Assembly (NCBI GenBank): GCA_937872095.1 | Contig: CALMNW010000076.1 | Span: forward strand, 1-64,000 | DNA: 64,000 bases | Source of the DNA: an uncultured Verrucomicrobiota bacterium | GTDB taxonomy: Bacteria > Verrucomicrobiota > Kiritimatiellia > CAIQIC01 > Lenti-01 | Reading direction: 5' to 3' | In this document: positions 1-64,000 of the stretch, piece by piece | How positions within the stretch are numbered: position 1 is the first letter of the stretch | Layout of the letters: each line of letters opens with the position of its first letter | Notes under the pieces: model-generated | Databases searched by the model: none | Seen by the model: only the letters and a program-made list of their open reading frames with translations | What the model was told of the DNA's origin: nothing | Program-made: the position numbers and the translations under genes

Positions 1-1424
1 CCGCCGGACTGCTTCTTGTGCTTGTAGTGGCCTTCGCCCTTGGCCGTCACGGTTTCCTTGTAGGCCACCTTCGGCGTGCTGAGGGTCACTTCCACCTTGC
101 TGCGCGCCTTCATGCGCTCCATCGCCGCGTCGATCTGCACGTCGCCGACGCCGGTGATGATCAGCTCGTGGGTCTCGTCGTTGCGCTGCACGTGGAGCGT
201 CGGATCGTCTTCCGCCACGCGGTGCAGGCCCTGGCCCAGCTTGTCTTCGTCGCCCTGGGTTTTGGGATGGACCGCGAACGAAACCACCGGATTCGGAAAC
301 GCGATCGGAACCATCTGGACGGGCTTGCCGGGCGCGCAGAGCACGTCGTTGAGGCCGGTGGCCTTCAGCTTCGCCAGCGCGACCACGTCGCCCGCTTGCG
401 CTTCGGGCACCGTTTCCTGCTTTTTGCCGTTGAGGAAATAGATCGTGCCGACGGTTTCCTTCTGCTCCTTCGTCGCGTTGAAGACTTCGCTCTTTTCCCG
501 GAGCGTGCCGCCCCAGATGCGGGCCAGCGTCAATTGGCCCACGAACGGGTCGTTGATCGAGCGCCAGACCTGCGCCACGAGCGGCGCATCCGCCGCGGGA
601 TTGACCGCGTTGCCGGCGGCGTCTTTCGCGGGCCGGTCGGCGGGACTCGGCAGCAGCCGCGCGAACCCGGCCAGCAGTTCGTCCAGCCCGACCGACTGCC
701 GCGCCATGACGGCGAAAATCGGGATGAATTTCGCCTGCGCCACGGAAGCGCGCAGGCCGCTGGACAGTTCGTCGGCCGTCAGCGTTTCGCCGCCGAGCAC
801 CTTTTCGATCAATTCGTCGCTGGATTCCGCCGCCACGTCGGTCAGCTTCGCGCGGATCTCGTCCGCCGGACCGCCCGTCGCCGACAGCGCATCCACCACG
901 CCCTTCTTGTCGTCCGTCGGGAACGTGACCGCTTCGCAGCGGGCGCCCCAGACGTCCTGCAGGGCCGCCACCGTGCCGGCGAAGTCGGCGTTTTCCTTGT
1001 CGAGGCCGGTCACGACGATCGCCCGCGGGAGGTTGAGCGCCTCGCAGCGCTTCCAGGTCCGGACGGTGCCGACCTGCACGCCGGCCGTCGCATCCACCAG
1101 AACCACGGCGGCGTCGGCGACGCTCGTGGCGGCCACCACCTGGCCGTAGAAATCGGCATAGCCCGGCGTATCCAGCATGGCCAACCGGAGCGGATTGCCG
1201 CCTTTCGGCCGCCAGACGGCATCGAACGGCTTCGCCCAGACCGTGATCTTGCGGTTCTTTTCTTCGTCGGTCCAATCCGCCGCGCTCGTGCCGTCGCCGG
1301 GATTTCCCAGGCGATCGTTGACGCCCAGCTTGTAGAGCAGCGCATCCACCAAGGTCGTTTTGCCGCTGCCGGTGTGGCCCACCAACACGAAATTCCGCAC
1401 GTCCGCGATCGGGATGTCCTTCAT
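1..1424 (-). CDS. EF-G-like translational GTPase (N-terminal part, cut by window edge)
   Basis: Translation elongation factor G family GTPase. The start ATG (1422-1424) gives MKDIPIADVRNFVLVGHTGSG, with the P-loop GHTGSGKTTL and the G3 motif DTPGYADF, followed by the EF-G domain II and III regions; the reading frame is still open at base 1. The G4 motif NKxD is replaced by TGLDKE, and the switch-I region reads EEKNRKITVWAKP instead of the ERGITI of canonical EF-G. Both changes resemble the EF-G2/FusA2-type paralogues rather than the main translocase. It is therefore called EF-G-like, and the housekeeping fusA is probably elsewhere. It lies downstream of tRNA-His on the same strand. Confidence 0.9.
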   Translation of the reverse strand, partial: MKDIPIADVRNFVLVGHTGSGKTTLVDALLYKLGVNDRLGNPGDGTSAADWTDEEKNRKITVWAKPFDAVWRPKGGNPLRLAMLDTPGYADFYGQVVAATSVADAAVVLVDATAGVQVGTVRTWKRCEALNLPRAIVVTGLDKENADFAGTVAALQDVWGARCEAVTFPTDDKKGVVDALSATGGPADEIRAKLTDVAAESSDELIEKVLGGETLTADELSSGLRASVAQAKFIPIFAVMARQSVGLDELLAGFARLLPSPADRPAKDAAGNAVNPAADAPLVAQVWRSINDPFVGQLTLARIWGGTLREKSEVFNATKEQKETVGTIYFLNGKKQETVPEAQAGDVVALAKLKATGLNDVLCAPGKPVQMVPIAFPNPVVSFAVHPKTQGDEDKLGQGLHRVAEDDPTLHVQRNDETHELIITGVGDVQIDAAMERMKARSKVEVTLSTPKVAYKETVTAKGEGHYKHKKQSG

Positions 1425-1559
1425 AGCCGCTCTTTGCCTTTCCTTGCCGTTCGTTCCGAACCGACCGGACGGGAAGCCCGGCCACAGAAATGCGCACCCT
1501 ATACAAAAGAGGGCTGCGCCGCAACCGCGAAATGAAACCCCCGTTGCCCCCGGAAAAAG

Positions 1560-1637
1560 TGGGGTGGATAACGGGATTTGAACCCGCAACAGCCAGAACC
1601 ACAATCTGGTGCTCTACCAAGTTGAGCTATATCCACC
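1560..1637 (-). tRNA. tRNA-His (GTG)
   Basis: A cloverleaf can be drawn on the minus strand. The 7-bp acceptor stem is GTGGATA with TATCCAC, the anticodon stem is CCAGA with TCTGG around the loop TTGTGGT (anticodon GTG at 1600-1602), and the T-arm holds GGTTCAAATCC. An extra G(-1) at 1637 opposite discriminator C73 is the hallmark of tRNA-His. The CCA end is encoded (1560-1562). Confidence 0.97.
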
Positions 1638-1695
1638 GACCAAACAGAGCGCGTGTTCTACCCCATCCCGCCGGAAAAAGCAACCCCCCTCCCGC

Positions 1696-2556
1696 TTATT
1701 TCGCGGGCCGATCCATCGCCTCCAGCAATTCGCGGGCTTCCGCCCCCGGGCGTTTCGGTTCCGGCGCGCCGCCCCAATCCGCCGCGTCGAGCCCCACCAG
1801 AAACCGCTTGCCGTCCGCCTCCAGCAGTTCCAGATGGGCGTCCAGGATCCGCGGGCCGTTCACGACCTTGATTTCCGCCGCCCGGCACTCCAGATGCGAT
1901 ACCCGCCGGCCTTTCGGTGTCTCCATCGAGGTCCACGCCACGTCCAGGCCTGTCACGGTCGCCTTCAAGTTGCCTTGGGCATCCTGCCAGCGCACCGACA
2001 TGTCCCGGAAAACCAGCGGACCGCGGATCCAGGTTTCCGGGGAACGGCCGACCGCGCCTTTTTCTTCCTGCGCCGGGGCCGGGTTTCCGTCTCCCGCCCA
2101 GTCCGAAGGCAGCGGCAGGCCCGTCCAGGCGAAGACGTTTTGCGGCAACCGCCCCAGAAAAGCCGGTTGGATCGCGCCGGTTTCGTCCGGCGCGATGGTC
2201 AGCGACAGGCCGTCCACGCGTACCGATTCGAGCATCGGTTCGCCGCGCGGCCGGAACAGGCTCCAGCGGATGCGCGCCAGCCGCACTTCGATCCCGGCCA
2301 CGTCCGACACGCCGATCGCATCGCGGATGCGCAGATTGAGAGATTCCGTCGCCCGGATGCGGCCCACGCGCATGTCCATGCCCGCCAGCCGGGACAGTTC
2401 CTTTTCCACCTGCGCGCGGAACAAGTCCGTCCGCACCAGCACTTGCAACGCCCCGTAGAGCAGCGCGGCGACCAGCAAAAGCTTCCACGCAAACGCGCAG
2501 AGAACGTGCCCGGCGGAAACGAGACGGGCGGCCGGCTCCGGTTTCTCCTTTTCCAT
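1696..2556 (-). CDS. membrane-anchored periplasmic protein, AsmA-like
   Basis: Protein of 286 residues. Starting at ATG 2556 (MEKEKPEPAARL), one hydrophobic helix (about residues 16-38) is followed by a soluble beta-rich domain. The pattern of a short N-anchor followed by VEKELSRLAGMDMRVGRI and then LRIRDAIGVSDVAGIEVRL resembles AsmA/DUF748-type envelope proteins, but the match is only by general appearance. The gene begins 4 nt after the proC stop, so it is probably the last gene of the XdhC-to-proC transcription unit. The open frame extends further upstream into proC; ATG 2556 is preferred because it avoids that overlap. Confidence 0.6.
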   Translation of the reverse strand: MEKEKPEPAARLVSAGHVLCAFAWKLLLVAALLYGALQVLVRTDLFRAQVEKELSRLAGMDMRVGRIRATESLNLRIRDAIGVSDVAGIEVRLARIRWSLFRPRGEPMLESVRVDGLSLTIAPDETGAIQPAFLGRLPQNVFAWTGLPLPSDWAGDGNPAPAQEEKGAVGRSPETWIRGPLVFRDMSVRWQDAQGNLKATVTGLDVAWTSMETPKGRRVSHLECRAAEIKVVNGPRILDAHLELLEADGKRFLVGLDAADWGGAPEPKRPGAEARELLEAMDRPAK

Positions 2557-2560
2557 GCCG

Positions 2561-3364
2561 CTACCCCGCCAATTCCGCGGCGCGGTCCCGCGCCGCCCGC
2601 ATGCCCGCCGCCACCGCTTCCGCAAATCCTCCGGCCGCCATCGCCGCGAGGCCGGCCAACGTGGTACCGCCTTTCGAGCTGACCCGCCGCCGCAGTTCCG
2701 CGGGATCCTCGCCGGTCTGCGCGGCCAGTTCCGCCGCGCCCCGCACCGTTTCCACCGCCATTTTCCGCGCCGTGGCGGCTTCGATGCCCATGTGGACGGC
2801 GGTGGCTTCCAGCGCTTCGATGAACGCGAACACGTAGCCCGGGCCGCTGCCGCTGAGCGCCGTGACCTCGTTCATCCGGGATTCCGGCAGCCGCACCACC
2901 GCGCCCACCGCCGCGAAAAGCTGCTCGGCCAGATCCAGATCCGCCGCCGTCGAGCGCGCGCCGCCGCAAATGGCCGAAACGCCCTGCCGGATCAGCGCCG
3001 GCAGATTCGGCATGACCCGCACCACCCGCGCCGGCACCTGCTGTTCCAGCGCGGCGGTCGGCAACCCCGCGCAAATCGACACCAGCAGCTGCTGGTCCGT
3101 GAACGCGCTCTTCGCCGCCGCGAGGGCCTCCGGCACCTGCTGCGGCTTCACCGCCAGCACCACGACGTCCGCGCCCCGCACCGCCTCCGCGCCGGCATCC
3201 GTCGCGCGAATGCCGTACTTCTCTTCCAGCAGCGCGCGGCGTTCCGGCGCCACGTCCGCCGCCACGACGTTGCGCTCCATCGAGACGCCGCCCGCCAGCA
3301 GTCCGCCGAGAATCGCCTCCGCCATGTTTCCGCCGCCCAAAAACGCGATGCGCTTGTTTTTCAC
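2561..3364 (-). CDS. proC: pyrroline-5-carboxylate reductase
   Basis: Catalyses the last step of proline biosynthesis, NAD(P)H-dependent reduction of pyrroline-5-carboxylate. The 267-residue protein has an N-terminal Rossmann motif (FLGGGNMAEAILGGL), the VLAVKPQ segment, VRVMPNLPALI, and the C-terminal family signature around LSGSGPGYVFAFIEAL and SSKGGTT. The start is GTG (3362-3364), which overlaps the yggS TGA as GTGA and is preceded by a GGAG Shine-Dalgarno. A yggS-proC pair is a common bacterial arrangement. Confidence 0.95.
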   Translation of the reverse strand: MKNKRIAFLGGGNMAEAILGGLLAGGVSMERNVVAADVAPERRALLEEKYGIRATDAGAEAVRGADVVVLAVKPQQVPEALAAAKSAFTDQQLLVSICAGLPTAALEQQVPARVVRVMPNLPALIRQGVSAICGGARSTAADLDLAEQLFAAVGAVVRLPESRMNEVTALSGSGPGYVFAFIEALEATAVHMGIEAATARKMAVETVRGAAELAAQTGEDPAELRRRVSSKGGTTLAGLAAMAAGGFAEAVAAGMRAARDRAAELAG

Positions 3365-4080
3365 GTCTCCTCCGCTCCTTCCGCGGGCCGCGCCCGCGTT
3401 CCGAAAATTCCCGTGCCCACGCGCACGAACGTCGCGCCTTCCGCGATCGCCACGTCCAGATCGTGCGTCATGCCCATCGACAGCTCCGTCAAATCCAATC
3501 CCGTTTCGGCCGCCCACGCGTCGCGCAGTTCGCGCAGCTTCCGGAAATGCGGCCGCGCCGTTTCCGGATCCTCCGCCAGCGGCGGAATCGTCATCAGCCC
3601 GCAGATTTGCACGTTCCGCAGCCGGTCGGCGAGCGCCAACACCTCCAAAACCGCCTCGGGCGCCAGGCCCGATTTCGACCGTTCGCCCGAGACGTTCACC
3701 TGCACCCGCGCGCGCAGGTGGCGCCCGGCGTCGGCCGCCTGGCGGTCCAGCGCCTCCAGCCGTTTCGCGGAATCCACCGAATGCACCCAGTCGAACAGCC
3801 GCGCCGCCTGCGCCGCCTTGTTGCTTTGCAGGGGCCCGATCAGATGCCACTCCAGTTGCCCCGGACACTCCGGAATCTTGGCCGCCGCTTCTTGGACGCG
3901 GTTTTCGCCGAACAGCCGCTGGCCGGCGGCCGCCGCCGCGCGCACCGCTTCGGGCCCGTGGGTTTTGGATACCGCGAGCAGGCGCACCGATTCCGGCGCG
4001 CGGCCCGCGCGCGCGCACGCCGCCGCGATCCGCGCCCGGACCGTTTCCAGATTTTCCGCGATGCCGCCCATTCCGTCCAT
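3361..4080 (-). CDS. yggS: PLP homeostasis protein, YggS/PROSC family
   Basis: A 239-residue single-domain alanine-racemase-fold protein that binds pyridoxal phosphate and buffers PLP levels. The PLP lysine lies in LLAVSKTHG; the family signatures FGENRVQEA, WHLIGPLQSNK, HSVDSAKRLEAL and LSMGMTHDLDVAIAEG are all present, and the protein ends with VRVGTGIFG. It is transcribed just after the zinc-ribbon membrane gene (1-nt gap) and overlaps proC by 4 nt. Confidence 0.95.
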   Translation of the reverse strand: MDGMGGIAENLETVRARIAAACARAGRAPESVRLLAVSKTHGPEAVRAAAAAGQRLFGENRVQEAAAKIPECPGQLEWHLIGPLQSNKAAQAARLFDWVHSVDSAKRLEALDRQAADAGRHLRARVQVNVSGERSKSGLAPEAVLEVLALADRLRNVQICGLMTIPPLAEDPETARPHFRKLRELRDAWAAETGLDLTELSMGMTHDLDVAIAEGATFVRVGTGIFGTRARPAEGAEET

Positions 4081-4081
4081 C

Positions 4082-4771
4082 CTACCCGCCGCCGGCCGCC
4101 CGGCGCAAGACCGCCGCCACGTACGGCATGGCGTCGTTCGGAATCGTCATCGCCCCGAATTTCAGCCGGTTTTCGCCGCTCGTCACCACGATTTCCGGCT
4201 GCGTCACGTCGTTCGACTGGAAGTTCGATTTCTCGATGGACACCATGGTGCCCGGCCGGCATTCCATTTCCCGCGTCCGGCCCAGCCCGCACGCGCCCGT
4301 AAACACCCGCACGCGCCCTTTCGACAGCGTCACCTCCGTTCGGCCGAACAACAGATAGCAGACGATCGCCAGCAACACGAGCGTACCCAGCAGGAACGGA
4401 ATCCCGAACAGCCCTTCTTGCCATTCGAAGGTGCCCTTGACGAGCGGCACGACGTAGATGGCCGTCATCGAAATGCCCGACCACAACGCCACGAACGGAA
4501 TCAAGAACAACAGCGCCGTCCGCCCGGGCCGGCACGTGATGGTCAGGGCGTCGCCGAATTCGCGCCGCAGGCTCACGCGTTTCGGCGGACGGGCCAGCTC
4601 TTCGTCGGTCAGCCGCGGCACCGTCGACGCGGCCAGGAAAGACCCCGCGTAGCCGCAAGCGCGGCACAGCGCCACGTCTTGCGCGACGTTGACGTCGGCC
4701 AGCGGCAGTTCCTTCCCGCAGTTCGGGCACAGGAACGTTTTCGCCGACAGAATCTTGTCCGCCAAGCTCAT
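4082..4771 (-). CDS. zinc-ribbon membrane protein of unknown function
   Basis: Protein of 229 residues that I do not recognise. An N-terminal zinc ribbon is visible as CPNCGKEL followed by CRACGYAG (about residues 15-41). Two hydrophobic segments follow (near TALLFLIPFVALW and FLLGTLVLLAIVCYLLFG), then a soluble C-terminal domain that resembles the bacterial PH/YdbS type of fold (GRTEVTLSKGRVRVFTG). Its ATG overlaps the TGA of the XdhC gene (ATGA), which implies co-translation. Confidence 0.6.
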   Translation of the reverse strand: MSLADKILSAKTFLCPNCGKELPLADVNVAQDVALCRACGYAGSFLAASTVPRLTDEELARPPKRVSLRREFGDALTITCRPGRTALLFLIPFVALWSGISMTAIYVVPLVKGTFEWQEGLFGIPFLLGTLVLLAIVCYLLFGRTEVTLSKGRVRVFTGACGLGRTREMECRPGTMVSIEKSNFQSNDVTQPEIVVTSGENRLKFGAMTIPNDAMPYVAAVLRRAAGGG

Positions 4772-5793
4772 CGCGCTTCCTTTCCGGTCAATTCCAGCGT
4801 GCCGCGCCGCGCCATGATCAGTTCCGCCAGGATCGACACGGCGATTTCCGCCGGTTCGATGCCGCCGAGGCGCTTCAGTCCGATCGGCCCGCGGATGCGG
4901 GCGATCGCTTCGGGCGCGAATCCGGCCTGTTTCAGCGCCTCGTGGCGGACTTCCCGCGTGTGGGTGCTGCCCAGCAAGCCCACGTAGCGGCAGTTCGCGC
5001 GCAACGCGGCTTCCAGCGCGGGCACGTCCAGCTTCTCGTCGTGCGCCACCACGGCCACGAAGCTATGCGCATCCAGCCCCGCCTCCGCCAGCCCTTCCCC
5101 GGGCCAGCGATGCACCACCCGTTCCGCCGCGGGAAACAGCTCCGCCCGCGCGAAATCCCGCCGCGGATCCACGATGGCCACGCGGAAGCCCGTCCGCGCC
5201 GCCATGGCGCACAGGTCGACCGCGATGGGCGACGCCCCTACGATCAACAGCAGCGGATCCGGCGCGAGCGCTTCCGCGAACCAGTTTTCCCCGCGCCACG
5301 CGAGTTTCCGCGTTCCGCCCCGGACGTTCAGTTCCGCCAGCGCCGCCGCCAGGTCCGGCGCGGGCGGCGCGTCGTCCGGCCGCAGCAGGATCTGCTCCGA
5401 TTCCTCCGCGAGCCGCGTCAGCAAGATCGCATGCGCATGGGGATCCAGCGTCCGCAAGGCCTGCCATGCGGCGCTTTCCGGATCGTGCGGCCGGATCCAC
5501 ACGTCGATTTCGCCGCCGCACGACAACCCCACTTCCAGCACGGCATCGAACGCGGCGCCGTAGTGCAGCATCCGCGCGCCGCCGGCCCCCCGCAGCAGCC
5601 GCAGCATGTGCTCCCGCAAGTCGTTCTCCACGCAACCCATCGAGACCGCGCCCGCGACTTCCCCCTTCTCGTTCACCGCCAGCCGCGCGCCCGGCTGCCG
5701 CGGCGACGAATGTTGCGCGCCGACGAGCACCGCCTCCGCGCTCCGCAGCCCCGCCGCATCCCAAGCCTTCAAACTATCCATCACGTCTTTCAT
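4768..5793 (-). CDS. XdhC/CoxI family protein
   Basis: XdhC-family proteins bind or sulfurate the molybdenum cofactor for insertion into molybdo-hydroxylases. N-terminal XdhC/CoxI domain: QHSSPRQPGARLAV, GAVSMGCVENDL and EVGLSCGGEIDVWI. C-terminal Rossmann XdhC_C domain: LLIVGASPIAVDLCAMA, IVDPRRDFAR, VAHDEKLDVPAL, YVGLLGSTHTREVRHEAL and IRGPIGLKRLGGIEPAEIAVSI. Start taken as ATG 5793; an in-frame ATG 9 nt upstream is also possible. No molybdo-enzyme gene is in the window, so its client is unknown. A TATCAT box lies 7 nt before the start. Confidence 0.88.
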   Translation of the reverse strand: MKDVMDSLKAWDAAGLRSAEAVLVGAQHSSPRQPGARLAVNEKGEVAGAVSMGCVENDLREHMLRLLRGAGGARMLHYGAAFDAVLEVGLSCGGEIDVWIRPHDPESAAWQALRTLDPHAHAILLTRLAEESEQILLRPDDAPPAPDLAAALAELNVRGGTRKLAWRGENWFAEALAPDPLLLIVGASPIAVDLCAMAARTGFRVAIVDPRRDFARAELFPAAERVVHRWPGEGLAEAGLDAHSFVAVVAHDEKLDVPALEAALRANCRYVGLLGSTHTREVRHEALKQAGFAPEAIARIRGPIGLKRLGGIEPAEIAVSILAELIMARRGTLELTGKEAR

Positions 5794-5914
5794 GCCGGCC
5801 ATGATAGCCGCACCCCCGCCCGCCTCAAAGCGCAAATCTCCCCGGACCAGGTCGAAGGCGCGGCGGCGGCGTTTTGGTCTTTTGTTGGCGACCGGCGCGC
5901 GCTAGACTGCGGAC

Positions 5915-7345
5915 ATGAATGCAACGAAGACCTGGCTGCTGGTTTTCGCACTCGCCTTGATCCGCGCCTCCGCCGCGCAGATTCCGCCGCGTCCGCGGCC
6001 CATTCCGCCGGCGGAACGGCCGCGCGAACGCCCCGAGCGCGCCGGCTGGCAACAACTGCCCCGCATCGAAGTGGCCGACGCATTCCGGGCGCGAAGCGGC
6101 CCCCAGATCGGCCTCAATTTCGTGCGGTTCTTCTGGGTCGCCCCCGGCGGACCCGGCCGCGCGCCCGACGAAATTTTCGGCGACCTCGCCTGGCTGGGCG
6201 CCGCGGCCTACCGGCAATTCGTTAAAGCCGATCTGTTCTGGGATCTCGTCGAACCCGCGGCCGGCCGCTGGTCGTTCGCGAACGCCGACGCCGTCGTGTC
6301 GCAGGCCGGTTTCATGCCCCTGCCCACGCTTTTCGCCATGCAATACGCATCGCCCACGCCGCCGTGGGAAACCGATCCGGCGAACTTCCGGAAAACCATC
6401 GGTCCCGAAGCGCGCCGCTATCTCGAAACCGTCGTCCGCCGCTACGCCCCGCACGTGAAATACTGGGAACTCGGCAACGAAATGGAACATTGGCGCATCG
6501 CCGATCCCGGCGACGGCGGGCTGGCCCGCGCGCGCCAATCCGACCGCGTGCCGGACGCCCGTCCCGCGGACGGCTTTTCGCCCAGCGAACAGGGCCGGTT
6601 CCTCGCAGAAGCCGCCGCGATCGTCCGCGCCAACGATCCCGACGCGGTGATCGTCCTGCCCGGCATGGCCGGCCTCGACGGCTATTCGCTCGACGTCTGG
6701 CTCGCCGGCGTCGTCGCGGGCGGCGGCACCGACTGGTTCGACGTCGTCAATTATCACGACTATGCCGGCTGGGAGTCCTTCATCATCCGCCGGCCGCGGC
6801 TGACCGCAGCCCTGCAGCGGTTGGGCATCGCCGACAAGCCCGTCTGGCTGACCGAAACGGGTTCCAGTTCAGACCCGACGTTGACGCTTCGCACCGATTA
6901 CCCCAACCGTCCCGAAACGCAGGCCGCCGACGTGTTCCGGCGCATCGTGCAAGGTTTCGGCTTCGGCGACGACCTCGTCGTCTGGCACAGCCACTCGGGA
7001 GCGCCGGGCGCGGCGCAGAATTCGTGGCGCGGCTACGGCCTCTGCGACTCCGCCGGGCGTCCGAACCTCGCCGGCCATGCCTTCCGGTTGCTGACGAGCG
7101 AACTCGTGCCGTGGGCGAAGATCGAACGCCTCGAAGCCGATCCGCGCGGAGCGAACGTCTACCGCTTCATGCTGCCCGACGGCACCGTCAAGACCGTCGC
7201 GTGGGGTTCCGGCACGTGCGTCGCGCCGGACGGCGCGACGCAGTTCGTTTCCGTAGTGCCTGCCGCCGACGGCACCTTCACCTGGCAACCCGTCGCCCCC
7301 GGCGCGAGGCTACCGCTGGCCCCGCATCCGATCCTGGTGAAGTGA
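5915..7345 (+). CDS. exported clan GH-A glycoside hydrolase-like protein
   Basis: Protein of 476 residues with an N-terminal signal peptide (MNATKTWLLVFALALIRASA) and then a TIM-barrel glycosidase-like domain. Two clan GH-A catalytic features are visible: the acid/base motif YWELGNEMEHW (E about residue 189) and a nucleophile in KPVWLTETGSSS (E about residue 314). Family assignment is uncertain; GH39- or GH5-like barrels fit best. It probably cleaves a polysaccharide or glycan in the periplasm or outside the cell. A TAGACT hexamer ends 6 nt before the ATG and there is no Shine-Dalgarno, so the mRNA may be leaderless. Confidence 0.75.
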   Translation: MNATKTWLLVFALALIRASAAQIPPRPRPIPPAERPRERPERAGWQQLPRIEVADAFRARSGPQIGLNFVRFFWVAPGGPGRAPDEIFGDLAWLGAAAYRQFVKADLFWDLVEPAAGRWSFANADAVVSQAGFMPLPTLFAMQYASPTPPWETDPANFRKTIGPEARRYLETVVRRYAPHVKYWELGNEMEHWRIADPGDGGLARARQSDRVPDARPADGFSPSEQGRFLAEAAAIVRANDPDAVIVLPGMAGLDGYSLDVWLAGVVAGGGTDWFDVVNYHDYAGWESFIIRRPRLTAALQRLGIADKPVWLTETGSSSDPTLTLRTDYPNRPETQAADVFRRIVQGFGFGDDLVVWHSHSGAPGAAQNSWRGYGLCDSAGRPNLAGHAFRLLTSELVPWAKIERLEADPRGANVYRFMLPDGTVKTVAWGSGTCVAPDGATQFVSVVPAADGTFTWQPVAPGARLPLAPHPILVK

Positions 7346-7391
7346 CGAATCCGCTTCTCACCCCGGAGCCTTCTCCGCTACATTGCCCCCC

Positions 7392-8258
7392 ATGAGTCTC
7401 CGCATCCTCCATTTCAGCGACGTCCACCTGCCGTTTCCGCCCGGCGCCTTCCGCACGCCCGGAATCCTGCACCCCAAGCGTCTCGTCGCGCTCGTCAATT
7501 TCTATCTCCGCCGCGGTTCCAAGTACGCCGAGGCCGTCCAAAAACTCAACGGCCTGAACGAATTTCTCCGCCGCGAGCCGGTCGACTACGTGCTGTTCAC
7601 GGGCGACTCGCTCAATTTCGGCCTGGAGCGCGAATTCGTCGCGGCCGCCCCGCGGATCGCCGAAACTCTCGCCCTGGCCCGGCGCGGTTCCCTGGCGGTG
7701 CCCGGCAACCACGATCTGTACGCCGGGAATTCCCCCGCCTGCCACCGCCGGCATTTCGCCGCCCTGCTCCATTCCGATCTCCCCGAAGCCGCCGCCCCCA
7801 CCGGCTATCCGCTCGTCCGCTGGCTGGGCGACGACGCCGTGGCCATCGCCTTCAACACCTCCCGCCCGAACTTCAACTTCTGGAACTCCAGCGGGCGCGT
7901 CCCCGCCCTCGAACTCGACGCCCTCGGCCGGCTGCTCGACGCGCCGGAAATCGCGGCCCGCCGCCGCGTTTTCCTGATGACCCACTATCCGTTCGACGAA
8001 AACGGCTATTTCCACGGCCTGCGCAATTCGCGCGCGCTGATCAAGCTCCTGCGCGGGCGCGAAAACCTCGTGCTCCTGCACGGCCACAACCACCGCGCCT
8101 ACACCCATTTCGTCGCCGGCACCACCACGCCCCTCTACTGCGCCGGCAGCCTGTCCAAGGCCGGCGCCGAATCGTTTTGGCTGTTCGATCTCTTCGGCGA
8201 CGCCCTCAATCCGCGCCGCGGCGCCTGGAAAAACGCCCGCTTCGTCCTGCTCGATTGA
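7392..8258 (+). CDS. calcineurin-like metallophosphoesterase
   Basis: A 288-residue dimetal phosphoesterase. All family motifs are in order: FSDVHLP (DxH), VLFTGDSLN (GD), VPGNHDLY (GNHD), MTHYPFD (TH) and LLHGHNHRAY (GHxH). No signal peptide is visible, so it is probably cytoplasmic; the substrate is unknown. ATG 7392 (MSLRILHFSDVH) is chosen over an in-frame TTG at 7383. A TACATT box lies 7 nt upstream of the ATG. Confidence 0.9.
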   Translation: MSLRILHFSDVHLPFPPGAFRTPGILHPKRLVALVNFYLRRGSKYAEAVQKLNGLNEFLRREPVDYVLFTGDSLNFGLEREFVAAAPRIAETLALARRGSLAVPGNHDLYAGNSPACHRRHFAALLHSDLPEAAAPTGYPLVRWLGDDAVAIAFNTSRPNFNFWNSSGRVPALELDALGRLLDAPEIAARRRVFLMTHYPFDENGYFHGLRNSRALIKLLRGRENLVLLHGHNHRAYTHFVAGTTTPLYCAGSLSKAGAESFWLFDLFGDALNPRRGAWKNARFVLLD

Positions 8259-8279
8259 GGCGCGGCCGCGCGGCCGCGC

Positions 8280-9632
8280 TCAGTCGGCCGAACGCGCCGA
8301 CATGGGCACGTAGGCGCGCCGGGAGGCCACGCTCTTGTACGCGGGCCGGATGATCTTCCCGCCGTTGGCGAGTTCCTCGATGCGGTGCGCGCTCCAGCCG
8401 GCGATGCGCGCCATCGCGAAGATCGGCGTGAACAGCTCCGGCGGAATCTCCAGCAGGCGGTACAGGAACCCCGAATAGAAGTCCACGTTGGCGCTCACGC
8501 CCTTGTACATCTTGCGCTCGTGGCCGATGATCTCCGGCGCGAGGCGCTCGACGCGCTCGTAGAGCGCCATTTCTTCCGCCAGCCCCTTTTCGGCCGCCAG
8601 CTTCTCGACCTGTCCGCGCAGGATGGTCGTGCGGGGATCGGAGGTGGAATAGACCGCGTGGCCGATGCCGTAGATCAGCCCCGCGCGGTCGAAGGCCTGC
8701 TTCTTCAGCAGGCGCGACAGATAGTCCTCCAGCTGTTTTTCGTTGGACCAGTCCTTCACCTCTCGCTTGAGCTCCTCGAACATCGCCACGACCTTGGCGT
8801 TGGCCCCGCCGTGGCGCGGCCCCTTCAGCGAACCCATCGCGGCGGCGATGGCCGAATAGGTGTCCGTCAGGCTCGACGTGACCACGTGGGTGGTGAACGA
8901 CGAGTTGTTGCCGCCGCCGTGCTCCGCGTGCAGCACCAGCGCCAAATCCAGCAGCTGCGCCTCCAGCGGCGTGTAGCGGCTGTCGTTGCGCAGCATGTGC
9001 AGGAAATTCTCCGCCGCGGACAGTTCCGGCTTCGGCGCGTGAATCACGAGGCTGCCCTTGCCGTAATGGTAGACGTAGGCCTGGTAGCTGTAGGCCGCCA
9101 GCAGCGGAAAGGTCGCGACCAGCCGCAGGCACTGCCGCAGCACGTTCGGCAGCGAGACGTCGTCCGCGCGGTCGTCGAACACGTAGAGGGCCAGGATGCT
9201 TTGCGCCATCGCGTTCATCATGTCGCGGCTGGACAGCTTCAAGAGCGAATCGTGCACGAAATCGTTCGGCAAGACGCGGTACGAGCCCAGCAACTCGCGG
9301 AAGTCCGCCAGCTCCGCGCGGTTCGGCAGCTCGCCGGCCAGCAGCAGGTAGACGGTCTCTTCGAATCCCGGCCGCCCCTCCGCGAGGAACCCGGCCACGA
9401 TGTCTTCGATGTCCATGCCGCGGTAGATCAGATGCCCCGGCCCCGTCTCGTCGCCTTCGGGATGCGCCTGCACGTCGCCGATCTGCGTCAGGCCCGCCAG
9501 CACGCCCTTGCCGTTGACGTCGCGCAAGCCGCGCTTCACGTCGTATTTCGCGTAGAGGGAGGAATCCACCTGGCTGCTGGCCACGGCCATTCCGCTCAAC
9601 CGCTCGATCCACTGGTTTTCATTCTGTCTCAT
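8280..9632 (-). CDS. gltA: citrate synthase
   Basis: Condenses acetyl-CoA and oxaloacetate, the entry step of the TCA cycle. The 450-residue protein retains the catalytic set: His in LHAEHGGGNNSSF, His in the GIGHAVYSTSDPR segment, and Asp in SANVDFYSG. The GHLIYRGMDIEDI stretch near the N-terminus is typical of the bacterial/archaeal short citrate-synthase domain, preceded by an N-extension. Start chosen at ATG 9632 (MRQNENQW) because GGAG lies 8 nt upstream; another in-frame ATG occurs at 9656. Confidence 0.95.
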   Translation of the reverse strand: MRQNENQWIERLSGMAVASSQVDSSLYAKYDVKRGLRDVNGKGVLAGLTQIGDVQAHPEGDETGPGHLIYRGMDIEDIVAGFLAEGRPGFEETVYLLLAGELPNRAELADFRELLGSYRVLPNDFVHDSLLKLSSRDMMNAMAQSILALYVFDDRADDVSLPNVLRQCLRLVATFPLLAAYSYQAYVYHYGKGSLVIHAPKPELSAAENFLHMLRNDSRYTPLEAQLLDLALVLHAEHGGGNNSSFTTHVVTSSLTDTYSAIAAAMGSLKGPRHGGANAKVVAMFEELKREVKDWSNEKQLEDYLSRLLKKQAFDRAGLIYGIGHAVYSTSDPRTTILRGQVEKLAAEKGLAEEMALYERVERLAPEIIGHERKMYKGVSANVDFYSGFLYRLLEIPPELFTPIFAMARIAGWSAHRIEELANGGKIIRPAYKSVASRRAYVPMSARSAD

Positions 9633-9727
9633 GTGCGTTCTCCGGTTCCCCGCCATTTTCCGCCGCGCAGTCTAGACGGCCAAGCGGCCAAGAGCAAATC
9701 CCGAAATGCCGTCCCCCGTAGATCGTT

Positions 9728-11179
9728 TTAAGGAACCGTCCGGATGCGGTAGAACCGGCGGGCCGCGTCATTCGGCGCCGGCAGCGAATTCGTCCCGCGG
9801 CCGGCCGGCAGCAGCGCCGCGCGGTTGGTCCACGTCGCCCCGTCGAACAGGTTGGTCGTGTGGACCAGCTCGTACGCGTTCGCGTACGGCAGCCAATACG
9901 CGAGCCGCGATTCCCCGGCGACGGCGCCGGGACCCAGCGCGCACCACGGCACCGTCCCGTCCGTCATCGCGTTGAATTGCGCGACGAAGGCCCGCGCCAG
10001 GCCCGGATGCGGCAGGAACTGCACGTTCTCGTCGTTCGAATTCGTCGACGACAGCGCCGAGTCCGTCCAGTTGGCGGAACCCTGGATCACCAGCGGATTC
10101 GCGCCGTCCGGATCGATCACCAGGTATTTCGCGTGCGTCAGGTCGGTCTCCCCCGCGTCGTAGTCCGTCCGCCACTCCGTGGAGTAGGCGTCGTACAGGA
10201 ACGCGCGGTTGGCCGTCGCGTAGTTCGTCGGCTCGGCGAGCGTTTGGTAGATCGCGTAGCTGTCGTCGAACGCATCCGCCCGGTCGCTTTTCGGGATCGT
10301 GCCGTTCACGACCACGCCGCGGTCGCACGCGCGGATCAGCGCCGCCGCCACCTCCGGTCGCGTCAGCTTGTTCAGCGCGAACACGATCGCGTTCGTCGCG
10401 GCGTCGATCGCCGCGACGACGTCCGTCAAGGCGTTGGATCCGCCGGCCGAACCGTCGGGATAGGGTCCGAAGCGCACCCACCCGTTGGTCCACATGTCCA
10501 CGTCCGCGAGCCGGAAGCGCGCGCCGTCGTGCGCGTGCGACTTGGCCGGGTTCGCGTGGAACCGCCCCGAGAGCATCTCGCGCATTTCGTTCGAGTAGGC
10601 GGCCGCCAGCGCGTTGTCCTGGATCTCCGTCAGGACGTTCCATTGGTACGTGCTGGCCCCGCCCGTGAAGTTCCACGAACCCGCCAGCACCCACGCCTGC
10701 GTGCTGGCGCGGTACCAGAACACGCCCACCTTGTCGTGCATGATGCCCCAGTCCGACGGCGCCCGCGACAGTTCCAGCTTGTTCCCCGCGCGCGTCGCCA
10801 GCCCCGTCAGCGAAATCCCGGGCCAGTAGTTCGAGGCCACGTTCACGCCGTAGTCCGCCACGAAGCCCAGCTTCGCGCCGCGGACCAGCGCGTTCGACAT
10901 CGCCGCCAGGATCGGGCCCGCCGCGCCCAGTTCGGCCGTGTTGCCCGAAAACGTGTAGGTCGCCAGGCAGGCCCAGTCGTTGCTGGCCAGCGCGTCGATG
11001 CGCGCGAGGAGCGCCTCGCGCAACACGTATTCCTCGGCGCCGATGCGCGAGTAGTACGCCGCCTGGTCGGGCCGGTTGAAGCGAACGATCCACCCCTCGC
11101 CGACGTAGGAGTCCGCCCAGGCCGCGCCGGCCAGAGCCGCGCAAGCCGCCGCCAGCGCCAAGATGTTCGGAAACCGCAT
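9728..11179 (-). CDS. exported phospholipase D-like protein
   Basis: Protein of 483 residues with a signal peptide (MRFPNILALAAACAALAGAAWA). Two PLD-type half-sites are present: HDKVGVFW with SWNFTGG, and HAKYLVID with GSANWTDSA. The second is a full HxKx4D motif; in the first the Asp position is Trp, so one half of the active site is degenerate. The C-terminus (YELVHTTNLFDGATWTNRAAL ending FYRIRTVP) resembles the short beta-domain found at the end of many exported proteins of this phylum. It may be a secreted nuclease or phospholipase. A TAGGCT box lies 7 nt before the ATG. Confidence 0.75.
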   Translation of the reverse strand: MRFPNILALAAACAALAGAAWADSYVGEGWIVRFNRPDQAAYYSRIGAEEYVLREALLARIDALASNDWACLATYTFSGNTAELGAAGPILAAMSNALVRGAKLGFVADYGVNVASNYWPGISLTGLATRAGNKLELSRAPSDWGIMHDKVGVFWYRASTQAWVLAGSWNFTGGASTYQWNVLTEIQDNALAAAYSNEMREMLSGRFHANPAKSHAHDGARFRLADVDMWTNGWVRFGPYPDGSAGGSNALTDVVAAIDAATNAIVFALNKLTRPEVAAALIRACDRGVVVNGTIPKSDRADAFDDSYAIYQTLAEPTNYATANRAFLYDAYSTEWRTDYDAGETDLTHAKYLVIDPDGANPLVIQGSANWTDSALSSTNSNDENVQFLPHPGLARAFVAQFNAMTDGTVPWCALGPGAVAGESRLAYWLPYANAYELVHTTNLFDGATWTNRAALLPAGRGTNSLPAPNDAARRFYRIRTVP

Positions 11180-11241
11180 GCCCGACAGCCTAGGCCCCCC
11201 GCCCGCCGCCGGCAAACCCAATCTGCGCCGCCTGCCGCGGC

Positions 11242-12582
11242 CTAGCCCTTCAGCTCCCACAGGTGCGTGCGGGTCTCGGCAACCAGCACCGGCGCCAGCG
11301 CGATCAGCGAGATCAGGTTCGGCACCGCCATCAGCGCGTTGGCGATGTCCGCGAAATTCCAGACCGACTGCAGCGAGACCACCGACCCCACCAGCACGCC
11401 GAGCACCCACAGGTAGCGGTACGGCCCGATCGCCTTGCGCCCAAACAGGTATTCCACTGCCTTTTCGCCGTAGTACGACCAGCCCAGGATCGTCGAGAAC
11501 ACGAACGTCAGCATGCCGACGAACAGGAAGATCGGCCCGGCCACGTGCAGATCGGCGAACGCCGCCTTCGTCAGCGCGGCCTTGCCCAGCCCTTCCTGCC
11601 AGTGCCCGGAACTCACGAGCACCAGGCCCGTCAGCGCGCAGATCACCACCGTGTCCCAGAACGTGCCTGTGGCGGACACCAGCGCCTGGCGCACCGGCGT
11701 CGAGGTCTTCGCCGCGGCCGCCACGATCGGCGCGCTGCCCATGCCCGATTCGTTCGAGAACAACCCGCGCGCCACGCCGTAGCGGATCGCTTCCTTCAGT
11801 CCCGCGCCGGCAAAGCCGCCGACCGCGGCCTGCCCCGTGAACGCGCTCGAGAAGATCGTCGCCAGCGCGGCCGGCAGCGCGTGCCAGTTCATGACGAGGA
11901 TCGCCACGCACCCCAGCACGTAGAGGCCCGCCATGAACGGCACCAGCAGCGCGCACCAGCGCGCGATCGACCGGATGCCGCCCAGGATCACGAGCGCCGT
12001 CACCCCCGCCATCGCCAGCCCGAGGCCCCATTGCAGCCAGGCCGCCGGCACCGCCGGGAACGTCTCGCAGACCAGCGAGGTCACCGCGTTCGCCTGCACC
12101 ATGTTGCCGATGCCGAACGCCGCGATGGCCGTCATCGCCGCGAAGAACGTCGCCAGCGGCTTGCTGTTCATGCCCCGTTCCAGCACGTACATCGGCCCGC
12201 CCGCCATCGTGCCGTCCGGCAGCTTGACGCGGTACTTCACCGACAGCAGCGCCTCGGCGTATTTCGTCGCGATGCCGAACACGCCCGTCAGCCACATCCA
12301 CAGCACCGCGCCGGGACCGCCCAGCGAGATCGCCGTCGCCACGCCCACGATGTTGCCCGTGCCCACCGTCGCCGCCAGCGCCGTCGTCAGCGCCCCGAAA
12401 TGGCTCACGTCCCCCTCGCCCTCTTGCCCGCGCTGCAGCGAAATCCGGATCGCGTGCCCCAGATAGCGCTGGATGAAGCGCAGGCGCACCGTCAGGTACA
12501 GATGCGTGCCCACCAGCAAAAACAACATCGGCGGGCCCCACGCCCAGCCGGCCACGGTTTCGAGGATTTGGTTGATGCCCAT
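11242..12582 (-). CDS. sodium:alanine/glycine symporter (AGCS family)
   Basis: A 446-residue polytopic inner-membrane protein of the alanine-or-glycine:cation symporter family. Family-typical segments include ALTTALAATVGTGNIVGVA, the loop GGPMYVLERGM, and GLFSNESGMGSAPI in the second half. It imports small neutral amino acids with Na+. It appears monocistronic. An AAAGGA Shine-Dalgarno precedes the ATG and a TAGAGT -10-like box (12610-12615) lies upstream. Confidence 0.93.
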   Translation of the reverse strand: MGINQILETVAGWAWGPPMLFLLVGTHLYLTVRLRFIQRYLGHAIRISLQRGQEGEGDVSHFGALTTALAATVGTGNIVGVATAISLGGPGAVLWMWLTGVFGIATKYAEALLSVKYRVKLPDGTMAGGPMYVLERGMNSKPLATFFAAMTAIAAFGIGNMVQANAVTSLVCETFPAVPAAWLQWGLGLAMAGVTALVILGGIRSIARWCALLVPFMAGLYVLGCVAILVMNWHALPAALATIFSSAFTGQAAVGGFAGAGLKEAIRYGVARGLFSNESGMGSAPIVAAAAKTSTPVRQALVSATGTFWDTVVICALTGLVLVSSGHWQEGLGKAALTKAAFADLHVAGPIFLFVGMLTFVFSTILGWSYYGEKAVEYLFGRKAIGPYRYLWVLGVLVGSVVSLQSVWNFADIANALMAVPNLISLIALAPVLVAETRTHLWELKG

Positions 12583-13199
12583 CGCGGTCCTTTCGATTGG
12601 AAAGGCCCGACTCTAGCCTTTCCCCCGTCCCCACGTCATCCGGGATTTGCGGAATTCCGTTCTATCCAAGCCACAAATCGCGCTGTGCGGAAACATCGGC
12701 AACCGCTCACGGCCGAAAGCGTGGCCCAAGCCCAACGGGCAAAGGCCCGTGAAAAGGGGGTGCCGGGGAAAACCAAGGTGGGGAACAGCCGAGTGCCGCT
12801 TGCCACGCCAACGGCGTGGAGCCCGAGCCGCAGGCGAAGGACGGACGCGAGGTCTATATCGAAGCGCGCAGCGTGGCGAGCGAGTGAGCAAAGCGAACAG
12901 AGCGGCAAAACCGCAGCCCCGCAGGGAACATGACCAGGCTGAGCTTGTTGAAGCCTGGCGCGGTCCATGGGCGCGCCCCATTCCCCGCGAAGCCCACCCA
13001 CGCGGGCGAGCGGCCCTCTTCTCGCCTCGGCTTCATAATCGCCTAAAACTGCCCGGAAAACAGCAATTTTAAACCCAAGCGTTTCAGTCATTTTCTTGCC
13101 CCCAAAACTCAAAGCGCCGCATTTGTATTCTGTTCCATAGGAAATGGATAAGTTGGTCTTAAAATTATAGGGCCGGCCCCTTTTCGGCCTCTTTGCGCA
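12583..13199. other. 617-bp stretch without a convincing gene
   Basis: Open frames here have no recognisable product or domain. The stretch holds two clear inverted repeats: CCACGCC/GGCGTGG (12803-12809 and 12813-12819) and CCAGGCT/AGCCTGG (12934-12940 and 12952-12958). It marks the boundary between GC-rich sequence to the left and lower-GC sequence to the right (about 13.1-15.6 kb). It could be gene remains or a repeat-rich spacer. Confidence 0.5.
12934..12958. repeat. palindromic intergenic element (GAGCTTGTTGAAGC type)
   Basis: Imperfect hairpin with 7-bp arms CCAGGCT and AGCCTGG around GAGCTTGTTGA. It resembles the GAGCTTGTCGAAG-type dispersed palindromes found in many bacterial intergenic regions. 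That comparison is from memory and only one copy was noticed here. Confidence 0.45.
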
Positions 13200-14090
13200 T
13201 CATGGCACAGGAACTGGACCGGGCAACTCTCCCGCGAGACAGAGCAATGCATACCAGTAGAGCTTATCCTTGTTCGCGGGCTTCCGGTCGTCACTAGGAG
13301 GGGCAGCAAGTCGGTAGCTGTTTCTCAACGACTCAAGTGACTGATCGTCGCCGATAGCCGCAAGATATGAAACGAGCATGTCCGCCGGATAGACATTTTG
13401 AGCTAGAGCAAGATTGCAAAGTTCCATCTTCTGCAATGGCGTAAAGTTGGCCGCTTCGATCTGGTTCTGACACACATAAACCGACGGGTAAATCCGGATA
13501 GTCCTGTTCGTTGGCCAAGGCCATGATGCAGAGACGAGCATCTCTTGAACATAAGCATCCAAGCTTCGGTCATGCCAGCGGATCGCAAGCGGCAGTGCAT
13601 CCCAACGGCCGGACCGAACGAGATCAGCGACCCATCCTATGTCATCCGCGGAGGCATTGGATTTTTTTAACAGCGCAACGACAGCACGATCACGCAATGC
13701 GGTATGGGGATCCTGTTGGTAGACCTGCTTAAGACAACTCGCTAATGTTGAATCCGATAAGGACTGCTCCGCCGCGTTTGTCCAGATCGTCGCATCCACA
13801 ACAACATTAAGCAGCGCAAGACGATCTTCGAAATTGGTGACAACAAGAGTCTGTTGCGCTAAGGATAGGCGGAGCGCTTTACGATTCTCAGGATCGAGCG
13901 AACGAACAGCCTCTTTCGTAGCGGAGGCAAGTTCGATGGGTTTGTTCACCAGAAGCCGAATGCATTCCTGGGCGGGTTGCAGATCGCCAGAAGACAGAGA
14001 TTCAGAATGAACCGAAGATGGCAGGGCAACAAATGCCCCAGCCAAGATAACGACGAACAGAGCATTGAAATACTCAGCTTGCGTCTTCAT
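13200..14090 (-). CDS. exported protein coupled to the metzincin gene
   Basis: Protein of 296 residues that I do not recognise. It starts at ATG 14090 (MKTQAEYFNALFVVILAG), which overlaps the stop of the upstream protease gene as ATGA. A signal peptide ends near the SVHSES region. The rest is mainly helical with repeated short motifs (ALRDRAVVALLKKS, LPLAIRWHDRSLD, MLVSYLAAIGDD), in the style of HEAT-like helical repeats. It has no catalytic signature. Translational coupling suggests a partner, inhibitor or chaperone of the protease; this is inference. Base composition is clearly less GC-rich than the surrounding genes. Confidence 0.55.
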   Translation of the reverse strand: MKTQAEYFNALFVVILAGAFVALPSSVHSESLSSGDLQPAQECIRLLVNKPIELASATKEAVRSLDPENRKALRLSLAQQTLVVTNFEDRLALLNVVVDATIWTNAAEQSLSDSTLASCLKQVYQQDPHTALRDRAVVALLKKSNASADDIGWVADLVRSGRWDALPLAIRWHDRSLDAYVQEMLVSASWPWPTNRTIRIYPSVYVCQNQIEAANFTPLQKMELCNLALAQNVYPADMLVSYLAAIGDDQSLESLRNSYRLAAPPSDDRKPANKDKLYWYALLCLAGELPGPVPVP

Positions 14091-17000
14091 CGTTCGACCT
14101 CCCGCCAACTCCACAAGGGAATGAAGTTTGCAATTCCCGAAATGCTTGGATACATCAGGTTGCCTCCCGTTAAGGGGTCGTTGACGTGGCTGCAGCCGAC
14201 TGCGTGTCCCCATTCATGAGCCTCGATTTGTGATACGAGCTGAACGCTACGGCTCCCCGATGCAATGAAACAACTGTTTAACGAGGGGCTATAAAAGCCT
14301 CCGATGGCCTGATCTTGATTATATTGAATGAAATGGATGTCTTCGACAAAGAAGACCCAGATCGCATTCTGTTCTACACTTCGATTTGCCAGCCCTATCG
14401 CCTGCGCGGCTTCCTCAACCAAGACGTACAACTCGATTCCGGTGTTGTCGAGCATCCCGTCACCATCACCGCCTTCGCTCGGCGTGTCGTATGGGATCTG
14501 CAGGGTGTGAACCGAAGCCAAGACATTGGGTGTAATAGCGGCCTGAAGCCAACGAGAGGATATTTCTGAATTGGGATCAGGCGGGACAGGATTTGGGATT
14601 GTCGCGGAGTTGTTTGGATCAGATACCACAAAATACCGGGTCTGCGGCCGCACATCCTCACCAATGAACACACCCATCTCTTCACTAGCCGTACAGGATG
14701 ACGTGGCACAGCCCACACGAGCGTAAAATGTCCCTTCTGCCCACGACCAACCGATCGGTTCGCTGCCAGGTCCCACTATGGTGATACTCTGAGGTGATGT
14801 AATCGGCTGTGAAGGCGAGAAGTCGAACTTATCGCCGTCAGTTTCTCCTTTGGCAAAGTAAACTTGGTCAATTTCCAATGTCGGATCAATTGTGGCCTTG
14901 ATCTTCGTGTTGTCGAATTTCTCAACGCAGACCCAAGGCTTGGATGGTGAGGTCTTGTCGTCGAAGCCAAATTTCGTATTTGCCCCGTCGTCATTCAAGT
15001 CCACCTTAACGACATACAAGATCATTTCGTTATAGCAAGTGTTGGGATCGGGCGAGGTGGCCATGATTCGGTATTTTCCGCTGCCGGTGCCGAACGAGAC
15101 CACCCCGTTCGTTATGCTCGCTTCGGCCCCTTCCAGAGTTTCAATGTCCCAGGTCACGAGCGCATTCGGGCCAGCCAGCATTTTGGGCCGCGCGTCGTAC
15201 GTGCCGCCAGCGCACCAACAGGCCCAATCCTCCCTCTCGGTCTCGGAAAGCGGACGGAACGTCGCGGAAATATACTGGATCCTGCAGGTCGCGGTAATCG
15301 AGACGCTGTTGTTGCAATAGTTGCTTTCCACGTAATCATACAATATGAGATCGAAATTTCCCGATTTCTTGTTCGTCACGGAAGCCGTGATGTTGGTGGT
15401 GAAACTCTTGGCCCCCATCGTCTCGTCGGCGTAGAATTTTCCCTCGATCGAGAAGCAATCGTCTACGAAACCGGACAAGATCATGTTGGTGATCAGCAGC
15501 ACCGGGGCCAAGTAGTTCGTCGGACGGGCTTGGATGGTCGCATATTCCACCTTTTGGCCGGTTCCGCGACTGATCGATTGACTGAAATGGGGCAACACGT
15601 ATACCAGTTCATAGTGATCATGGCAGTTGTTCATCGCGGGGAACAAGTCGATTGAGTCGGACACGTCATCCCCATCGGTGTCCCAATTGACGGGACTCGT
15701 GCCCCAGATGTTTACTTCTTCTCCGTCCGTCCACCCGTCGTCGTCGGTGTCCGCATCGGTGGGAATCGAGCCTGCCGCGTATTCCATGCCATTTGCCAGA
15801 CCATCCTCGTCCAGATCGTCCACGGCGTCGTACATGGCGGCGATGCCATTTGTCCCGATGGCCGACCGGTAGATGCGCACGTCGTCGAGCCGTCCCTTCC
15901 AGTGCTCGCTGAACCCCGCGTCTTGGCCGTTCCCGATGGAAAAATAGCCGTTGGTCGCGGGGGTGAAAACGGCCGCAACCGGATCTCCGACCAACGCGCC
16001 GTTCCGGTACAGGCGCATGTTCGTCCCGTCGAATTCCAGCGCCAGCCAGACCCATTGATCGACAAACGCGTTCGTATCCTGTGCCCATCCGGAGAACCCG
16101 ACCATGGCATAGGCAACGCCGTTGGAGCCGAAGCCCAGGCAATATCCGTCGTACGTGGCCGCCATGAGATCGCTGATCACTTCGGGCCAATCCGAGGTGC
16201 AGCTTCCGTCCAGATGCGCCCAGGCGCTCACGGTGAAGGCCCCGCCGGTCAACACCGAGACGTCTTCCGCGATCCGCACCCAGTCGTCGTTTCCATCGAA
16301 AGCCAACGCGCCGCCGAATGCGCCCGCTTCCGTCCAGCCGCTATTGGTTGCCCCCGAGAAGCCCCGCAACTCCCCGTAATAGCCATCCATGGCGGAATTC
16401 AGGGCGTTGGTTCCTTCGCCATCGTCGAATTTCCACCAACAGACCAGGGAAGAATCCAGGCCGGATCTCGGCTCCAGCCCGTATTCCACCTCCCAGCCGT
16501 CGGGCATGCCGTCCCCGTCGGTGTCCGCCAAGCCGGGATCGGTGCGGTGCAGGAGGATTTCCGCGCCGTCGCGCAGGCCGTCTTCGTCCGCATCCACGGG
16601 CTGCGCGGCGGCATAGAAGCGCACCAGGGCGTTGCTGGGCACGTCCGCGTCTTCCCAGACCGCCACGCCGTTGGTGAAGAGCAGATTGGTCGTCCGGCAC
16701 TCCCAGCCGCTTTCGATGCCGTCGTACGGCGGGGAAATCGGCGTCCAAACGACGTTCGTGTCCACGACGACTTCGTTCTCGTCGTTCGTCCAGGTTGCGA
16801 CCACCAGCGAGGAGGTATGCAGAACGGTATAGGAGTAGATTTCGGCCCCGTCCATCCCGTTCGACACCGTAATCCGCATCGATCCGTTCGTGTTCTGGAT
16901 GCCGGCGAACCCAAACTGGCCGGCGCCTAGGCTTTTCAAAGCGATTTCGCCGGTTCTCGGCGGTTTCGCCGACTTGGCAGCGCGGGTCGCGACGGCCTCC

Positions 17001-17572
17001 TCGATCCGATCCTCCGCATACAGGTACGGCTCGACGTCCTCCGCCGGGAGCAGGTCGAGCCGCAAGACCACGCGCGCGGGATCGGCATCCGCCGCCCAGA
17101 CGCGGGAAACGGTCTCGGCGGGCAGGGTCGCGATGAGCTTGCCCTCGGCGTTGCGGACGAGGGTTTCGCGGGTCGCCGGATCCAGCGCCAGCGAAAGCGG
17201 ATAAATCGCCACGGTGTTCTTGTCTTCGCCCAGCAGATCCGCCAGAAACGCTTCATCGAAATTCGCGGCGTCGAACGGCGCCACCGCCGGGAACATTGGT
17301 TGGACCAGGGCCGTGCCCGGCGGCGTGATGCGGTTGAAAAAGCGGCGCTGGATTTCCGCGCCCTCGGCCAGATCCCGGGCGTCCAAAACCTCGTGGACCA
17401 TGAAATCGGCGTATTCCGCGGCATCCACCGCGGCCGGTTCCGGCGCGGCAACGCGATCAGCGGCAAAAGCCAACGCGCACAAGGCCAAAATCGCCGCGCC
17501 GATGTAGATTCTTTTCCACCCCCAAGCCGGTCCGTTCGAAAAGCGCCCGTTCATGGCTCCATAAAATGACAT
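14087..17572 (-). CDS. large exported LamG/TSP3 protein with C-terminal metzincin-type protease motif
   Basis: Protein of 1161 residues. Order: signal/anchor helix (about 20-38); N-terminal region; EF-hand-like thrombospondin type 3 repeats (DADEDGLRDG and DTDGDGMPDGWEVEYG, about 327-364); a LamG/concanavalin-like domain (about 375-580); a second TSP3 stretch (DLDEDGLANG, DADTDDDGWTDGEE, DTDGDDVSDS, about 583-640); a cysteine-containing middle; and at the C-terminus HEWGHAVGCSH (1119-1129), the extended HExxHxxGxxH zinc site, followed by a plausible Met-turn NLMYPS (Met 1140). It probably acts at or outside the cell surface. ATG 17572 is used; ATG 17554 (MNGRFSNGPAWG) is an alternative. The C-terminal third is AT-richer than the LamG part. 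Confidence 0.82.
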   Translation of the reverse strand: MSFYGAMNGRFSNGPAWGWKRIYIGAAILALCALAFAADRVAAPEPAAVDAAEYADFMVHEVLDARDLAEGAEIQRRFFNRITPPGTALVQPMFPAVAPFDAANFDEAFLADLLGEDKNTVAIYPLSLALDPATRETLVRNAEGKLIATLPAETVSRVWAADADPARVVLRLDLLPAEDVEPYLYAEDRIEEAVATRAAKSAKPPRTGEIALKSLGAGQFGFAGIQNTNGSMRITVSNGMDGAEIYSYTVLHTSSLVVATWTNDENEVVVDTNVVWTPISPPYDGIESGWECRTTNLLFTNGVAVWEDADVPSNALVRFYAAAQPVDADEDGLRDGAEILLHRTDPGLADTDGDGMPDGWEVEYGLEPRSGLDSSLVCWWKFDDGEGTNALNSAMDGYYGELRGFSGATNSGWTEAGAFGGALAFDGNDDWVRIAEDVSVLTGGAFTVSAWAHLDGSCTSDWPEVISDLMAATYDGYCLGFGSNGVAYAMVGFSGWAQDTNAFVDQWVWLALEFDGTNMRLYRNGALVGDPVAAVFTPATNGYFSIGNGQDAGFSEHWKGRLDDVRIYRSAIGTNGIAAMYDAVDDLDEDGLANGMEYAAGSIPTDADTDDDGWTDGEEVNIWGTSPVNWDTDGDDVSDSIDLFPAMNNCHDHYELVYVLPHFSQSISRGTGQKVEYATIQARPTNYLAPVLLITNMILSGFVDDCFSIEGKFYADETMGAKSFTTNITASVTNKKSGNFDLILYDYVESNYCNNSVSITATCRIQYISATFRPLSETEREDWACWCAGGTYDARPKMLAGPNALVTWDIETLEGAEASITNGVVSFGTGSGKYRIMATSPDPNTCYNEMILYVVKVDLNDDGANTKFGFDDKTSPSKPWVCVEKFDNTKIKATIDPTLEIDQVYFAKGETDGDKFDFSPSQPITSPQSITIVGPGSEPIGWSWAEGTFYARVGCATSSCTASEEMGVFIGEDVRPQTRYFVVSDPNNSATIPNPVPPDPNSEISSRWLQAAITPNVLASVHTLQIPYDTPSEGGDGDGMLDNTGIELYVLVEEAAQAIGLANRSVEQNAIWVFFVEDIHFIQYNQDQAIGGFYSPSLNSCFIASGSRSVQLVSQIEAHEWGHAVGCSHVNDPLTGGNLMYPSISGIANFIPLWSWREVER

Positions 17573-17684
17573 AGGTTTGCCTTCTCGTCAATCCATGTGT
17601 TTTTCCGGCTTTTCTACCCGGCGTGGCCTCTGCCACAAGCCGCATTCGACGGCGCGTCGGCGCTTGCTTTTCGCCGCCGGAGAA

Positions 17685-17870
17685 TGCTAGGGTGCTTCTC
17701 GCGTCGTCCACGGTGGACGGCACATCCGGCGACTACGGAAGCGGGTGCAAATCCCGCGCGGTCGCGCCGCTGTAAACGGTTCCGAAATTCCGGCAAGCCA
17801 TTCCGCGTTTGATCGCGGGAGAAGGCGGAAGAGTAGCAAGCCGCGAGCCAGAAGACGGGAAGCCGGAGCG
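17685..17870 (+). ncRNA. cobalamin riboswitch
   Basis: The conserved core is present in order: GCGGGTGCAAATCCCGC (17741-17757), CGCCGCTGTAAACGG (17765-17779), the GCAAGCC and GCGGGAGAAGG elements, and the B12-box-type segment GCGAGCCAGAAGACG (17843-17857). It lies 50-230 nt upstream of the DUF4465 gene on the same strand, so it should shut that gene down when adenosyl- or other cobalamin is plentiful. The outer edges (P1) are approximate. Confidence 0.92.
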
Positions 17871-17917
17871 ATCCTCATCTCGAAGCCCTCGCAGTCTGGG
17901 GCGGAAAGGATGCCGTC

Positions 17918-19390
17918 ATGCGGCGTTGTTGCTGGTTCCTGCTCGTTCCGTTTCTCGTCCTCCCCGTTTTCGCGGCGCAAACGACCGTCTCGTTCGACGC
18001 CCACTTCACCGGTCCGGACGAATACCTCGAAAACGTTTCCCTCGCCGACGAAGCGGCGACCTTCCTCAACACGTATTACGAATCCTGGGGCTCCTGGTAT
18101 TGGGCCGGCTTCGCGTTTTCCACGGTCAGCAACCTCGTCGCCAATTCCTACACGAACCAGTACGCCGCGGCGCAAGGCTTCCCGCGCGCATACGCCGTGG
18201 GCTATCACGACTATTACCAGAACATCGCTCCCGAAATCGCCTTCGCCCTGCCCGCGGCGCCGAAGTCGGTCCGGATCAACAACACGACCTACACCGCGCT
18301 CACGATCCGCGACGGCGACGAATACGGCTTTTCCCAGCCCTTCGGCAGCAACGACACCTACATCCTGACCCTGACCGCCTACGACGTCGAAGGCACCGTC
18401 GTCGCGACCACCAACCACTATCTGGCCGATTTCCGCGACGGGAAGACCTTCATCCAGACCAACTGGTCCACGCTCGATCTGTCGTGGATGCCGGCGGACG
18501 TCGTCTCGCTCGTCGGCGCGCTGACCACGTCCGACGTGGGCATCTACGGCCCCAACACGCCGACGTATTTCGCCTTGGCCGACTTCACCTATGCCTACGC
18601 CGACAGTTCCGGCGGAATCGCCTCCACCAATTCCGCCATCCTGTGCTGGGCGGACGGCTGGGCCGACTACGCGCCGGGCACCAACGTCGAGGCTCAATGG
18701 CAGGTGCCTGCGAACGCCACCGGCGCCGCCGAAGGTTCCCTCGACGGCCTCGGCGCCACCAACGGCATAGTGCCCCTCGGCGACGACGGCTCGATCGTCC
18801 TGACCTTCCCCGCGCCGATCGCCGACGGCCCCGGCGCCGATTTCGCCGTTTTCGAAAACGCGTTCTCGGAGGATTTCCTCGAACTGGCATATGTCGAGGT
18901 CTCGTCCGACGGCACGAACTACTTCCGTTTCCCGACCCACTGTCTGGAGACGAACTGGATCGACACCTACGGCGCGACGAACGTCACCGATCCGACGGCC
19001 TTCGGCGGCTTCGCCGGCAAGCACCTGCAGGGCTTCGGCACGCCGTTCGATCTGCGCGCGCTCGCCGGCGAGGACGGCCTCGACGTCCGCCGCGTCACCC
19101 ACGTGCGCATCGTGGACGTGAAGGGCGACGGCTCGAATCTCGACGACTACGGCAACCCCGTTTTCGACCCGATGCCGACCTACGGTTCCGGAGGCTTCGA
19201 CCTCGACGCCGTGGGCGTGCTGAACGCCTGCCTCGACATCTCGGCCGATCCGGCCGCGGCGGCCCCCGCCCTGCCGGGCTATGAAACCGTGCTCGAATAC
19301 ACCCCCACGCTGGCCCCGCCCGCCTGGCGCACGAACGACGTGCCCGCGCAAGGCGCGCCCGGCTTCTTCCGCTGGAAGCTGGTGAAATGA
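17918..19390 (+). CDS. exported DUF4465-type protein under B12 riboswitch control
   Basis: Protein of 490 residues with a signal peptide (MRRCCWFLLVPFLVLPVFA). Residues about 25-230 match the DUF4465 pattern: a W-x-GFAFS segment, INNTTYTALTIRDGDEYG, an HYLADFRDG stretch, a W-STLDLSWMPADVVSLV segment and TPTYFALADFTY. A second domain (about 240-460) carries DFAVFENAF, LAYVEVSSDGTNYFRFP and AGKHLQGFGTPFDL, a combination I associate with surface proteins near cobalamin uptake loci of Bacteroidetes. The C-terminus is the short WRTND...FFRWKLVK tail. The riboswitch 50 nt upstream supports a role in corrinoid capture or salvage. A strong GGAAAGGA Shine-Dalgarno precedes the ATG. Confidence 0.8.
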   Translation: MRRCCWFLLVPFLVLPVFAAQTTVSFDAHFTGPDEYLENVSLADEAATFLNTYYESWGSWYWAGFAFSTVSNLVANSYTNQYAAAQGFPRAYAVGYHDYYQNIAPEIAFALPAAPKSVRINNTTYTALTIRDGDEYGFSQPFGSNDTYILTLTAYDVEGTVVATTNHYLADFRDGKTFIQTNWSTLDLSWMPADVVSLVGALTTSDVGIYGPNTPTYFALADFTYAYADSSGGIASTNSAILCWADGWADYAPGTNVEAQWQVPANATGAAEGSLDGLGATNGIVPLGDDGSIVLTFPAPIADGPGADFAVFENAFSEDFLELAYVEVSSDGTNYFRFPTHCLETNWIDTYGATNVTDPTAFGGFAGKHLQGFGTPFDLRALAGEDGLDVRRVTHVRIVDVKGDGSNLDDYGNPVFDPMPTYGSGGFDLDAVGVLNACLDISADPAAAAPALPGYETVLEYTPTLAPPAWRTNDVPAQGAPGFFRWKLVK

Positions 19391-19416
19391 TCCGGAAGCC
19401 CCAATCGGCTTTCCAA

Positions 19417-19447
19417 GGTAGGGCCGCCGCGGCGCGCCGTCCCTACC
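19417..19447. repeat. GC-rich inverted repeat
   Basis: Perfect 7-bp arms GGTAGGG and CCCTACC flank a 17-nt GC-rich centre rich in CCGCCGCGG. It lies 27 nt after the DUF4465 stop. There is no T-tract, so it is not a standard terminator; it could still end transcription or be a dispersed intergenic repeat. Confidence 0.55.
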
Positions 19448-19455
19448 CCCCTGGA

Positions 19456-19591
19456 TTTTTCCACGCTATGGAAAAAAATTCGGCGGTTTTTCCACGCTAC
19501 GTAAAAACTTTCGGCGGTTTTTACGTAGAACGTAAAAACTTTGGGCAATTTTTCCACACTGTGGAAAAAAGTTTTCCACAGTGTGGAAAAC
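19456..19591. repeat. array of five 21-bp palindromes, four on a 31-bp period
   Basis: Units at 19456-19476, 19487-19507, 19518-19538, 19549-19569 and 19571-19591. Units 3, 4 and 5 are perfect palindromes (9- or 10-bp arms): TTTTTACGT, TTTTTCCACA and GTTTTCCACA half-sites. Unit 1 has 8-bp arms (TTTTTCCA). Unit 2 is a hybrid with a CCAC-type left half and an ACGT-type right half. Spacers between units 1-4 are exactly 10 nt and two read nnTTCGGCGG. The array precedes the prepilin motif of the next gene and overlaps its open frame. Confidence 0.93.
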
Positions 19592-20355
19592 TTCGAATCG
19601 CGATTCCCCGCGCGCGGGCGGCAGGGTTCACGCTGATCGAGCTGTTGGTGACGATGGCGGCGATCGGCCTGCTGGCGGCGATCCTGACCGCCGCGATGCC
19701 GGCGGCGAAGGCCGCGGCGGACGCGGCGGCCTGCCGCTCGAACCTGCGGCAGCTGGCGACGGCGAACCTGGCCTACGCGGCGGACCACGGGCGGTACGTG
19801 GCGGCGGCGGCGGACATCGACGGCGCCAATTCGATCCGCTGGCACGGGGTGCGCGTCGGCAAGGTTTTCGACGGCTCGCAGGGCCCGCTGGCGGAGTATC
19901 TGGGCGGCGGCGGCGCCAGCACGTGGGTGCGCCGCTGCCCGGGGTTCCAGCCCGACGCGGCCGGGTTCGAGGCGTCCTGCGGGGGTTACGGCTACAACGC
20001 GCTGGGGGTCGGCTCGGAACTCTGCCTGCCGGACGGCGGCGGCACGGCGGTCGGCATGCGGCCCGGTGCCCTTGCCCAGCCGGCGGCAACGGTCATGTTC
20101 GCGGATGCGGCCTACCTGAAAGGCAGCGGCGCGAAGGCGAAAATGATCGAATATTCGTTCGCCGAACCGCCCCAGTTCGCCGGCGGCGGCACGCCGTGGC
20201 CCACCATCCATTTCCGCCACCGGGGCAAGGCGAACGTGGCGTGGTGCGACGGCCACGTGACGTCCGAGACGCTGGCCCGCAGCGACGGCAAGTTCCGGAC
20301 CCACCAATTGGGCTGGTTCGGGCCGGACGACAACTCGCTGTTCGACCCGTTTTGA
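19468..20355 (+). CDS. type II secretion-like pseudopilin, H-x9-DG class
   Basis: Contains a class III prepilin signal AAGFTLIELLVTMAAIG, cleaved after Gly, followed by a hydrophobic helix. The C-terminal signature HFRHRGKANVAWCDGHV is the H-x9-DG motif of the DUF1559-like pseudopilins that are numerous in PVC bacteria. The start is uncertain: ATG 19468 gives a leader of about 53 residues encoded by the palindrome array; GTG 19561 gives a 22-residue leader; the open frame reaches back to ATG 19387, overlapping the DUF4465 stop. A short leader is normal for prepilins, so GTG 19561 is a real possibility. It probably forms a periplasmic pseudopilus subunit. Confidence 0.85.
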   Translation: MEKNSAVFPRYVKTFGGFYVERKNFGQFFHTVEKSFPQCGKLRIAIPRARAAGFTLIELLVTMAAIGLLAAILTAAMPAAKAAADAAACRSNLRQLATANLAYAADHGRYVAAAADIDGANSIRWHGVRVGKVFDGSQGPLAEYLGGGGASTWVRRCPGFQPDAAGFEASCGGYGYNALGVGSELCLPDGGGTAVGMRPGALAQPAATVMFADAAYLKGSGAKAKMIEYSFAEPPQFAGGGTPWPTIHFRHRGKANVAWCDGHVTSETLARSDGKFRTHQLGWFGPDDNSLFDPF

Positions 20356-20389
20356 GGGGAAATTCCCGATATTTGCCTATATTTGAGAG

Positions 20390-20418
20390 TTGACGGGGGG
20401 GGGCTCATGGGCTAGTCT
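20390..20418 (+). promoter_or_regulatory. sigma70-type promoter of the nusA operon
   Basis: -35 TTGACG (20390-20395) and -10 TAGTCT (20413-20418), separated by 17 nt. It lies after the pseudopilin stop and 115 nt before the nusA ATG. Confidence 0.6.
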
Positions 20419-20449
20419 TCCCGCGTTGATACAACTCTGGCTGTCTGTG

Positions 20450-20474
20450 AGAGTGGGTTTTTCCCACTCTTTTG
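20450..20474 (+). terminator. leader hairpin with T-tract upstream of nusA
   Basis: Stem AGAGTGGG (20450-20457) with CCCACTCT (20463-20470), a five-T loop and a following TTT. It sits inside the predicted nusA operon leader, so it may be an attenuator. NusA itself acts on termination, which makes autogenous control plausible. Confidence 0.6.
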
Positions 20475-20533
20475 CATATCGGGAGTTGTCGGTTTGTCGT
20501 GCTTTTCCCCCGTTTGGGGAGGAGGTTTGAAAT

Positions 20534-21805
20534 ATGAACAACGAATTGCTGGCCGTTTTTGAATATATGGAACGCGAACGCAAGCTGGACCGCGAAACCC
20601 TCGCGCAGCTCGTGGAGTCCTCGCTGCAGGTGGCCGGGCGCAAGAGCATCGGCCGCGTGCGGGATCTGCGCGTCGAAATCAATCGCAAGACGTTGGAAAT
20701 CAAGGCTTTCGCGAGCATCCAGGTCGTGGATTTCGTCCGCAATCGCGACGAGGAAATCTCCCTGGACGACGCCCAGGTGAAATATCCGGGCAAAAACTAC
20801 AAGCTCGGCGACCTGATCGAGGTCGAAGTCACTCCCCGGAATTTCGGGCGCATCGCGGCGCAGACGGCCAAGCAGGCCATCATCCAGAAGCTGCGCATGG
20901 CGGAAAAGGACAAGGTCTACGCCATCTACAAGGACCACGTCGGGTCCATCGTCACCGGCACCGTCCGGCGGTTCGACCGCAGCGACGTGTTCATCGACCT
21001 CGGCGACGCCGAGGGCGTCATGCCCGGCAAGGAACGCGTCCCGAGCGAGGAATACCAGATCGGCGACCGCATCCGGTTCCTGCTGCTGGACCTCGATGCG
21101 CAGGCCCAGGGCACCCAGCTCACGCTGTCGCGCGCCAATCCCGATTTCATCAAGAAGCTCTTCGAGCTCGAAGTTTCCGAGATCGCCGACGGCACCGTCG
21201 AGATCAAGGGCATCGCGCGCGAAGCGGGCTTCCGCACCAAGATCGCCGTGCATTCGAACGACGAAAAGGTGGATCCCGTCGGCGCCTGCGTCGGCCTGCG
21301 CGGCCAACGCGTCAAGAACATCGTCCGCGAGCTGTCGGGCGAGAAGGTCGACATCGTCAAGTGGAGCACGGACATCAAGACGTTCGTGACCAACTCGCTG
21401 GCGCCGGCCAAGCTGCTGCGCCTGGAAGTGGACGAGGCCGAAAACGCCGTGAAGGTCGTCGTGGAATCCGACCAGCTCTCGCTGGCGATCGGCAAGAAGG
21501 GCCAGAACGCCCGCCTGACCGCCAAGCTCACCGGCTGGAAGGTCGACATCCAGAAGGACGAAGGCGACATCACCTTCGAAGAAAAGATCGTGCGCGCCAC
21601 CGACCAGCTGGCCGCCGTCGAAGGCATCGGGCGCGACCACGCCGAGAAGCTCGTCGCCTCCGGATTCCTCACGCTGGAAGGCATTTTGGCGGCGGACATC
21701 CAAGATCTGGTGGACGTGGAGGGCTTCGACGCCGACGTCGCCCAGCAGGTACGGACCGCGGCCGAAGCCGCGTTCGAGCGCGAAAACGGAAAGGCGACGG
21801 AGTGA
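20534..21805 (+). CDS. nusA: transcription termination/antitermination factor NusA
   Basis: A 423-residue RNA polymerase-binding elongation factor. The N-terminal RNAP-binding domain is followed by an S1 domain (about 135-200; GSIVTGTVRRFDRSDVFIDL), two KH domains (about 200-345; VGACVGLRGQRVKNIVRELSGE and DQLSLAIGKKGQNARLTAKLTGW) and a helix-hairpin-helix tail (VEGIGRDHAEKLVASG). It starts an operon with infB (2-nt gap). The usual upstream rimP is missing here; the gene has its own promoter and leader hairpin. AGGAGG precedes the start. Confidence 0.97.
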   Translation: MNNELLAVFEYMERERKLDRETLAQLVESSLQVAGRKSIGRVRDLRVEINRKTLEIKAFASIQVVDFVRNRDEEISLDDAQVKYPGKNYKLGDLIEVEVTPRNFGRIAAQTAKQAIIQKLRMAEKDKVYAIYKDHVGSIVTGTVRRFDRSDVFIDLGDAEGVMPGKERVPSEEYQIGDRIRFLLLDLDAQAQGTQLTLSRANPDFIKKLFELEVSEIADGTVEIKGIAREAGFRTKIAVHSNDEKVDPVGACVGLRGQRVKNIVRELSGEKVDIVKWSTDIKTFVTNSLAPAKLLRLEVDEAENAVKVVVESDQLSLAIGKKGQNARLTAKLTGWKVDIQKDEGDITFEEKIVRATDQLAAVEGIGRDHAEKLVASGFLTLEGILAADIQDLVDVEGFDADVAQQVRTAAEAAFERENGKATE

Positions 21806-21807
21806 CC

Positions 21808-23916
21808 ATGAGAATCTGCGACCTAGCCAAAGAGTTGATGACCACGGGCAAGGAGCTCCTCGCGCTCCTGCAGACCCGCGGTTGCACCGCGCGCAGCACG
21901 CAGGCGAACCTGACGCCCGATCTGGAACAATATCTGCGCGACGAAATCCGGCGCATCTACTACGGCGGCGCCGAAGCGGCCGCCCCCGCCGAGACGGCGG
22001 CCCCGACGGCCCCCGCCGAAGCGGCCCCCGCCGAAGCGGCCACCGAAACGGCGCCCGCGGCGGAAGAAGCGCCCGCGGCCGCGCCGGTGCCCGTCCCCGA
22101 ACCCGCCGCCCCCGAGGCGGAACCGGAACCCAAGACCGTCGCCATCAAGGGCCACGTGGTCGTCAAGGATTTCGCCGAACTGCTCGGCATCAAGCCCAAC
22201 GTGCTGATCGCCAAGCTCATGAAGCAGGGCATCTTCGCGTCCATCGGCATGAAGATCGATTTCAAGGCGGCCGAACCCATCGCGAAGGAGCTCGGGTTCG
22301 TCCTCGAACACGAAAAGAAAGCCCCGCCGCCGCCGCCGCCGGTCAAGGCGGAACCCAAACCCGAAAGCACGGGCGAAGACGCCAAGGACGATCTCCAGCC
22401 GCGGCCGCCCGTCGTCACGTTCATGGGCCACGTCGACCACGGCAAAACCTCCCTGCTCGACTACATCCGCAAGGCGCACGTCGCCGCGGGCGAAGACGGC
22501 GGCATCACGCAGCACATCGGCGCCTACCAGGTCGAACACCAGGGCCGCCTGATCACCTTCCTCGACACCCCCGGCCACGAGGCCTTCACCGCCATGCGCG
22601 CGCGCGGCGCCAACCTGACGGACATCGCCGTCATCGTCATCGCCGCCGACGACGGCATCATGCCGCAGACCAAGGAGGCCATCCAGCACGCGCAGGCCGC
22701 CAAGGTCGCCATGATCATCGCCATCAACAAGTGCGATCTGCGCACCGCCAACCCCGACCGCGTGAAGCGCCAGCTGCAGCAAATGGGCCTCGCCCCCGAA
22801 GACTGGGGCGGCGACCTCATCTGCTGCCCCGTCAGCGCCGCCAAGGGCGACGGCATGGACCACCTGCTCGAAATGATCCTGCTGCAGGCCGACGTCCTCG
22901 AGCTCCGGGCGAATCCCCGCCGCAAGGCGCAGGGCTACGTGATCGAATCGCGCCTCGAAGCCGGCATGGGCCCGACCGCCAACGTGCTCGTCACCAACGG
23001 CACCCTCCAGCTCAACGACGCCATCGTCTCCGGCTCCACCTGGGGACGCGTCAAGGCCATGATCAACGACCAAGGCAACAAGGTCCGCACCGCCGGCCCC
23101 TCCGCCGCCGTCAAGATCCTTGGCCTGACCAGCGTGCCGTCGCCCGGCAACGAATTCCACGTCTACAAGAACGACCGCGAAGCCCGCCAGATCGCCGAAG
23201 AGCGCGCCGCGGCCGAGCGGCTGAAGGAACTCGGCGGCAACGCCGAAACCAAGCCGCCGATGACCCTCGAGGAATTGCTGCAGGAAAAGGCCGGCAGCGA
23301 CAAACGCACCCTCAACGTCATCCTCAAAACCGACGTGCTCGGCTCGCTCGAAGCCATCCGCGGCTCGCTCGAAGGCATCCACAGCGAAAAGGTCGACTTG
23401 GCCATCATCGGCACCGGCGCCGGCAACGTCACCGTCAACGACGTGCTGCTCGCCTCCGCCTCCCGGGCCGTCATCCTCGGCTTCCACGTCGCGAAAGACG
23501 CCGGCGCGGGCGCCGAAGCCAAGCGCAAGGGCGTCGAGATCCGGCTGTACTCCATCATCTACGAGATGCTCGACGACGTGAAGAACCTGTTGACGGGCCT
23601 GTTGGAACCCATCCTCAAGGAACACGTCAACGGCCAGGCCGCCATCCGCCAGATCTTCGACATGGGCAAGCGCGGCAAGGTCGCCGGCTGCATGTGCCTG
23701 AAGGGCAAGGTCACGCTCAAGGGCCGCGCGCGCGTCCGGCGCAAAGACGAAATCCTCTACGAAGGCAAGATCCAGACCCTCCGCCGCTTCCAGAACGAGG
23801 CGAACGAAGTCCGCGAAGGCCAGGAATGCGGCATCGTGCTCGACCGCTTCACGAACTTCGCCGAAGGCGACGTCATCGAATCCTACGAAATCGAAAAGGT
23901 CGCCCAGGAGCTGTAG
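21808..23916 (+). CDS. infB: translation initiation factor IF-2
   Basis: GTPase that delivers initiator tRNA to the 30S subunit and promotes subunit joining. The 702-residue protein has an IF2_N module at the start ([20 protein letters not shown]), a long Ala/Pro/Glu linker (about 55-110), a second IF2_N-like module, and the G domain with GHVDHGKT (about 206-213), DTPGHEAF and NKCD. Domains II to IV follow ([23 protein letters not shown]). ATG 21808 lies directly after the nusA stop. Length is at the short end of the usual range because the linker is short. Confidence 0.97.
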
Positions 23917-23948
23917 CCGCTCCGGGGGCGGCCCGGACGGGCCCCGCC

Positions 23949-24395
23949 ATGAAAGCCGATCGAATCACGCGCGTCAACGAACTCATCCGCCGCGAACTGG
24001 GCGTCCAGCTCTACCGCGTCGTGAACCGGCCCGATTTCGATTCCGCCGCCGTCACGTTCACGCACGCGATCACGTCGGTGGATCTGCGCAGCTGCCGCGT
24101 GCTCGTCTCGATCCGCGGCGAGCCCGCCGACCAGGAGCGCATGCTCTCCATCCTCCGCCGGGCCCACGCCGATTTCCAGGAAGCCATCCACCGGAACGTC
24201 GTCCTGCGCTACACCCCGCAGCTCCATTTCGTCCTCGACCATTCCGTCGAACAGGGCGACCACGTCCTCCAGATCCTCCACCAAATGGAGGAAACCGGCG
24301 AAATCGAACCGGAACCCGACGAAGACGCGCCGGATTCCGGCGCGGACGCCCTCGGCAGCGAGGACGCCGGCGACTCCGACATCCCGCCCGTCTGA
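23949..24395 (+). CDS. rbfA: ribosome-binding factor A
   Basis: 30S maturation factor, 148 residues. It begins with MKADRITRVNELIRRELGV, and the KH-type fold ends around LRYTPQLHFVLDHSVEQGDHV, a stretch diagnostic of RbfA. An acidic tail (EPEPDEDAPDSGADALGSED) extends the protein by about 25 residues. It sits between infB and truB, the standard operon order. Confidence 0.95.
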   Translation: MKADRITRVNELIRRELGVQLYRVVNRPDFDSAAVTFTHAITSVDLRSCRVLVSIRGEPADQERMLSILRRAHADFQEAIHRNVVLRYTPQLHFVLDHSVEQGDHVLQILHQMEETGEIEPEPDEDAPDSGADALGSEDAGDSDIPPV

Positions 24396-24402
24396 TCCCC
24401 TT

Positions 24403-25128
24403 ATGGCCAACGCCCCTTTCACCTCCCCCGGTCTCGACGGCCTGCTGCTCGTCGACAAGCCCTCCGGCCCCACGTCGCACGACGTCGTCGCCCAGATCCG
24501 CCGCCGGTTCCGCATCCCCAAGGTCGGTCACGGCGGCACGCTCGACCCCATGGCCACCGGCCTGCTCGTCATCCTCCTCGGCAAGGGCACCAAGATTTCC
24601 GACCGCGTCATGGGCCACGACAAAACCTACGAAGGCGTCCTCCGCCTCGGCATCGAAACCGATTCCCAGGACGCCGACGGCCAGGTCGTCGCCGAACGCG
24701 ACGCCGCCGGCATCTCCGCGGAGCAGGTCGTCGCGCAAATGAAAGCGCGCCTCGGCGACCAGATGCAGATGCCCCCGATGGTTTCCGCCATCAAGATCAA
24801 GGGCGTGCCGCTCTACAAGCTCGCGCGCAAGGGCGAAACCGTCGAGCGCCCCCCCAAGCTGATCCACGTCTACCGGTTCGATCTTCTCGATTTCGCCCCG
24901 CCCGACGTCCGCTTCTCCGTCGCATGCACCAAGGGCACCTACGTCCGCACCCTCGCGCACGACGTCGGCCAATCCCTCGGCGTCGGGGCCCACCTCGTGC
25001 AGCTTCGCCGCACGAAAATCGGCCAGCTCGACGTCGCCCGCGCCGCGACCCTCGACGAACTCCTCGAATGCCCGTCCCTCGAGGGCCGGATCATTCCGCT
25101 GGCCGCCGCCCTGCCTTTGCTGGCCTGA
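24403..25128 (+). CDS. truB: tRNA pseudouridine(55) synthase
   Basis: Makes pseudouridine 55 in the T-arm of tRNAs. The 241-residue protein has the catalytic GHGGTLDPMATGLL (Asp nucleophile), DKTYEGVLRLGIETDSQD and MVSAIKIKGVPLYKLARKGE. It begins with GLLLVDKPSGPTSHDVV. No C-terminal PUA-like domain is obvious, so it is shorter than the E. coli enzyme. It follows rbfA by 7 nt. Confidence 0.96.
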   Translation: MANAPFTSPGLDGLLLVDKPSGPTSHDVVAQIRRRFRIPKVGHGGTLDPMATGLLVILLGKGTKISDRVMGHDKTYEGVLRLGIETDSQDADGQVVAERDAAGISAEQVVAQMKARLGDQMQMPPMVSAIKIKGVPLYKLARKGETVERPPKLIHVYRFDLLDFAPPDVRFSVACTKGTYVRTLAHDVGQSLGVGAHLVQLRRTKIGQLDVARAATLDELLECPSLEGRIIPLAAALPLLA

Positions 25129-25165
25129 AAGTTGCGGACCGTCGGTTGGCTACGGCGGATCGTAC

Positions 25166-25205
25166 TTGAATATTGGATATTGGACATTGAATATTGGATA
25201 TTGAG
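25166..25205. repeat. ATTGGATATTG-type intergenic repeat
   Basis: About 40 nt built from the words TTGAATATTGGATATTG and TTGGACATTG in tandem, ending 6 nt before the ribF ATG. A related copy lies at 30591-30630. It is strongly AT-rich against the surrounding GC-rich genes. Confidence 0.75.
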
Positions 25206-25211
25206 ATTCCG

Positions 25212-26132
25212 ATGTCTCTCACCACCGTCAACGTGGCGCCGCTCGTCCTGGCCATCGGCCAGTTCGACGGCGTGCACCGCGGCCACCAGGCCGTCTTCCG
25301 CACCGCCGTCGAATCGGCGCGGGCCCGCGGCGGCGTTTCCGGCTGCCTCACCTTCTCCCCCCACGTCGCGCAGCTCCTCAATCCCGCCCGCGCGCCGCTG
25401 TTGCTGGCGACCCCCGAACAGAACCAAGCCCTCGTCTGCGCCTGCGGCATCGAGCAGATCCACGTCTTTCCCTTCACCCGCGAATTCGCCGCCATGGGCC
25501 CGGACGAATTCCTTTCCCTGCTCAAGATCGAATTCCCGGCCCTCGCCGAAATCGTCGTCGGGGAAAACTTCACGTTCGGCAAGGACCGCGCCGGAAACCG
25601 CGCAACGCTGCCGGGCCTCGCGGAGGCCCTGGGCCTGGGCGCGCGGATCGTCCCGCACGTCGCGCTCGCGGGCGCGCCCATTTCCAGCACCCGCGTCCGC
25701 GCGGCGGTCCAGGCGGGCGACCTGCCGCTGGCCAAGGCCCTGCTGGGCCGCGCGTTCGCGCTCGCCGGCACGGTCGTCCACGGCCGCGCCGTCGGCCGTT
25801 CCCTCGGCTTCCCCACCGCGAACGTCCGCCCCGTCCTGCCCATCCGGCCCGCGCCCGGCATCTACGCCGCGCGCCTGCACCTCCACGACGGCCCGCATGC
25901 CGGCGCGGCCTTCGTTCCCGACCCGGCCGATCCCGCGCAGGCCCACTTCGGCAAAGTCGTCGAAATCCACGTGCCCGGCCTGTCCCGCAACCTGTACGAC
26001 GTCGACGTGGAGGTCTCCTTCACCCGCCGCTTGCGCGGCCACGCGCATTTCCCCGATGCCGCCGCCGCATCCGCCCAGATCGCCCGCGACGTCGAACATG
26101 CCCTAGCCACCGACGCCGAGGAACATCCGTGA
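25212..26132 (+). CDS. ribF: bifunctional riboflavin kinase/FAD synthetase
   Basis: Converts riboflavin to FMN and FAD. N-terminal FAD synthetase domain: AIGQFDGVHRGHQ, EIVVGENFTFGKDRAG and ISSTRVRAAVQAGDL. C-terminal flavokinase domain: GRSLGFPTANV and VVEIHVPGLSRNLYD. The 306-residue length is normal. Start at ATG 25212, just downstream of the AT-rich repeat; the open frame runs into the repeat via a TTG that is less likely to be used. Its TGA overlaps the GTG of the next gene. Confidence 0.96.
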   Translation: MSLTTVNVAPLVLAIGQFDGVHRGHQAVFRTAVESARARGGVSGCLTFSPHVAQLLNPARAPLLLATPEQNQALVCACGIEQIHVFPFTREFAAMGPDEFLSLLKIEFPALAEIVVGENFTFGKDRAGNRATLPGLAEALGLGARIVPHVALAGAPISSTRVRAAVQAGDLPLAKALLGRAFALAGTVVHGRAVGRSLGFPTANVRPVLPIRPAPGIYAARLHLHDGPHAGAAFVPDPADPAQAHFGKVVEIHVPGLSRNLYDVDVEVSFTRRLRGHAHFPDAAAASAQIARDVEHALATDAEEHP

Positions 26133-28513
26133 GCAAAACCGCGCCCGCCACCGAGCTCCTCGCGCCCGCGGGCGAAAAGGCCGCAGCCTACGCCGCGTTC
26201 GCGTTTGGCGCCGACGCCGTCTATACCGGCCTGCCGCGATTTTCCGCCCGCGCCGAAGCCGTCAACCTGTCCCCGCGCGAACTCGAAGAAATCGCCGCCT
26301 ACGCCCATGCCCTCCCCCGGCCGCGCCGCGTCTACGTCACGCTCAACACCTTGATCCGCGAAGCCGAATTGCCCGATCTGATCCGTTCGCTTGCGCTCTG
26401 CGCGGAATCCGGCGCGGACGCGGTCATCGTGCAGGATTTCGGCGTGGCCCGGCTCGCGCGCAAGCACTTCCCCGCGCTCCGGCTGCACGCCTCCACGCAG
26501 ATGGCGATCCACAACCTCGAAGGCGTTCGCGCCGCCGCGCGCCTCGGGTTCAAGCGCGTCACGCTCGCCCGCGAACTGACCCTCGACGAGATCCGCTCCA
26601 TCGCGAAGCAGGCGCCCGCCGAACTCGAGACCTTCCTGCACGGCGCGTTGTGCTACTCCTATTCCGGCCTGTGCCTTTATTCCGCCCTCCTGCGCGACCG
26701 CTCCGGCAACCGCGGTTCGTGCGCCTATCCCTGCCGCGATGCGTTCTGCGCCGTCCGCGATCCCGGCGCGGCGCCCGTCCGACCCGGACTCGTGTTCTCG
26801 ATGAAGGATCTTGCCGCCGGCGCGTCCATCCACGACCTGGTCCAGGCCGGCGTGGCCTCGCTCAAGATCGAAGGCCGCAAGAAGTCCCCCCTCTACGTCG
26901 CCGCCGCCGTTCACTACCACCGCAAGCTCCTCGACCGCTCCTTCCAGGCCGGCGAACAGGAACAATGCGCCGACGACCTGCGCACCATCTTCTCGCGCCC
27001 GTGGACCGGCCTCTATCTGAAATCCAAGGCCAACCGCGACGTCATCGACCCCGACGCCACCGGCCACCGCGGCACGCCCGTCGGCCGCGTCGAAAACGCC
27101 GGCCGCGATTTCCTCCAGTTCCGCACGGCCCTTCCGCTCGAAGTCCACGACGGCCTCCAGATCGAGCTGCCCGGCGAAACGCGGCCGTTCGGGTTCGCCG
27201 TCGAGGAAATCGTCCTCTCCAACGGACGGCGCGTCTTCGAAGCCCCGGCGAACAGCCTGCTGCAGGTGCCGCTGCCGGCCGAAGCCCCGCGCATCCCCAA
27301 GGGCACCGAGCTGTTCCTCGCTTCCTCGCAGGCCGTCAAGCGCCGCTACCGCTTCGACGTCCCCAACCCGCGCGACCTGCGCCGCCGCTTCCCCATGGAC
27401 GTGCGGCTCGTGCTTTCCGAAGACCGCGCCGAAGCCTTCGCCGTCGCCGCCGCCGACGGAACCGCCCTCGCCGCAACCGCCGTCCTCGAAGGGCCGTTCG
27501 CCGCCGCCAAGAATCCGGAAGCCCTGCCGGCCGCGCTTCGGACCGCGTTTTCCAAGCTGGGCGACACGCCTTTCGAATTGCGCCAGCTTTCCCGCGAAGG
27601 TCCCGCCCTCTTCATTCCGGTTTCGCAGCTCAACGCCTGGCGCCGCGACCTGACCGCCGCTCTCGAACAATCCCTCCGCGATGCCCGCGAAAAACATGTC
27701 GAGCAGGCCGTTTCTTCCCTCTCCCTCCCGACCTCCGACCTCTGCACTCCGACCTCTCCAGCAAAAACGCCCGCGTTTTTGCTGAAGACCGACCAGCCGT
27801 CCGTTCTTCTCAACGCGTTTCCCGGCGGCGACGTGCCGCGCGTCACCGAGCTCATCGTCGAACTCGGTCGCGAAAGCGTCGAACAAATCGAAGCCGCGCT
27901 GGCGCGGCTTCCGGACCGGATCGCCGTGCGGCTCGCCCTGCCGGCGATCGCGCGCGCGTGGGACCGCGAAGAGCTGCGGGCCCAGATCCGGCATTTCTTC
28001 GACCGGGGCCACCGCCGGTGGGAAGCCGCCAACCTTTCCGCGCTGGAATTCCTCCCCCGCGCGGACGATCTCGACCTTTCCGCCGACTGGCCGCTCTACG
28101 TCCTCAATTCCGCGGCCCTCGCCGAATTGAACGAGCGCGGCATTTCGCGCTTCGCCGTCTCGCCCGAAGACACCGCCGAGAACGTCGCCCTCCTCGCCGC
28201 GCGCCATCCGTTCGCGCTCGTCTGGCCCGTGCACCGCGATCCGCCCCTGTTCATTTCCGAATCCTGCCCGCATGCCGCGCAGCTCGGCCGCTGCCCGGGC
28301 CCGGCCCGTTGCGATTTCACCGAGCAATCCTTCGTCTCCAAAGCCGGCGAAGCGGTCAAGACCGTCAACCGCCGCTGCCGGTTCTACACCCTGCTCGAAA
28401 AGCCCGTCGTCCTGCCCGTCCCGCCCGGCCTGCCGGTAATCCCCCGGGCCGACTTCCTCTATCGCGCCTGGACCCCCGACGCCTTGCGACCCGCCCTCGT
28501 CCACCTTCTCTAA
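26129..28513 (+). CDS. U32 peptidase-family protein
   Basis: A 794-residue member of the peptidase U32 (collagenase-like) family, whose studied members hydroxylate tRNA or rRNA rather than cleave protein. Signatures: LLAPAGEKAAAYAAF, HASTQMAIHNLEG, the family stretch HGALCYSYSGLCLYSALL and the cysteine cluster RSGNRGSCAYPCRDAF. The C-terminal half is a separate module ending with further Cys residues (CPHAAQLGRCPGPARC). Start is GTG 26129, within the GTGA overlap with ribF, which places it in the nusA-ribF unit. Confidence 0.9.
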   Translation: MSKTAPATELLAPAGEKAAAYAAFAFGADAVYTGLPRFSARAEAVNLSPRELEEIAAYAHALPRPRRVYVTLNTLIREAELPDLIRSLALCAESGADAVIVQDFGVARLARKHFPALRLHASTQMAIHNLEGVRAAARLGFKRVTLARELTLDEIRSIAKQAPAELETFLHGALCYSYSGLCLYSALLRDRSGNRGSCAYPCRDAFCAVRDPGAAPVRPGLVFSMKDLAAGASIHDLVQAGVASLKIEGRKKSPLYVAAAVHYHRKLLDRSFQAGEQEQCADDLRTIFSRPWTGLYLKSKANRDVIDPDATGHRGTPVGRVENAGRDFLQFRTALPLEVHDGLQIELPGETRPFGFAVEEIVLSNGRRVFEAPANSLLQVPLPAEAPRIPKGTELFLASSQAVKRRYRFDVPNPRDLRRRFPMDVRLVLSEDRAEAFAVAAADGTALAATAVLEGPFAAAKNPEALPAALRTAFSKLGDTPFELRQLSREGPALFIPVSQLNAWRRDLTAALEQSLRDAREKHVEQAVSSLSLPTSDLCTPTSPAKTPAFLLKTDQPSVLLNAFPGGDVPRVTELIVELGRESVEQIEAALARLPDRIAVRLALPAIARAWDREELRAQIRHFFDRGHRRWEAANLSALEFLPRADDLDLSADWPLYVLNSAALAELNERGISRFAVSPEDTAENVALLAARHPFALVWPVHRDPPLFISESCPHAAQLGRCPGPARCDFTEQSFVSKAGEAVKTVNRRCRFYTLLEKPVVLPVPPGLPVIPRADFLYRAWTPDALRPALVHLL

Positions 28514-28580
28514 CCTCCGCCCTTGCCAAGCGCCGCCGGACGCGCCATCATGATGGCGTCATCCAAAGCGAGGTGCGCCC

Positions 28581-29420
28581 ATGATCAAAAACATCCTCTT
28601 CGGCGTCGACGGCTCTCCCGGCAGCGAAGCTGCCCGCGATGCCGCCATCGATCTGGCTCTGCGTCTCGATGCCCGTCTCGAAGTCATTCACGTCGTCGAT
28701 TCGCGCATGCTTGAATTCCCGCTCGTCGCCCCGCAGGCAGGCGTGATCGGCTGGAATCCGGGCGCGGTCAACGGCCTCCAGCAGGCTCTGCGCCAGCGCG
28801 GCGAAACCCTCCTGGCCGAAACCGCCGCGGTCGCCGAAAAGGCCGGCGTGCCGCTCGTGACCTCCCTCGAGTTCGGCCATCCCGCGCAGATCCTGTCGGA
28901 TGTCCAATCCCGCACGGAACTCGTCGTCCTCGGCCGCCAGGGCGAACACTCGAAGACCGCGCCCGACATCACCGGCTCGACCATGGAGCGGTTCATCCGG
29001 CGCGCCGACCGCCCCTGCCTCGTGACGCCCGGCGCCTACCGGCCCATCAGCAAGATCCTCGTCGGCGTCGACGGCTCCCCTTCCGCCGGCCGCGCCCTGC
29101 GCGAAGCCGTCGATCTGGCCAACGCCCTGAAGCTGCCGCTGGTCATCCTGACCGTGGCCGAAAAGGAAAGCGACCGGGACCGCGCCCAGCAGATCAACAT
29201 CGAGGCCCATTGCATCGCGCGGGCCCACGATTGCGCGGCGGCGGCCTGCGTCGCCGTCGGCGTCCCCGCGCCGACCGTCATGGAGAAATGCGCCGAAACC
29301 GGCTGCGATCTCGTCGTGCTGGGGTCCCACGGCCACGGCTGGATCTACGACCGGCTCATCGGCAGCGTGGCCGCCCACGTCGTGTCCAGCGGCCAGGCGC
29401 CCGTCCTGCTCGTTCGCTGA
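28581..29420 (+). CDS. tandem universal stress protein (two UspA domains)
   Basis: A 279-residue cytoplasmic protein with two UspA domains. Domain 1 runs from NILFGVDGSPGSEAARDAA to VVLGRQGEHSKTAPDITGST. Domain 2 runs from ILVGVDGSPSAGRALREAVD to VVLGSHGHGWIYDRLIGS. Both carry the G-x2-G-x9-G(S/T) nucleotide-binding pattern, so ATP binding is likely. It probably has its own promoter; the next gene starts 314 nt away. Confidence 0.93.
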   Translation: MIKNILFGVDGSPGSEAARDAAIDLALRLDARLEVIHVVDSRMLEFPLVAPQAGVIGWNPGAVNGLQQALRQRGETLLAETAAVAEKAGVPLVTSLEFGHPAQILSDVQSRTELVVLGRQGEHSKTAPDITGSTMERFIRRADRPCLVTPGAYRPISKILVGVDGSPSAGRALREAVDLANALKLPLVILTVAEKESDRDRAQQINIEAHCIARAHDCAAAACVAVGVPAPTVMEKCAETGCDLVVLGSHGHGWIYDRLIGSVAAHVVSSGQAPVLLVR

Positions 29421-29469
29421 ACCTCCCCATTTCCATGATCTCGCGCTCCCCTCCTCAAGAATCCCGGGG

Positions 29470-29545
29470 ATTGTTTTATAAAACAGTATCCATTTCTCCT
29501 AACCATAATTCCCATAGATTTTCGGATATTGTTTTATAAAACAGT
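29470..29545. promoter_or_regulatory. two identical 18-bp palindromic sites in the UspA-parA spacer
   Basis: ATTGTTTTATAAAACAGT occurs at 29470-29487 and again at 29528-29545, with a perfect 14-bp palindrome TGTTTTATAAAACA inside each. The centres are 58 bp apart. The rest of the 314-nt spacer (29421-29734) holds no gene. The sites look like a paired operator or a partition-type site for the following parA. Confidence 0.7.
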
Positions 29546-29697
29546 TCCCGAATGGCCATGGGAGCGGAACTCCCCCTGCCGCCCATCCACACGCTGGATG
29601 AAGTCGCACCCCAGGGTCTTGCGGATTGAAATCCATCCTCGCCGGGAATCGACCGGGAATCCGGCACGAAAAAGGTTTGCGCGGGGCCGTTGGCCGC

Positions 29698-29703
29698 TAT
29701 AAT
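29698..29703 (+). promoter_or_regulatory. -10 box of parA
   Basis: A perfect TATAAT 31 nt before the parA ATG, with TTTGCG (29675-29680, 17 nt upstream) as a weak -35. A GAGAGG Shine-Dalgarno follows in the leader. Confidence 0.6.
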
Positions 29704-29734
29704 GCCCCCGACCATTTACCGAGAGGATCCGAGC

Positions 29735-30583
29735 ATGCCCACACCCATCATCGCCATCGCCAACCAGAAGGGCGGCGTCGGCAAGACGACCACTTCCGTC
29801 AATCTCGCCGCGTGCCTCGCCGAGCGGCGCAAGAAGGTGCTGCTGATCGACCTCGATCCCCAGGCCAACGCCACCAGCGGCCTCGGCCTCGCCAAGACCG
29901 AAGGCGCCAGCATCTACGACATCCTCCTCAGCGACAAGCCGATCATCGACATCGTCCAGAAAACCGCCGATCCCCGCCTCGATTTGGTCGCGTCCGAAGT
30001 GGACCTCGCCGGCGCCGAAATCGACGTCGCGCGCGCCGAGCACTACCTGCAGCGCCTGACGATGACCCTCGAGCCGCTGGCCGCACGGGAGACCTACGAT
30101 TTCATCCTGGTCGATTGCCCGCCGTCCCTCGGCATCCTCACCATGAACGCCTTGTGCGCCGCCGACGGGCTGCTGATCCCGATGCAGTGCGAATACTACG
30201 CGCTCGAGGGCATCAGCGTGATCCTCAATCTCGCGGCCAAGCTGCACGATTCCGGCGCGGCCCCGCGCCTGGCCGTCGAGGGCATCGTCATGACGATGTA
30301 CGACCTGCGCACGAACCTGTCCCAGCAAGTCGTCGGCGAAATCCGCAGCCACTTCCCGGACAAGATCTACGAATCGCTCATTCCCCGTTCCGTGCGCCTG
30401 GCGGAAGCGCCGTCGCACGGGCTGCCGATCATTGCCTACGACGCCAACTGCACCGGCGCCGCCGCCTACCGGCAGCTCGCGCGCGAATTCCTCAAGCGCC
30501 GCAAGGCCGGCGAAGCGTCGGCGGAATCCCCCCTCGAAGCCGCGGAAAGGGACGAAGCCGCCCCCGAAGGCGCCCCGTCCTGA
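29735..30583 (+). CDS. ParA/Soj family ATPase
   Basis: A 282-residue P-loop ATPase of the chromosome-partition type. Deviant Walker A QKGGVGKTT (with signature Lys) at residues 11-19, LLIDLDPQANATSG, and Walker B FILVDCPPSLGILT are all present. ATG 29735 follows a good Shine-Dalgarno. The C-terminal tail is Ala/Glu-rich. A parB normally follows directly; here the next gene is an MBL hydrolase and no parB is in the window, so the partner must lie elsewhere or the role may differ from chromosome segregation. Confidence 0.92.
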   Translation: MPTPIIAIANQKGGVGKTTTSVNLAACLAERRKKVLLIDLDPQANATSGLGLAKTEGASIYDILLSDKPIIDIVQKTADPRLDLVASEVDLAGAEIDVARAEHYLQRLTMTLEPLAARETYDFILVDCPPSLGILTMNALCAADGLLIPMQCEYYALEGISVILNLAAKLHDSGAAPRLAVEGIVMTMYDLRTNLSQQVVGEIRSHFPDKIYESLIPRSVRLAEAPSHGLPIIAYDANCTGAAAYRQLAREFLKRRKAGEASAESPLEAAERDEAAPEGAPS

Positions 30584-30590
30584 GTTCTCC

Positions 30591-30630
30591 TTGAACATTG
30601 GACATTGAATATCGGATATTGAATATTCAG
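30591..30630. repeat. ATTGGACATTG/GATATTG intergenic repeat, second copy
   Basis: Tandem words TTGAACATTGGACATTG and AATATCGGATATTGAATATT between parA and the MBL gene. It is related in sequence to the copy at 25166-25205, and like it sits 14 nt or less before a start codon. Confidence 0.75.
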
Positions 30631-30644
30631 TCCGGAACGCCCTC

Positions 30645-31430
30645 ATGTCTTTCTCTTCCCAGCTCCGCGTTTGCGTGCTCGCCTCCGGCAGCAGCGGCAA
30701 TTGCATCCACGTCGAAAGCCCCGCCACGGCGCTGCTGATCGACGCGGGGCTCTCCGCACGCGAAACCCTGCGCCGCATGGCGGCCGCCGGGCTCGATCCC
30801 GCCAAGCTCCGCGCCATCTGCGTCTCGCACGAGCATACGGACCACGTCGCCGGGATCGCCCAGCTCCACAAGCAGCTCGGCGTGGCGCTCTACGCCAACG
30901 GCGACACCGCGCGCGGCGTCAAGGGCGGCGAACGGCTGCCGTGGAATCTCTTCACCGACGGCTGCCCGTTCGCCGTCGGCGACGTCGAGATCCTGCCGTT
31001 TCCGCTGCCGCACGACGCCTACGCGCCCGTCGGCTTCGTCCTGGCCCGCGGCGCGGCGCGCCTGGGCGTCGCCACCGATCTCGGCATGCCCACGCAGCTC
31101 GCGCGCGAACGCTTGCGCGGCTGCCAGGTCGTCGTGCTCGAAGCCAACCACGACGAAACGCTCGTCCACAGTTCCTTCCGCCCGTGGTCGCTCAAGCAGC
31201 GCATCCTCGGGCGCCAGGGACACCTTTCCAACGAGACCGCCGCGGCCCTCCTCGCCGACATCGCCGGCGAGACCCTCCAGCAGGTGTTCCTCGCCCACCT
31301 GAGCAAGGAATGCAACCAGCTCGACCTGGCGCTCCACGTCGTCCGCAAGCATCTTGAATCCGCGGGTCTTGCCCGCATCCGCGTCCTGCCCACCCACCCC
31401 GACAAGCCCAGCGAATTCGCCGAGTGGTGA
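30645..31430 (+). CDS. metallo-beta-lactamase fold hydrolase, WalJ/YycJ-like
   Basis: Protein of 261 residues. It begins LRVCVLASGSSGNCIHVES, the conserved opening of the YycJ/WalJ group, and carries the HEHTDHVAG metal motif (about residues 62-70), then the VATDLG and LEANHDE segments and HLSKECN. WalJ-type proteins are predicted 5'-3' exonucleases or phosphodiesterases; the exact substrate is unknown. Confidence 0.88.
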   Translation: MSFSSQLRVCVLASGSSGNCIHVESPATALLIDAGLSARETLRRMAAAGLDPAKLRAICVSHEHTDHVAGIAQLHKQLGVALYANGDTARGVKGGERLPWNLFTDGCPFAVGDVEILPFPLPHDAYAPVGFVLARGAARLGVATDLGMPTQLARERLRGCQVVVLEANHDETLVHSSFRPWSLKQRILGRQGHLSNETAAALLADIAGETLQQVFLAHLSKECNQLDLALHVVRKHLESAGLARIRVLPTHPDKPSEFAEW

Positions 31431-31445
31431 ACAAACCGGTAAACC

Positions 31446-31465
31446 AACTACGAATTTAACGAATG
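31446..31465 (+). repeat. left inverted end of the GxxExxY cassette
   Basis: AACTACGAATTTAACGAATG, matching the reverse complement of 31865-31884 at 17 of 20 positions. It contains the start ATG of the enclosed gene. Confidence 0.65.
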
Positions 31466-31882
31466 ACCCGAATAAAAGCCGAAATCCTGTTCAAAGAGGA
31501 GAGTTTCAAGATCGTCGGGGCGTGTTTTGAAGTCTACAACGGCATGGGTCATGGATTTCTGGAAGCGGTCTATCAGGAATGCCTGACGCTGGAGTTTTCC
31601 GAACAAGGCATCCCATTCGTCGAACAGCCGCATTTGAAGCTGAAATACAAAGCGAAACCGCTGAAACAAGGCTATCAGCCGGATTTCCTGTGTTTCGATG
31701 AAATCATCGTGGAAATCAAGTCGGCCAAATCCCTGACCGACGACCATCGGGCCCAGACGATCAATTACCTGAAGGCCACCGGCAAGAAGCTCGCCTTGCT
31801 TGTGAATTTCGGACATTATCCTAAATTGGAATACGAGCGCTTTCTGGCTCCGCTCCATTCGTGCCATTCGAATCATTCGTAG
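31463..31882 (+). CDS. GxxExxY family protein (PD-(D/E)XK-like)
   Basis: Small protein of 139 residues with the name-giving motif GHGFLEAVYQE, then QPDFLCFDEIIVEIKSAKSL, where the D...ExK spacing is that of a PD-(D/E)XK nuclease core. The gene is noticeably less GC-rich than its neighbours, and its ends coincide with 20-bp imperfect inverted repeats. Families of this type are scattered, often multicopy, in the genomes of PVC bacteria and Bacteroidetes. The function is not established; a mobile cassette is likely. Confidence 0.88.
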   Translation: MTRIKAEILFKEESFKIVGACFEVYNGMGHGFLEAVYQECLTLEFSEQGIPFVEQPHLKLKYKAKPLKQGYQPDFLCFDEIIVEIKSAKSLTDDHRAQTINYLKATGKKLALLVNFGHYPKLEYERFLAPLHSCHSNHS

Positions 31883-31884
31883 TT
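31865..31884 (-). repeat. right inverted end of the GxxExxY cassette
   Basis: Reverse complement reads AACTACGAATGATTCGAATG. It overlaps the stop codon of the gene (31880-31882). Confidence 0.65.
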
Positions 31885-31901
31885 AAGGTTCCAAGGCTGT
31901 T

Positions 31902-33623
31902 ATGCAGACTCTGAAAGAAATCCTGTCCGCCCAGATCCGCGCCGCGTTCGCCGCGGCGTTCCCCGACGCCGATTTGTCCGCGCTGTCCCTCGACGCCCTG
32001 CCGGCCGCCGACGAATCGTTCGGCGACTACCAATGCAACGGCGCCATGGCCGCCGCCAAGATCCTGCGCCGGCCGCCCCGCGCCGTCGCCGAAGCGGTCG
32101 TCGCGCAACTGCCGACGGACGACCTGATCGCCAAGGTCGAAATCGCCGGTCCCGGCTTCATCAACCTGACGCTGGCCGACGGCGCTCTCGCGCGGCACCT
32201 CGAAGCCATCCAGGCCGACGCCCACCTCGGCGTGCCCCAGCCCGGCGCCGGCAAGCGGCTAATCATCGACTACTCCTCTCCCAACGTCGCCAAGCCGATG
32301 CACGTCGCCCACATCCGTTCGACCGTCATCGGCGACGCCCTCAAGCGCATCCACCGCGCGCTGGGCTACGAAGTCCTCGGCGACAACCATCTCGGCGACT
32401 GGGGCACGCAATTCGGCATCCTGATCATGGGCTACCGGAACTTCCTCGATTCCGCCGCGCTCGCCGCCGCGCCCGTCGACGAACTCCAGCGCGTCTACGT
32501 GCTCTCGCACCAAAAGTGCGAGGAAGATCCCGCCTGGAAGGACCAGGCCCGCGCCGAACTCGTCAAATTGCAGGCGGGCGATCCGGACAACCGCGCCCTG
32601 TGGCAGAATTTCATCGACCTGTCGCTGGCCGAATTCAACCGCATCTACGGCCGCCTCGGCGTCTCGTTTGAGCTCGTTCGCGGCGAATCCTTCTACAACG
32701 ACGCCCTGCCCGGCGTCGTGGAAAAGCTCCTGAGCCTCGGCCTCGTCCGCGAAAGCGAAGGCGCGCTCGTCGCGTTCCTCGAGGAGGAAAAGTTGCCGCC
32801 CTGCATCGTGCGCAAGTCCGACGGCGGCTTCAATTACGCCACGACCGATCTCGCCACCGTGTTCTCGCGCGAGGCGGAATTCCGTCCCGACGGCATCGTG
32901 TACGTCACCGACGAGCGCCAGCAGCTGCACTTCCGCCAGTTCTTTGCCCTCGCGAAGAAAGCCGGCGCGCAGACGCCCCTGCGCCACATCTGGTTCGGCC
33001 TGATGCGCCTGCCCGAAGGCCTGCTCTCCACCCGCAAGGGCACCGCCATCAAGCTCGACCTCCTTCTCGACGAAGCCGAAAAGCGCGCCCTCGAGCTCGT
33101 GAAGCAGGCCTCCCCCGAGATGCCCGCCGACCAGCAGCAGGCCGTCGCCCGCGCCGTCGGCATCGGCGCCGTCAAGTACGCCGACCTTTCGCAGAATCCG
33201 CAATCGGCCGTGACCTTCACCTGGGAAAAGGCGCTCGCGATGGACGGCAATTCCGCGCCGTATCTCCAGTACGCCTACGCCCGCATCGCGTCGGTCATCG
33301 ACAAGCACGCGGAACGGTTCCCGGACTGCGACTGGCGGCGCGAACCCATCGCGCTCGACGCCCCGCAGTCCCGGCGCCTCGCCGTGCGCCTCGCGCGTTT
33401 CGCCGACGCCGTCCTCGACGCCGCGGAACAGGAGAAGCCCTCGCTGCTCGCCGACGCGCTCTACGACCTGTCGCAGGCCTATTCCAGCTTCTACCAGAAC
33501 GTGCCCTTCCTCAAAGCCGACGCCGGCATCCGCGAAAGCCGCGTGCGCCTCTGCGACCTCGTCGCGCAGGTGCTTCGCCGCGGTCTCGCCCTGCTCGGCA
33601 TCGACACGCCCGACCGCATCTGA
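31902..33623 (+). CDS. argS: arginyl-tRNA synthetase
   Basis: Charges tRNA-Arg. The 573-residue class I synthetase has an N-terminal ArgRS-specific domain, the HIGH-type motif SSPNVAKPMHVAHIRSTVIG, DNHLGDWGTQFG, and the KMSKS-equivalent LLSTRKGTAIKL. The C-terminal DALR anticodon-binding domain contains NGNSAPYLQYAYARI-like helices and YDLSQAYSSFYQNVPFL. It begins 19 nt after the GxxExxY gene, which separates it from its likely native promoter region. Confidence 0.97.
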   Translation: MQTLKEILSAQIRAAFAAAFPDADLSALSLDALPAADESFGDYQCNGAMAAAKILRRPPRAVAEAVVAQLPTDDLIAKVEIAGPGFINLTLADGALARHLEAIQADAHLGVPQPGAGKRLIIDYSSPNVAKPMHVAHIRSTVIGDALKRIHRALGYEVLGDNHLGDWGTQFGILIMGYRNFLDSAALAAAPVDELQRVYVLSHQKCEEDPAWKDQARAELVKLQAGDPDNRALWQNFIDLSLAEFNRIYGRLGVSFELVRGESFYNDALPGVVEKLLSLGLVRESEGALVAFLEEEKLPPCIVRKSDGGFNYATTDLATVFSREAEFRPDGIVYVTDERQQLHFRQFFALAKKAGAQTPLRHIWFGLMRLPEGLLSTRKGTAIKLDLLLDEAEKRALELVKQASPEMPADQQQAVARAVGIGAVKYADLSQNPQSAVTFTWEKALAMDGNSAPYLQYAYARIASVIDKHAERFPDCDWRREPIALDAPQSRRLAVRLARFADAVLDAAEQEKPSLLADALYDLSQAYSSFYQNVPFLKADAGIRESRVRLCDLVAQVLRRGLALLGIDTPDRI

Positions 33624-33636
33624 GAGGATCCCCGCC

Positions 33637-34926
33637 ATGAAGACTCAATCCGCCGTTGCCGCGCTGATCGCCCTCCTGCTTCTCAGCCCCGGCCTCGGTT
33701 TCGCCGCGACGCCCGCGGCGGACGCCGCGGCAGCCCCCTCCCCCGCGCCTTTCTTCGTGGCCAACTGGAACGTCGAAAACCTCTACGACTGCGTGGACGA
33801 TCCGGACAACGACGGCGACGACGAATTCCTGCCCAACAACCCCACCACCCGCTGGACCCAGGTCCGTTACGAGACCAAACTCGACAACCTGGCGCAGGTG
33901 ATTTCGGGCATGAACGGCGGCGAAGGTCCGGACGTGCTCGGCCTCGAGGAAGTCGAAAACGAAGACGTCGTGCGCGACCTGGTCGAGCGTCTGCCGGGCA
34001 AGCGCTACGGCATCGTCCACGCGGATTCGCCCGATCCCCGCGGCATCGACACCGCCATGCTGTTCAACCGCCGCCGCTTCACCCTGCTCGAATCCCACGC
34101 CTACAAGATTCCCCTGAAGTGGGGCGAAACCCGCGACATCCTCCACGCCGTGCTCGAAGATCGCGACGACGAGAAGCTCCACGTGCTGGTCAACCACTGG
34201 CCTTCGCGCGGCGGCGGCGTCGAAGCGTCCGAAATGAAGCGCGTGGTCGCCGCCCGGACGCTCGCCAAGGCCATCGAACGCATCTACCGGCGCGAACCCG
34301 CAGGTCGCATCGTCGTCCTCGGCGATTTCAACGACACGCCTTCCGACCGCTCCATCCGCGACGTGCTCGACGTGGAATTCTATCCGGCGGCGTCCGGCGA
34401 ATACGATTCGGCCAAGATCTACAACCTCGCCTCCGGCAAGGCCAAGGAAGGCCAGGGCTCTTTCTACCACGCCTACGACGGCAAAGTGGAATGGCGCATG
34501 TACGACCAGATCATGGCCTCGGGCGCCCTCCTGCAGAACGCCGGCGGCCGCCGCAGCGAAATCTCGCTGTGGGTGGACAAGCCGGCGTTCATGGTGGAGG
34601 AACACGGCTGGGACAAGGGTTCCCCCGTGCCGACCTTCGAGAACCAGGAAGACTACGAAGGCGGCTACAGCGACCACTTCCCCGTCGGCGTCCGCTTCGC
34701 CTATCTCGACGCGCCGGCGAAGGCCAAACCCGCGCCGGAGAAGCCCGCCCCGGCCCCCGCGGCCGCAATCAAACCCGCCCCGGCGCCGGTCAAGGTCCGC
34801 CCCTCGGTTCCGGACGAAGCGCCGCGCCGCGCGACGACTCCGGCCAAGCCGAAACCGGCCCCGGCGAAACCGACGCGTCCCGCCGCCGCGAAGACAACCG
34901 ACGCCGACGAACCGGTCGTCTGGTAG
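33637..34926 (+). CDS. exported endonuclease/exonuclease/phosphatase family protein
   Basis: Protein of 429 residues with a signal peptide (MKTQSAVAALIALLLLSPGLGFA). EEP catalytic landmarks in order: NWNVENLY, VLGLEEVEN (metal-binding Glu), RGIDTAMLF, VNHWPSRGG (His), VVLGDFNDTP (D-x-N) and YSDHFPVGV (catalytic Asp-His). Residues after about 355 form a low-complexity Pro/Ala/Lys tail (KPAPEKPAPAPAA and similar), a possible wall- or nucleic-acid-contacting extension. It may serve as an extracellular nuclease or phosphodiesterase. Confidence 0.87.
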   Translation: MKTQSAVAALIALLLLSPGLGFAATPAADAAAAPSPAPFFVANWNVENLYDCVDDPDNDGDDEFLPNNPTTRWTQVRYETKLDNLAQVISGMNGGEGPDVLGLEEVENEDVVRDLVERLPGKRYGIVHADSPDPRGIDTAMLFNRRRFTLLESHAYKIPLKWGETRDILHAVLEDRDDEKLHVLVNHWPSRGGGVEASEMKRVVAARTLAKAIERIYRREPAGRIVVLGDFNDTPSDRSIRDVLDVEFYPAASGEYDSAKIYNLASGKAKEGQGSFYHAYDGKVEWRMYDQIMASGALLQNAGGRRSEISLWVDKPAFMVEEHGWDKGSPVPTFENQEDYEGGYSDHFPVGVRFAYLDAPAKAKPAPEKPAPAPAAAIKPAPAPVKVRPSVPDEAPRRATTPAKPKPAPAKPTRPAAAKTTDADEPVVW

Positions 34927-34942
34927 CCGGCCGGCGCGCGCC

Positions 34943-35920
34943 TCAGAACTTCCAGACCAGCGCCGTCTTCGTCGTCACGTCGTTGGCGACCTTGTCTTCC
35001 GCCGGCTGGTTGTCGTAGGCGTCTTCAACGGAAAACCGCAGGTCGAGATTGCCCGTCAGCACGGCTTCCAGCCCGACCTCGGCGTTGACGAAATAGACGG
35101 CCGAATCTTCGACGTTCTGGACCCACTCCGCCGATTGCCAGAGCTGCAGGTTGTCCGCGACCAGGATTTCCAGATACTCGGCGACGCGACCGGCCATGAA
35201 CCCCTCTTTTTCGCCGCCTTTCTTTTCGGCGACGTAGCCGGGACCCGCTTCCGCGCTCAGCACGATCCATTCCGACCAGACGAAATGGCGACCGAGCGAC
35301 AAGCTGCCCCGGACGCGATAGGACAAATCGGCGATCTCGTCGTGGCGCGCGTTGCCGTCCAGCGCGGCGTAGTTCCGTTCCGTCAGCTTGTGCTGATATT
35401 TAGCTTCGGCGGTGGCGTTGGCGGCATCGGTTTCGCCGTCGCTTTCGCCGTAGCGTCCGCCGATTTCCATGAACAAGTAGTTTTCCTCGGTCTCTTTGGC
35501 GGCGCCGACCGAGCCGTCGTACCGCAGGATGTCGCGGTTGCCGCTCGCCGTGCTCAAGCCCGCCTCGATGCTCCGCTTCCAGGCCCCCTTTTCCTTTTTC
35601 GCGGACTTCTTCGCCGGCATTTTGTTCACGCGCCCCGCCATGCCGAACCGCGAGCTGCCCGCCCCCTGAAAGGCCTCCTTCATGTCGGAACCGCGATAGA
35701 CCGGTTTCGGTTTCGCCGGCTCCTCGGGCTCGGGCTCGACGACCGGAGCGACTTCGACGGGAGCCGCCGCCGGTTCTTCCGCCGGTGCCGCCGGGGTTTC
35801 CGCCGCGACGGGCTCGCTGTTCGTAGCCGCGGCCTCGTCGGCCCATGCCGCGGCGCCCCAGCCGACGATCCCCATGCAAACCAGCCCGATCCAGTCCTTC
35901 TTCGCAAACCATGATTTCAT
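34943..35920 (-). CDS. DUF481 family outer-membrane protein
   Basis: Protein of 325 residues. A signal peptide (MKSWFAKKDWIGLVCMGIVGWGAAAWA) is followed by a Pro/Glu/Ala-rich linker (about 28-80) and a C-terminal beta-barrel-like domain (GNRDILRYDGSVGAAKETEENYLFMEIGG and alternating strands), ending in a terminal Phe (TTKTALVWKF) as in outer-membrane proteins. The DUF481/YdiY type is the best match. Start ATG 35920, with a TACCTT box 9 nt upstream and no Shine-Dalgarno. Confidence 0.78.
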   Translation of the reverse strand: MKSWFAKKDWIGLVCMGIVGWGAAAWADEAAATNSEPVAAETPAAPAEEPAAAPVEVAPVVEPEPEEPAKPKPVYRGSDMKEAFQGAGSSRFGMAGRVNKMPAKKSAKKEKGAWKRSIEAGLSTASGNRDILRYDGSVGAAKETEENYLFMEIGGRYGESDGETDAANATAEAKYQHKLTERNYAALDGNARHDEIADLSYRVRGSLSLGRHFVWSEWIVLSAEAGPGYVAEKKGGEKEGFMAGRVAEYLEILVADNLQLWQSAEWVQNVEDSAVYFVNAEVGLEAVLTGNLDLRFSVEDAYDNQPAEDKVANDVTTKTALVWKF

Positions 35921-35980
35921 AGGCCGCGCAAGGTACGCGGAAAAGAGGAACGGCGTCAATCCGAACCGGCGTTCCCGCCG

Positions 35981-37576
35981 CTATTGCACCGGCGAACCGG
36001 ATTCCGGACCGGAGACGACGAACACGTCGTCCATGGAATTGGTGTGGCCCCGGGAAGGATCGAAGCGGTTGTGCCAGATCAACCGATCCCCCTCGATCCG
36101 CACGCCGCATTCGGCGTCGTGCAAGACCCGGATTCCGGCGTTCTTTTGCCCGGCGGCCAATTGCGCCATGCCGATGAAGGTAAAGCCGCGCGCCAGCTGG
36201 GCATTACCGTTGCGGGCATAGGCATCCAAGCCGACGGCCGTCGGCGCGGGGAGAGATCGGCGCCACGACGTCGTGTCGATCAGCAGGATTTTCTTGCCGC
36301 TCCAGGTCTCCGCGGTTTGCCGGAGTTGCGCGTAAATGGCTTGGTTCCATTCGCCGGCCTGCCGGAAGCTTTCGGCGGTGCCTTGGTTGGACGCCATGGC
36401 CAGCACGGCCGGCACCAGCAGCAGCGGAGCCCAGGCCCGGAAGGGCAGACGCCCCAAGGTCCAAGCCGCCAGCAAGCTGATGCCGATGGCCGGCAGCACG
36501 TTCAGCCGCGGAGCCGTATACGATGCAACGCAGATCGCCGCCGCCGCCGCCGCCCAAGCCAAACCGAATCCCGCCACCTGCATTTCGGCGAAGGGTTCCG
36601 GCGCGGTCTTTTTCCCGTCCGCCGCGGCCAGCCGTCGAATTCCCCAGCCCACCCCCAGCACGGCGAGCACGTCGCCGACGGCCAGCAGGCGGAACGTCCA
36701 GGGCGAAAGCGCGGCGAAACTCCGGAGACCGGACCGCATGGCCCCGAACAAATGATCGCCCGCCCACCAGCGAATGATTTCGCGCAGATTCCAGCCCACG
36801 CCCCACAGCGTCACGCCCGCCTGCATGTGCGGCGGATAATGCCAGACGTGGTTCAGGCCAAATGCGTTCGTGGTCCGCCACGCCGCGTAGAACAGGCAAA
36901 CGGCGCCGAACGGCGCCAGGCGCAGCAAGCCCTTGAGCGGCGCGCGACGCCACGCGATCAAGGCCAGAAAGGCTCCCGGCAGCAGGATGCCGGCTTCATA
37001 CGAAAACAGCCCTGCGCCGTACGCCAGCGCGGACAGCGCCAGCCGCCAAGCGCCGCCCCGGCGAAAATAGGCCACGCCCAGCCACCCGCTCAGCGCATAG
37101 GGCACCAGACCGCAGGCCACTTCGTTCAACACCTGCGTGGACCAATGGTAGGTTTCCGTCAAATTCGGCAACAAGGCGAAAACGGCGCCGGCCGCGAAGG
37201 CCATACCGCGGCGGCCGGTCAATTCCAGCGCCATTTTCATCAACGCCAGCAACAGCAGCGAATTGGCAGCCAACGACACCAGCGTCCAGATCCAGGCCCG
37301 CTCCCCGAACAGCCGATAGCCGACTTCCACCGCCAGCATGCTCAGCGGGCGGTTGGGATCTTGCAGGCCGATTTTCGCGGCGGCCGGCGTCGACGCATGG
37401 AACGAACTCCGCGCGGCGTTGGCCCAGTCGTCGGCCACCCAAACCGCCGACGGCGACGGCAGATAGCGGGACCCGAACTGCAGGAGCAGGGCGAACAGAA
37501 CCACCCCCCACCCCAGGCGGAAAACGCCGGCAGCCGCCGGTCGGCAAGCATCCGATTCCGCGCGCCCGTCGGTCAC
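35981..37576 (-). CDS. GT-C-like polytopic glycosyltransferase
   Basis: A 531-residue inner-membrane protein with about 11 hydrophobic helices. The first periplasmic loop carries an acidic DDW motif (VWVADDWANAARSSF) and PNRPLS, features of GT-C enzymes that use polyprenyl-phosphate sugars, such as ArnT or PMT. A soluble C-terminal region follows. Start GTG 37576 overlaps the stop of the flippase-like gene (GTGA). Last gene of the 44.2-36.0 kb envelope cluster, in the position that ArnT would occupy. Sugar and acceptor are unknown. Confidence 0.75.
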   Translation of the reverse strand: MTDGRAESDACRPAAAGVFRLGWGVVLFALLLQFGSRYLPSPSAVWVADDWANAARSSFHASTPAAAKIGLQDPNRPLSMLAVEVGYRLFGERAWIWTLVSLAANSLLLLALMKMALELTGRRGMAFAAGAVFALLPNLTETYHWSTQVLNEVACGLVPYALSGWLGVAYFRRGGAWRLALSALAYGAGLFSYEAGILLPGAFLALIAWRRAPLKGLLRLAPFGAVCLFYAAWRTTNAFGLNHVWHYPPHMQAGVTLWGVGWNLREIIRWWAGDHLFGAMRSGLRSFAALSPWTFRLLAVGDVLAVLGVGWGIRRLAAADGKKTAPEPFAEMQVAGFGLAWAAAAAAICVASYTAPRLNVLPAIGISLLAAWTLGRLPFRAWAPLLLVPAVLAMASNQGTAESFRQAGEWNQAIYAQLRQTAETWSGKKILLIDTTSWRRSLPAPTAVGLDAYARNGNAQLARGFTFIGMAQLAAGQKNAGIRVLHDAECGVRIEGDRLIWHNRFDPSRGHTNSMDDVFVVSGPESGSPVQ

Positions 37577-38592
37577 GGCCCGTCCCTGGTTTCGGGAACC
37601 CGGGCAGCGACCTCCGACTTCAAGCCGCGCAAGGAGATGCCTTCGCGGGCGAGGAAGTAGGAACCCAAACCGGCGTTGGCGATCATGTTCAGCGCGTGGG
37701 TGCCGAGGGCATACGCCAATGCGGCATTTCGATCCGGAATCCACGGCGAAAGCGCAAGAACCGCCAGATAATGGTAAACGCCGACGTAGCCCGGCGAAGA
37801 CGGAATCGCGGACCCGAGATTGACGACGACCAAAACGAAAAACGCTCCGTGCCAGGGAACGGCCAAATGGAAAGCGCGGGTCCAGACCCAAACCGTCGTT
37901 CCGGCCAAACTGCCGCCCAACGCGCACAGGGCGGCCACCAGCAACAGGCGAGCAGGCCGGCGCAACACGCTTGCGCCGGCGGAAAAGCCCTGGACCAGCG
38001 CCATGATCTTTTCCGCCAAGCGGTGCGGCATGATGCGGGTCAGCACCGCGGTAAACCGAGGCAGCCGTTCCTGGTGAAAAGCCAAAAACACGAGAAACAA
38101 CAACGCGCCGATCCCGCCGACGGCCACGGAAGCCAAGGCCGTCTGGATGACCGGCGGAATGTCCATCGCCAGCGCCACGATGAGGATGATGCTGATCAAG
38201 GTCAGGAGATCGAACACGCGGCCCATCGCGATGCTTCCCAGCGCACGGCTGATCCCGAGACCTTTTTTCCGTCCGATCAGCGTGGCCCGAGCCAATTCCC
38301 CCAACCGGAAAGGCAACACGGTATTGGCCAGAAATCCGATGCAGATATACGCGAAGGTGTCCCGCACCCGCAGGCCGGGAGCCGGCGAGAGCAGCACGCG
38401 CCAGCCCGTCGCGCTCACGCCCCAGCCCGCCACCAGAAGCACGACGCCCAGCAGCAACAAATCCGGCCGGGCGGCCCGCCAGGCGGCCCACACGTCCGGC
38501 CAATGGATGTTGCGCACGGCCAAGAACAAAAAGGCCACGCTGATGAGGAGGCCGATCCACACCTGCCAATACGTTGAAAAGCGCCGTTTCAC
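37573..38592 (-). CDS. LPG-synthase-TM (AglD/YbhN-like) membrane protein
   Basis: A 339-residue protein with about 8 transmembrane helices and the family-typical segments GFLANTVLPFRLGELARATLIG and VVNLGSAIPSSPGYVGVYHY. Members of this UPF0104/flippase-like group are thought to move or modify polyprenyl-linked glycolipids. It lies between the GT2 gene (8 nt upstream) and the GT-C gene (4-nt overlap), so a role in lipid-linked sugar transport is reasonable but unproven. Confidence 0.88.
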   Translation of the reverse strand: MKRRFSTYWQVWIGLLISVAFLFLAVRNIHWPDVWAAWRAARPDLLLLGVVLLVAGWGVSATGWRVLLSPAPGLRVRDTFAYICIGFLANTVLPFRLGELARATLIGRKKGLGISRALGSIAMGRVFDLLTLISIILIVALAMDIPPVIQTALASVAVGGIGALLFLVFLAFHQERLPRFTAVLTRIMPHRLAEKIMALVQGFSAGASVLRRPARLLLVAALCALGGSLAGTTVWVWTRAFHLAVPWHGAFFVLVVVNLGSAIPSSPGYVGVYHYLAVLALSPWIPDRNAALAYALGTHALNMIANAGLGSYFLAREGISLRGLKSEVAARVPETRDGP

Positions 38593-38600
38593 GTTTTAGG

Positions 38601-39368
38601 CTAATTCGAATCGGCCGGACGCGCCGGAACCGCGCCGGAACCGAACCTTCCGAACATTTTCGCGCGGAACAATCTCAGGCGGAGCAGCAGCGTCTCCAGG
38701 ATGACTTTCAAGATCGAACGCCACGTGGCCATCTTCGACTGGCCGCTCAACCGGGGCAAGACGTGCATTTGCCCGCGCGCGATGCGACAGCCGCGCGCCA
38801 CGCATTGCATGATGATTTCCAGATTCAGCAGCGGCGTGTTGGACGTCATCGCCAGATCCTTCAGCACGTCGCGCCGCACGACGTAGATGCCTTCCATCCC
38901 GGAAAGATCGAACCCCACCAGCAGATTGGTCAGGCAATGATAGGCCTTGGAAAACAACTGCCGTTTTCCGCTGCCGGGCTGGCGTTGCCGGGCGCTGACG
39001 ACCAGATCCATGCCGGGGGTCAATTTCAACAATTCGATCACGTCGGAAACCGGCACCTCGCCGTCGGCGCAGGTGGCCACCACCCACTGGCCTCGCGCCG
39101 CCGCGTACCCCGTCCGGAGCGCCGCGCCGATGCCGCGGTTCTCGGGATGGCGCAATACGCGCACGTTGGGATATCGGGCCCCATAGACCTCGGCCCGGGC
39201 ACCGGTCTCGTCCCGGCTGCCGTCGTCCACCACGACGATCTCAAAAGGCCCGATCGCCGCTTCGGCGGACAAGACCCGCAATGTGTCTTCCAAAACCGGC
39301 CCGACATTGCCTTCTTCGTTGAAGGCGGGGATGACCACGCTCAGATGGATTTCGCTGGAAACGTTCAT
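38601..39368 (-). CDS. family 2 glycosyltransferase, DPM/ArnC-like
   Basis: A 255-residue cytosolic GT-A enzyme: LSVVIPAFNEEGNVGPVL, IVVVDDGSRDETG and HPENRGIGAALRTGYAAARG. The usual DAD metal motif reads CADGE, so metal coordination may differ. No C-terminal membrane helices are seen, as in bacterial dolichol-phosphate-mannose-synthase-like enzymes. Start ATG 39368 (MNVSSEIHLS). It is followed 8 nt later by the flippase-like gene. Confidence 0.88.
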   Translation of the reverse strand: MNVSSEIHLSVVIPAFNEEGNVGPVLEDTLRVLSAEAAIGPFEIVVVDDGSRDETGARAEVYGARYPNVRVLRHPENRGIGAALRTGYAAARGQWVVATCADGEVPVSDVIELLKLTPGMDLVVSARQRQPGSGKRQLFSKAYHCLTNLLVGFDLSGMEGIYVVRRDVLKDLAMTSNTPLLNLEIIMQCVARGCRIARGQMHVLPRLSGQSKMATWRSILKVILETLLLRLRLFRAKMFGRFGSGAVPARPADSN

Positions 39369-39493
39369 GGGTTGGATAGGGTTTTTACACCTTGCCCCTC
39401 CCTCATCCAATACTAATTTCAGCCGCCGCAAGCGGCAGCCCGCGGAAAAACCGGGCCGGACCGCAACCAGGGGGGCCTGCGGCGCGCCGACGT

Positions 39494-40261
39494 TCAGCCC
39501 GCATCCCCGCGGGACAGCGCCGAACGCAGGCCGATTTCATAATCCGCAAACAGGGCCTTGATCCCTTCGGCCCCGATATTGAACAGCGCATCCAAGGAAG
39601 ACAATCCATTGATGAATTCACCCTGGGGCTGGGCATATGGATGTTCCCCGAGATAGGCGAAAATCCGGCTGTACAACAGCGCCACTCCGGCCGCCCGGTA
39701 TTCCTCTTCGCTCTGGTAACCGGCCGCCACCGTGCCGCTGTAATAGACTTGCCCCCCGAAATGCCGGACCAGATTGAGGTTGTATTCCGACTTCTGCCCT
39801 TGGACCGGCAAGGCGCTGGAGCGCACCACCTGGGTTGGGCACTCCAGCAATTCCATGAACAAGCGGATCCCTTTTTCGATCACGTCGGTCAACGATTCCA
39901 TGCCGACCACTTCTCCGAACATCCGTTCGACGGCGGGGAAATAGCGGCTGAAATACGGCGCCCCCCGGTAGGCCTCGGTCATCTTGACCAAATGCTTCCG
40001 GCGCCAGTCCTGCGAATGGTCTACGCGGATGTCCTTGATGAGCTCGAAATCGCTGTGCTTCTTCAGCGGCATGATGAGGTAGTCGGATTCGCCGGGAGCA
40101 TGCGGCTTGCGGATCAGCACCCGCTTGATGAAACTCTTTTTGGTGAACTGCACGTTGTCGTGGAGGATGAACACGTCGCTGAACCAGATTTTGTGCAGAT
40201 AGCCCAGCCAGGGCAGGTAGCACGGCTGGTGAATCGCAACGATTTTGGGTTTGGGATCCAT
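39494..40261 (-). CDS. WbqC family protein
   Basis: Protein of 255 residues beginning KIVAIHQPCYLPWLGYLHKI, the opening signature of the WbqC family, with DNVQFTKKSFIKR further on and SSALPVQGQKSEYNLNLVRH in the middle. WbqC proteins occur in O-antigen and amino-sugar clusters and are often paired with DegT aminotransferases; the precise reaction is not settled. The start follows the DegT stop by 1 nt. Confidence 0.92.
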   Translation of the reverse strand: MDPKPKIVAIHQPCYLPWLGYLHKIWFSDVFILHDNVQFTKKSFIKRVLIRKPHAPGESDYLIMPLKKHSDFELIKDIRVDHSQDWRRKHLVKMTEAYRGAPYFSRYFPAVERMFGEVVGMESLTDVIEKGIRLFMELLECPTQVVRSSALPVQGQKSEYNLNLVRHFGGQVYYSGTVAAGYQSEEEYRAAGVALLYSRIFAYLGEHPYAQPQGEFINGLSSLDALFNIGAEGIKALFADYEIGLRSALSRGDAG

Positions 40262-40262
40262 C

Positions 40263-41336
40263 TCAAAGATCTCCCCCGGTCAGCCCGCCGGCTGCCGCCA
40301 GCGATTCCTTCAGCCCGGACGCCAGCCACCGGACTTCGTCGTCGGTCAATGCGGGATACGCGGGAATCGTCAAAATGCGCGCCATCAAGTGTTGGGCATT
40401 CGGAAAGGAAGCCGGATTTTCCGCCACCCAGTGGAACTCCGTCGAGCACGGCACGTCCCGGATGCGCGCCTCCTCCAGCACGCGGTCGCGGACGGCCGGC
40501 GGCAACAGAAGCGCCAATTTGAAATACACGGCCCCCTCGATCGGGTGCAGGGCCCGGAAAGAGCGCTCCCCCGCCTCACTGAAAACATCCAGAAGTTGAC
40601 GGGCGATCGTTCGCCGGCGCGCGAGAAACCGCGGCAATTTCTTCAACTGGGACCGCCCCACGGCGGCGTTCAGGTTCTGCATCTTGTAGTTGAACCGCAT
40701 CTGCTGGTCGTTGCGATGGCGATAATAGCGCAGTTCCCTGGCGCGATCCGCGAGGGCGGGATCGGCCGAGCAGACCGCGCCGCCATCCACCGACGTCATC
40801 AGCTTCGTGGCATAGAAGGAAAAAATGGCGGCGGTGCCGAGCGATCCCACCGGCCGGCCGGCCCACGCCGCCCCGATCGCCTGGGCGCAATCTTCGACAA
40901 CGGGAATTCCCAAAGCGCCCAATGCCGGGATGTCGGCCGGGATTCCGGTATGGTGCGGCGCGACGATCGCCTTGGTGCGCGACGTCGCGGCCGCCCGGAC
41001 GGCATCCGCGGAAAGATTGGCATCCTCGCGATTGACGTCGGCAAAAACCGGACGGGCGCCCACGGCCCAAACGGCATTTCGCATCGCCGGACAAGTGGAT
41101 AGGCAGGGCAGGATCACCTCGTCGCCCTTCCCGACGCCCAGTGCCGCCAAGGCGAGATGCAACGCCGCAAACCCCGAACTGACCGCCACGGCATTCGCAA
41201 CCCCGACGGTCGAAGCCAATTCCTCTTCGAAGCAGGCAATCTCGTCCCCATCCGCGATCTGGCCGGAATCGAACACCCGGTTCATCGCCTGGCGATCGTC
41301 TTCCTCCAGGCAGGGCTTGGCGCTTGCAATAGTCAC
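40263..41336 (-). CDS. DegT/DnrJ/EryC1/StrS sugar aminotransferase
   Basis: A 357-residue PLP-dependent enzyme that adds an amino group to a nucleotide-activated keto-sugar. The PLP-Lys is K178 in SFYATKLMTSVDGG; VVEDCAQAIGAAW (D149) and the substrate loop YKMQNLNAAVGRSQLKK are present. It occupies the role of ArnB in the surrounding cluster: downstream of the SDR, LpxC-like and formyltransferase genes and directly before wbqC. Confidence 0.93.
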   Translation of the reverse strand: MTIASAKPCLEEDDRQAMNRVFDSGQIADGDEIACFEEELASTVGVANAVAVSSGFAALHLALAALGVGKGDEVILPCLSTCPAMRNAVWAVGARPVFADVNREDANLSADAVRAAATSRTKAIVAPHHTGIPADIPALGALGIPVVEDCAQAIGAAWAGRPVGSLGTAAIFSFYATKLMTSVDGGAVCSADPALADRARELRYYRHRNDQQMRFNYKMQNLNAAVGRSQLKKLPRFLARRRTIARQLLDVFSEAGERSFRALHPIEGAVYFKLALLLPPAVRDRVLEEARIRDVPCSTEFHWVAENPASFPNAQHLMARILTIPAYPALTDDEVRWLASGLKESLAAAGGLTGGDL

Positions 41337-41451
41337 GGCTTACCCCCTGCGATTTCCGGCTGGCCGCTTTTTCGATTTCCGACTTTCCGAAACATATTCA
41401 TGACGTGCCGATGACAAACCTTGATGATGCCGTTGTTGGATCCTATCGCAT

Positions 41452-42300
41452 TCAGTGCAGGACCATTCCTGGGGCCATGGAAACTCCTTGGCCGTCATAA
41501 TCGGTTATTTCCAAGCACCGGCCATCGCCGCACACGACATACAACCGATCGTCCATGTTGACGACGGCACCGGGCAGCGAACCGCTCGTCTGAGAACTGA
41601 GCATGGCGCGTTTGATTCTATATTGCACGCCATTGTAATGGCTGTAGGCATAAATGGGTTCACGAGAAAGGGCACGAATAAACAAAAAGGTTTTCCGGGC
41701 AGGGACATGCCAGTTGATGCGACTGTCGTGAATGGTGCGGGCACGCCAAAAAATACTTTCTGAACCGATCACCGGGCGCGGGAGTTTGAACACCTCCCCC
41801 GACAACAAGAAATTTACCAGCTTCGGCACGGAACGATCTAGAAGCCCCTGGATTTCCTGCAGGGACATGCCATCGTTGATTTCGTGGATATCGATATGGA
41901 GGATTTCTCCCGCGTCGAATTTTTCGCTTATGCGGTGCATTGTCATGCCAACGCGCTTTTCATCGTTGATCAGCGCCCAGACACCGGCGTTTTTTCCCTT
42001 GTATTTCGGCAGGATGGCGCCATGCAGATTCACGGCAGCCAGGCGCGCCGCGTTGCATTCGGCGGCAAGAATGCGATAGGGGAACGAACTGCTGACCAGG
42101 TAATCATAGGATCCGGCGGTCAAGGCGACCGGCTGGTCCTTCAGACGTTCCATGCACGCGATGGCGCGTTCCCGACACATGCGTTCGATCAACGAGTTGT
42201 CTGCCCCTGCGGGGACGACGACGGCGAGGGATTCGGGATCGGGAAACGATCTCAACGCTAGCTCGCCCTGAGGGCCATTCAAAAATAGGATCGCTTTCAT
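41452..42300 (-). CDS. formyltransferase family protein (sugar N-formyltransferase-like)
   Basis: A 282-residue enzyme of the 10-formyltetrahydrofolate-dependent formyltransferase family. The catalytic triad is visible: N91 and H93 in AVNLHGAILPKYKGKNAG and D129 in SEKFDAGEILH. The N-terminal part is shorter than in methionyl-tRNA formyltransferase and the context is envelope sugar synthesis, so an amino-sugar nucleotide is the likely acceptor. Composition is somewhat AT-richer than the neighbours. Confidence 0.87.
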   Translation of the reverse strand: MKAILFLNGPQGELALRSFPDPESLAVVVPAGADNSLIERMCRERAIACMERLKDQPVALTAGSYDYLVSSSFPYRILAAECNAARLAAVNLHGAILPKYKGKNAGVWALINDEKRVGMTMHRISEKFDAGEILHIDIHEINDGMSLQEIQGLLDRSVPKLVNFLLSGEVFKLPRPVIGSESIFWRARTIHDSRINWHVPARKTFLFIRALSREPIYAYSHYNGVQYRIKRAMLSSQTSGSLPGAVVNMDDRLYVVCGDGRCLEITDYDGQGVSMAPGMVLH

Positions 42301-42362
42301 TGGATCAATGCCGATGAGAATGGAATGGTTCCATGTCGCTTCCTGAATCGCATGCCGCTTTG

Positions 42363-43238
42363 CTAGCCCAATAAATCGTTGTTTGCCAAGTGTTGCAGGA
42401 AAAGGTGATGGATCCTGTGTCCGGCCCGGACCGCGACGTACCGCCCGGTGAGCCGCCGCCCCAGCACCATCATGTCACCGATGAAATCGACGATCTTGTG
42501 CCGGGCAGCTTCTTGTGCCAGCTCCGGCGCACAGCCGGGCCGCAACAGCATGACCTGCTCTTGCACCGGCCCCAACAGGCTCCGCACCTGCTCCTTTTCC
42601 GATTCCACCAAGTAACTGCGGGCGCCAAGCAAATCCCGGCCGGGATCGGCTGCGTCTGCTTCGTATTCCCCGATCCCGATCGGCAGCCCGGGCAGATGCG
42701 GCCAGTGGAACATGGTAGAAACGGAAAACACATCGGCGGGAATTCCCAATATGTACCGCCCATCCGCCAAGGATGGAGTTGCCGTTTCTTCGCCCCGGGT
42801 GTTTTCCCGGTCCAGAAAAAAGACTGGTTTCCGCAAGGCGAATGGCCGCAACGGAACATCCTGCGGAGCCAAGCCGGCCCGCCGAAGGGCCTCAACGAAA
42901 GCACCGCACGTTCCGTGGCCGGTCATCGGCAGGCGGTCAGCCGCCATTTCGACGCGGACGTTGTCTACCCCGCACAGTGCCAGCGCCGCCAGTACATGTT
43001 CGGTATGGTGCACCCAGACGCCGCCGGCCTCCAGCGCCGTCCAACGCGGCATGCTGCGGAGATTCTCCGGCCGGCAACGCACCTCTGGCTGGCCCGGCAG
43101 ATCGGTGCGGACGAACACGATCCCGATTCCCGCGGCGACAGGATGGAATCGCACACGCGCGTGGACGTTTTGGTCCAGCGACAAGCCTTCCACCCATCCC
43201 GTTGAACCCCTCAGGGTTGTTTGCAGGGTTTTCGCCAC
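42363..43238 (-). CDS. LpxC-like zinc deacetylase
   Basis: A 291-residue member of the UDP-3-O-acyl-GlcNAc deacetylase family. Active-site residues are retained: E80-H81 in WVHHTEHVLAALALCGVDNV, H247/D251/D255 in RHKIVDFIGDMMVLG, and H274 in RAGHRIHHLF. The normally invariant MDGSA stretch reads MTGHGT (105-110). It is embedded among sugar-modifying genes rather than lpx genes, so it may be a paralogue with a new substrate, although it could also be the only LpxC of the organism. Confidence 0.85.
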   Translation of the reverse strand: MAKTLQTTLRGSTGWVEGLSLDQNVHARVRFHPVAAGIGIVFVRTDLPGQPEVRCRPENLRSMPRWTALEAGGVWVHHTEHVLAALALCGVDNVRVEMAADRLPMTGHGTCGAFVEALRRAGLAPQDVPLRPFALRKPVFFLDRENTRGEETATPSLADGRYILGIPADVFSVSTMFHWPHLPGLPIGIGEYEADAADPGRDLLGARSYLVESEKEQVRSLLGPVQEQVMLLRPGCAPELAQEAARHKIVDFIGDMMVLGRRLTGRYVAVRAGHRIHHLFLQHLANNDLLG

Positions 43239-43253
43239 TATTCAAACCCGATG

Positions 43254-44204
43254 CTACTGTTTCCGGTAAAAATCGGCCGTGCGCCGGATGCCCTCGTCCA
43301 GATCCACCTCGGACTCGAAGCCGATCAGGTCCCGCGCCTTGGCGACGTTCGGAATCCGCAGTTCCACGTCGGCGTAATCCTTGTAGACGAATTCGATCTT
43401 GGACTTCGAGTTCAGCACTCGGATCACCGTGTTGGCCAGGCCGTAGATGGTCGTGATCGCGCGCTGGTTGCCGATGTTGAACGACTCGCCGATCGCTTTC
43501 GGGTGCTCCATGCAAAGCAGGGTGCCGCGCACCATGTCGTCCACGAAACACCACGCCCGGATTTGCGTGCCGTCGCCGTTGATCGTGATCGTCTCGTTTT
43601 TCAGGGCCCGTTGGATGAACGTGCGCAGCGCGCCTTCGCCCACCTGGCCGGGGCCATAGACGTTGAACGGGCGGACCACCGCGACCGGCAGCCACTGGTG
43701 CTGGAAATACGCGATGGCCAGATGTTCCTCGGCCAGCTTGCTCACGGCGTAGGTCCAGCGCGCCTCGCCGACTTGGCCAATCGAGGTCTTGTCGAGTTCC
43801 GACGAACGGAACGCCGTGGTGCCGAACACTTCGCTCGTGGAGAAGCACACCACGCGATCGCAATGTTCGAGCTTGGAAGCCGCTTCCAGCACGTTGGCCG
43901 ATCCCACCATGTTCACGCGCATGGTGGCCACCGGGTTCTTCACCACCGTGTCGATGCCGGCGATGGCCGCGCAATGCACCACGATGTCGGCGTCCGCCAT
44001 CGCCTGCGCCAGCTTGTCGTAATCCAGCACGTCGCCCACCACCAACTGGAGGTTCGCGTGGTCCTTCCACGCCTTGCTCTGCAAGGCGTTGCGCGCGAGG
44101 TTGTCGTAGGCCACGATCTGGTTGTGTTCGATCAGCTTGCCGATCAGCGTGGACCCGATGAAACCGGCGCCGCCCGTGATGAATATCTTTTTGTTCTGAA
44201 TCAT
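43254..44204 (-). CDS. NAD-dependent SDR sugar epimerase/dehydratase
   Basis: A 316-residue extended [17 protein letters not shown] (NAD site, 10-18), STSEVFG (122-128), catalytic Y152-x3-K156 in [11 protein letters not shown], and [14 protein letters not shown]. It acts on a nucleotide sugar, probably as 4-epimerase, dehydratase or decarboxylase; the exact type cannot be fixed by eye. It is the first gene of the envelope cluster that runs down to 36.0 kb. ATG 44204 ([11 protein letters not shown]) is used. Confidence 0.9.
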
Positions 44205-44299
44205 GATTCGACCTTTTCTCCGGACCGTCCCGACGAAAAATCGGAAGGCCAAAACCAAAAGGGAAGTATGCGCCGAAAGAACCCCGCTCAGCAATTCTT

Positions 44300-44809
44300 T
44301 TATTGGCGCGGGCCGTCCGCCGGTTCGACGTTTTTCGCCATCCGCCAGTCGTCCATGACGAAGCCGCCGCCGATGTCGGTCACGAGCGTCCCCGTCTTGC
44401 GGAAGCCCCGTCGCTCGTAGAAGGCGATGGACCCCGCATTGTTCCGGTTCACCGTCAGCCACAGCTCGCCGCCGCCCAGCGCCGCGCATCGGGCTTCCGC
44501 GAACGCCGCCATTTCCCGGCCCAGACCCGTCCCGCGCCGTTCCGCCCGCACGTAGATCTTGCTGAGAAACAGACTTTTCTTCGCCGGGTCCGGCACCAGC
44601 GCCAGATAACCCGCGTCGCGCGCCAGGTAGTATTCGTAGCCCTCCGCCGCGATTTGCCGCGCGATCGCCTCCGGACTCTGGAACTTATCCAGCATGTAGG
44701 CGACCTGGGCTGGTCCGATGATCGGAACGTAGTGCTCCGTCCAGGTTTCCCGCGCCAAGGCCGCGACCGCCGCGATCTGCTCCGGACTCTCCACCCGCTT
44801 CAGTTCCAT
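44300..44809 (-). CDS. GNAT family N-acetyltransferase
   Basis: A 169-residue acetyl-CoA-dependent acetyltransferase. The acetyl-CoA loop is [14 protein letters not shown], and the C-terminal beta-bulge reads [17 protein letters not shown]. The substrate is unknown. It is divergent from znuA and 95 nt upstream of the SDR gene on the same strand, so it may be read as the first gene of that unit. Confidence 0.9.
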
Positions 44810-44892
44810 GCCTCGCCTATAATCCCGCCGCATCCCGGAGGCAATCCCAAATCCCTGTTGCCATCCCCCGGCCCTCCGATTATCTTGCCGCC

Positions 44893-45840
44893 ATGTTGCG
44901 CATCTTTTCCATCGCCGGTTTGTCCCTTTTCCTCGCCATCCTTCCCGCGCGCGCCGAGAACGGAGCCAAACCCGTCGTTCTCGCCACGCTTTTCCCCATC
45001 GTCGATTTCGCGCGGGACGTCGCCGGCGATTTCGCCGAAATCGTTTCTTTTCTCCCGCCCGGCGCCGAGGCGCATTCCTACGCGCCCACGCCCGCGGACA
45101 TGATGCGGCTGTCTTCCGCCCGCCTGTTCCTGTATCTGTCCGACGACATGGAGATCTGGGTGCCCGGCCTCGTCGCCGAGGCTCCGGCCGCGCTGCTCGT
45201 CCGCGCCGTCGCGCCGGAAACCTCCGCCGCTTTCGGCGCCGGATCCGCGGAGTCCGGACACGCTGCCGAAGAACACGTCCACATCGACGGCCACGCACAT
45301 CTCGGACGCGATCCGCACGTCTGGCTCGACCCGCTCCGGGCGCAGGCCATGGTCGATCGCATCGCCGACGCCCTCGCCGAAGCGGATCCGCCCCATGCCG
45401 ACGCCTACCGCGCCAACGCCGTCGCCTTGCAAAACCGGCTCATGGACCTGCACAACGAAATCTTCGCCGCCTTGGCGGATTGCCAGACCCGCGTCGTCGT
45501 TTGCGGCGGCCATTTCGCCTTCGGCCACTTCGCCGAACGCTACGGCCTGCGCCACCTCTCCCCCTACGCCGGTTTCTCCCCCAACGCCCAGCCTTCTCCC
45601 CGCGCCCTCGCCGAACTCGTCCGCACCATGCGCGCGCTGGACGTTTCCGCCCTCTTCTACGAGGAAATCCTCGACCCCAAGCTCGCCCGCGTCCTCGCCG
45701 ACGAAACCGGCGCGCAGCTGCTGCCCCTCCATTCCATGCACAACGTGACGAAAGAAGACGTCGCCGCCGGCGCCACCTACTTCACCCTCATGCGCCGCAA
45801 TCTCGACAATCTCCGGAAGGGACTCGGCTGCGGCCCATGA
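44893..45840 (+). CDS. znuA: metal ABC transporter substrate-binding protein (ZnuA-like)
   Basis: A 315-residue periplasmic binding protein of cluster A-I: signal peptide (MLRIFSIAGLSLFLAILPARA), LATLFPIVDFARDVAGD, GAEAHSYAPTPADMM, DPHVWLDPL and VVCGGHFAFGHFAERYG. A His-rich loop (HAAEEHVHIDGHAH) precedes the DPHVWLDP motif, as in zinc-specific members. It is followed by the ATPase with a 4-nt ATGA overlap. A TATCTT box lies 6 nt before the ATG. Confidence 0.92.
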   Translation: MLRIFSIAGLSLFLAILPARAENGAKPVVLATLFPIVDFARDVAGDFAEIVSFLPPGAEAHSYAPTPADMMRLSSARLFLYLSDDMEIWVPGLVAEAPAALLVRAVAPETSAAFGAGSAESGHAAEEHVHIDGHAHLGRDPHVWLDPLRAQAMVDRIADALAEADPPHADAYRANAVALQNRLMDLHNEIFAALADCQTRVVVCGGHFAFGHFAERYGLRHLSPYAGFSPNAQPSPRALAELVRTMRALDVSALFYEEILDPKLARVLADETGAQLLPLHSMHNVTKEDVAAGATYFTLMRRNLDNLRKGLGCGP

Positions 45841-46613
45841 CGATCCTCCGCGCAACCCGGCTTTCCGCCGGCTATGGCGCCCTCCCCGCCATCGACGCCG
45901 TCGATTTCGCCGTCGAGCCCGGCGACTACGTCGGCATCGTCGGCCCCAACGGCAGCGGCAAAACCACGCTCCTGCGCGCGCTGCTCGGCTTGCTCCCCGC
46001 GCAGGCCGGCGCGGTCGAGCTCTGGGGAACCCCGCTCGCCGCCTTCCGCGACTGGCGCAAAATCGGCTATCTGCCCCAGTCCGCCCAGCTGCCCTTCCGC
46101 CGCTTCCCCGCCGACGTCCGCGAAGTCGTCGCCTCCGGCCGCCTGGCCCATCTGCGCTTTCCCAAACGCCTCGCCGCCGGCGATCGCGCCGCCGTCGAAC
46201 GCGCCCTCGACCTGCTCGAGCTCGGGCCCCTCGCCCACCGCATGATCGGCGAATTGTCCGGCGGCCAGTTCCAGCGCGTTTGCCTCGCCCGCGCCCTCGC
46301 CGCCGAACCCGAGCTGCTGATCCTCGACGAACCGACCTCCGCGCTCGACCCCGCCTTTCGCGAGCGGTTCTACGAGCTCCTCGCGCGCCTCAACCGCGAA
46401 CGGAAAACCGCCGTCCTGCTCGTCACCCACGACAGCGCCACCGTCGGCGCCTACGCCTCGCGCCTCGTCTACATCGACCAGAAGATCGTCTTCGACGGCA
46501 CGTTCGACGACTTTTGCCATTCCCCGCGCATGACCGCCTACTTCGGCGCCGCCGCGCAGCACGTCCTCTGCGGCCGGCACGTCCATGCCCACGTCCAGGA
46601 GGCGGCGCCATGA
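45837..46613 (+). CDS. znuC: metal ABC transporter ATP-binding protein
   Basis: A 258-residue ABC ATPase: Walker A GPNGSGKTTLLRAL, Q-loop near YLPQSAQ, signature LSGGQFQRVCLARAL, Walker B LLILDEPTSALD and H-loop THD. The C-terminus is His-rich (HVLCGRHVHAHVQ). It overlaps both neighbours by ATGA, forming a complete znuACB operon for zinc or manganese uptake. Confidence 0.93.
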   Translation: MTILRATRLSAGYGALPAIDAVDFAVEPGDYVGIVGPNGSGKTTLLRALLGLLPAQAGAVELWGTPLAAFRDWRKIGYLPQSAQLPFRRFPADVREVVASGRLAHLRFPKRLAAGDRAAVERALDLLELGPLAHRMIGELSGGQFQRVCLARALAAEPELLILDEPTSALDPAFRERFYELLARLNRERKTAVLLVTHDSATVGAYASRLVYIDQKIVFDGTFDDFCHSPRMTAYFGAAAQHVLCGRHVHAHVQEAAP

Positions 46614-47416
46614 GCCTTTTCCTCGACGCCCTCCGGATGGGGTTCCTGCAGCGCGCGCTGCTGGCCGGCACCTGCATCGCCGTCGGCTGCGCGTGCCTCG
46701 GCGTATTCATGGTCCTGCGCCGGCAGGCGATGATCGGCGACGGCCTCGCGCACTTTACTTTCGCCGCCGTCGGGCTCGGGCTCTTCCTCGGCGCGGCCCC
46801 CCTCGCCGTGGCCGCGCCGCTCGTCGTCGCCGCGTCGCTTCTGATCCTGCGCCTGCCCGAAAAAACGGCGCTCCTCGGCGATGCCGCCATCGGGATGATT
46901 TCCGCCCTCGGTCTCGCCGGCGGCATCCTGCTGGCCAGCCTCGGACACGGCTTCAACGTCGACCTCTTTTCCTACCTGTTCGGCGACATCCTCGCCGTCT
47001 CGCGGGCCGAAGCCGTTTGCGCCGTCCTCGCCTCGCTCGGCATCGTCGTTCTCGTCGCGCTGAACTACCACGATCTCTTCGCCCTTACCTTCGATCCCGC
47101 GCACGCCCGCGTTTCCGGGGTGCGGCCCGAGCGCCTCACGCGGCTGATGGCCGTTCTCGTCGCCCTCGTCGTCGTGCTGGGCGTGCGCGTCGTCGGCACG
47201 TTGCTCATTTCGGGTCTCCTCGTCTTCCCGGCCGCCACGGCCTTGCAGATTGCCCGCCGCTTCCGCTCCGCCCTGTGGATCGCCGCCCTCGTCGCCGCCG
47301 CCAGCGTCGGGCTCGGCATCGCGCTCGCCTTCGTCTTCGATCTTCCCGCCGGCGCCTCGATCATTCTCCTCAACGCCCTCTTCTTCGCCGCCGCCCTCCT
47401 GCGTCCTCGACGCTAA
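46610..47416 (+). CDS. znuB: metal ABC transporter permease
   Basis: A 268-residue ABC-3 family permease with about 8 transmembrane helices, including GVFMVLRRQAMIGDGLAHFTF near the N-terminus and VVGTLLISGLLVFPAATALQ in the second half. It completes the transporter encoded with the two upstream genes. Confidence 0.93.
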   Translation: MSLFLDALRMGFLQRALLAGTCIAVGCACLGVFMVLRRQAMIGDGLAHFTFAAVGLGLFLGAAPLAVAAPLVVAASLLILRLPEKTALLGDAAIGMISALGLAGGILLASLGHGFNVDLFSYLFGDILAVSRAEAVCAVLASLGIVVLVALNYHDLFALTFDPAHARVSGVRPERLTRLMAVLVALVVVLGVRVVGTLLISGLLVFPAATALQIARRFRSALWIAALVAAASVGLGIALAFVFDLPAGASIILLNALFFAAALLRPRR

Positions 47417-47511
47417 GTCCCCGCGCTTTAACGCTTTCTTCATTTCCCTTCGCCGGCCGCTTGGGCTACTCTCCCCCGTACCGGTCGCGAGCACCCCTCA
47501 TAGGAGATTCG

Positions 47512-49083
47512 ATGAAAACAACTGGACTTATTCTCTGCCTGGCCTTCGCCGCCGTTTCCGCCGCTTCCGCCGCCGAACTCCTCTGGGACGATTTCGATGC
47601 CGCGCCGACCGGTTCCGTCGCCAACCTCCCCGGCTGGACCCGCGCCGACTGGCTCGGTACGACGACCGGCAACATCGTTTCCGCCGGGGCTTATTTTTCC
47701 CCTTCCAACACCATCGAACTGCCCTGGAATGCCAACGGCTCCGCCGCCGTCTACACCAATTTCTCCGCCACCTACGGCACCGCCCAACACCCGGTCGTCC
47801 GCTTTTCCGCCAAGCTCGAAACGGGCAACACCAACATCTTTTTCCGGATCGGATTGCGCAATTCCGGCACCGGCAGCACCCTTTCCCTGCAAGGCAGCAA
47901 CGGCTACGCCTCCCTTGGCTTCCAATACCATGACGGCGCGTTCGTTCCGCTCGTCCTCTCCCGCTTCGCCGACGCGACGTTCTTCTACAACCGCAGCAAC
48001 GGCCAGTACCGCCTCGATTACAACACCACCAATATCCTCCCCTGGTCCGATTCCGACGTCTACCCCTTCGTCCAAACCCAGTTCAATCAGTTCGTCGCCA
48101 TGCGCCTGCTCAACACGGCCCAAACCACCGGGCGATTGTTCATCGACGACGTCTCCGTCGAAACCTTCCCGCCCCACGTCTGGGCCTGGTGGCGCTGCAC
48201 CGCGGAATCCTACGGCCATTTCGTCGAACAAGTCGGCGCCTTCAAGCCCACCCTCCGCGTCGGCTACGCGGACTCCGTCCGCGCCGGATCCGCCGATACC
48301 GTTTGGGACGGCACCGGCGATTTCCGCAATGCCGGCGCCACCCGCCAGCTCGTCGCCGGCCCCGGCGACGCCGCGCGGGCCCTGCCCGCCGTCACCAACT
48401 GGACTCTCGAAGCCGTCGTCCGCATGGATCCCGCCGCCGGCAACACGGCCTTGTTCGATTGGGGCACCGATCTCGGCTTCAACGCCACCGGCGCCTGGAT
48501 CCAAATCGGCTACAGTACCAACGGCTACGTCTTCGCCAACCTCCGCGACACCCAGCAGGGCGACGTCACGTACGCCACCGTCGCCTTCCGCTACTTCGTC
48601 CCCAACGGTCGCTGGCAGCACCTCGCCCTCGTCAAAAGCAACGCCGCCGTCGCCCTCTACGTCGACTACCAGCTCGTCACCAACCGCATCCTGGTCGGCA
48701 CGGCCGACGGCGCGTACGCCTTCCCCGTCGCCGCCCATGCCGCGATCGGCCGCACTCTCAACGGCGGCAATACCAGCGAAGCAAACACCCGGTTCGACGA
48801 AGTCCGCTTCTCGACCAAGAATCTGGCCCTCTCCGAATTCCTCCAGCCCGGACCGCCCCTGATCGTGGCGGCCACCAACTCGGCCCTGCCGAATCCGTGG
48901 GAACTGACGATGAAGGGCATCCTCGGCAAGACCTACCACGTGGAAACCAGCGCTTCCTGCGGCGCCGACGCCGCCTGGCAGCCCGTGCCCGGCAGCGCGT
49001 TCGTCGCGAACTACACCTTCAATTTCGTCGACGTCTCCTCCCTCCCCCGGACCAACTTCGTCCGCCTCGTCCGCGAAGATTAG
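47512..49083 (+). CDS. exported LamG/concanavalin-fold protein
   Basis: Protein of 523 residues with a signal peptide (MKTTGLILCLAFAAVSAASA). An N-terminal carbohydrate-binding-like jelly roll (about 21-225) is followed by a LamG-type domain (about 240-440: TNWTLEAVVRMDPAAGN, RWQHLALVKSNAAVALYVD, NTRFDEVRFSTKNLALSEF) and the short C-terminal module (KTYHVETSASCGADAAWQPV...FVRLVRED) shared with other exported proteins in the window. Adhesion or glycan binding at the cell surface is likely. TACTCT (47467-47472) and AGGAG precede the start. Confidence 0.8.
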   Translation: MKTTGLILCLAFAAVSAASAAELLWDDFDAAPTGSVANLPGWTRADWLGTTTGNIVSAGAYFSPSNTIELPWNANGSAAVYTNFSATYGTAQHPVVRFSAKLETGNTNIFFRIGLRNSGTGSTLSLQGSNGYASLGFQYHDGAFVPLVLSRFADATFFYNRSNGQYRLDYNTTNILPWSDSDVYPFVQTQFNQFVAMRLLNTAQTTGRLFIDDVSVETFPPHVWAWWRCTAESYGHFVEQVGAFKPTLRVGYADSVRAGSADTVWDGTGDFRNAGATRQLVAGPGDAARALPAVTNWTLEAVVRMDPAAGNTALFDWGTDLGFNATGAWIQIGYSTNGYVFANLRDTQQGDVTYATVAFRYFVPNGRWQHLALVKSNAAVALYVDYQLVTNRILVGTADGAYAFPVAAHAAIGRTLNGGNTSEANTRFDEVRFSTKNLALSEFLQPGPPLIVAATNSALPNPWELTMKGILGKTYHVETSASCGADAAWQPVPGSAFVANYTFNFVDVSSLPRTNFVRLVRED

Positions 49084-49149
49084 CATCCGCGCCGGGGAAC
49101 CACGGCGTTTTGCTTGCTTCGCGGCCCCGCCCTGCCCTATTTTCCCCCC

Positions 49150-51690
49150 GTGAACCGGCTTTTCGCCCCATCCCGCTTCGGTTTTGCCGGCGGCCTGCTG
49201 CTGGCCGGCCTGCTGCTGTGGGCCGTGGCCGCGTGGCCGCTGCCGCGCCTGTTCGGCCAGGCGATCCCCTACACGAATCTGCGCACGGAACCGCAGGACG
49301 TCCGGCCCATCGCGTCGGGCGACCACCTGCAGCTGCTCTACCATTTCTGGCTCGGGCTCGACGCGCTGGCCGGCCATTCGCCGGCGGGCTACAACGTCTA
49401 CGAGTTCAATCTGGGCGACGACGGCGAGCGCCTGCAGCCCGATCTGTACTACCTGCCGTTTTCGCTGGTCTACGCGGCGGTCGCGCCGCTCGCCGGCCAC
49501 GCGGCGGGCTGGAACGCGGCGGGGCTGGCGTCGGTGCTGCTCGGCGTGCTGGCGCTCGGTTTGCTCGCGCGGCGGTTCGCGGGCTCGTGGCCGGCGGCGG
49601 CGCTGGCGACTTTGGTCGCGGCGACGTTTCCGTACCGCTGGATCACGCTGTTCACGGGGTCGCCCACCGGCTTCGCCATGGCGTTTCCGCCGCTGCTGTT
49701 CTACGGCATCGACCGCGCCATCCGCGACCGGTCGATCGCCGGCGGAGGACTGGCGGGCCTCGCGTTGTTTTTCTCCTACACGACGGATCTGCACGTGTTC
49801 TATTTCTCGGCGCTGGCATCGCCGTTCTTCGCGCTGCTGTCCTTCGCCCTCGCCGCGCGGCCGCCGCGCGAATGGCCCGGCGAAGTCCGCCGGCTCGTCG
49901 TTCCGCTCCTGCCGTTCGTCCTGCTCGCCCTCGCCGCCGTCGGCGTCAGCCGGCTGATGAGCCGGCATTTGGCGGACTCCGTCATGGCCGGCGGACGGAC
50001 GCTTTCCGAGGTCTGCCAGTATTCCCCGCCCGCCATCGGGCTCGTTTCTTCCGAAAACCTCGGCATGGCCAACCACGTCTTTTTCGGGACGGCGCTGTTC
50101 GCGCTGCTCGGTACGGCGCTCGTCGCGTGGACGGCGTCTCTCTTCCGACGCGGTGCGGGCGAACGACCGAGACGGACTGAAATCGCCGTCGTAGCCGCGC
50201 TGGCGGCCGCGGTGGCGGGCGTCATCCTGCTCGCGCTGGGCGCCCATGCGCCCTGGAGCGGGCTACCCATCCGCGCCGCGCGCCGGCTGGTGCCGCAGTA
50301 CACGATGATCCGGCAGACGGTGAAGATCTACTGCCTCATGCCCGCGTTGCTGGCGCCGCTGCTGGCTTTGCTCTTCGGCGAAATCATCCGCGCCGACGGA
50401 CGATCCGCGTTCCGCCGCGGGGCGGCGGGCCTGCTTGCCGCGCTGGTTTCGTGGACGCTCTTCCAGGCCCTCGCCCAGACGCTGCCGGGTTTCTGCCGCC
50501 TGCCGCGCGCCAATGCCGCCTATGCGGCCGTCGCCGCGGACGACAAGGCCAACGCGGGCCGGCCGGCCCACGCGCTGGCGCTGCCGCTCTGGCCGGGCTC
50601 CTCCCATTGGACCAGCATCTACGAATACGACGTCATGCTGTCGCGGGTCCGCCTCGTCAACGGCTATGCCCCCGCCGTTCCCGCCGGCTACTTCGAGAAC
50701 GTCTTCCAGAAGTACGAGTCGCTCAACCAAGGCTACGCCACCGACGAGCAGCTCGACGCGCTGCTGGCGCTGGGCGTGCGCCATCTGATCCTGCACGCGA
50801 ACGCGTTTCCCGAACAGGTTTCCCCGTTCCCGCCGGCCGCCGCGCTGCGCGCCCTGACCGGGCATCCGCGCCTCGCGCTCTTGGCCGACGACGGCCAGAC
50901 GTTCGCGTTCCGCATCCTGCCCAAGCATCCCGTCGAGCACGTGCCCCACGCCAACTGGGACGTCGGCCTTTATGCCGCCGCGCGCCAATGGAGCTGGGAT
51001 CCGCCGCTCGAAGTGCCCAACGGGCAAACCGCGCGCCTCCTGCTGCGCGCGCCCGTCTTCCCGGCCCCCGGCCTCCGGTATCTGCTGCGCCTGGGCGAGA
51101 CGTCCACGCAGCCGCTGCTGATTCCTCCGGGCGACGGGGAAATCGCCAGCGTCACGCATCCCGTCGCGGGCTTGCCGGATTGGCTGCAGGCCGATCTGCC
51201 CGGCAAACTGGGCGGAAACGTGTCCGCCATTTCCGGCCCGGTGGTTCTCGAACACGCCTTGCTGACCGCCGGCGAACTGCCGGCGCCCGGCGCGGACGGC
51301 GCCCTGCGCGTCGCGCCGGCGCTCTTGTTCCATCTCGGCCATTCCGCGCCCGGCCAAGATGCCGTCTCGTTCGATCCCGAAACCGTTCCGGGCGGGCGCG
51401 TGCTCTACGGCCCCGACCTGCCGTTCCCGCCCGGCATCTACGACGTGGCGGTGGCCTATTCCGCCGCCGATTCCGAATCGCCCGGCATTTTCCGCGTGCT
51501 CGCCCTGCCCGGCGACCAGGTCCTCGCCGAAGCCCAGTTGCCGCCCGGGCAGACCGAATACGTCTTTCCCGCCCTGGCGGTCGGCGACGCGCCGCTGCGC
51601 TTCGAATTCCATTACGCCGCGCAGGCGCCCGCCGCGTTGCGCGGCATCCGCCTGGCGCCGGCGACCCTCCGCCTCGCGCCCGTCCGCTGA
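49150..51690 (+). CDS. large polytopic membrane protein, GT-C-like
   Basis: An 846-residue protein with about 11-12 N-terminal transmembrane helices and a C-terminal soluble beta-rich region of about 300 residues. The first loop is acidic with polar residues (TEPQDVRPIASGDHLQLLYHFW), in the style of GT-C or YfhO-type glycosyltransferases. No definite family can be named. GTG 49150 (VNRLFAPSRFGF) is preferred to an upstream TTG at 49114 because TATTTT (49139-49144) lies 5 nt before it. Confidence 0.65.
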   Translation: MNRLFAPSRFGFAGGLLLAGLLLWAVAAWPLPRLFGQAIPYTNLRTEPQDVRPIASGDHLQLLYHFWLGLDALAGHSPAGYNVYEFNLGDDGERLQPDLYYLPFSLVYAAVAPLAGHAAGWNAAGLASVLLGVLALGLLARRFAGSWPAAALATLVAATFPYRWITLFTGSPTGFAMAFPPLLFYGIDRAIRDRSIAGGGLAGLALFFSYTTDLHVFYFSALASPFFALLSFALAARPPREWPGEVRRLVVPLLPFVLLALAAVGVSRLMSRHLADSVMAGGRTLSEVCQYSPPAIGLVSSENLGMANHVFFGTALFALLGTALVAWTASLFRRGAGERPRRTEIAVVAALAAAVAGVILLALGAHAPWSGLPIRAARRLVPQYTMIRQTVKIYCLMPALLAPLLALLFGEIIRADGRSAFRRGAAGLLAALVSWTLFQALAQTLPGFCRLPRANAAYAAVAADDKANAGRPAHALALPLWPGSSHWTSIYEYDVMLSRVRLVNGYAPAVPAGYFENVFQKYESLNQGYATDEQLDALLALGVRHLILHANAFPEQVSPFPPAAALRALTGHPRLALLADDGQTFAFRILPKHPVEHVPHANWDVGLYAAARQWSWDPPLEVPNGQTARLLLRAPVFPAPGLRYLLRLGETSTQPLLIPPGDGEIASVTHPVAGLPDWLQADLPGKLGGNVSAISGPVVLEHALLTAGELPAPGADGALRVAPALLFHLGHSAPGQDAVSFDPETVPGGRVLYGPDLPFPPGIYDVAVAYSAADSESPGIFRVLALPGDQVLAEAQLPPGQTEYVFPALAVGDAPLRFEFHYAAQAPAALRGIRLAPATLRLAPVR

Positions 51691-51741
51691 CCGGCCGCGA
51701 TTCGGTTTGCCCTCCCGCGCCCCCCGCCGTACACTTTTTCC

Positions 51742-51966
51742 ATGATCACGAAAATCTACTGGATCGCCCGGATCGCCGCCTACGTCGCCTGCCTCGCCGG
51801 CATCTTCACGTATCTGTACCACCAGCCCGACGCCGATCCTGCCGTCCGCAACGTCGGCCGGGGATTCGTCGGCGCCGGATTCGTCGCCTTTTTCATTTCC
51901 TACGCCATCCGCGCCTGGCTGCGGTTCGGCGGCGGACGCAAAACCGACGGGGAGGAAACGCCATGA
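51742..51966 (+). CDS. small two-helix membrane protein
   Basis: A 74-residue protein that I do not recognise, with two hydrophobic helices (WIARIAAYVACLAGIFTYL and FVGAGFVAFFISYAIRAWL) and a charged tail. Its stop overlaps the ATG of the ferritin-like gene (ATGA). A TACACT box lies 6 nt before the ATG and no Shine-Dalgarno is visible. Confidence 0.65.
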   Translation: MITKIYWIARIAAYVACLAGIFTYLYHQPDADPAVRNVGRGFVGAGFVAFFISYAIRAWLRFGGGRKTDGEETP

Positions 51967-52163
51967 ATCCCGCCGCGCTCAAAACGCCGGACCAGATCCT
52001 GGCGGCCGCCCTCGAAAAGGAAAACGCCGCCCGCAGCTTCTACGCCGAACTCGCCGACCAGTGCCGCGTCGATTTCGTGAAAGAACTTCTCCTGCATCTC
52101 CAGGTCGAAGAAGAAAAGCACGCCGCCCTGATCCGCAAGATGATCGCCCGCCTCGGGACATGA
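51963..52163 (+). CDS. two-helix ferritin-like (rubrerythrin-type) protein
   Basis: A 66-residue protein, half of a four-helix ferritin-like bundle. Helix A holds ALEKENAARSFYAELA and helix B holds LQVEEEKHAALIRKMI, which give the E and ExxH ligands of a diiron site. Short members of this type can dimerise to build the full site. It is coupled by ATGA to both the upstream membrane protein and the downstream SGNH hydrolase gene. Confidence 0.75.
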   Translation: MNPAALKTPDQILAAALEKENAARSFYAELADQCRVDFVKELLLHLQVEEEKHAALIRKMIARLGT

Positions 52164-53242
52164 ACCGATCGCTTGCCATGCTGCTCGCCCTGCCGCTCGC
52201 GACCGCTGCCGCCTTCGCCCAAACGCCCGTCCGGGTGGCTTGCGTCGGCGACAGCATCACCTACGGCGACAAGCTGGACGATCGCGAGAACCAATGCTAT
52301 CCCGCCGTGCTGGCGCGCCTGGCGAACGGCCGGCTGGCCGTCGGCAATTTCGGCGTCAACGGCGCCACCGCCTTGGCGACGCCCTTCCGGACCTGGACCG
52401 ACACCTTGGCTTGCCGCGCCGCGCTGGAATTCAAACCCGACGTCGCCGTGATCCTGCTCGGCATCAACGATTTTCTCGGTTTTTACGACCAGATCGACGG
52501 CTATCCCGGCGCCTTGCGAGGCGTCGTCGGCCGTTTCCAGACCTTGCCATCCGCGCCGCGGTTATTTCTGTGCACCCTGATCCCGCTCGCGCCCGAGGCC
52601 CAGGCGGCGGATGCCAACCGCCGCATCCGCGACACCATGAATACCGCCATCCGCGCCGTCGCCGCGAAAACGGGCGCGACCGTCATCGACCTCGCTGCCG
52701 TTTTTCCCGCCCAATTGGAATGGCTGCCGGACGGCCTGCATCCCAGTCCCGCGGGCGCCGAACTCATCGCCCGCACGGTGCTGGCCGCCCTGGACGCCCC
52801 GGCGGCGCCGCGCATCCAGGCCGCCCCCGTCGCCGGGCCGGTCGATCTTTCCATCCGCAACGAAGCGTTCGCCGCGCGCGCGCGCGCCGAACAGTGGCTG
52901 AAAACCCAGCCGGCGGCGACGAATCTCCTGGATCCGCGCGACGCCCCGGCCGCCGCCGATCTCCTCCCGCTCCTGTCCGAAAGCGGGGCCGGCGGCGGAA
53001 CCAACCTGTTCTATTCGTATGCGGCGCTGGCCGCCGCCCTCGCGCGCGCCGGTCAGGAAACCGTCTTCCTGGCCGCGGACCGTCCCGTCGCCTGGCGCGC
53101 CGCGCTCCTCCATCGGCTTGTCCGGCTCCAGCGGATCGATGCCCGGGGCGGCGGGTACTGGACCGATCCGGAAGCGGACGGCAACGCCGTTCCGTCCACC
53201 GCCTACGCCTTGCAGGCCCTCGCCGCCGCCTTGGGCGATTGA
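52160..53242 (+). CDS. exported SGNH/GDSL hydrolase
   Basis: A 360-residue protein with a signal peptide (MNRSLAMLLALPLATAAAFA). SGNH blocks: VACVGDSITYGDKL (Ser), NFGVNGATAL (Gly), ILLGINDFLG (Asn) and DGLHPSPAG (Asp-His). After about residue 215, a separate C-terminal part ends in a segment (GGGYWTDPEADGNAVPSTAYALQAL) that looks like one repeat of the squalene-cyclase alpha-toroid type. It is probably a periplasmic esterase acting on acylated glycans. Start overlaps the ferritin gene stop (ATGA). Confidence 0.88.
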   Translation: MNRSLAMLLALPLATAAAFAQTPVRVACVGDSITYGDKLDDRENQCYPAVLARLANGRLAVGNFGVNGATALATPFRTWTDTLACRAALEFKPDVAVILLGINDFLGFYDQIDGYPGALRGVVGRFQTLPSAPRLFLCTLIPLAPEAQAADANRRIRDTMNTAIRAVAAKTGATVIDLAAVFPAQLEWLPDGLHPSPAGAELIARTVLAALDAPAAPRIQAAPVAGPVDLSIRNEAFAARARAEQWLKTQPAATNLLDPRDAPAAADLLPLLSESGAGGGTNLFYSYAALAAALARAGQETVFLAADRPVAWRAALLHRLVRLQRIDARGGGYWTDPEADGNAVPSTAYALQALAAALGD

Positions 53243-53292
53243 CCCCTTTTTTGCTGGTTTCCGCCGGTCCCCTGCGGCAGAGTTGAGGCAAC

Positions 53293-54090
53293 ATGCGTCC
53301 AGACCATTTGAAAATCTCCGCGTGCGTCACCGCCGGAAACGAAGAAGACAAGATCGCGGCGTGCCTTTCCAGCCTGGTCTGGTGCGACGAGGTCATTGTC
53401 GTGGACTCCTTCAGCCAGGACAAGACCTTCGAGATTTCGAAGCAATACACGCCCCACGTCTACCAGCACGTCTGGGAAGGCTACATCGCCCAGAAGAACT
53501 ACATCCGGTCCCTCGCCCAGCATCCCTGGATCCTGTTCGTCGATGCGGACGAAGTGGTGTCCGAAGAACTCCGCGACGAGATCGAAGCCGAGTTCGCCCG
53601 CGACCCCGGAGAGGTCGCCGGGTATCGTTTTCCCCGCATGGTCCACTATCTCGGCAAATGGATCCGCCACGGCGAATGGTATCCCGACATCAAGCTCCGC
53701 CTGTTCCGGAAAGACCGCGGCCACAGCGAAGGCCAGGAACCCCACGACCGCGTCGTCGTGGACGGGCCCGTCAAGACCCTCCATTCCCCCCTCTACCACT
53801 TCACCTACGACGATCTGGCCGACCACATCCATACCCTCAACCGGTTTTCCTCCATCTCCGCCGGGGAAAAATTCTCCCGCGGCGAAAAATTCCGCTGGAG
53901 CGATCTGTTCTTCCGCCCGCCTTTCCGGTTCTTCAAGTCCTACATCCTGAAGTTCGGCCTGCTCGACGGCCGGCAAGGCTTCATCGTGGCCCTCATGTCC
54001 TCGTTCGGCGTGTTCGTCAAATACGCCAAGCTGATGGAACTCTGGATCCAGCACCAAAAGCCCAAGCCGGCGGCCGCCGCCCATGACTGA
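53293..54090 (+). CDS. family 2 glycosyltransferase, WaaE/KdtX-like
   Basis: A 265-residue GT-A enzyme: ISACVTAGNEEDKIAACL, EVIVVDSFSQDKTFEI, ILFVDADEVVS (DxD) and HEGYRFPR-like stretch GYRFPRMVHYLGKWIRHG, followed by HDRVVVDGPVKTLHSPLYH. This is the pattern of LPS-core beta-1,4-glucosyltransferases such as WaaE. It overlaps the Kdo-kinase fusion gene by 8 nt, which supports LPS core assembly. Confidence 0.88.
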   Translation: MRPDHLKISACVTAGNEEDKIAACLSSLVWCDEVIVVDSFSQDKTFEISKQYTPHVYQHVWEGYIAQKNYIRSLAQHPWILFVDADEVVSEELRDEIEAEFARDPGEVAGYRFPRMVHYLGKWIRHGEWYPDIKLRLFRKDRGHSEGQEPHDRVVVDGPVKTLHSPLYHFTYDDLADHIHTLNRFSSISAGEKFSRGEKFRWSDLFFRPPFRFFKSYILKFGLLDGRQGFIVALMSSFGVFVKYAKLMELWIQHQKPKPAAAAHD

Positions 54091-56169
54091 GCCGGCCTGG
54101 CAGTCGCGCGGCCCCTGGCGATATCTCGTCGCCCCCGGCCGGGATCCCGCATCGTTCGACGAGCCCCTCGGCCAGCTTGCCTTCCACATCCAAAAAAACG
54201 CCATGCCGCTCGTGCCGCCCGGACGCCACCGGGTCGATCGCCTGGCGCTGCCCTGCGGCGCGGAAACCCTCGACGTCGTCGTCAAAACCTACGGCGTCCA
54301 ATCCGCCTGGCGCGACCGCCACGCGCTCCGCATCGGCAGCAAGGCCGAACGGGCATTCCGCAACGCGCTCGTCCTGCGGGATGCCGGCATCGGCACGCCC
54401 GCGCCCATCGCCGTCGCCGAACGGTGGGAAGGCCGCCGCCTCCGCGAATCCCGGTTCGTCGCCGCCTACGTGCCTGAACTCACCGACTTGCGCGAGGAAC
54501 TCAATCGCATCTACGCCCAAGCACCCTTCTGCGCCCCCTTGATGGGCCTGCTCCAATGCGTCGCCGACGCCGTCCGCGCCATGCACGACGCCGGCATCCT
54601 CCACCGCGATCTCGGGAACCAGAACATCGGCCTGCAGCGCGATCCCGACCGGTTTTCCGCGCCGTGGAAAGTCTATTTCCTCGATCTCAATCGCGCCCGG
54701 CGCGTCGACCGTCCGGCGCCCGCCCAGCGCGGCGCAGACTTGGCGCGCCTCGATTTGCCCTCCGATTTCCGGCGCGTGTTCCACGCGATGTATTTCCACG
54801 GCCATTCCCCGCCGCCGGATTTCGCGGAAGCCGAGCGCAAGACCCGGGAAGCCTTCGACCGCCACACCGCGCTGCGGCCGTTCCGCCATCCTTTTCGGGA
54901 AGCCCGGATCCGCCGCGCCGAGCGCCAGCGGCCCGCGCCGCTCCGCGGCCGCGAGATCTGGATCTGGGACGACCGCTCCGCGCAGGCGATTCCGGCCTAC
55001 GCCGCCAAGGATCGCCGACGCCTCCTACCCGCCGCCAACGTCGCCGCGTCCATCCGGCATGCCGCGAAAAACGGTCTGGCCATCCGGCGCGAATACCGCG
55101 CGCTGCTGGCGCAGAGTTTCCAGGCTCCCGTTCCGTTCGCGAACGCCGTCGGCCTGGCGCTCGATGCGGAGCCCGCCACCTGGACCCGCCAGCTCGAATG
55201 GCTGGATCGCCTGCAGGGCTCGAGAAAAATCCCGCTGCTCCTGCGCCTGTGCCACCACCAAGGACCCGAGGCGTGGCAATGGACCCTCGACCAGGCCTTG
55301 AATCTCCACCGCAAAGGCCATGCCGTCGCCCTCGCCCTCGTGCAGGACCGCCGCGCCGTCCGCGAAGGCAAAGGTTGGCGCCAGATGGTCACGCTCGCGT
55401 TCGATCGCGCCCACACCTTCGCGGATTTCTTCGAGATCGGCCATGCCGTCAATCGCAGCAAGTGGGGCGTTTGGGATTTCCGCGAATACGCCCGCCTGCT
55501 CGACCCCGTCCGCGCCAGCCTCATCCAGTATCCCGACGCCAAGATCACCGGCCCCGCCTGCATCGATTTCGAGCCGCACGCCCTCGCGGCCTTGCTGGAA
55601 CTCCTCCCCGAAGACGTCCGTTTCCACGCCCTTTCCCAGCATCTCTACGTCGACCGCCGCGGCGCGCCCGAGAACCGCCAGGGGCCGTTCGATCTCGTCG
55701 GCAAATGCGCGCTGCTGCGCGCCTACGCCCGCACTCGCGGCTTTGCCGACGATCGGCTCGTCGTCAGCGAAACCAACTGGCCGCTGCAGGGCACCGGCGT
55801 CTGGTCGCCGGTCACGTCGCCCTACGAAACCCTCGATCCGCGGCAAAACGATCCGTCGGTGTCCGAAGAGGATTACGCCGCCTATCTGGCGCGCTATCTG
55901 CTTCTCGCCCTCGCGTCGGGCCACGTATCGCGCGTCTATTGGTGGCGGCTCGCCGCCCGCGGCTTCGGGCTGATCGACGACACCGATCCCGCCGCCTGGC
56001 GCCCGCGTCCCGCCTTCCACGCCCTGCACGTCCTGCTTGAAAAACTGGGCGCGGCCACCTTCGAGAAAAAACTCGAAACGCCTCCGGGCGAATTCGCCTT
56101 GGAATTCGCCCGGCCCGGCGCCGCCCCCCTCGTCGCCCGCTGGACGCTGGCTTCCGCCCCCGACTATTC

Positions 56170-56173
<4 letters not shown>
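54083..56173 (+). CDS. Kdo/LPS-kinase domain fused to a TIM-barrel glycosidase-like domain
   Basis: Protein of 696 residues. The N-terminal 240 residues are an LPS core (Kdo/WaaP-InaA type) kinase: VVVKTYG (Lys 68), HDAGILHRDLGNQNIGL (HRD 174-176, N181) and YFLDLNRARR (D201). From about 320 to 670 there is a barrel-like domain with FEIGHAVNRSKWG (about 450) and LVVSETNWPLQG (E about 564), reminiscent of clan GH-A, but the acid/base position (normally N-E) is H-A. A bifunctional or glycan-sensing kinase is suggested. Its stop codon overlaps that of thrC, which runs the other way, at CTAG. Confidence 0.82.
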
Positions 56174-58459
<2,286 letters not shown>

Positions 58460-58559
58460 GGTCCGGCTCGCGGATTTTCCGTTTCTTTGGGCTTGCCGCC
58501 GCGCGGCGCCTCGGGCATCCTGTGTTTCTACGAACAGGAACAAACCCCAGGAGAATCCC

Positions 58560-59492
58560 ATGACCGCTCGTGCCCGCCTCGGATGGATCCCGGCCCTCGC
58601 CGCCCTGCTGCTCGCCTCCACGGCTCTCGCCTACGACCAACCTGCCGTCAATCTCGGCTTCACCAGCTTCCTGGACGGCATTCCGCCCGCCGGGCCCGGC
58701 TGGTATTTCGCGCAATACGTCCAGTACTACACCGCCGACAAGCTGCCCGACCTGCCCTTCCCCGGCGATCCCGAACTCGAAGCCTGGATCAGCCTGTCGC
58801 AGCTCATCTACCAACATCCCAAAGTTCTGCCCACCGGCGCCAACGTCGGCCTCGACCTGATCCTGCCTGCCGCCGCCTTCGATCTGGAAGCCGACGGCAC
58901 GCCGCTGACGGCCCAGGACGGCCTCGGCGATCTGCTCGTCGGCCCCTATCTCCAATGGACCCCGATCATGGGCGCGAACGGCCCCGTCTTCGTGCACCGC
59001 TTCGAGCTCCAGGTCATCCTGCCGACCGGCGACTACGACGAGACGTGCAGCATCAACCCCGGCAACAACGTCGTCAGCCTGAATCCCTATTGGGCCGCCA
59101 CCTGGTTCATCACCCCGAAGTGGACGCTCTCCGGCCGCTTCCACTACCTGTGGAACGACACCAACGACGAGCCCAACGTCCCGCCCGATTCCGGCATCGC
59201 GGACACCCAGGCCGGGCAAGCCGTCCATGCCAACTTCGCCACCGAATACGAAGTCATCGCCAAGCAGCTGCGCGTCGGCCTCAACGGCTATGCCTTCCGG
59301 CAGATCTCGGACAGCAAGGCCAACGGCGACTGCATCGACGGCAAGAAGGAACAGGTCGTCGGCATCGGTCCCGGCGCGCTCTGGAGCTTCAATCCGAACA
59401 ACCACCTGTTCGTGAACCTCTACTTCGAAATGGAAGCCCAGAGTCGGCCCGAAGGCGAACGCGTCAACGTCCGCTACGTCCATCATTTCTGA
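58560..59492 (+). CDS. outer-membrane protein, SphA/phenol-MetA-pathway family
   Basis: A 310-residue protein with a signal peptide (MTARARLGWIPALAALLLASTALA) and a beta-barrel of alternating strands. Segments GWYFAQYVQYYTADKLPD, NVGLDLILPAAAF, GLGDLLVGPYLQW, RFELQVILPTGDYD and the terminal ...NVRYVHHF match the family that is found with aromatic and other hydrophobic-compound pathways, thought to be a transporter. AGGAG precedes the ATG. A strong terminator follows. Confidence 0.85.
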   Translation: MTARARLGWIPALAALLLASTALAYDQPAVNLGFTSFLDGIPPAGPGWYFAQYVQYYTADKLPDLPFPGDPELEAWISLSQLIYQHPKVLPTGANVGLDLILPAAAFDLEADGTPLTAQDGLGDLLVGPYLQWTPIMGANGPVFVHRFELQVILPTGDYDETCSINPGNNVVSLNPYWAATWFITPKWTLSGRFHYLWNDTNDEPNVPPDSGIADTQAGQAVHANFATEYEVIAKQLRVGLNGYAFRQISDSKANGDCIDGKKEQVVGIGPGALWSFNPNNHLFVNLYFEMEAQSRPEGERVNVRYVHHF

Positions 59493-59517
59493 TCCCCCGC
59501 GGATTTGAAAAGCCGCA

Positions 59518-59547
59518 GGCGGCGCCGTCCGGCGCCGCCTTTTTTTT
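59518..59547 (+). terminator. rho-independent terminator after the outer-membrane protein gene
   Basis: Stem GGCGGCGCCG (59518-59527) with CGGCGCCGCC (59530-59539) and a run of eight T. It lies between two convergent genes; on the minus strand it is followed by only a short T-run, so it acts mainly on the plus-strand unit. Confidence 0.92.
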
Positions 59548-59549
59548 CA

Positions 59550-61385
59550 TCAGCTCGGCGGGAGGTCCGCCGCCGGCGCGGCCGGCGCTTTCGCCTCCGG
59601 CGGCGGCGGCGCTTCTTCCGCGATCGGCGCCAGCACCAGCCGGAAGCCGTTCACCGCGCCGCGCGCGTTGCCAATGAACCCATAGGTCATCTCGCAGCCC
59701 AGCCGCGAAGTCGCATGGTCGTCCCAGCCCCCGCCCTGCCAGCCGCCGAATTCGGGACCGCCGGCGACCTTCGAGGTCGTCTCCCACACGTTGCCGCCCG
59801 CGCCGAACAGGCCCCACGCGTTTTCGCCGCTGGCCTCGACCGGGGCCGTCACCGCGAAGCCGTCCTGATAGCCGGAAATGGTCTGCAGGTCCCGAAAAGT
59901 CGCGCCGAGCGTTTCATCTCCGTAGTTGCCGCGATTGGGGGGCCAAACTTCTCCCCACGGAAAGACGGAAGACATGCCCGCGCGCGTGTAGGCGATCGCT
60001 TCGGCGCGCGAGGGCAACCGATAACGCCAGCCCTCCGGCAGCTTGCCCGCCGCGCGCTCCTGCTCGGTCAGCCAGGCGGCATAGGCCACCGCATCGTCGA
60101 AATTCACGCGCACGACCGGTTGCCGCGGCTCCCGCAGGCTCAGCTCGCGGAATTCTCCGCTGTCGTGTTCCGGATCCATGTGCGCAAATTCCTCGTTGGT
60201 GACCTCGAAGCGCCCGATCCACATGCCCAGCGGCGGCACCCAGATGAATTCCATTTGGCCGGTCTGGGTCACCCACGGCTGCCCCTCGACCGGCAGCGGC
60301 GTGGTCGCCACCAGTTTTTCCACCACGGGCCGTTCTTCCTTCTTCTCCGGCAGGGGCGGTTCCGGCCGCGTCGGCTGCCGTTTTTCGGGCGCGGCGACGG
60401 TGCGCGGATGTTCGAACGCCTTCACCGCCATGTAGCCGCCGGCGCCCAGCGCGGCCCCCAGAGCCAGCATCGAGACCGCCATGCCCACGCAGACGCGGAT
60501 GCGCTTCCATTCGGAGGCGCTGCGCCCGCGGCGGCGCAACACGCGCTCGCCGCCCAGCGCCTTCGCGAAATCCTCGCACGAGGCGAACCGCCGCCGCGGT
60601 TTCCGGGAAGTCGCCCGCCGCAACGCGGCGCGCGCGCTGGCCGGCAAGTCGGCGGGCGGATCGTCCTCCGGCTGGGGCGGCGCGCCGGCCAGCAGATCCC
60701 ACGCGAGGATCGCCAGCGCGTATTGGTCGCTGCCCGAATCCGGTTCATCCTCTTCGTTGAAAATTTCCGGCGCCAAATAGGCGCCGGTCACGCCCATGCG
60801 CACCGCCTTGCCGCGGACGAAATCCACGTGGCCCCGCGTCATCAACCCGAAATCCGTCACGCGCACCACGCCGTCCGGCCCCAGAAACACGTTCGAGGGC
60901 GTCAGGTTGCCGTGCGCGATCCGCAGCGCGTGGGCGAAATCGAGTCCGGCCGCGATTTGCCGCAGCACCGGGAGCAGTTCTTCCAGAGAGCGCCGGCCGC
61001 CCGCGCCGGCCCGGGCCCACGTTTCGACGTCCATGCCCGGCGCGTAATCCCCCACCACGTAGGTTTGTTCGCCCGCATGCACCAATTGCCGGATGATCGC
61101 GATGTTCGGGTGCCGCTTGTCCGAAATCCGCCGGATGCCGGAATGCAGCAGGTTCATCAGCCGCTTCGAGCGCCGCAGATCCGGCGGCAACCAGCGGATC
61201 GCCACGTCCTGCGACGTCTGCCGATCGAAGCAGTGCCAGACTTCGCCCATTTGGCTCGTGCCCAAGATGGCCACGACTTCGTAGCGGTCCAGCAAAACCG
61301 TCCCCACCCGCAATTCCCGGGGTCGATGATCTTCGACCAGACGCACTTCCTCCCCGCGGGAAATTTTGGTCGTCTGAGTCGTCAT
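59550..61385 (-). CDS. Ser/Thr pseudokinase fused to an FGE/SUMF1-like domain
   Basis: Protein of 611 residues. Kinase-fold domain (about 30-280): glycine loop LGTSQMGEVW, but the VAIK lysine is Arg (VAIRWL, R64) and HRDLKPxN reads HGNLTPSN (158-165), so both the ATP-anchoring Lys and the catalytic Asp are replaced, while DFG (178-180) is kept. A helix at about 297-322 is followed by a Pro/Glu linker and an FGE-like domain (about 385-590: MEFIWVPPLGMWIGRFEVTN, FGAGGNVWETTS, NGFRLVL). The paired active-site cysteines of true FGE are absent. Start ATG 61385; an open frame continues upstream. A signalling or glycan-sensing receptor is likely, not an active kinase. Confidence 0.88.
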   Translation of the reverse strand: MTTQTTKISRGEEVRLVEDHRPRELRVGTVLLDRYEVVAILGTSQMGEVWHCFDRQTSQDVAIRWLPPDLRRSKRLMNLLHSGIRRISDKRHPNIAIIRQLVHAGEQTYVVGDYAPGMDVETWARAGAGGRRSLEELLPVLRQIAAGLDFAHALRIAHGNLTPSNVFLGPDGVVRVTDFGLMTRGHVDFVRGKAVRMGVTGAYLAPEIFNEEDEPDSGSDQYALAILAWDLLAGAPPQPEDDPPADLPASARAALRRATSRKPRRRFASCEDFAKALGGERVLRRRGRSASEWKRIRVCVGMAVSMLALGAALGAGGYMAVKAFEHPRTVAAPEKRQPTRPEPPLPEKKEERPVVEKLVATTPLPVEGQPWVTQTGQMEFIWVPPLGMWIGRFEVTNEEFAHMDPEHDSGEFRELSLREPRQPVVRVNFDDAVAYAAWLTEQERAAGKLPEGWRYRLPSRAEAIAYTRAGMSSVFPWGEVWPPNRGNYGDETLGATFRDLQTISGYQDGFAVTAPVEASGENAWGLFGAGGNVWETTSKVAGGPEFGGWQGGGWDDHATSRLGCEMTYGFIGNARGAVNGFRLVLAPIAEEAPPPPEAKAPAAPAADLPPS

Positions 61386-61449
61386 AATCGGGATTAGCTT
61401 GCCAGTTTTCCTCTTGCAGGGCAATAGGCTCCGGCAGGAAAACGCAATA

Positions 61450-63501
61450 TTAACGCGGAGGGGGCGTGGCTTGCACCCACACGTCGGGCCATTGGTCGTT
61501 GCCCGCATGGAAGGATACGCGCGCCGCGCGGTCCGGCGAATCGCCGATGCGCCACAGGAAAATCTCGTAATCGGCGATATCGTGCTCGTGCCCCCCGCGC
61601 GAAGCGCCGAAGATCAGCAGCGACCCGTCGTTCGCAACCCGCGGAAAATACTCGTGGCTCCATTCGCCAGGCATATCCAGCAACGTCTTCAGGTCCAGGC
61701 CGTTCCGATCTACGCGGCAAATGCGATTTTTCATCCGCCCGCCGTCCTCCACCAGCACCAGCCAGCGTCCGTCGGGAACGAACGCCAACTGGCACCCCCC
61801 CGCCACCCGCGTTTCCGGACCGTCCGGCACGGCAAACAGCGACGTGCTGCGCCGCCCGCCGCGCACCGTCACCGCCACCCGGGCACCGAGCGGATCCAGC
61901 GACGGTCCCGTCCAGATTCGGCTCTCCCGGTGCCCCAGCAGCACGGTTTCCGCGCCCGTTTCCATGTCGACTTGCACCACCTCGCGTCCGCCGCGCTGGA
62001 ACGCCACGGCCCGGCCATCCCCCGACCAGCAGGGTTCCGCCCCCCGTTCCGCCAACCGCCGTTCCTGGCCGTTTTCCAAATCCAACACCCACACGTCCCA
62101 CTCGTCGTTGTCGCGGAACGACACCCATTCCGCCCGCGACCGCGCAAACGCCACCCTCGTTCCATCCGGAGAAATCTTGGGGGACCGGTCCACGTTCGGA
62201 TGCGTCGTCAGCCGGACCAGGCGGCCCGACGGCCAATCCATCCGGACCAGATCGTGCTGTCCATACATCGTCGAACTCCAGACCATGAATCCGCGCCGGT
62301 CCCGCCAAACCGCGGCCAAAGCGGCGCGATCCGCCGCCCCCATCTCGAAGACTTCGCCGGCCCCCGGCGCCTCCGCCGCACCGGCCTTCCGTTGCGCCCG
62401 CCAACCGAATATTCCGCCCAGAACGGCCAGAAACAACACCAGCCCGAGCCCGATCCGGCGGCCCATGTTTGCCCCCCCCGCGCGCGATACCGGCGAAGCC
62501 GGTCGCCGGCCCCACAGCAATCCCAGCAATCCCAGTCCGCCCAGCGAATAGTCGACCATCTGGCTCGCCACGTGCGTTCCCAACAGCACGATCGCCGCGT
62601 CCGCGCCGGCCACGCCGGCCAAGCGCATCGCGCCGGCCCCGGCCGCCTCGTAGCTGCCGAGGCTCAGGAACGTCGGCAACGGCAGCGCCGCCCCGCCTTC
62701 GCCGCTGATCAACCCCACCAGCGTCTGCCAGACGGGCAAATCCGCCAGCGCCGGCCGCAATGCCCGCGCCACGCCGTAAAACGCCGCCGCCAAACCTAAA
62801 TATTTCACTGCGCGGATGCCGACCGACAGTGCCGCCGCTTGACCCAGCACCCCCCCGCCGCGCACTTGGTCGAATGAAACCGACAGTTTTTCCATGAAGC
62901 CCTCCAGTCCCGCCACCCAGCGCGTTCGGCGCACGCGAACCGGCAGAAAGCGGGCTCCCCGCGACGCCCAGCGCGGGCCGCGAAACAAAGCCACCCCGCC
63001 TGCCACAACGACCGCCAATACGAGCGCCGCGCCCCACGCCAGCGCCATCCGGCCGCCGGCTTCGGCCACCGGCGCCGCCAGCGCGAAAATCAGCACGCCC
63101 GCCAGCGCCAGAAAGTCGAACAGGACGCTGATCGTCATCGACGACACGCAATCCACGCTCTGGACCCCTTCGCCGCGGTTCAGCAACGCCCAGTACGCCA
63201 GTTCCCCCGCCCGGGCCGGCAGCATGTCCACGAACATGTTCCGGGCCAGCGTCACGCCGAACATCCGGGCGCGGCCGGGCAGAGGGCTCGCGCCCGCCCC
63301 CGCCAGCAAGAGCCGATAGCGCACCGCGCGCAGCCAGCCCTGCAGCAGCTGCGCCGCCGCATAGGCCGCCCACGTGCCCAGGCCCATGGTCCAAAGCGCG
63401 CGGACCACTTCGGTCGCCGGAGATCCCGCGGCCCGGAAAATCAGCCCCAGGATTCCCGCCGAAATCGCCAGCGAAAGCCCGAATCGAAGCACCTGTTTCA
63501 T
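61450..63501 (-). CDS. LPG-synthase-TM/flippase-like protein fused to a TolB-type propeller
   Basis: Protein of 683 residues. Residues 1-330 form an AglD/YbhN-type membrane domain with about 8-9 helices (ARNMFVDMLPARAGELAYWAL, LPTFLSLGSYEAAGAGAMRL). After a further hydrophobic segment (MGRRIGLGLVLFLAVLGGIF) come WD40-like/TolB repeats (RSPKISPDGTRVAFARSR, PCWSGDGRAVAFQRGG, GPSLDPLGARVAVTVRGG, YFPRVANDGSLLIFGAS). It is 64 nt upstream of the pseudokinase gene on the same strand; co-transcription is possible. The propeller is probably outside the cytoplasm. Confidence 0.85.
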   Translation of the reverse strand: MKQVLRFGLSLAISAGILGLIFRAAGSPATEVVRALWTMGLGTWAAYAAAQLLQGWLRAVRYRLLLAGAGASPLPGRARMFGVTLARNMFVDMLPARAGELAYWALLNRGEGVQSVDCVSSMTISVLFDFLALAGVLIFALAAPVAEAGGRMALAWGAALVLAVVVAGGVALFRGPRWASRGARFLPVRVRRTRWVAGLEGFMEKLSVSFDQVRGGGVLGQAAALSVGIRAVKYLGLAAAFYGVARALRPALADLPVWQTLVGLISGEGGAALPLPTFLSLGSYEAAGAGAMRLAGVAGADAAIVLLGTHVASQMVDYSLGGLGLLGLLWGRRPASPVSRAGGANMGRRIGLGLVLFLAVLGGIFGWRAQRKAGAAEAPGAGEVFEMGAADRAALAAVWRDRRGFMVWSSTMYGQHDLVRMDWPSGRLVRLTTHPNVDRSPKISPDGTRVAFARSRAEWVSFRDNDEWDVWVLDLENGQERRLAERGAEPCWSGDGRAVAFQRGGREVVQVDMETGAETVLLGHRESRIWTGPSLDPLGARVAVTVRGGRRSTSLFAVPDGPETRVAGGCQLAFVPDGRWLVLVEDGGRMKNRICRVDRNGLDLKTLLDMPGEWSHEYFPRVANDGSLLIFGASRGGHEHDIADYEIFLWRIGDSPDRAARVSFHAGNDQWPDVWVQATPPPR

Positions 63502-63576
63502 GCCCCCGTTTTATCCGCGCCGCCCCCGAAAAGAAACTCTTTTCCCGACGACGCCGCTCCGCTACCTTGTCCGCCG

Positions 63577-64000
63577 ATGAAAGCCGTCTTCCGCTGGACG
63601 TTTCGCCTGCTCCGCGCGCTGCTGCTTCTGGTCGGCCTCGCGACCCTGCTGTTTGCGGCCGCGCAATTCACGAATTTGCCTTGGCGCGCGTACAAAAACC
63701 TCTCCCGCGTCCCGGAGCCCGATGCCGCCGCCCCCACCCACGTGCTCGTCATGGGCGGCAGCGGCATTCCGGGGGAATCCGGCCTGTCCCGGACGTTTTT
63801 CGGCGCGCAGGCCGCTCGGCGCTTTCCCGAAGCCGACGTGCTCATCGCCATGCCGCTGGGTACCAACGAATCGTTCGCCTCCCGCGCCTATTTCGACGAA
63901 CTCCGTCTCCGCGGCGTGCCCGCCAAACGCATCCGCGTCCTCGCCGGCGGGCGCAACACCCGCGAACAAGCCCTCCGTCTCGCCGACACCTTGGCCGAAT
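63577..64000 (+). CDS. membrane-anchored DUF218/YdcF-like protein (5' part)
   Basis: Cut by the right window edge. Starts MKAVFRWTFRLLRALLLLVG with one transmembrane helix, followed by HVLVMGGSGIPGESG, DVLIAMPLGTN and GGRNTREQALRLADTLAE, the conserved segments of the DUF218 (ElyC/SanA/YdcF) family. Members affect envelope integrity in other bacteria. A TACCTT box lies 8 nt before the ATG. Confidence 0.8.
   Translation, partial: MKAVFRWTFRLLRALLLLVGLATLLFAAAQFTNLPWRAYKNLSRVPEPDAAAPTHVLVMGGSGIPGESGLSRTFFGAQAARRFPEADVLIAMPLGTNESFASRAYFDELRLRGVPAKRIRVLAGGRNTREQALRLADTLAE

Follow-up and report, generated by a model that had tools for sequence, protein, structure and literature searches.

Tandem palindromic binding sites for dimeric proteins, spaced by roughly two or three turns of the helix, are familiar from the ARG boxes and the NrdR boxes, in each case as the operators of one regulon. 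Short palindromes that are dispersed over a whole chromosome are represented by the REPs, which are reported to favour co-directional and convergent gaps between genes as well as gene 3′ ends, and some of which lie in-frame within genes (PMC3733652). In-frame palindromic repeats are represented by the Rickettsia palindromic elements (RPEs), which occur in unrelated protein genes and add tens of residues to the encoded products (PMC10969869).

The palindromic array described here lies in the leader of a pseudopilin gene within the window, a 64,000-nt stretch of DNA from the 3.33-Mb genome (G000) of an uncultured member of the Kiritimatiellae. It belongs to a family that resembles each of the above systems in part. 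Like REPs, the family consists of dispersed short palindromes that are mainly intergenic and few in divergent gaps. Unlike REPs, its units are symmetric (TTTTCCA/TGGAAAA) and carry no GTAG/CGTC tag, the 12-nt spacers that flank them are nearly all distinct, the units keep strict registers of 22 and 30–31 bp, and half-site hybrids are found where complementary changes in a stem are not; moreover, the occurrence of PF01797 does not track array content. Like RPEs, the arrays can lie in-frame in unrelated genes, namely those for the pseudopilin leader, a TatD-family hydrolase, a nucleotidyltransferase, a TilS-like protein and an ABC permease. However, an RPE is a single element of ~150 bp that encodes a conserved peptide, whereas the arrays comprise 1–6 units of 19 bp that are read in several phases, have dimer-like sites at fixed helical phase, are mostly intergenic and show the species-wide change of half-site described below. 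In contrast to ARG and NrdR boxes, the array sites number hundreds, lie mostly nearer to stop codons and are also present in coding sequence. The open-access literature contained no relevant report of such repeats in Kiritimatiellae, and the family is apparently undescribed so far. With hundreds of copies per genome across a bacterial class, such uniform palindromes in helical phase would represent either a DNA-binding system not recognised so far or a repeat of an unusual kind.

Phased palindromes in a pseudopilin leader

Positions 19456–19591 of the window hold five palindromic units of 21 bp each (Table 1). Both their coordinates and their placement in the open frame of the prepilin gene agree with the original prediction. 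They lie between the upstream stop at 19390 and GFTLIE, and their presence is far above chance: TTTTCCANNNNNTGGAAAA, allowing at most one mismatch, is matched three times in the window and not once in 100 shuffles. The predicted 31-bp periodicity applies to the first three steps from unit to unit, while the last step, which had been passed over, measures 22 bp. This shorter step recurs regularly in the family, units 4 and 5 forming its typical 22-bp end pair. Units 3 to 5 had all been described as perfect, which is correct for units 4 and 5 but not for unit 3, whose single mismatch affects the innermost pair. The hybrid unit 2 joins two different halves, TTTTTCCACG and TTTTTACGTA. Finally, the sequence had been thought to lack stop codons in any frame; in fact, frame 0 alone is open on the + strand, with 2 stops and 1 stop in the remaining two frames.

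Table 1. Coordinates of the palindromic units and of the genes around them (positions in the window)
Feature	Position	Strand	Description
Upstream gene	17918..19390	+	490 aa; DUF4465 domain; TGA stop overlaps the pseudopilin start (ATGA)
Pseudopilin gene	19387..20355	+	322 aa; N-terminal methylation motif and H-X9-DG C-terminal domain (ORF, PF07963, TIGR04294/TIGR02532)
Unit 1	19456..19476	.	TTTTTCCACGCTATGGAAAAA; CCA/CCA half-sites; 2 mismatched pairs
Unit 2	19487..19507	.	TTTTTCCACGCTACGTAAAAA; hybrid, one half CCA and the other ACG
Unit 3	19518..19538	.	TTTTTACGTAGAACGTAAAAA; ACG/ACG half-sites; 1 mismatched pair
Unit 4	19549..19569	.	TTTTTCCACACTGTGGAAAAA; perfect palindrome
Unit 5	19571..19591	.	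GTTTTCCACAGTGTGGAAAAC; perfect palindrome, perfection spanning 19569–19593

If translation begins at the proposed start codon, ATG 19387, the pseudopilin would possess a leader of 78 aa ahead of AGFTLIELL, array included. In all nine relatives in which both signals are visible, the pseudopilin start overlaps the upstream stop (ATGA or GTGA), the leader spans a whole number of codons, and it is open in this frame, with stops in the other frames. Owing to this start overlap, the multiple-of-three length and the open frame across relatives, the array is most likely translated as part of a long pseudopilin leader, and prepilin peptidase should then cut this leader off. Among the ten genomes compared (source genome counted), seven have an array in the orthologous leader, which is then at least 25 and up to 127 aa long; the orthologues of the other three have no array, and their leaders are 2, 10 and 23 aa long. 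In the sister species G234, the orthologous leader shows four ACG units where the relatives have CCA units.

Abundance and taxonomic spread

The motif TTTTCCA-N5-TGGAAAA has 177 exact sites in the 3.33-Mb source genome as against 0 for a reversed control, and a further 34 sites are of the form TTTTACG-N5-CGTAAAA. A phylum-wide search recovered the motif from every one of the 14 genomes sampled from the same order, at 14–718 copies; its occurrence in other families of the class is patchy, some having many copies, and counts elsewhere in the phylum are close to background. When named GTDB genomes were scanned for the 31+22 layout, the matches listed came only from Kiritimatiellae and from MAGs with other labels (Lentisphaerae, Verrucomicrobia, Opitutia, Spartobacteria and ‘uncultured bacterium’). 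The genomes used are mostly fragmented assemblies, and the named ones are mainly MAGs. The 22-bp pair pattern is absent from the IMG/VR viral contigs and no similar arrays were found in phages, and a phage or viral origin was dropped after these empty searches. Nor are the arrays evenly spaced along the chromosome to a significant degree (p = 0.13).

Spacing and half-sites

In all lineages sampled, neighbouring units are almost exclusively 22 or 30–31 bp apart, i.e. about two and three turns of DNA, and a 22-bp pair is the usual cap at one or both ends of an array. The lengths of the spacers are fixed and their sequences are mostly different (34/38, 17/17 and 23/23 distinct), and few partly decayed units adjoin the arrays. 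The units are thus found on one helical face and at constant spacing, as would be expected of phased sites for a dimer.

The centres of the units differ between species, with AATGATT/AATGGTT cores in the rumen species G090 and G104 and CACNNTG-like cores in other species. Within the core, complementary pairs at N1/N5 and N2/N4 are no commoner than independence would give in 11 of 12 sets, and mostly rarer. CCA/ACG hybrids, for which stem formation is impossible, account for 29 of the 119 units sampled and are common in the source genome. Half-site type can also change species-wide: G234 has 152 ACG-type sites vs 14 of the CCA type, and the ACG type is represented by none or one site in the rest of its genus, G000 aside. 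Either the sites of G234 followed a changed protein, or copies replaced one another.

Because compensatory pairing is lacking, hybrids occur, spacers vary and G234 has switched type, double-stranded sites for a dimer are favoured over hairpins. The pattern points to double-stranded DNA that would be read by a dimer, presumably with one half-site per subunit. A hairpin or Rfam RNA was dropped, there being no covariation and the Rfam matches being sub-threshold microRNA look-alikes only. A dimeric protein bound repeatedly along one face of the helix, as the original prediction suggested, is the mechanism that the sequences support best, with registers that recur class-wide and half-sites that behave independently.

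Arrays between and within genes

Intergenic positions are occupied by 119 of the 130 classifiable arrays of at least two units, as counted with a retrained home-made gene caller in a GC-rich genome. Convergent gaps hold 21% of the arrays vs 13% in the background and divergent gaps 8% vs 19% (chi-square p = 0.001), and the arrays lie a median of 40 bp away from stop codons, as against 93 bp for starts. This stop-side bias is the opposite of what promoter operators would show.

Within genes, a TatD-family hydrolase (TIGR00010) carries at least one unit after the same residue in 11 of the 13 readable genomes of the family. The array encodes FSTxWKK or FSNHWKK and is in frame every time, and the site has no unit in any of the ten readable genomes from the order's other families. 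Alignment to solved TatD-family structures places it in a loop ahead of the next conserved strand. Two close relatives, with 2 vs 6 units at this site, differ in its length by 105 bp, or 35 codons. The GC3 of the array codons relative to the remaining gene is confounded by ascertainment and was not relied on. In G234 (L382) and G095 (L392), the same gene has an extra in-frame insertion after the palindromes that holds CCCCCATGGCCTTGCGCC; at another place in G095, this sequence forms tandem repeats with a 48-bp period.

A sugar-phosphate nucleotidyltransferase has arrays in the segment after NGDSLAP in the source genome and in SV3-B9.1. Many genomes of the order show a break in the homology of this protein after NGDSLAP, which brings in no stops and usually amounts to whole codons, most of these insertions being known as in-frame alignment gaps alone; array-like matches overlap the segment in G226, G336 and G068. 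Further in-gene arrays were found in a TilS-like protein, an ABC permease and N-terminal leaders. Arrays thereby account for the unusual stretches FFHxxEK and FSTxWKK that predicted proteins of the class contain, and that automatic annotation may misread as conserved peptide leaders.

Array positions turn over between species, and the array is thus dispensable at many loci. Between G000 and G095, the array flanks are too diverged to expose a clean empty site with target-site duplications, such as a MITE with terminal inverted repeats would leave. No clean empty site was seen between G090 and G104 either, which are 95–98% identical in shared blocks and whose available stretches overlap little; collinearity between these two breaks often, once beside an array (L243:8394).

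Possible origins and functions

The reading we prefer, with a probability of roughly 0.58, is that of an interspersed Kiritimatiellae family of phased dimer-binding arrays, which resemble REPs and RPEs in placement and are tolerated in leader and loops. Each 19-bp unit (TTTTCCA-N5-TGGAAAA, with TTTTACG halves in one lineage) would be a double-stranded site for a dimeric protein, and steps of 22 bp (two turns) or 30–31 bp (three turns) would bring several dimers side by side onto one face. We infer protein binding, cooperativity between the dimers and upkeep of the sequence by binding or homogenisation. The phasing could also be a by-product of copying an element of fixed architecture, although the divergence of the spacers argues against recent copying.

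Several other explanations deserve consideration. If the arrays were a selfish or neutral repeat, without binding function, kept uniform via gene conversion and tolerated between genes and in loops, then their turnover of position, the in-frame tolerance in leader and loops and the uniform type of each species would follow readily. Yet spacer sequences diverge while spacer lengths and palindromes hold, partly decayed units are few, and one coding position is kept family-wide with exact outer letters, even if the conservation of these letters is partly ascertained because unit detection demands them; we therefore consider such a repeat unlikely. Mobilisation of REP-like elements by a Y1 (RAYT) transposase, which would read the palindrome as a single-stranded hairpin, is difficult to reconcile with the absence of compensatory pairing, with common CCA/ACG hybrids that could not form this hairpin and with units that offer no constant GTAG or CGTC tag. 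In addition, 116 of 136 genomes of the class encode Y1 transposases (PF01797), whether or not they have arrays: no Y1 gene accompanies the 63 sites of G151, and G015 has 21 PF01797 matches but no sites. While small dispersed palindromes that are mainly intergenic, lie beside stops, are scarce in divergent gaps and sometimes sit in-frame in genes are what is reported for REPs, we regard mobilisation of this kind as quite improbable.

The units might instead be core sites of a site-specific recombinase, that is, inverted half-sites round a variable 5-bp centre, at which strand exchange would yield hybrids, in-place replacement of units and expansion of arrays. This matches the architecture of half-sites around a variable centre, the CCA/ACG hybrids, the in-place difference of 2 vs 6 units between close species and the replacement of type across a whole array. 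It leaves dispersal to new loci unexplained, however, and long phased runs are unusual for recombination sites, making a recombinase a rather improbable agent. The pseudopilin locus itself invites the idea of a regulatory or leader signal specific to prepilins, as seven of ten relatives have the array in the orthologous leader. This link, made in the original prediction, fails: only 1 of the 24 PF07963 prepilin matches in the genome bears a leader array, namely that of this locus, and a wider survey of 37 prepilin-like N-termini showed an array within 150 bp for 2, both from the same orthologue. The 31-bp period proved to be conserved in relatives when this was checked, though arrays are absent from other prepilin genes. 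With the other prepilins bare, arrays genome-wide and three relatives relying on a short, array-free leader, a prepilin-specific role was dropped as extremely unlikely. The array should have no special pilin role here, and in-frame insertion into a leader that is presumably cleaved off should be harmless.

To return to the phased dimer-binding arrays, a tentative extension is that they belong to a chromosome-wide system of DNA organisation or occlusion. A putative dimeric protein would then occupy phased arrays even inside the genes of conserved enzymes, and in one lineage its half-site specificity would have changed and nearly all sites would have changed with it. The in-frame arrays in conserved enzymes and the near-complete switch of half-site between sister species offer a rare case in which to study co-change among genome-wide sites.

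Neighbouring repeats and contig ends

Arrays of the source genome and of other species can have a second dispersed element, TATAGCGC-hairpin-GCGAGCGAGCGAGGCTCCGCGAGCGGAGCG, directly beside or near them; in the source genome this is seen at C14:56015 and C14:87206 (L007 and L008), and L022, L071 and L195 are further loci. The sequence GGGAATCGCGG occurs 32 times in 827 kb of stretches from the source genome, with 0 occurrences of a scrambled control, and a looser form of it lies at most 150 bp from 11 of 26 arrays vs 1.4 expected genome-wide, a proximity that may be partly due to the intergenic location that both share. Lastly, three contig starts of the source genome (C13, C14 and C21; L003, L006 and L024) and one contig end (C16; L021) break beside arrays. 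They share the abutting sequence ccgtcacacgctttcggacattccc, another being ccagggctgtcccgtttaaaaccc, a pattern that would result if insertion sequences had entered the arrays.
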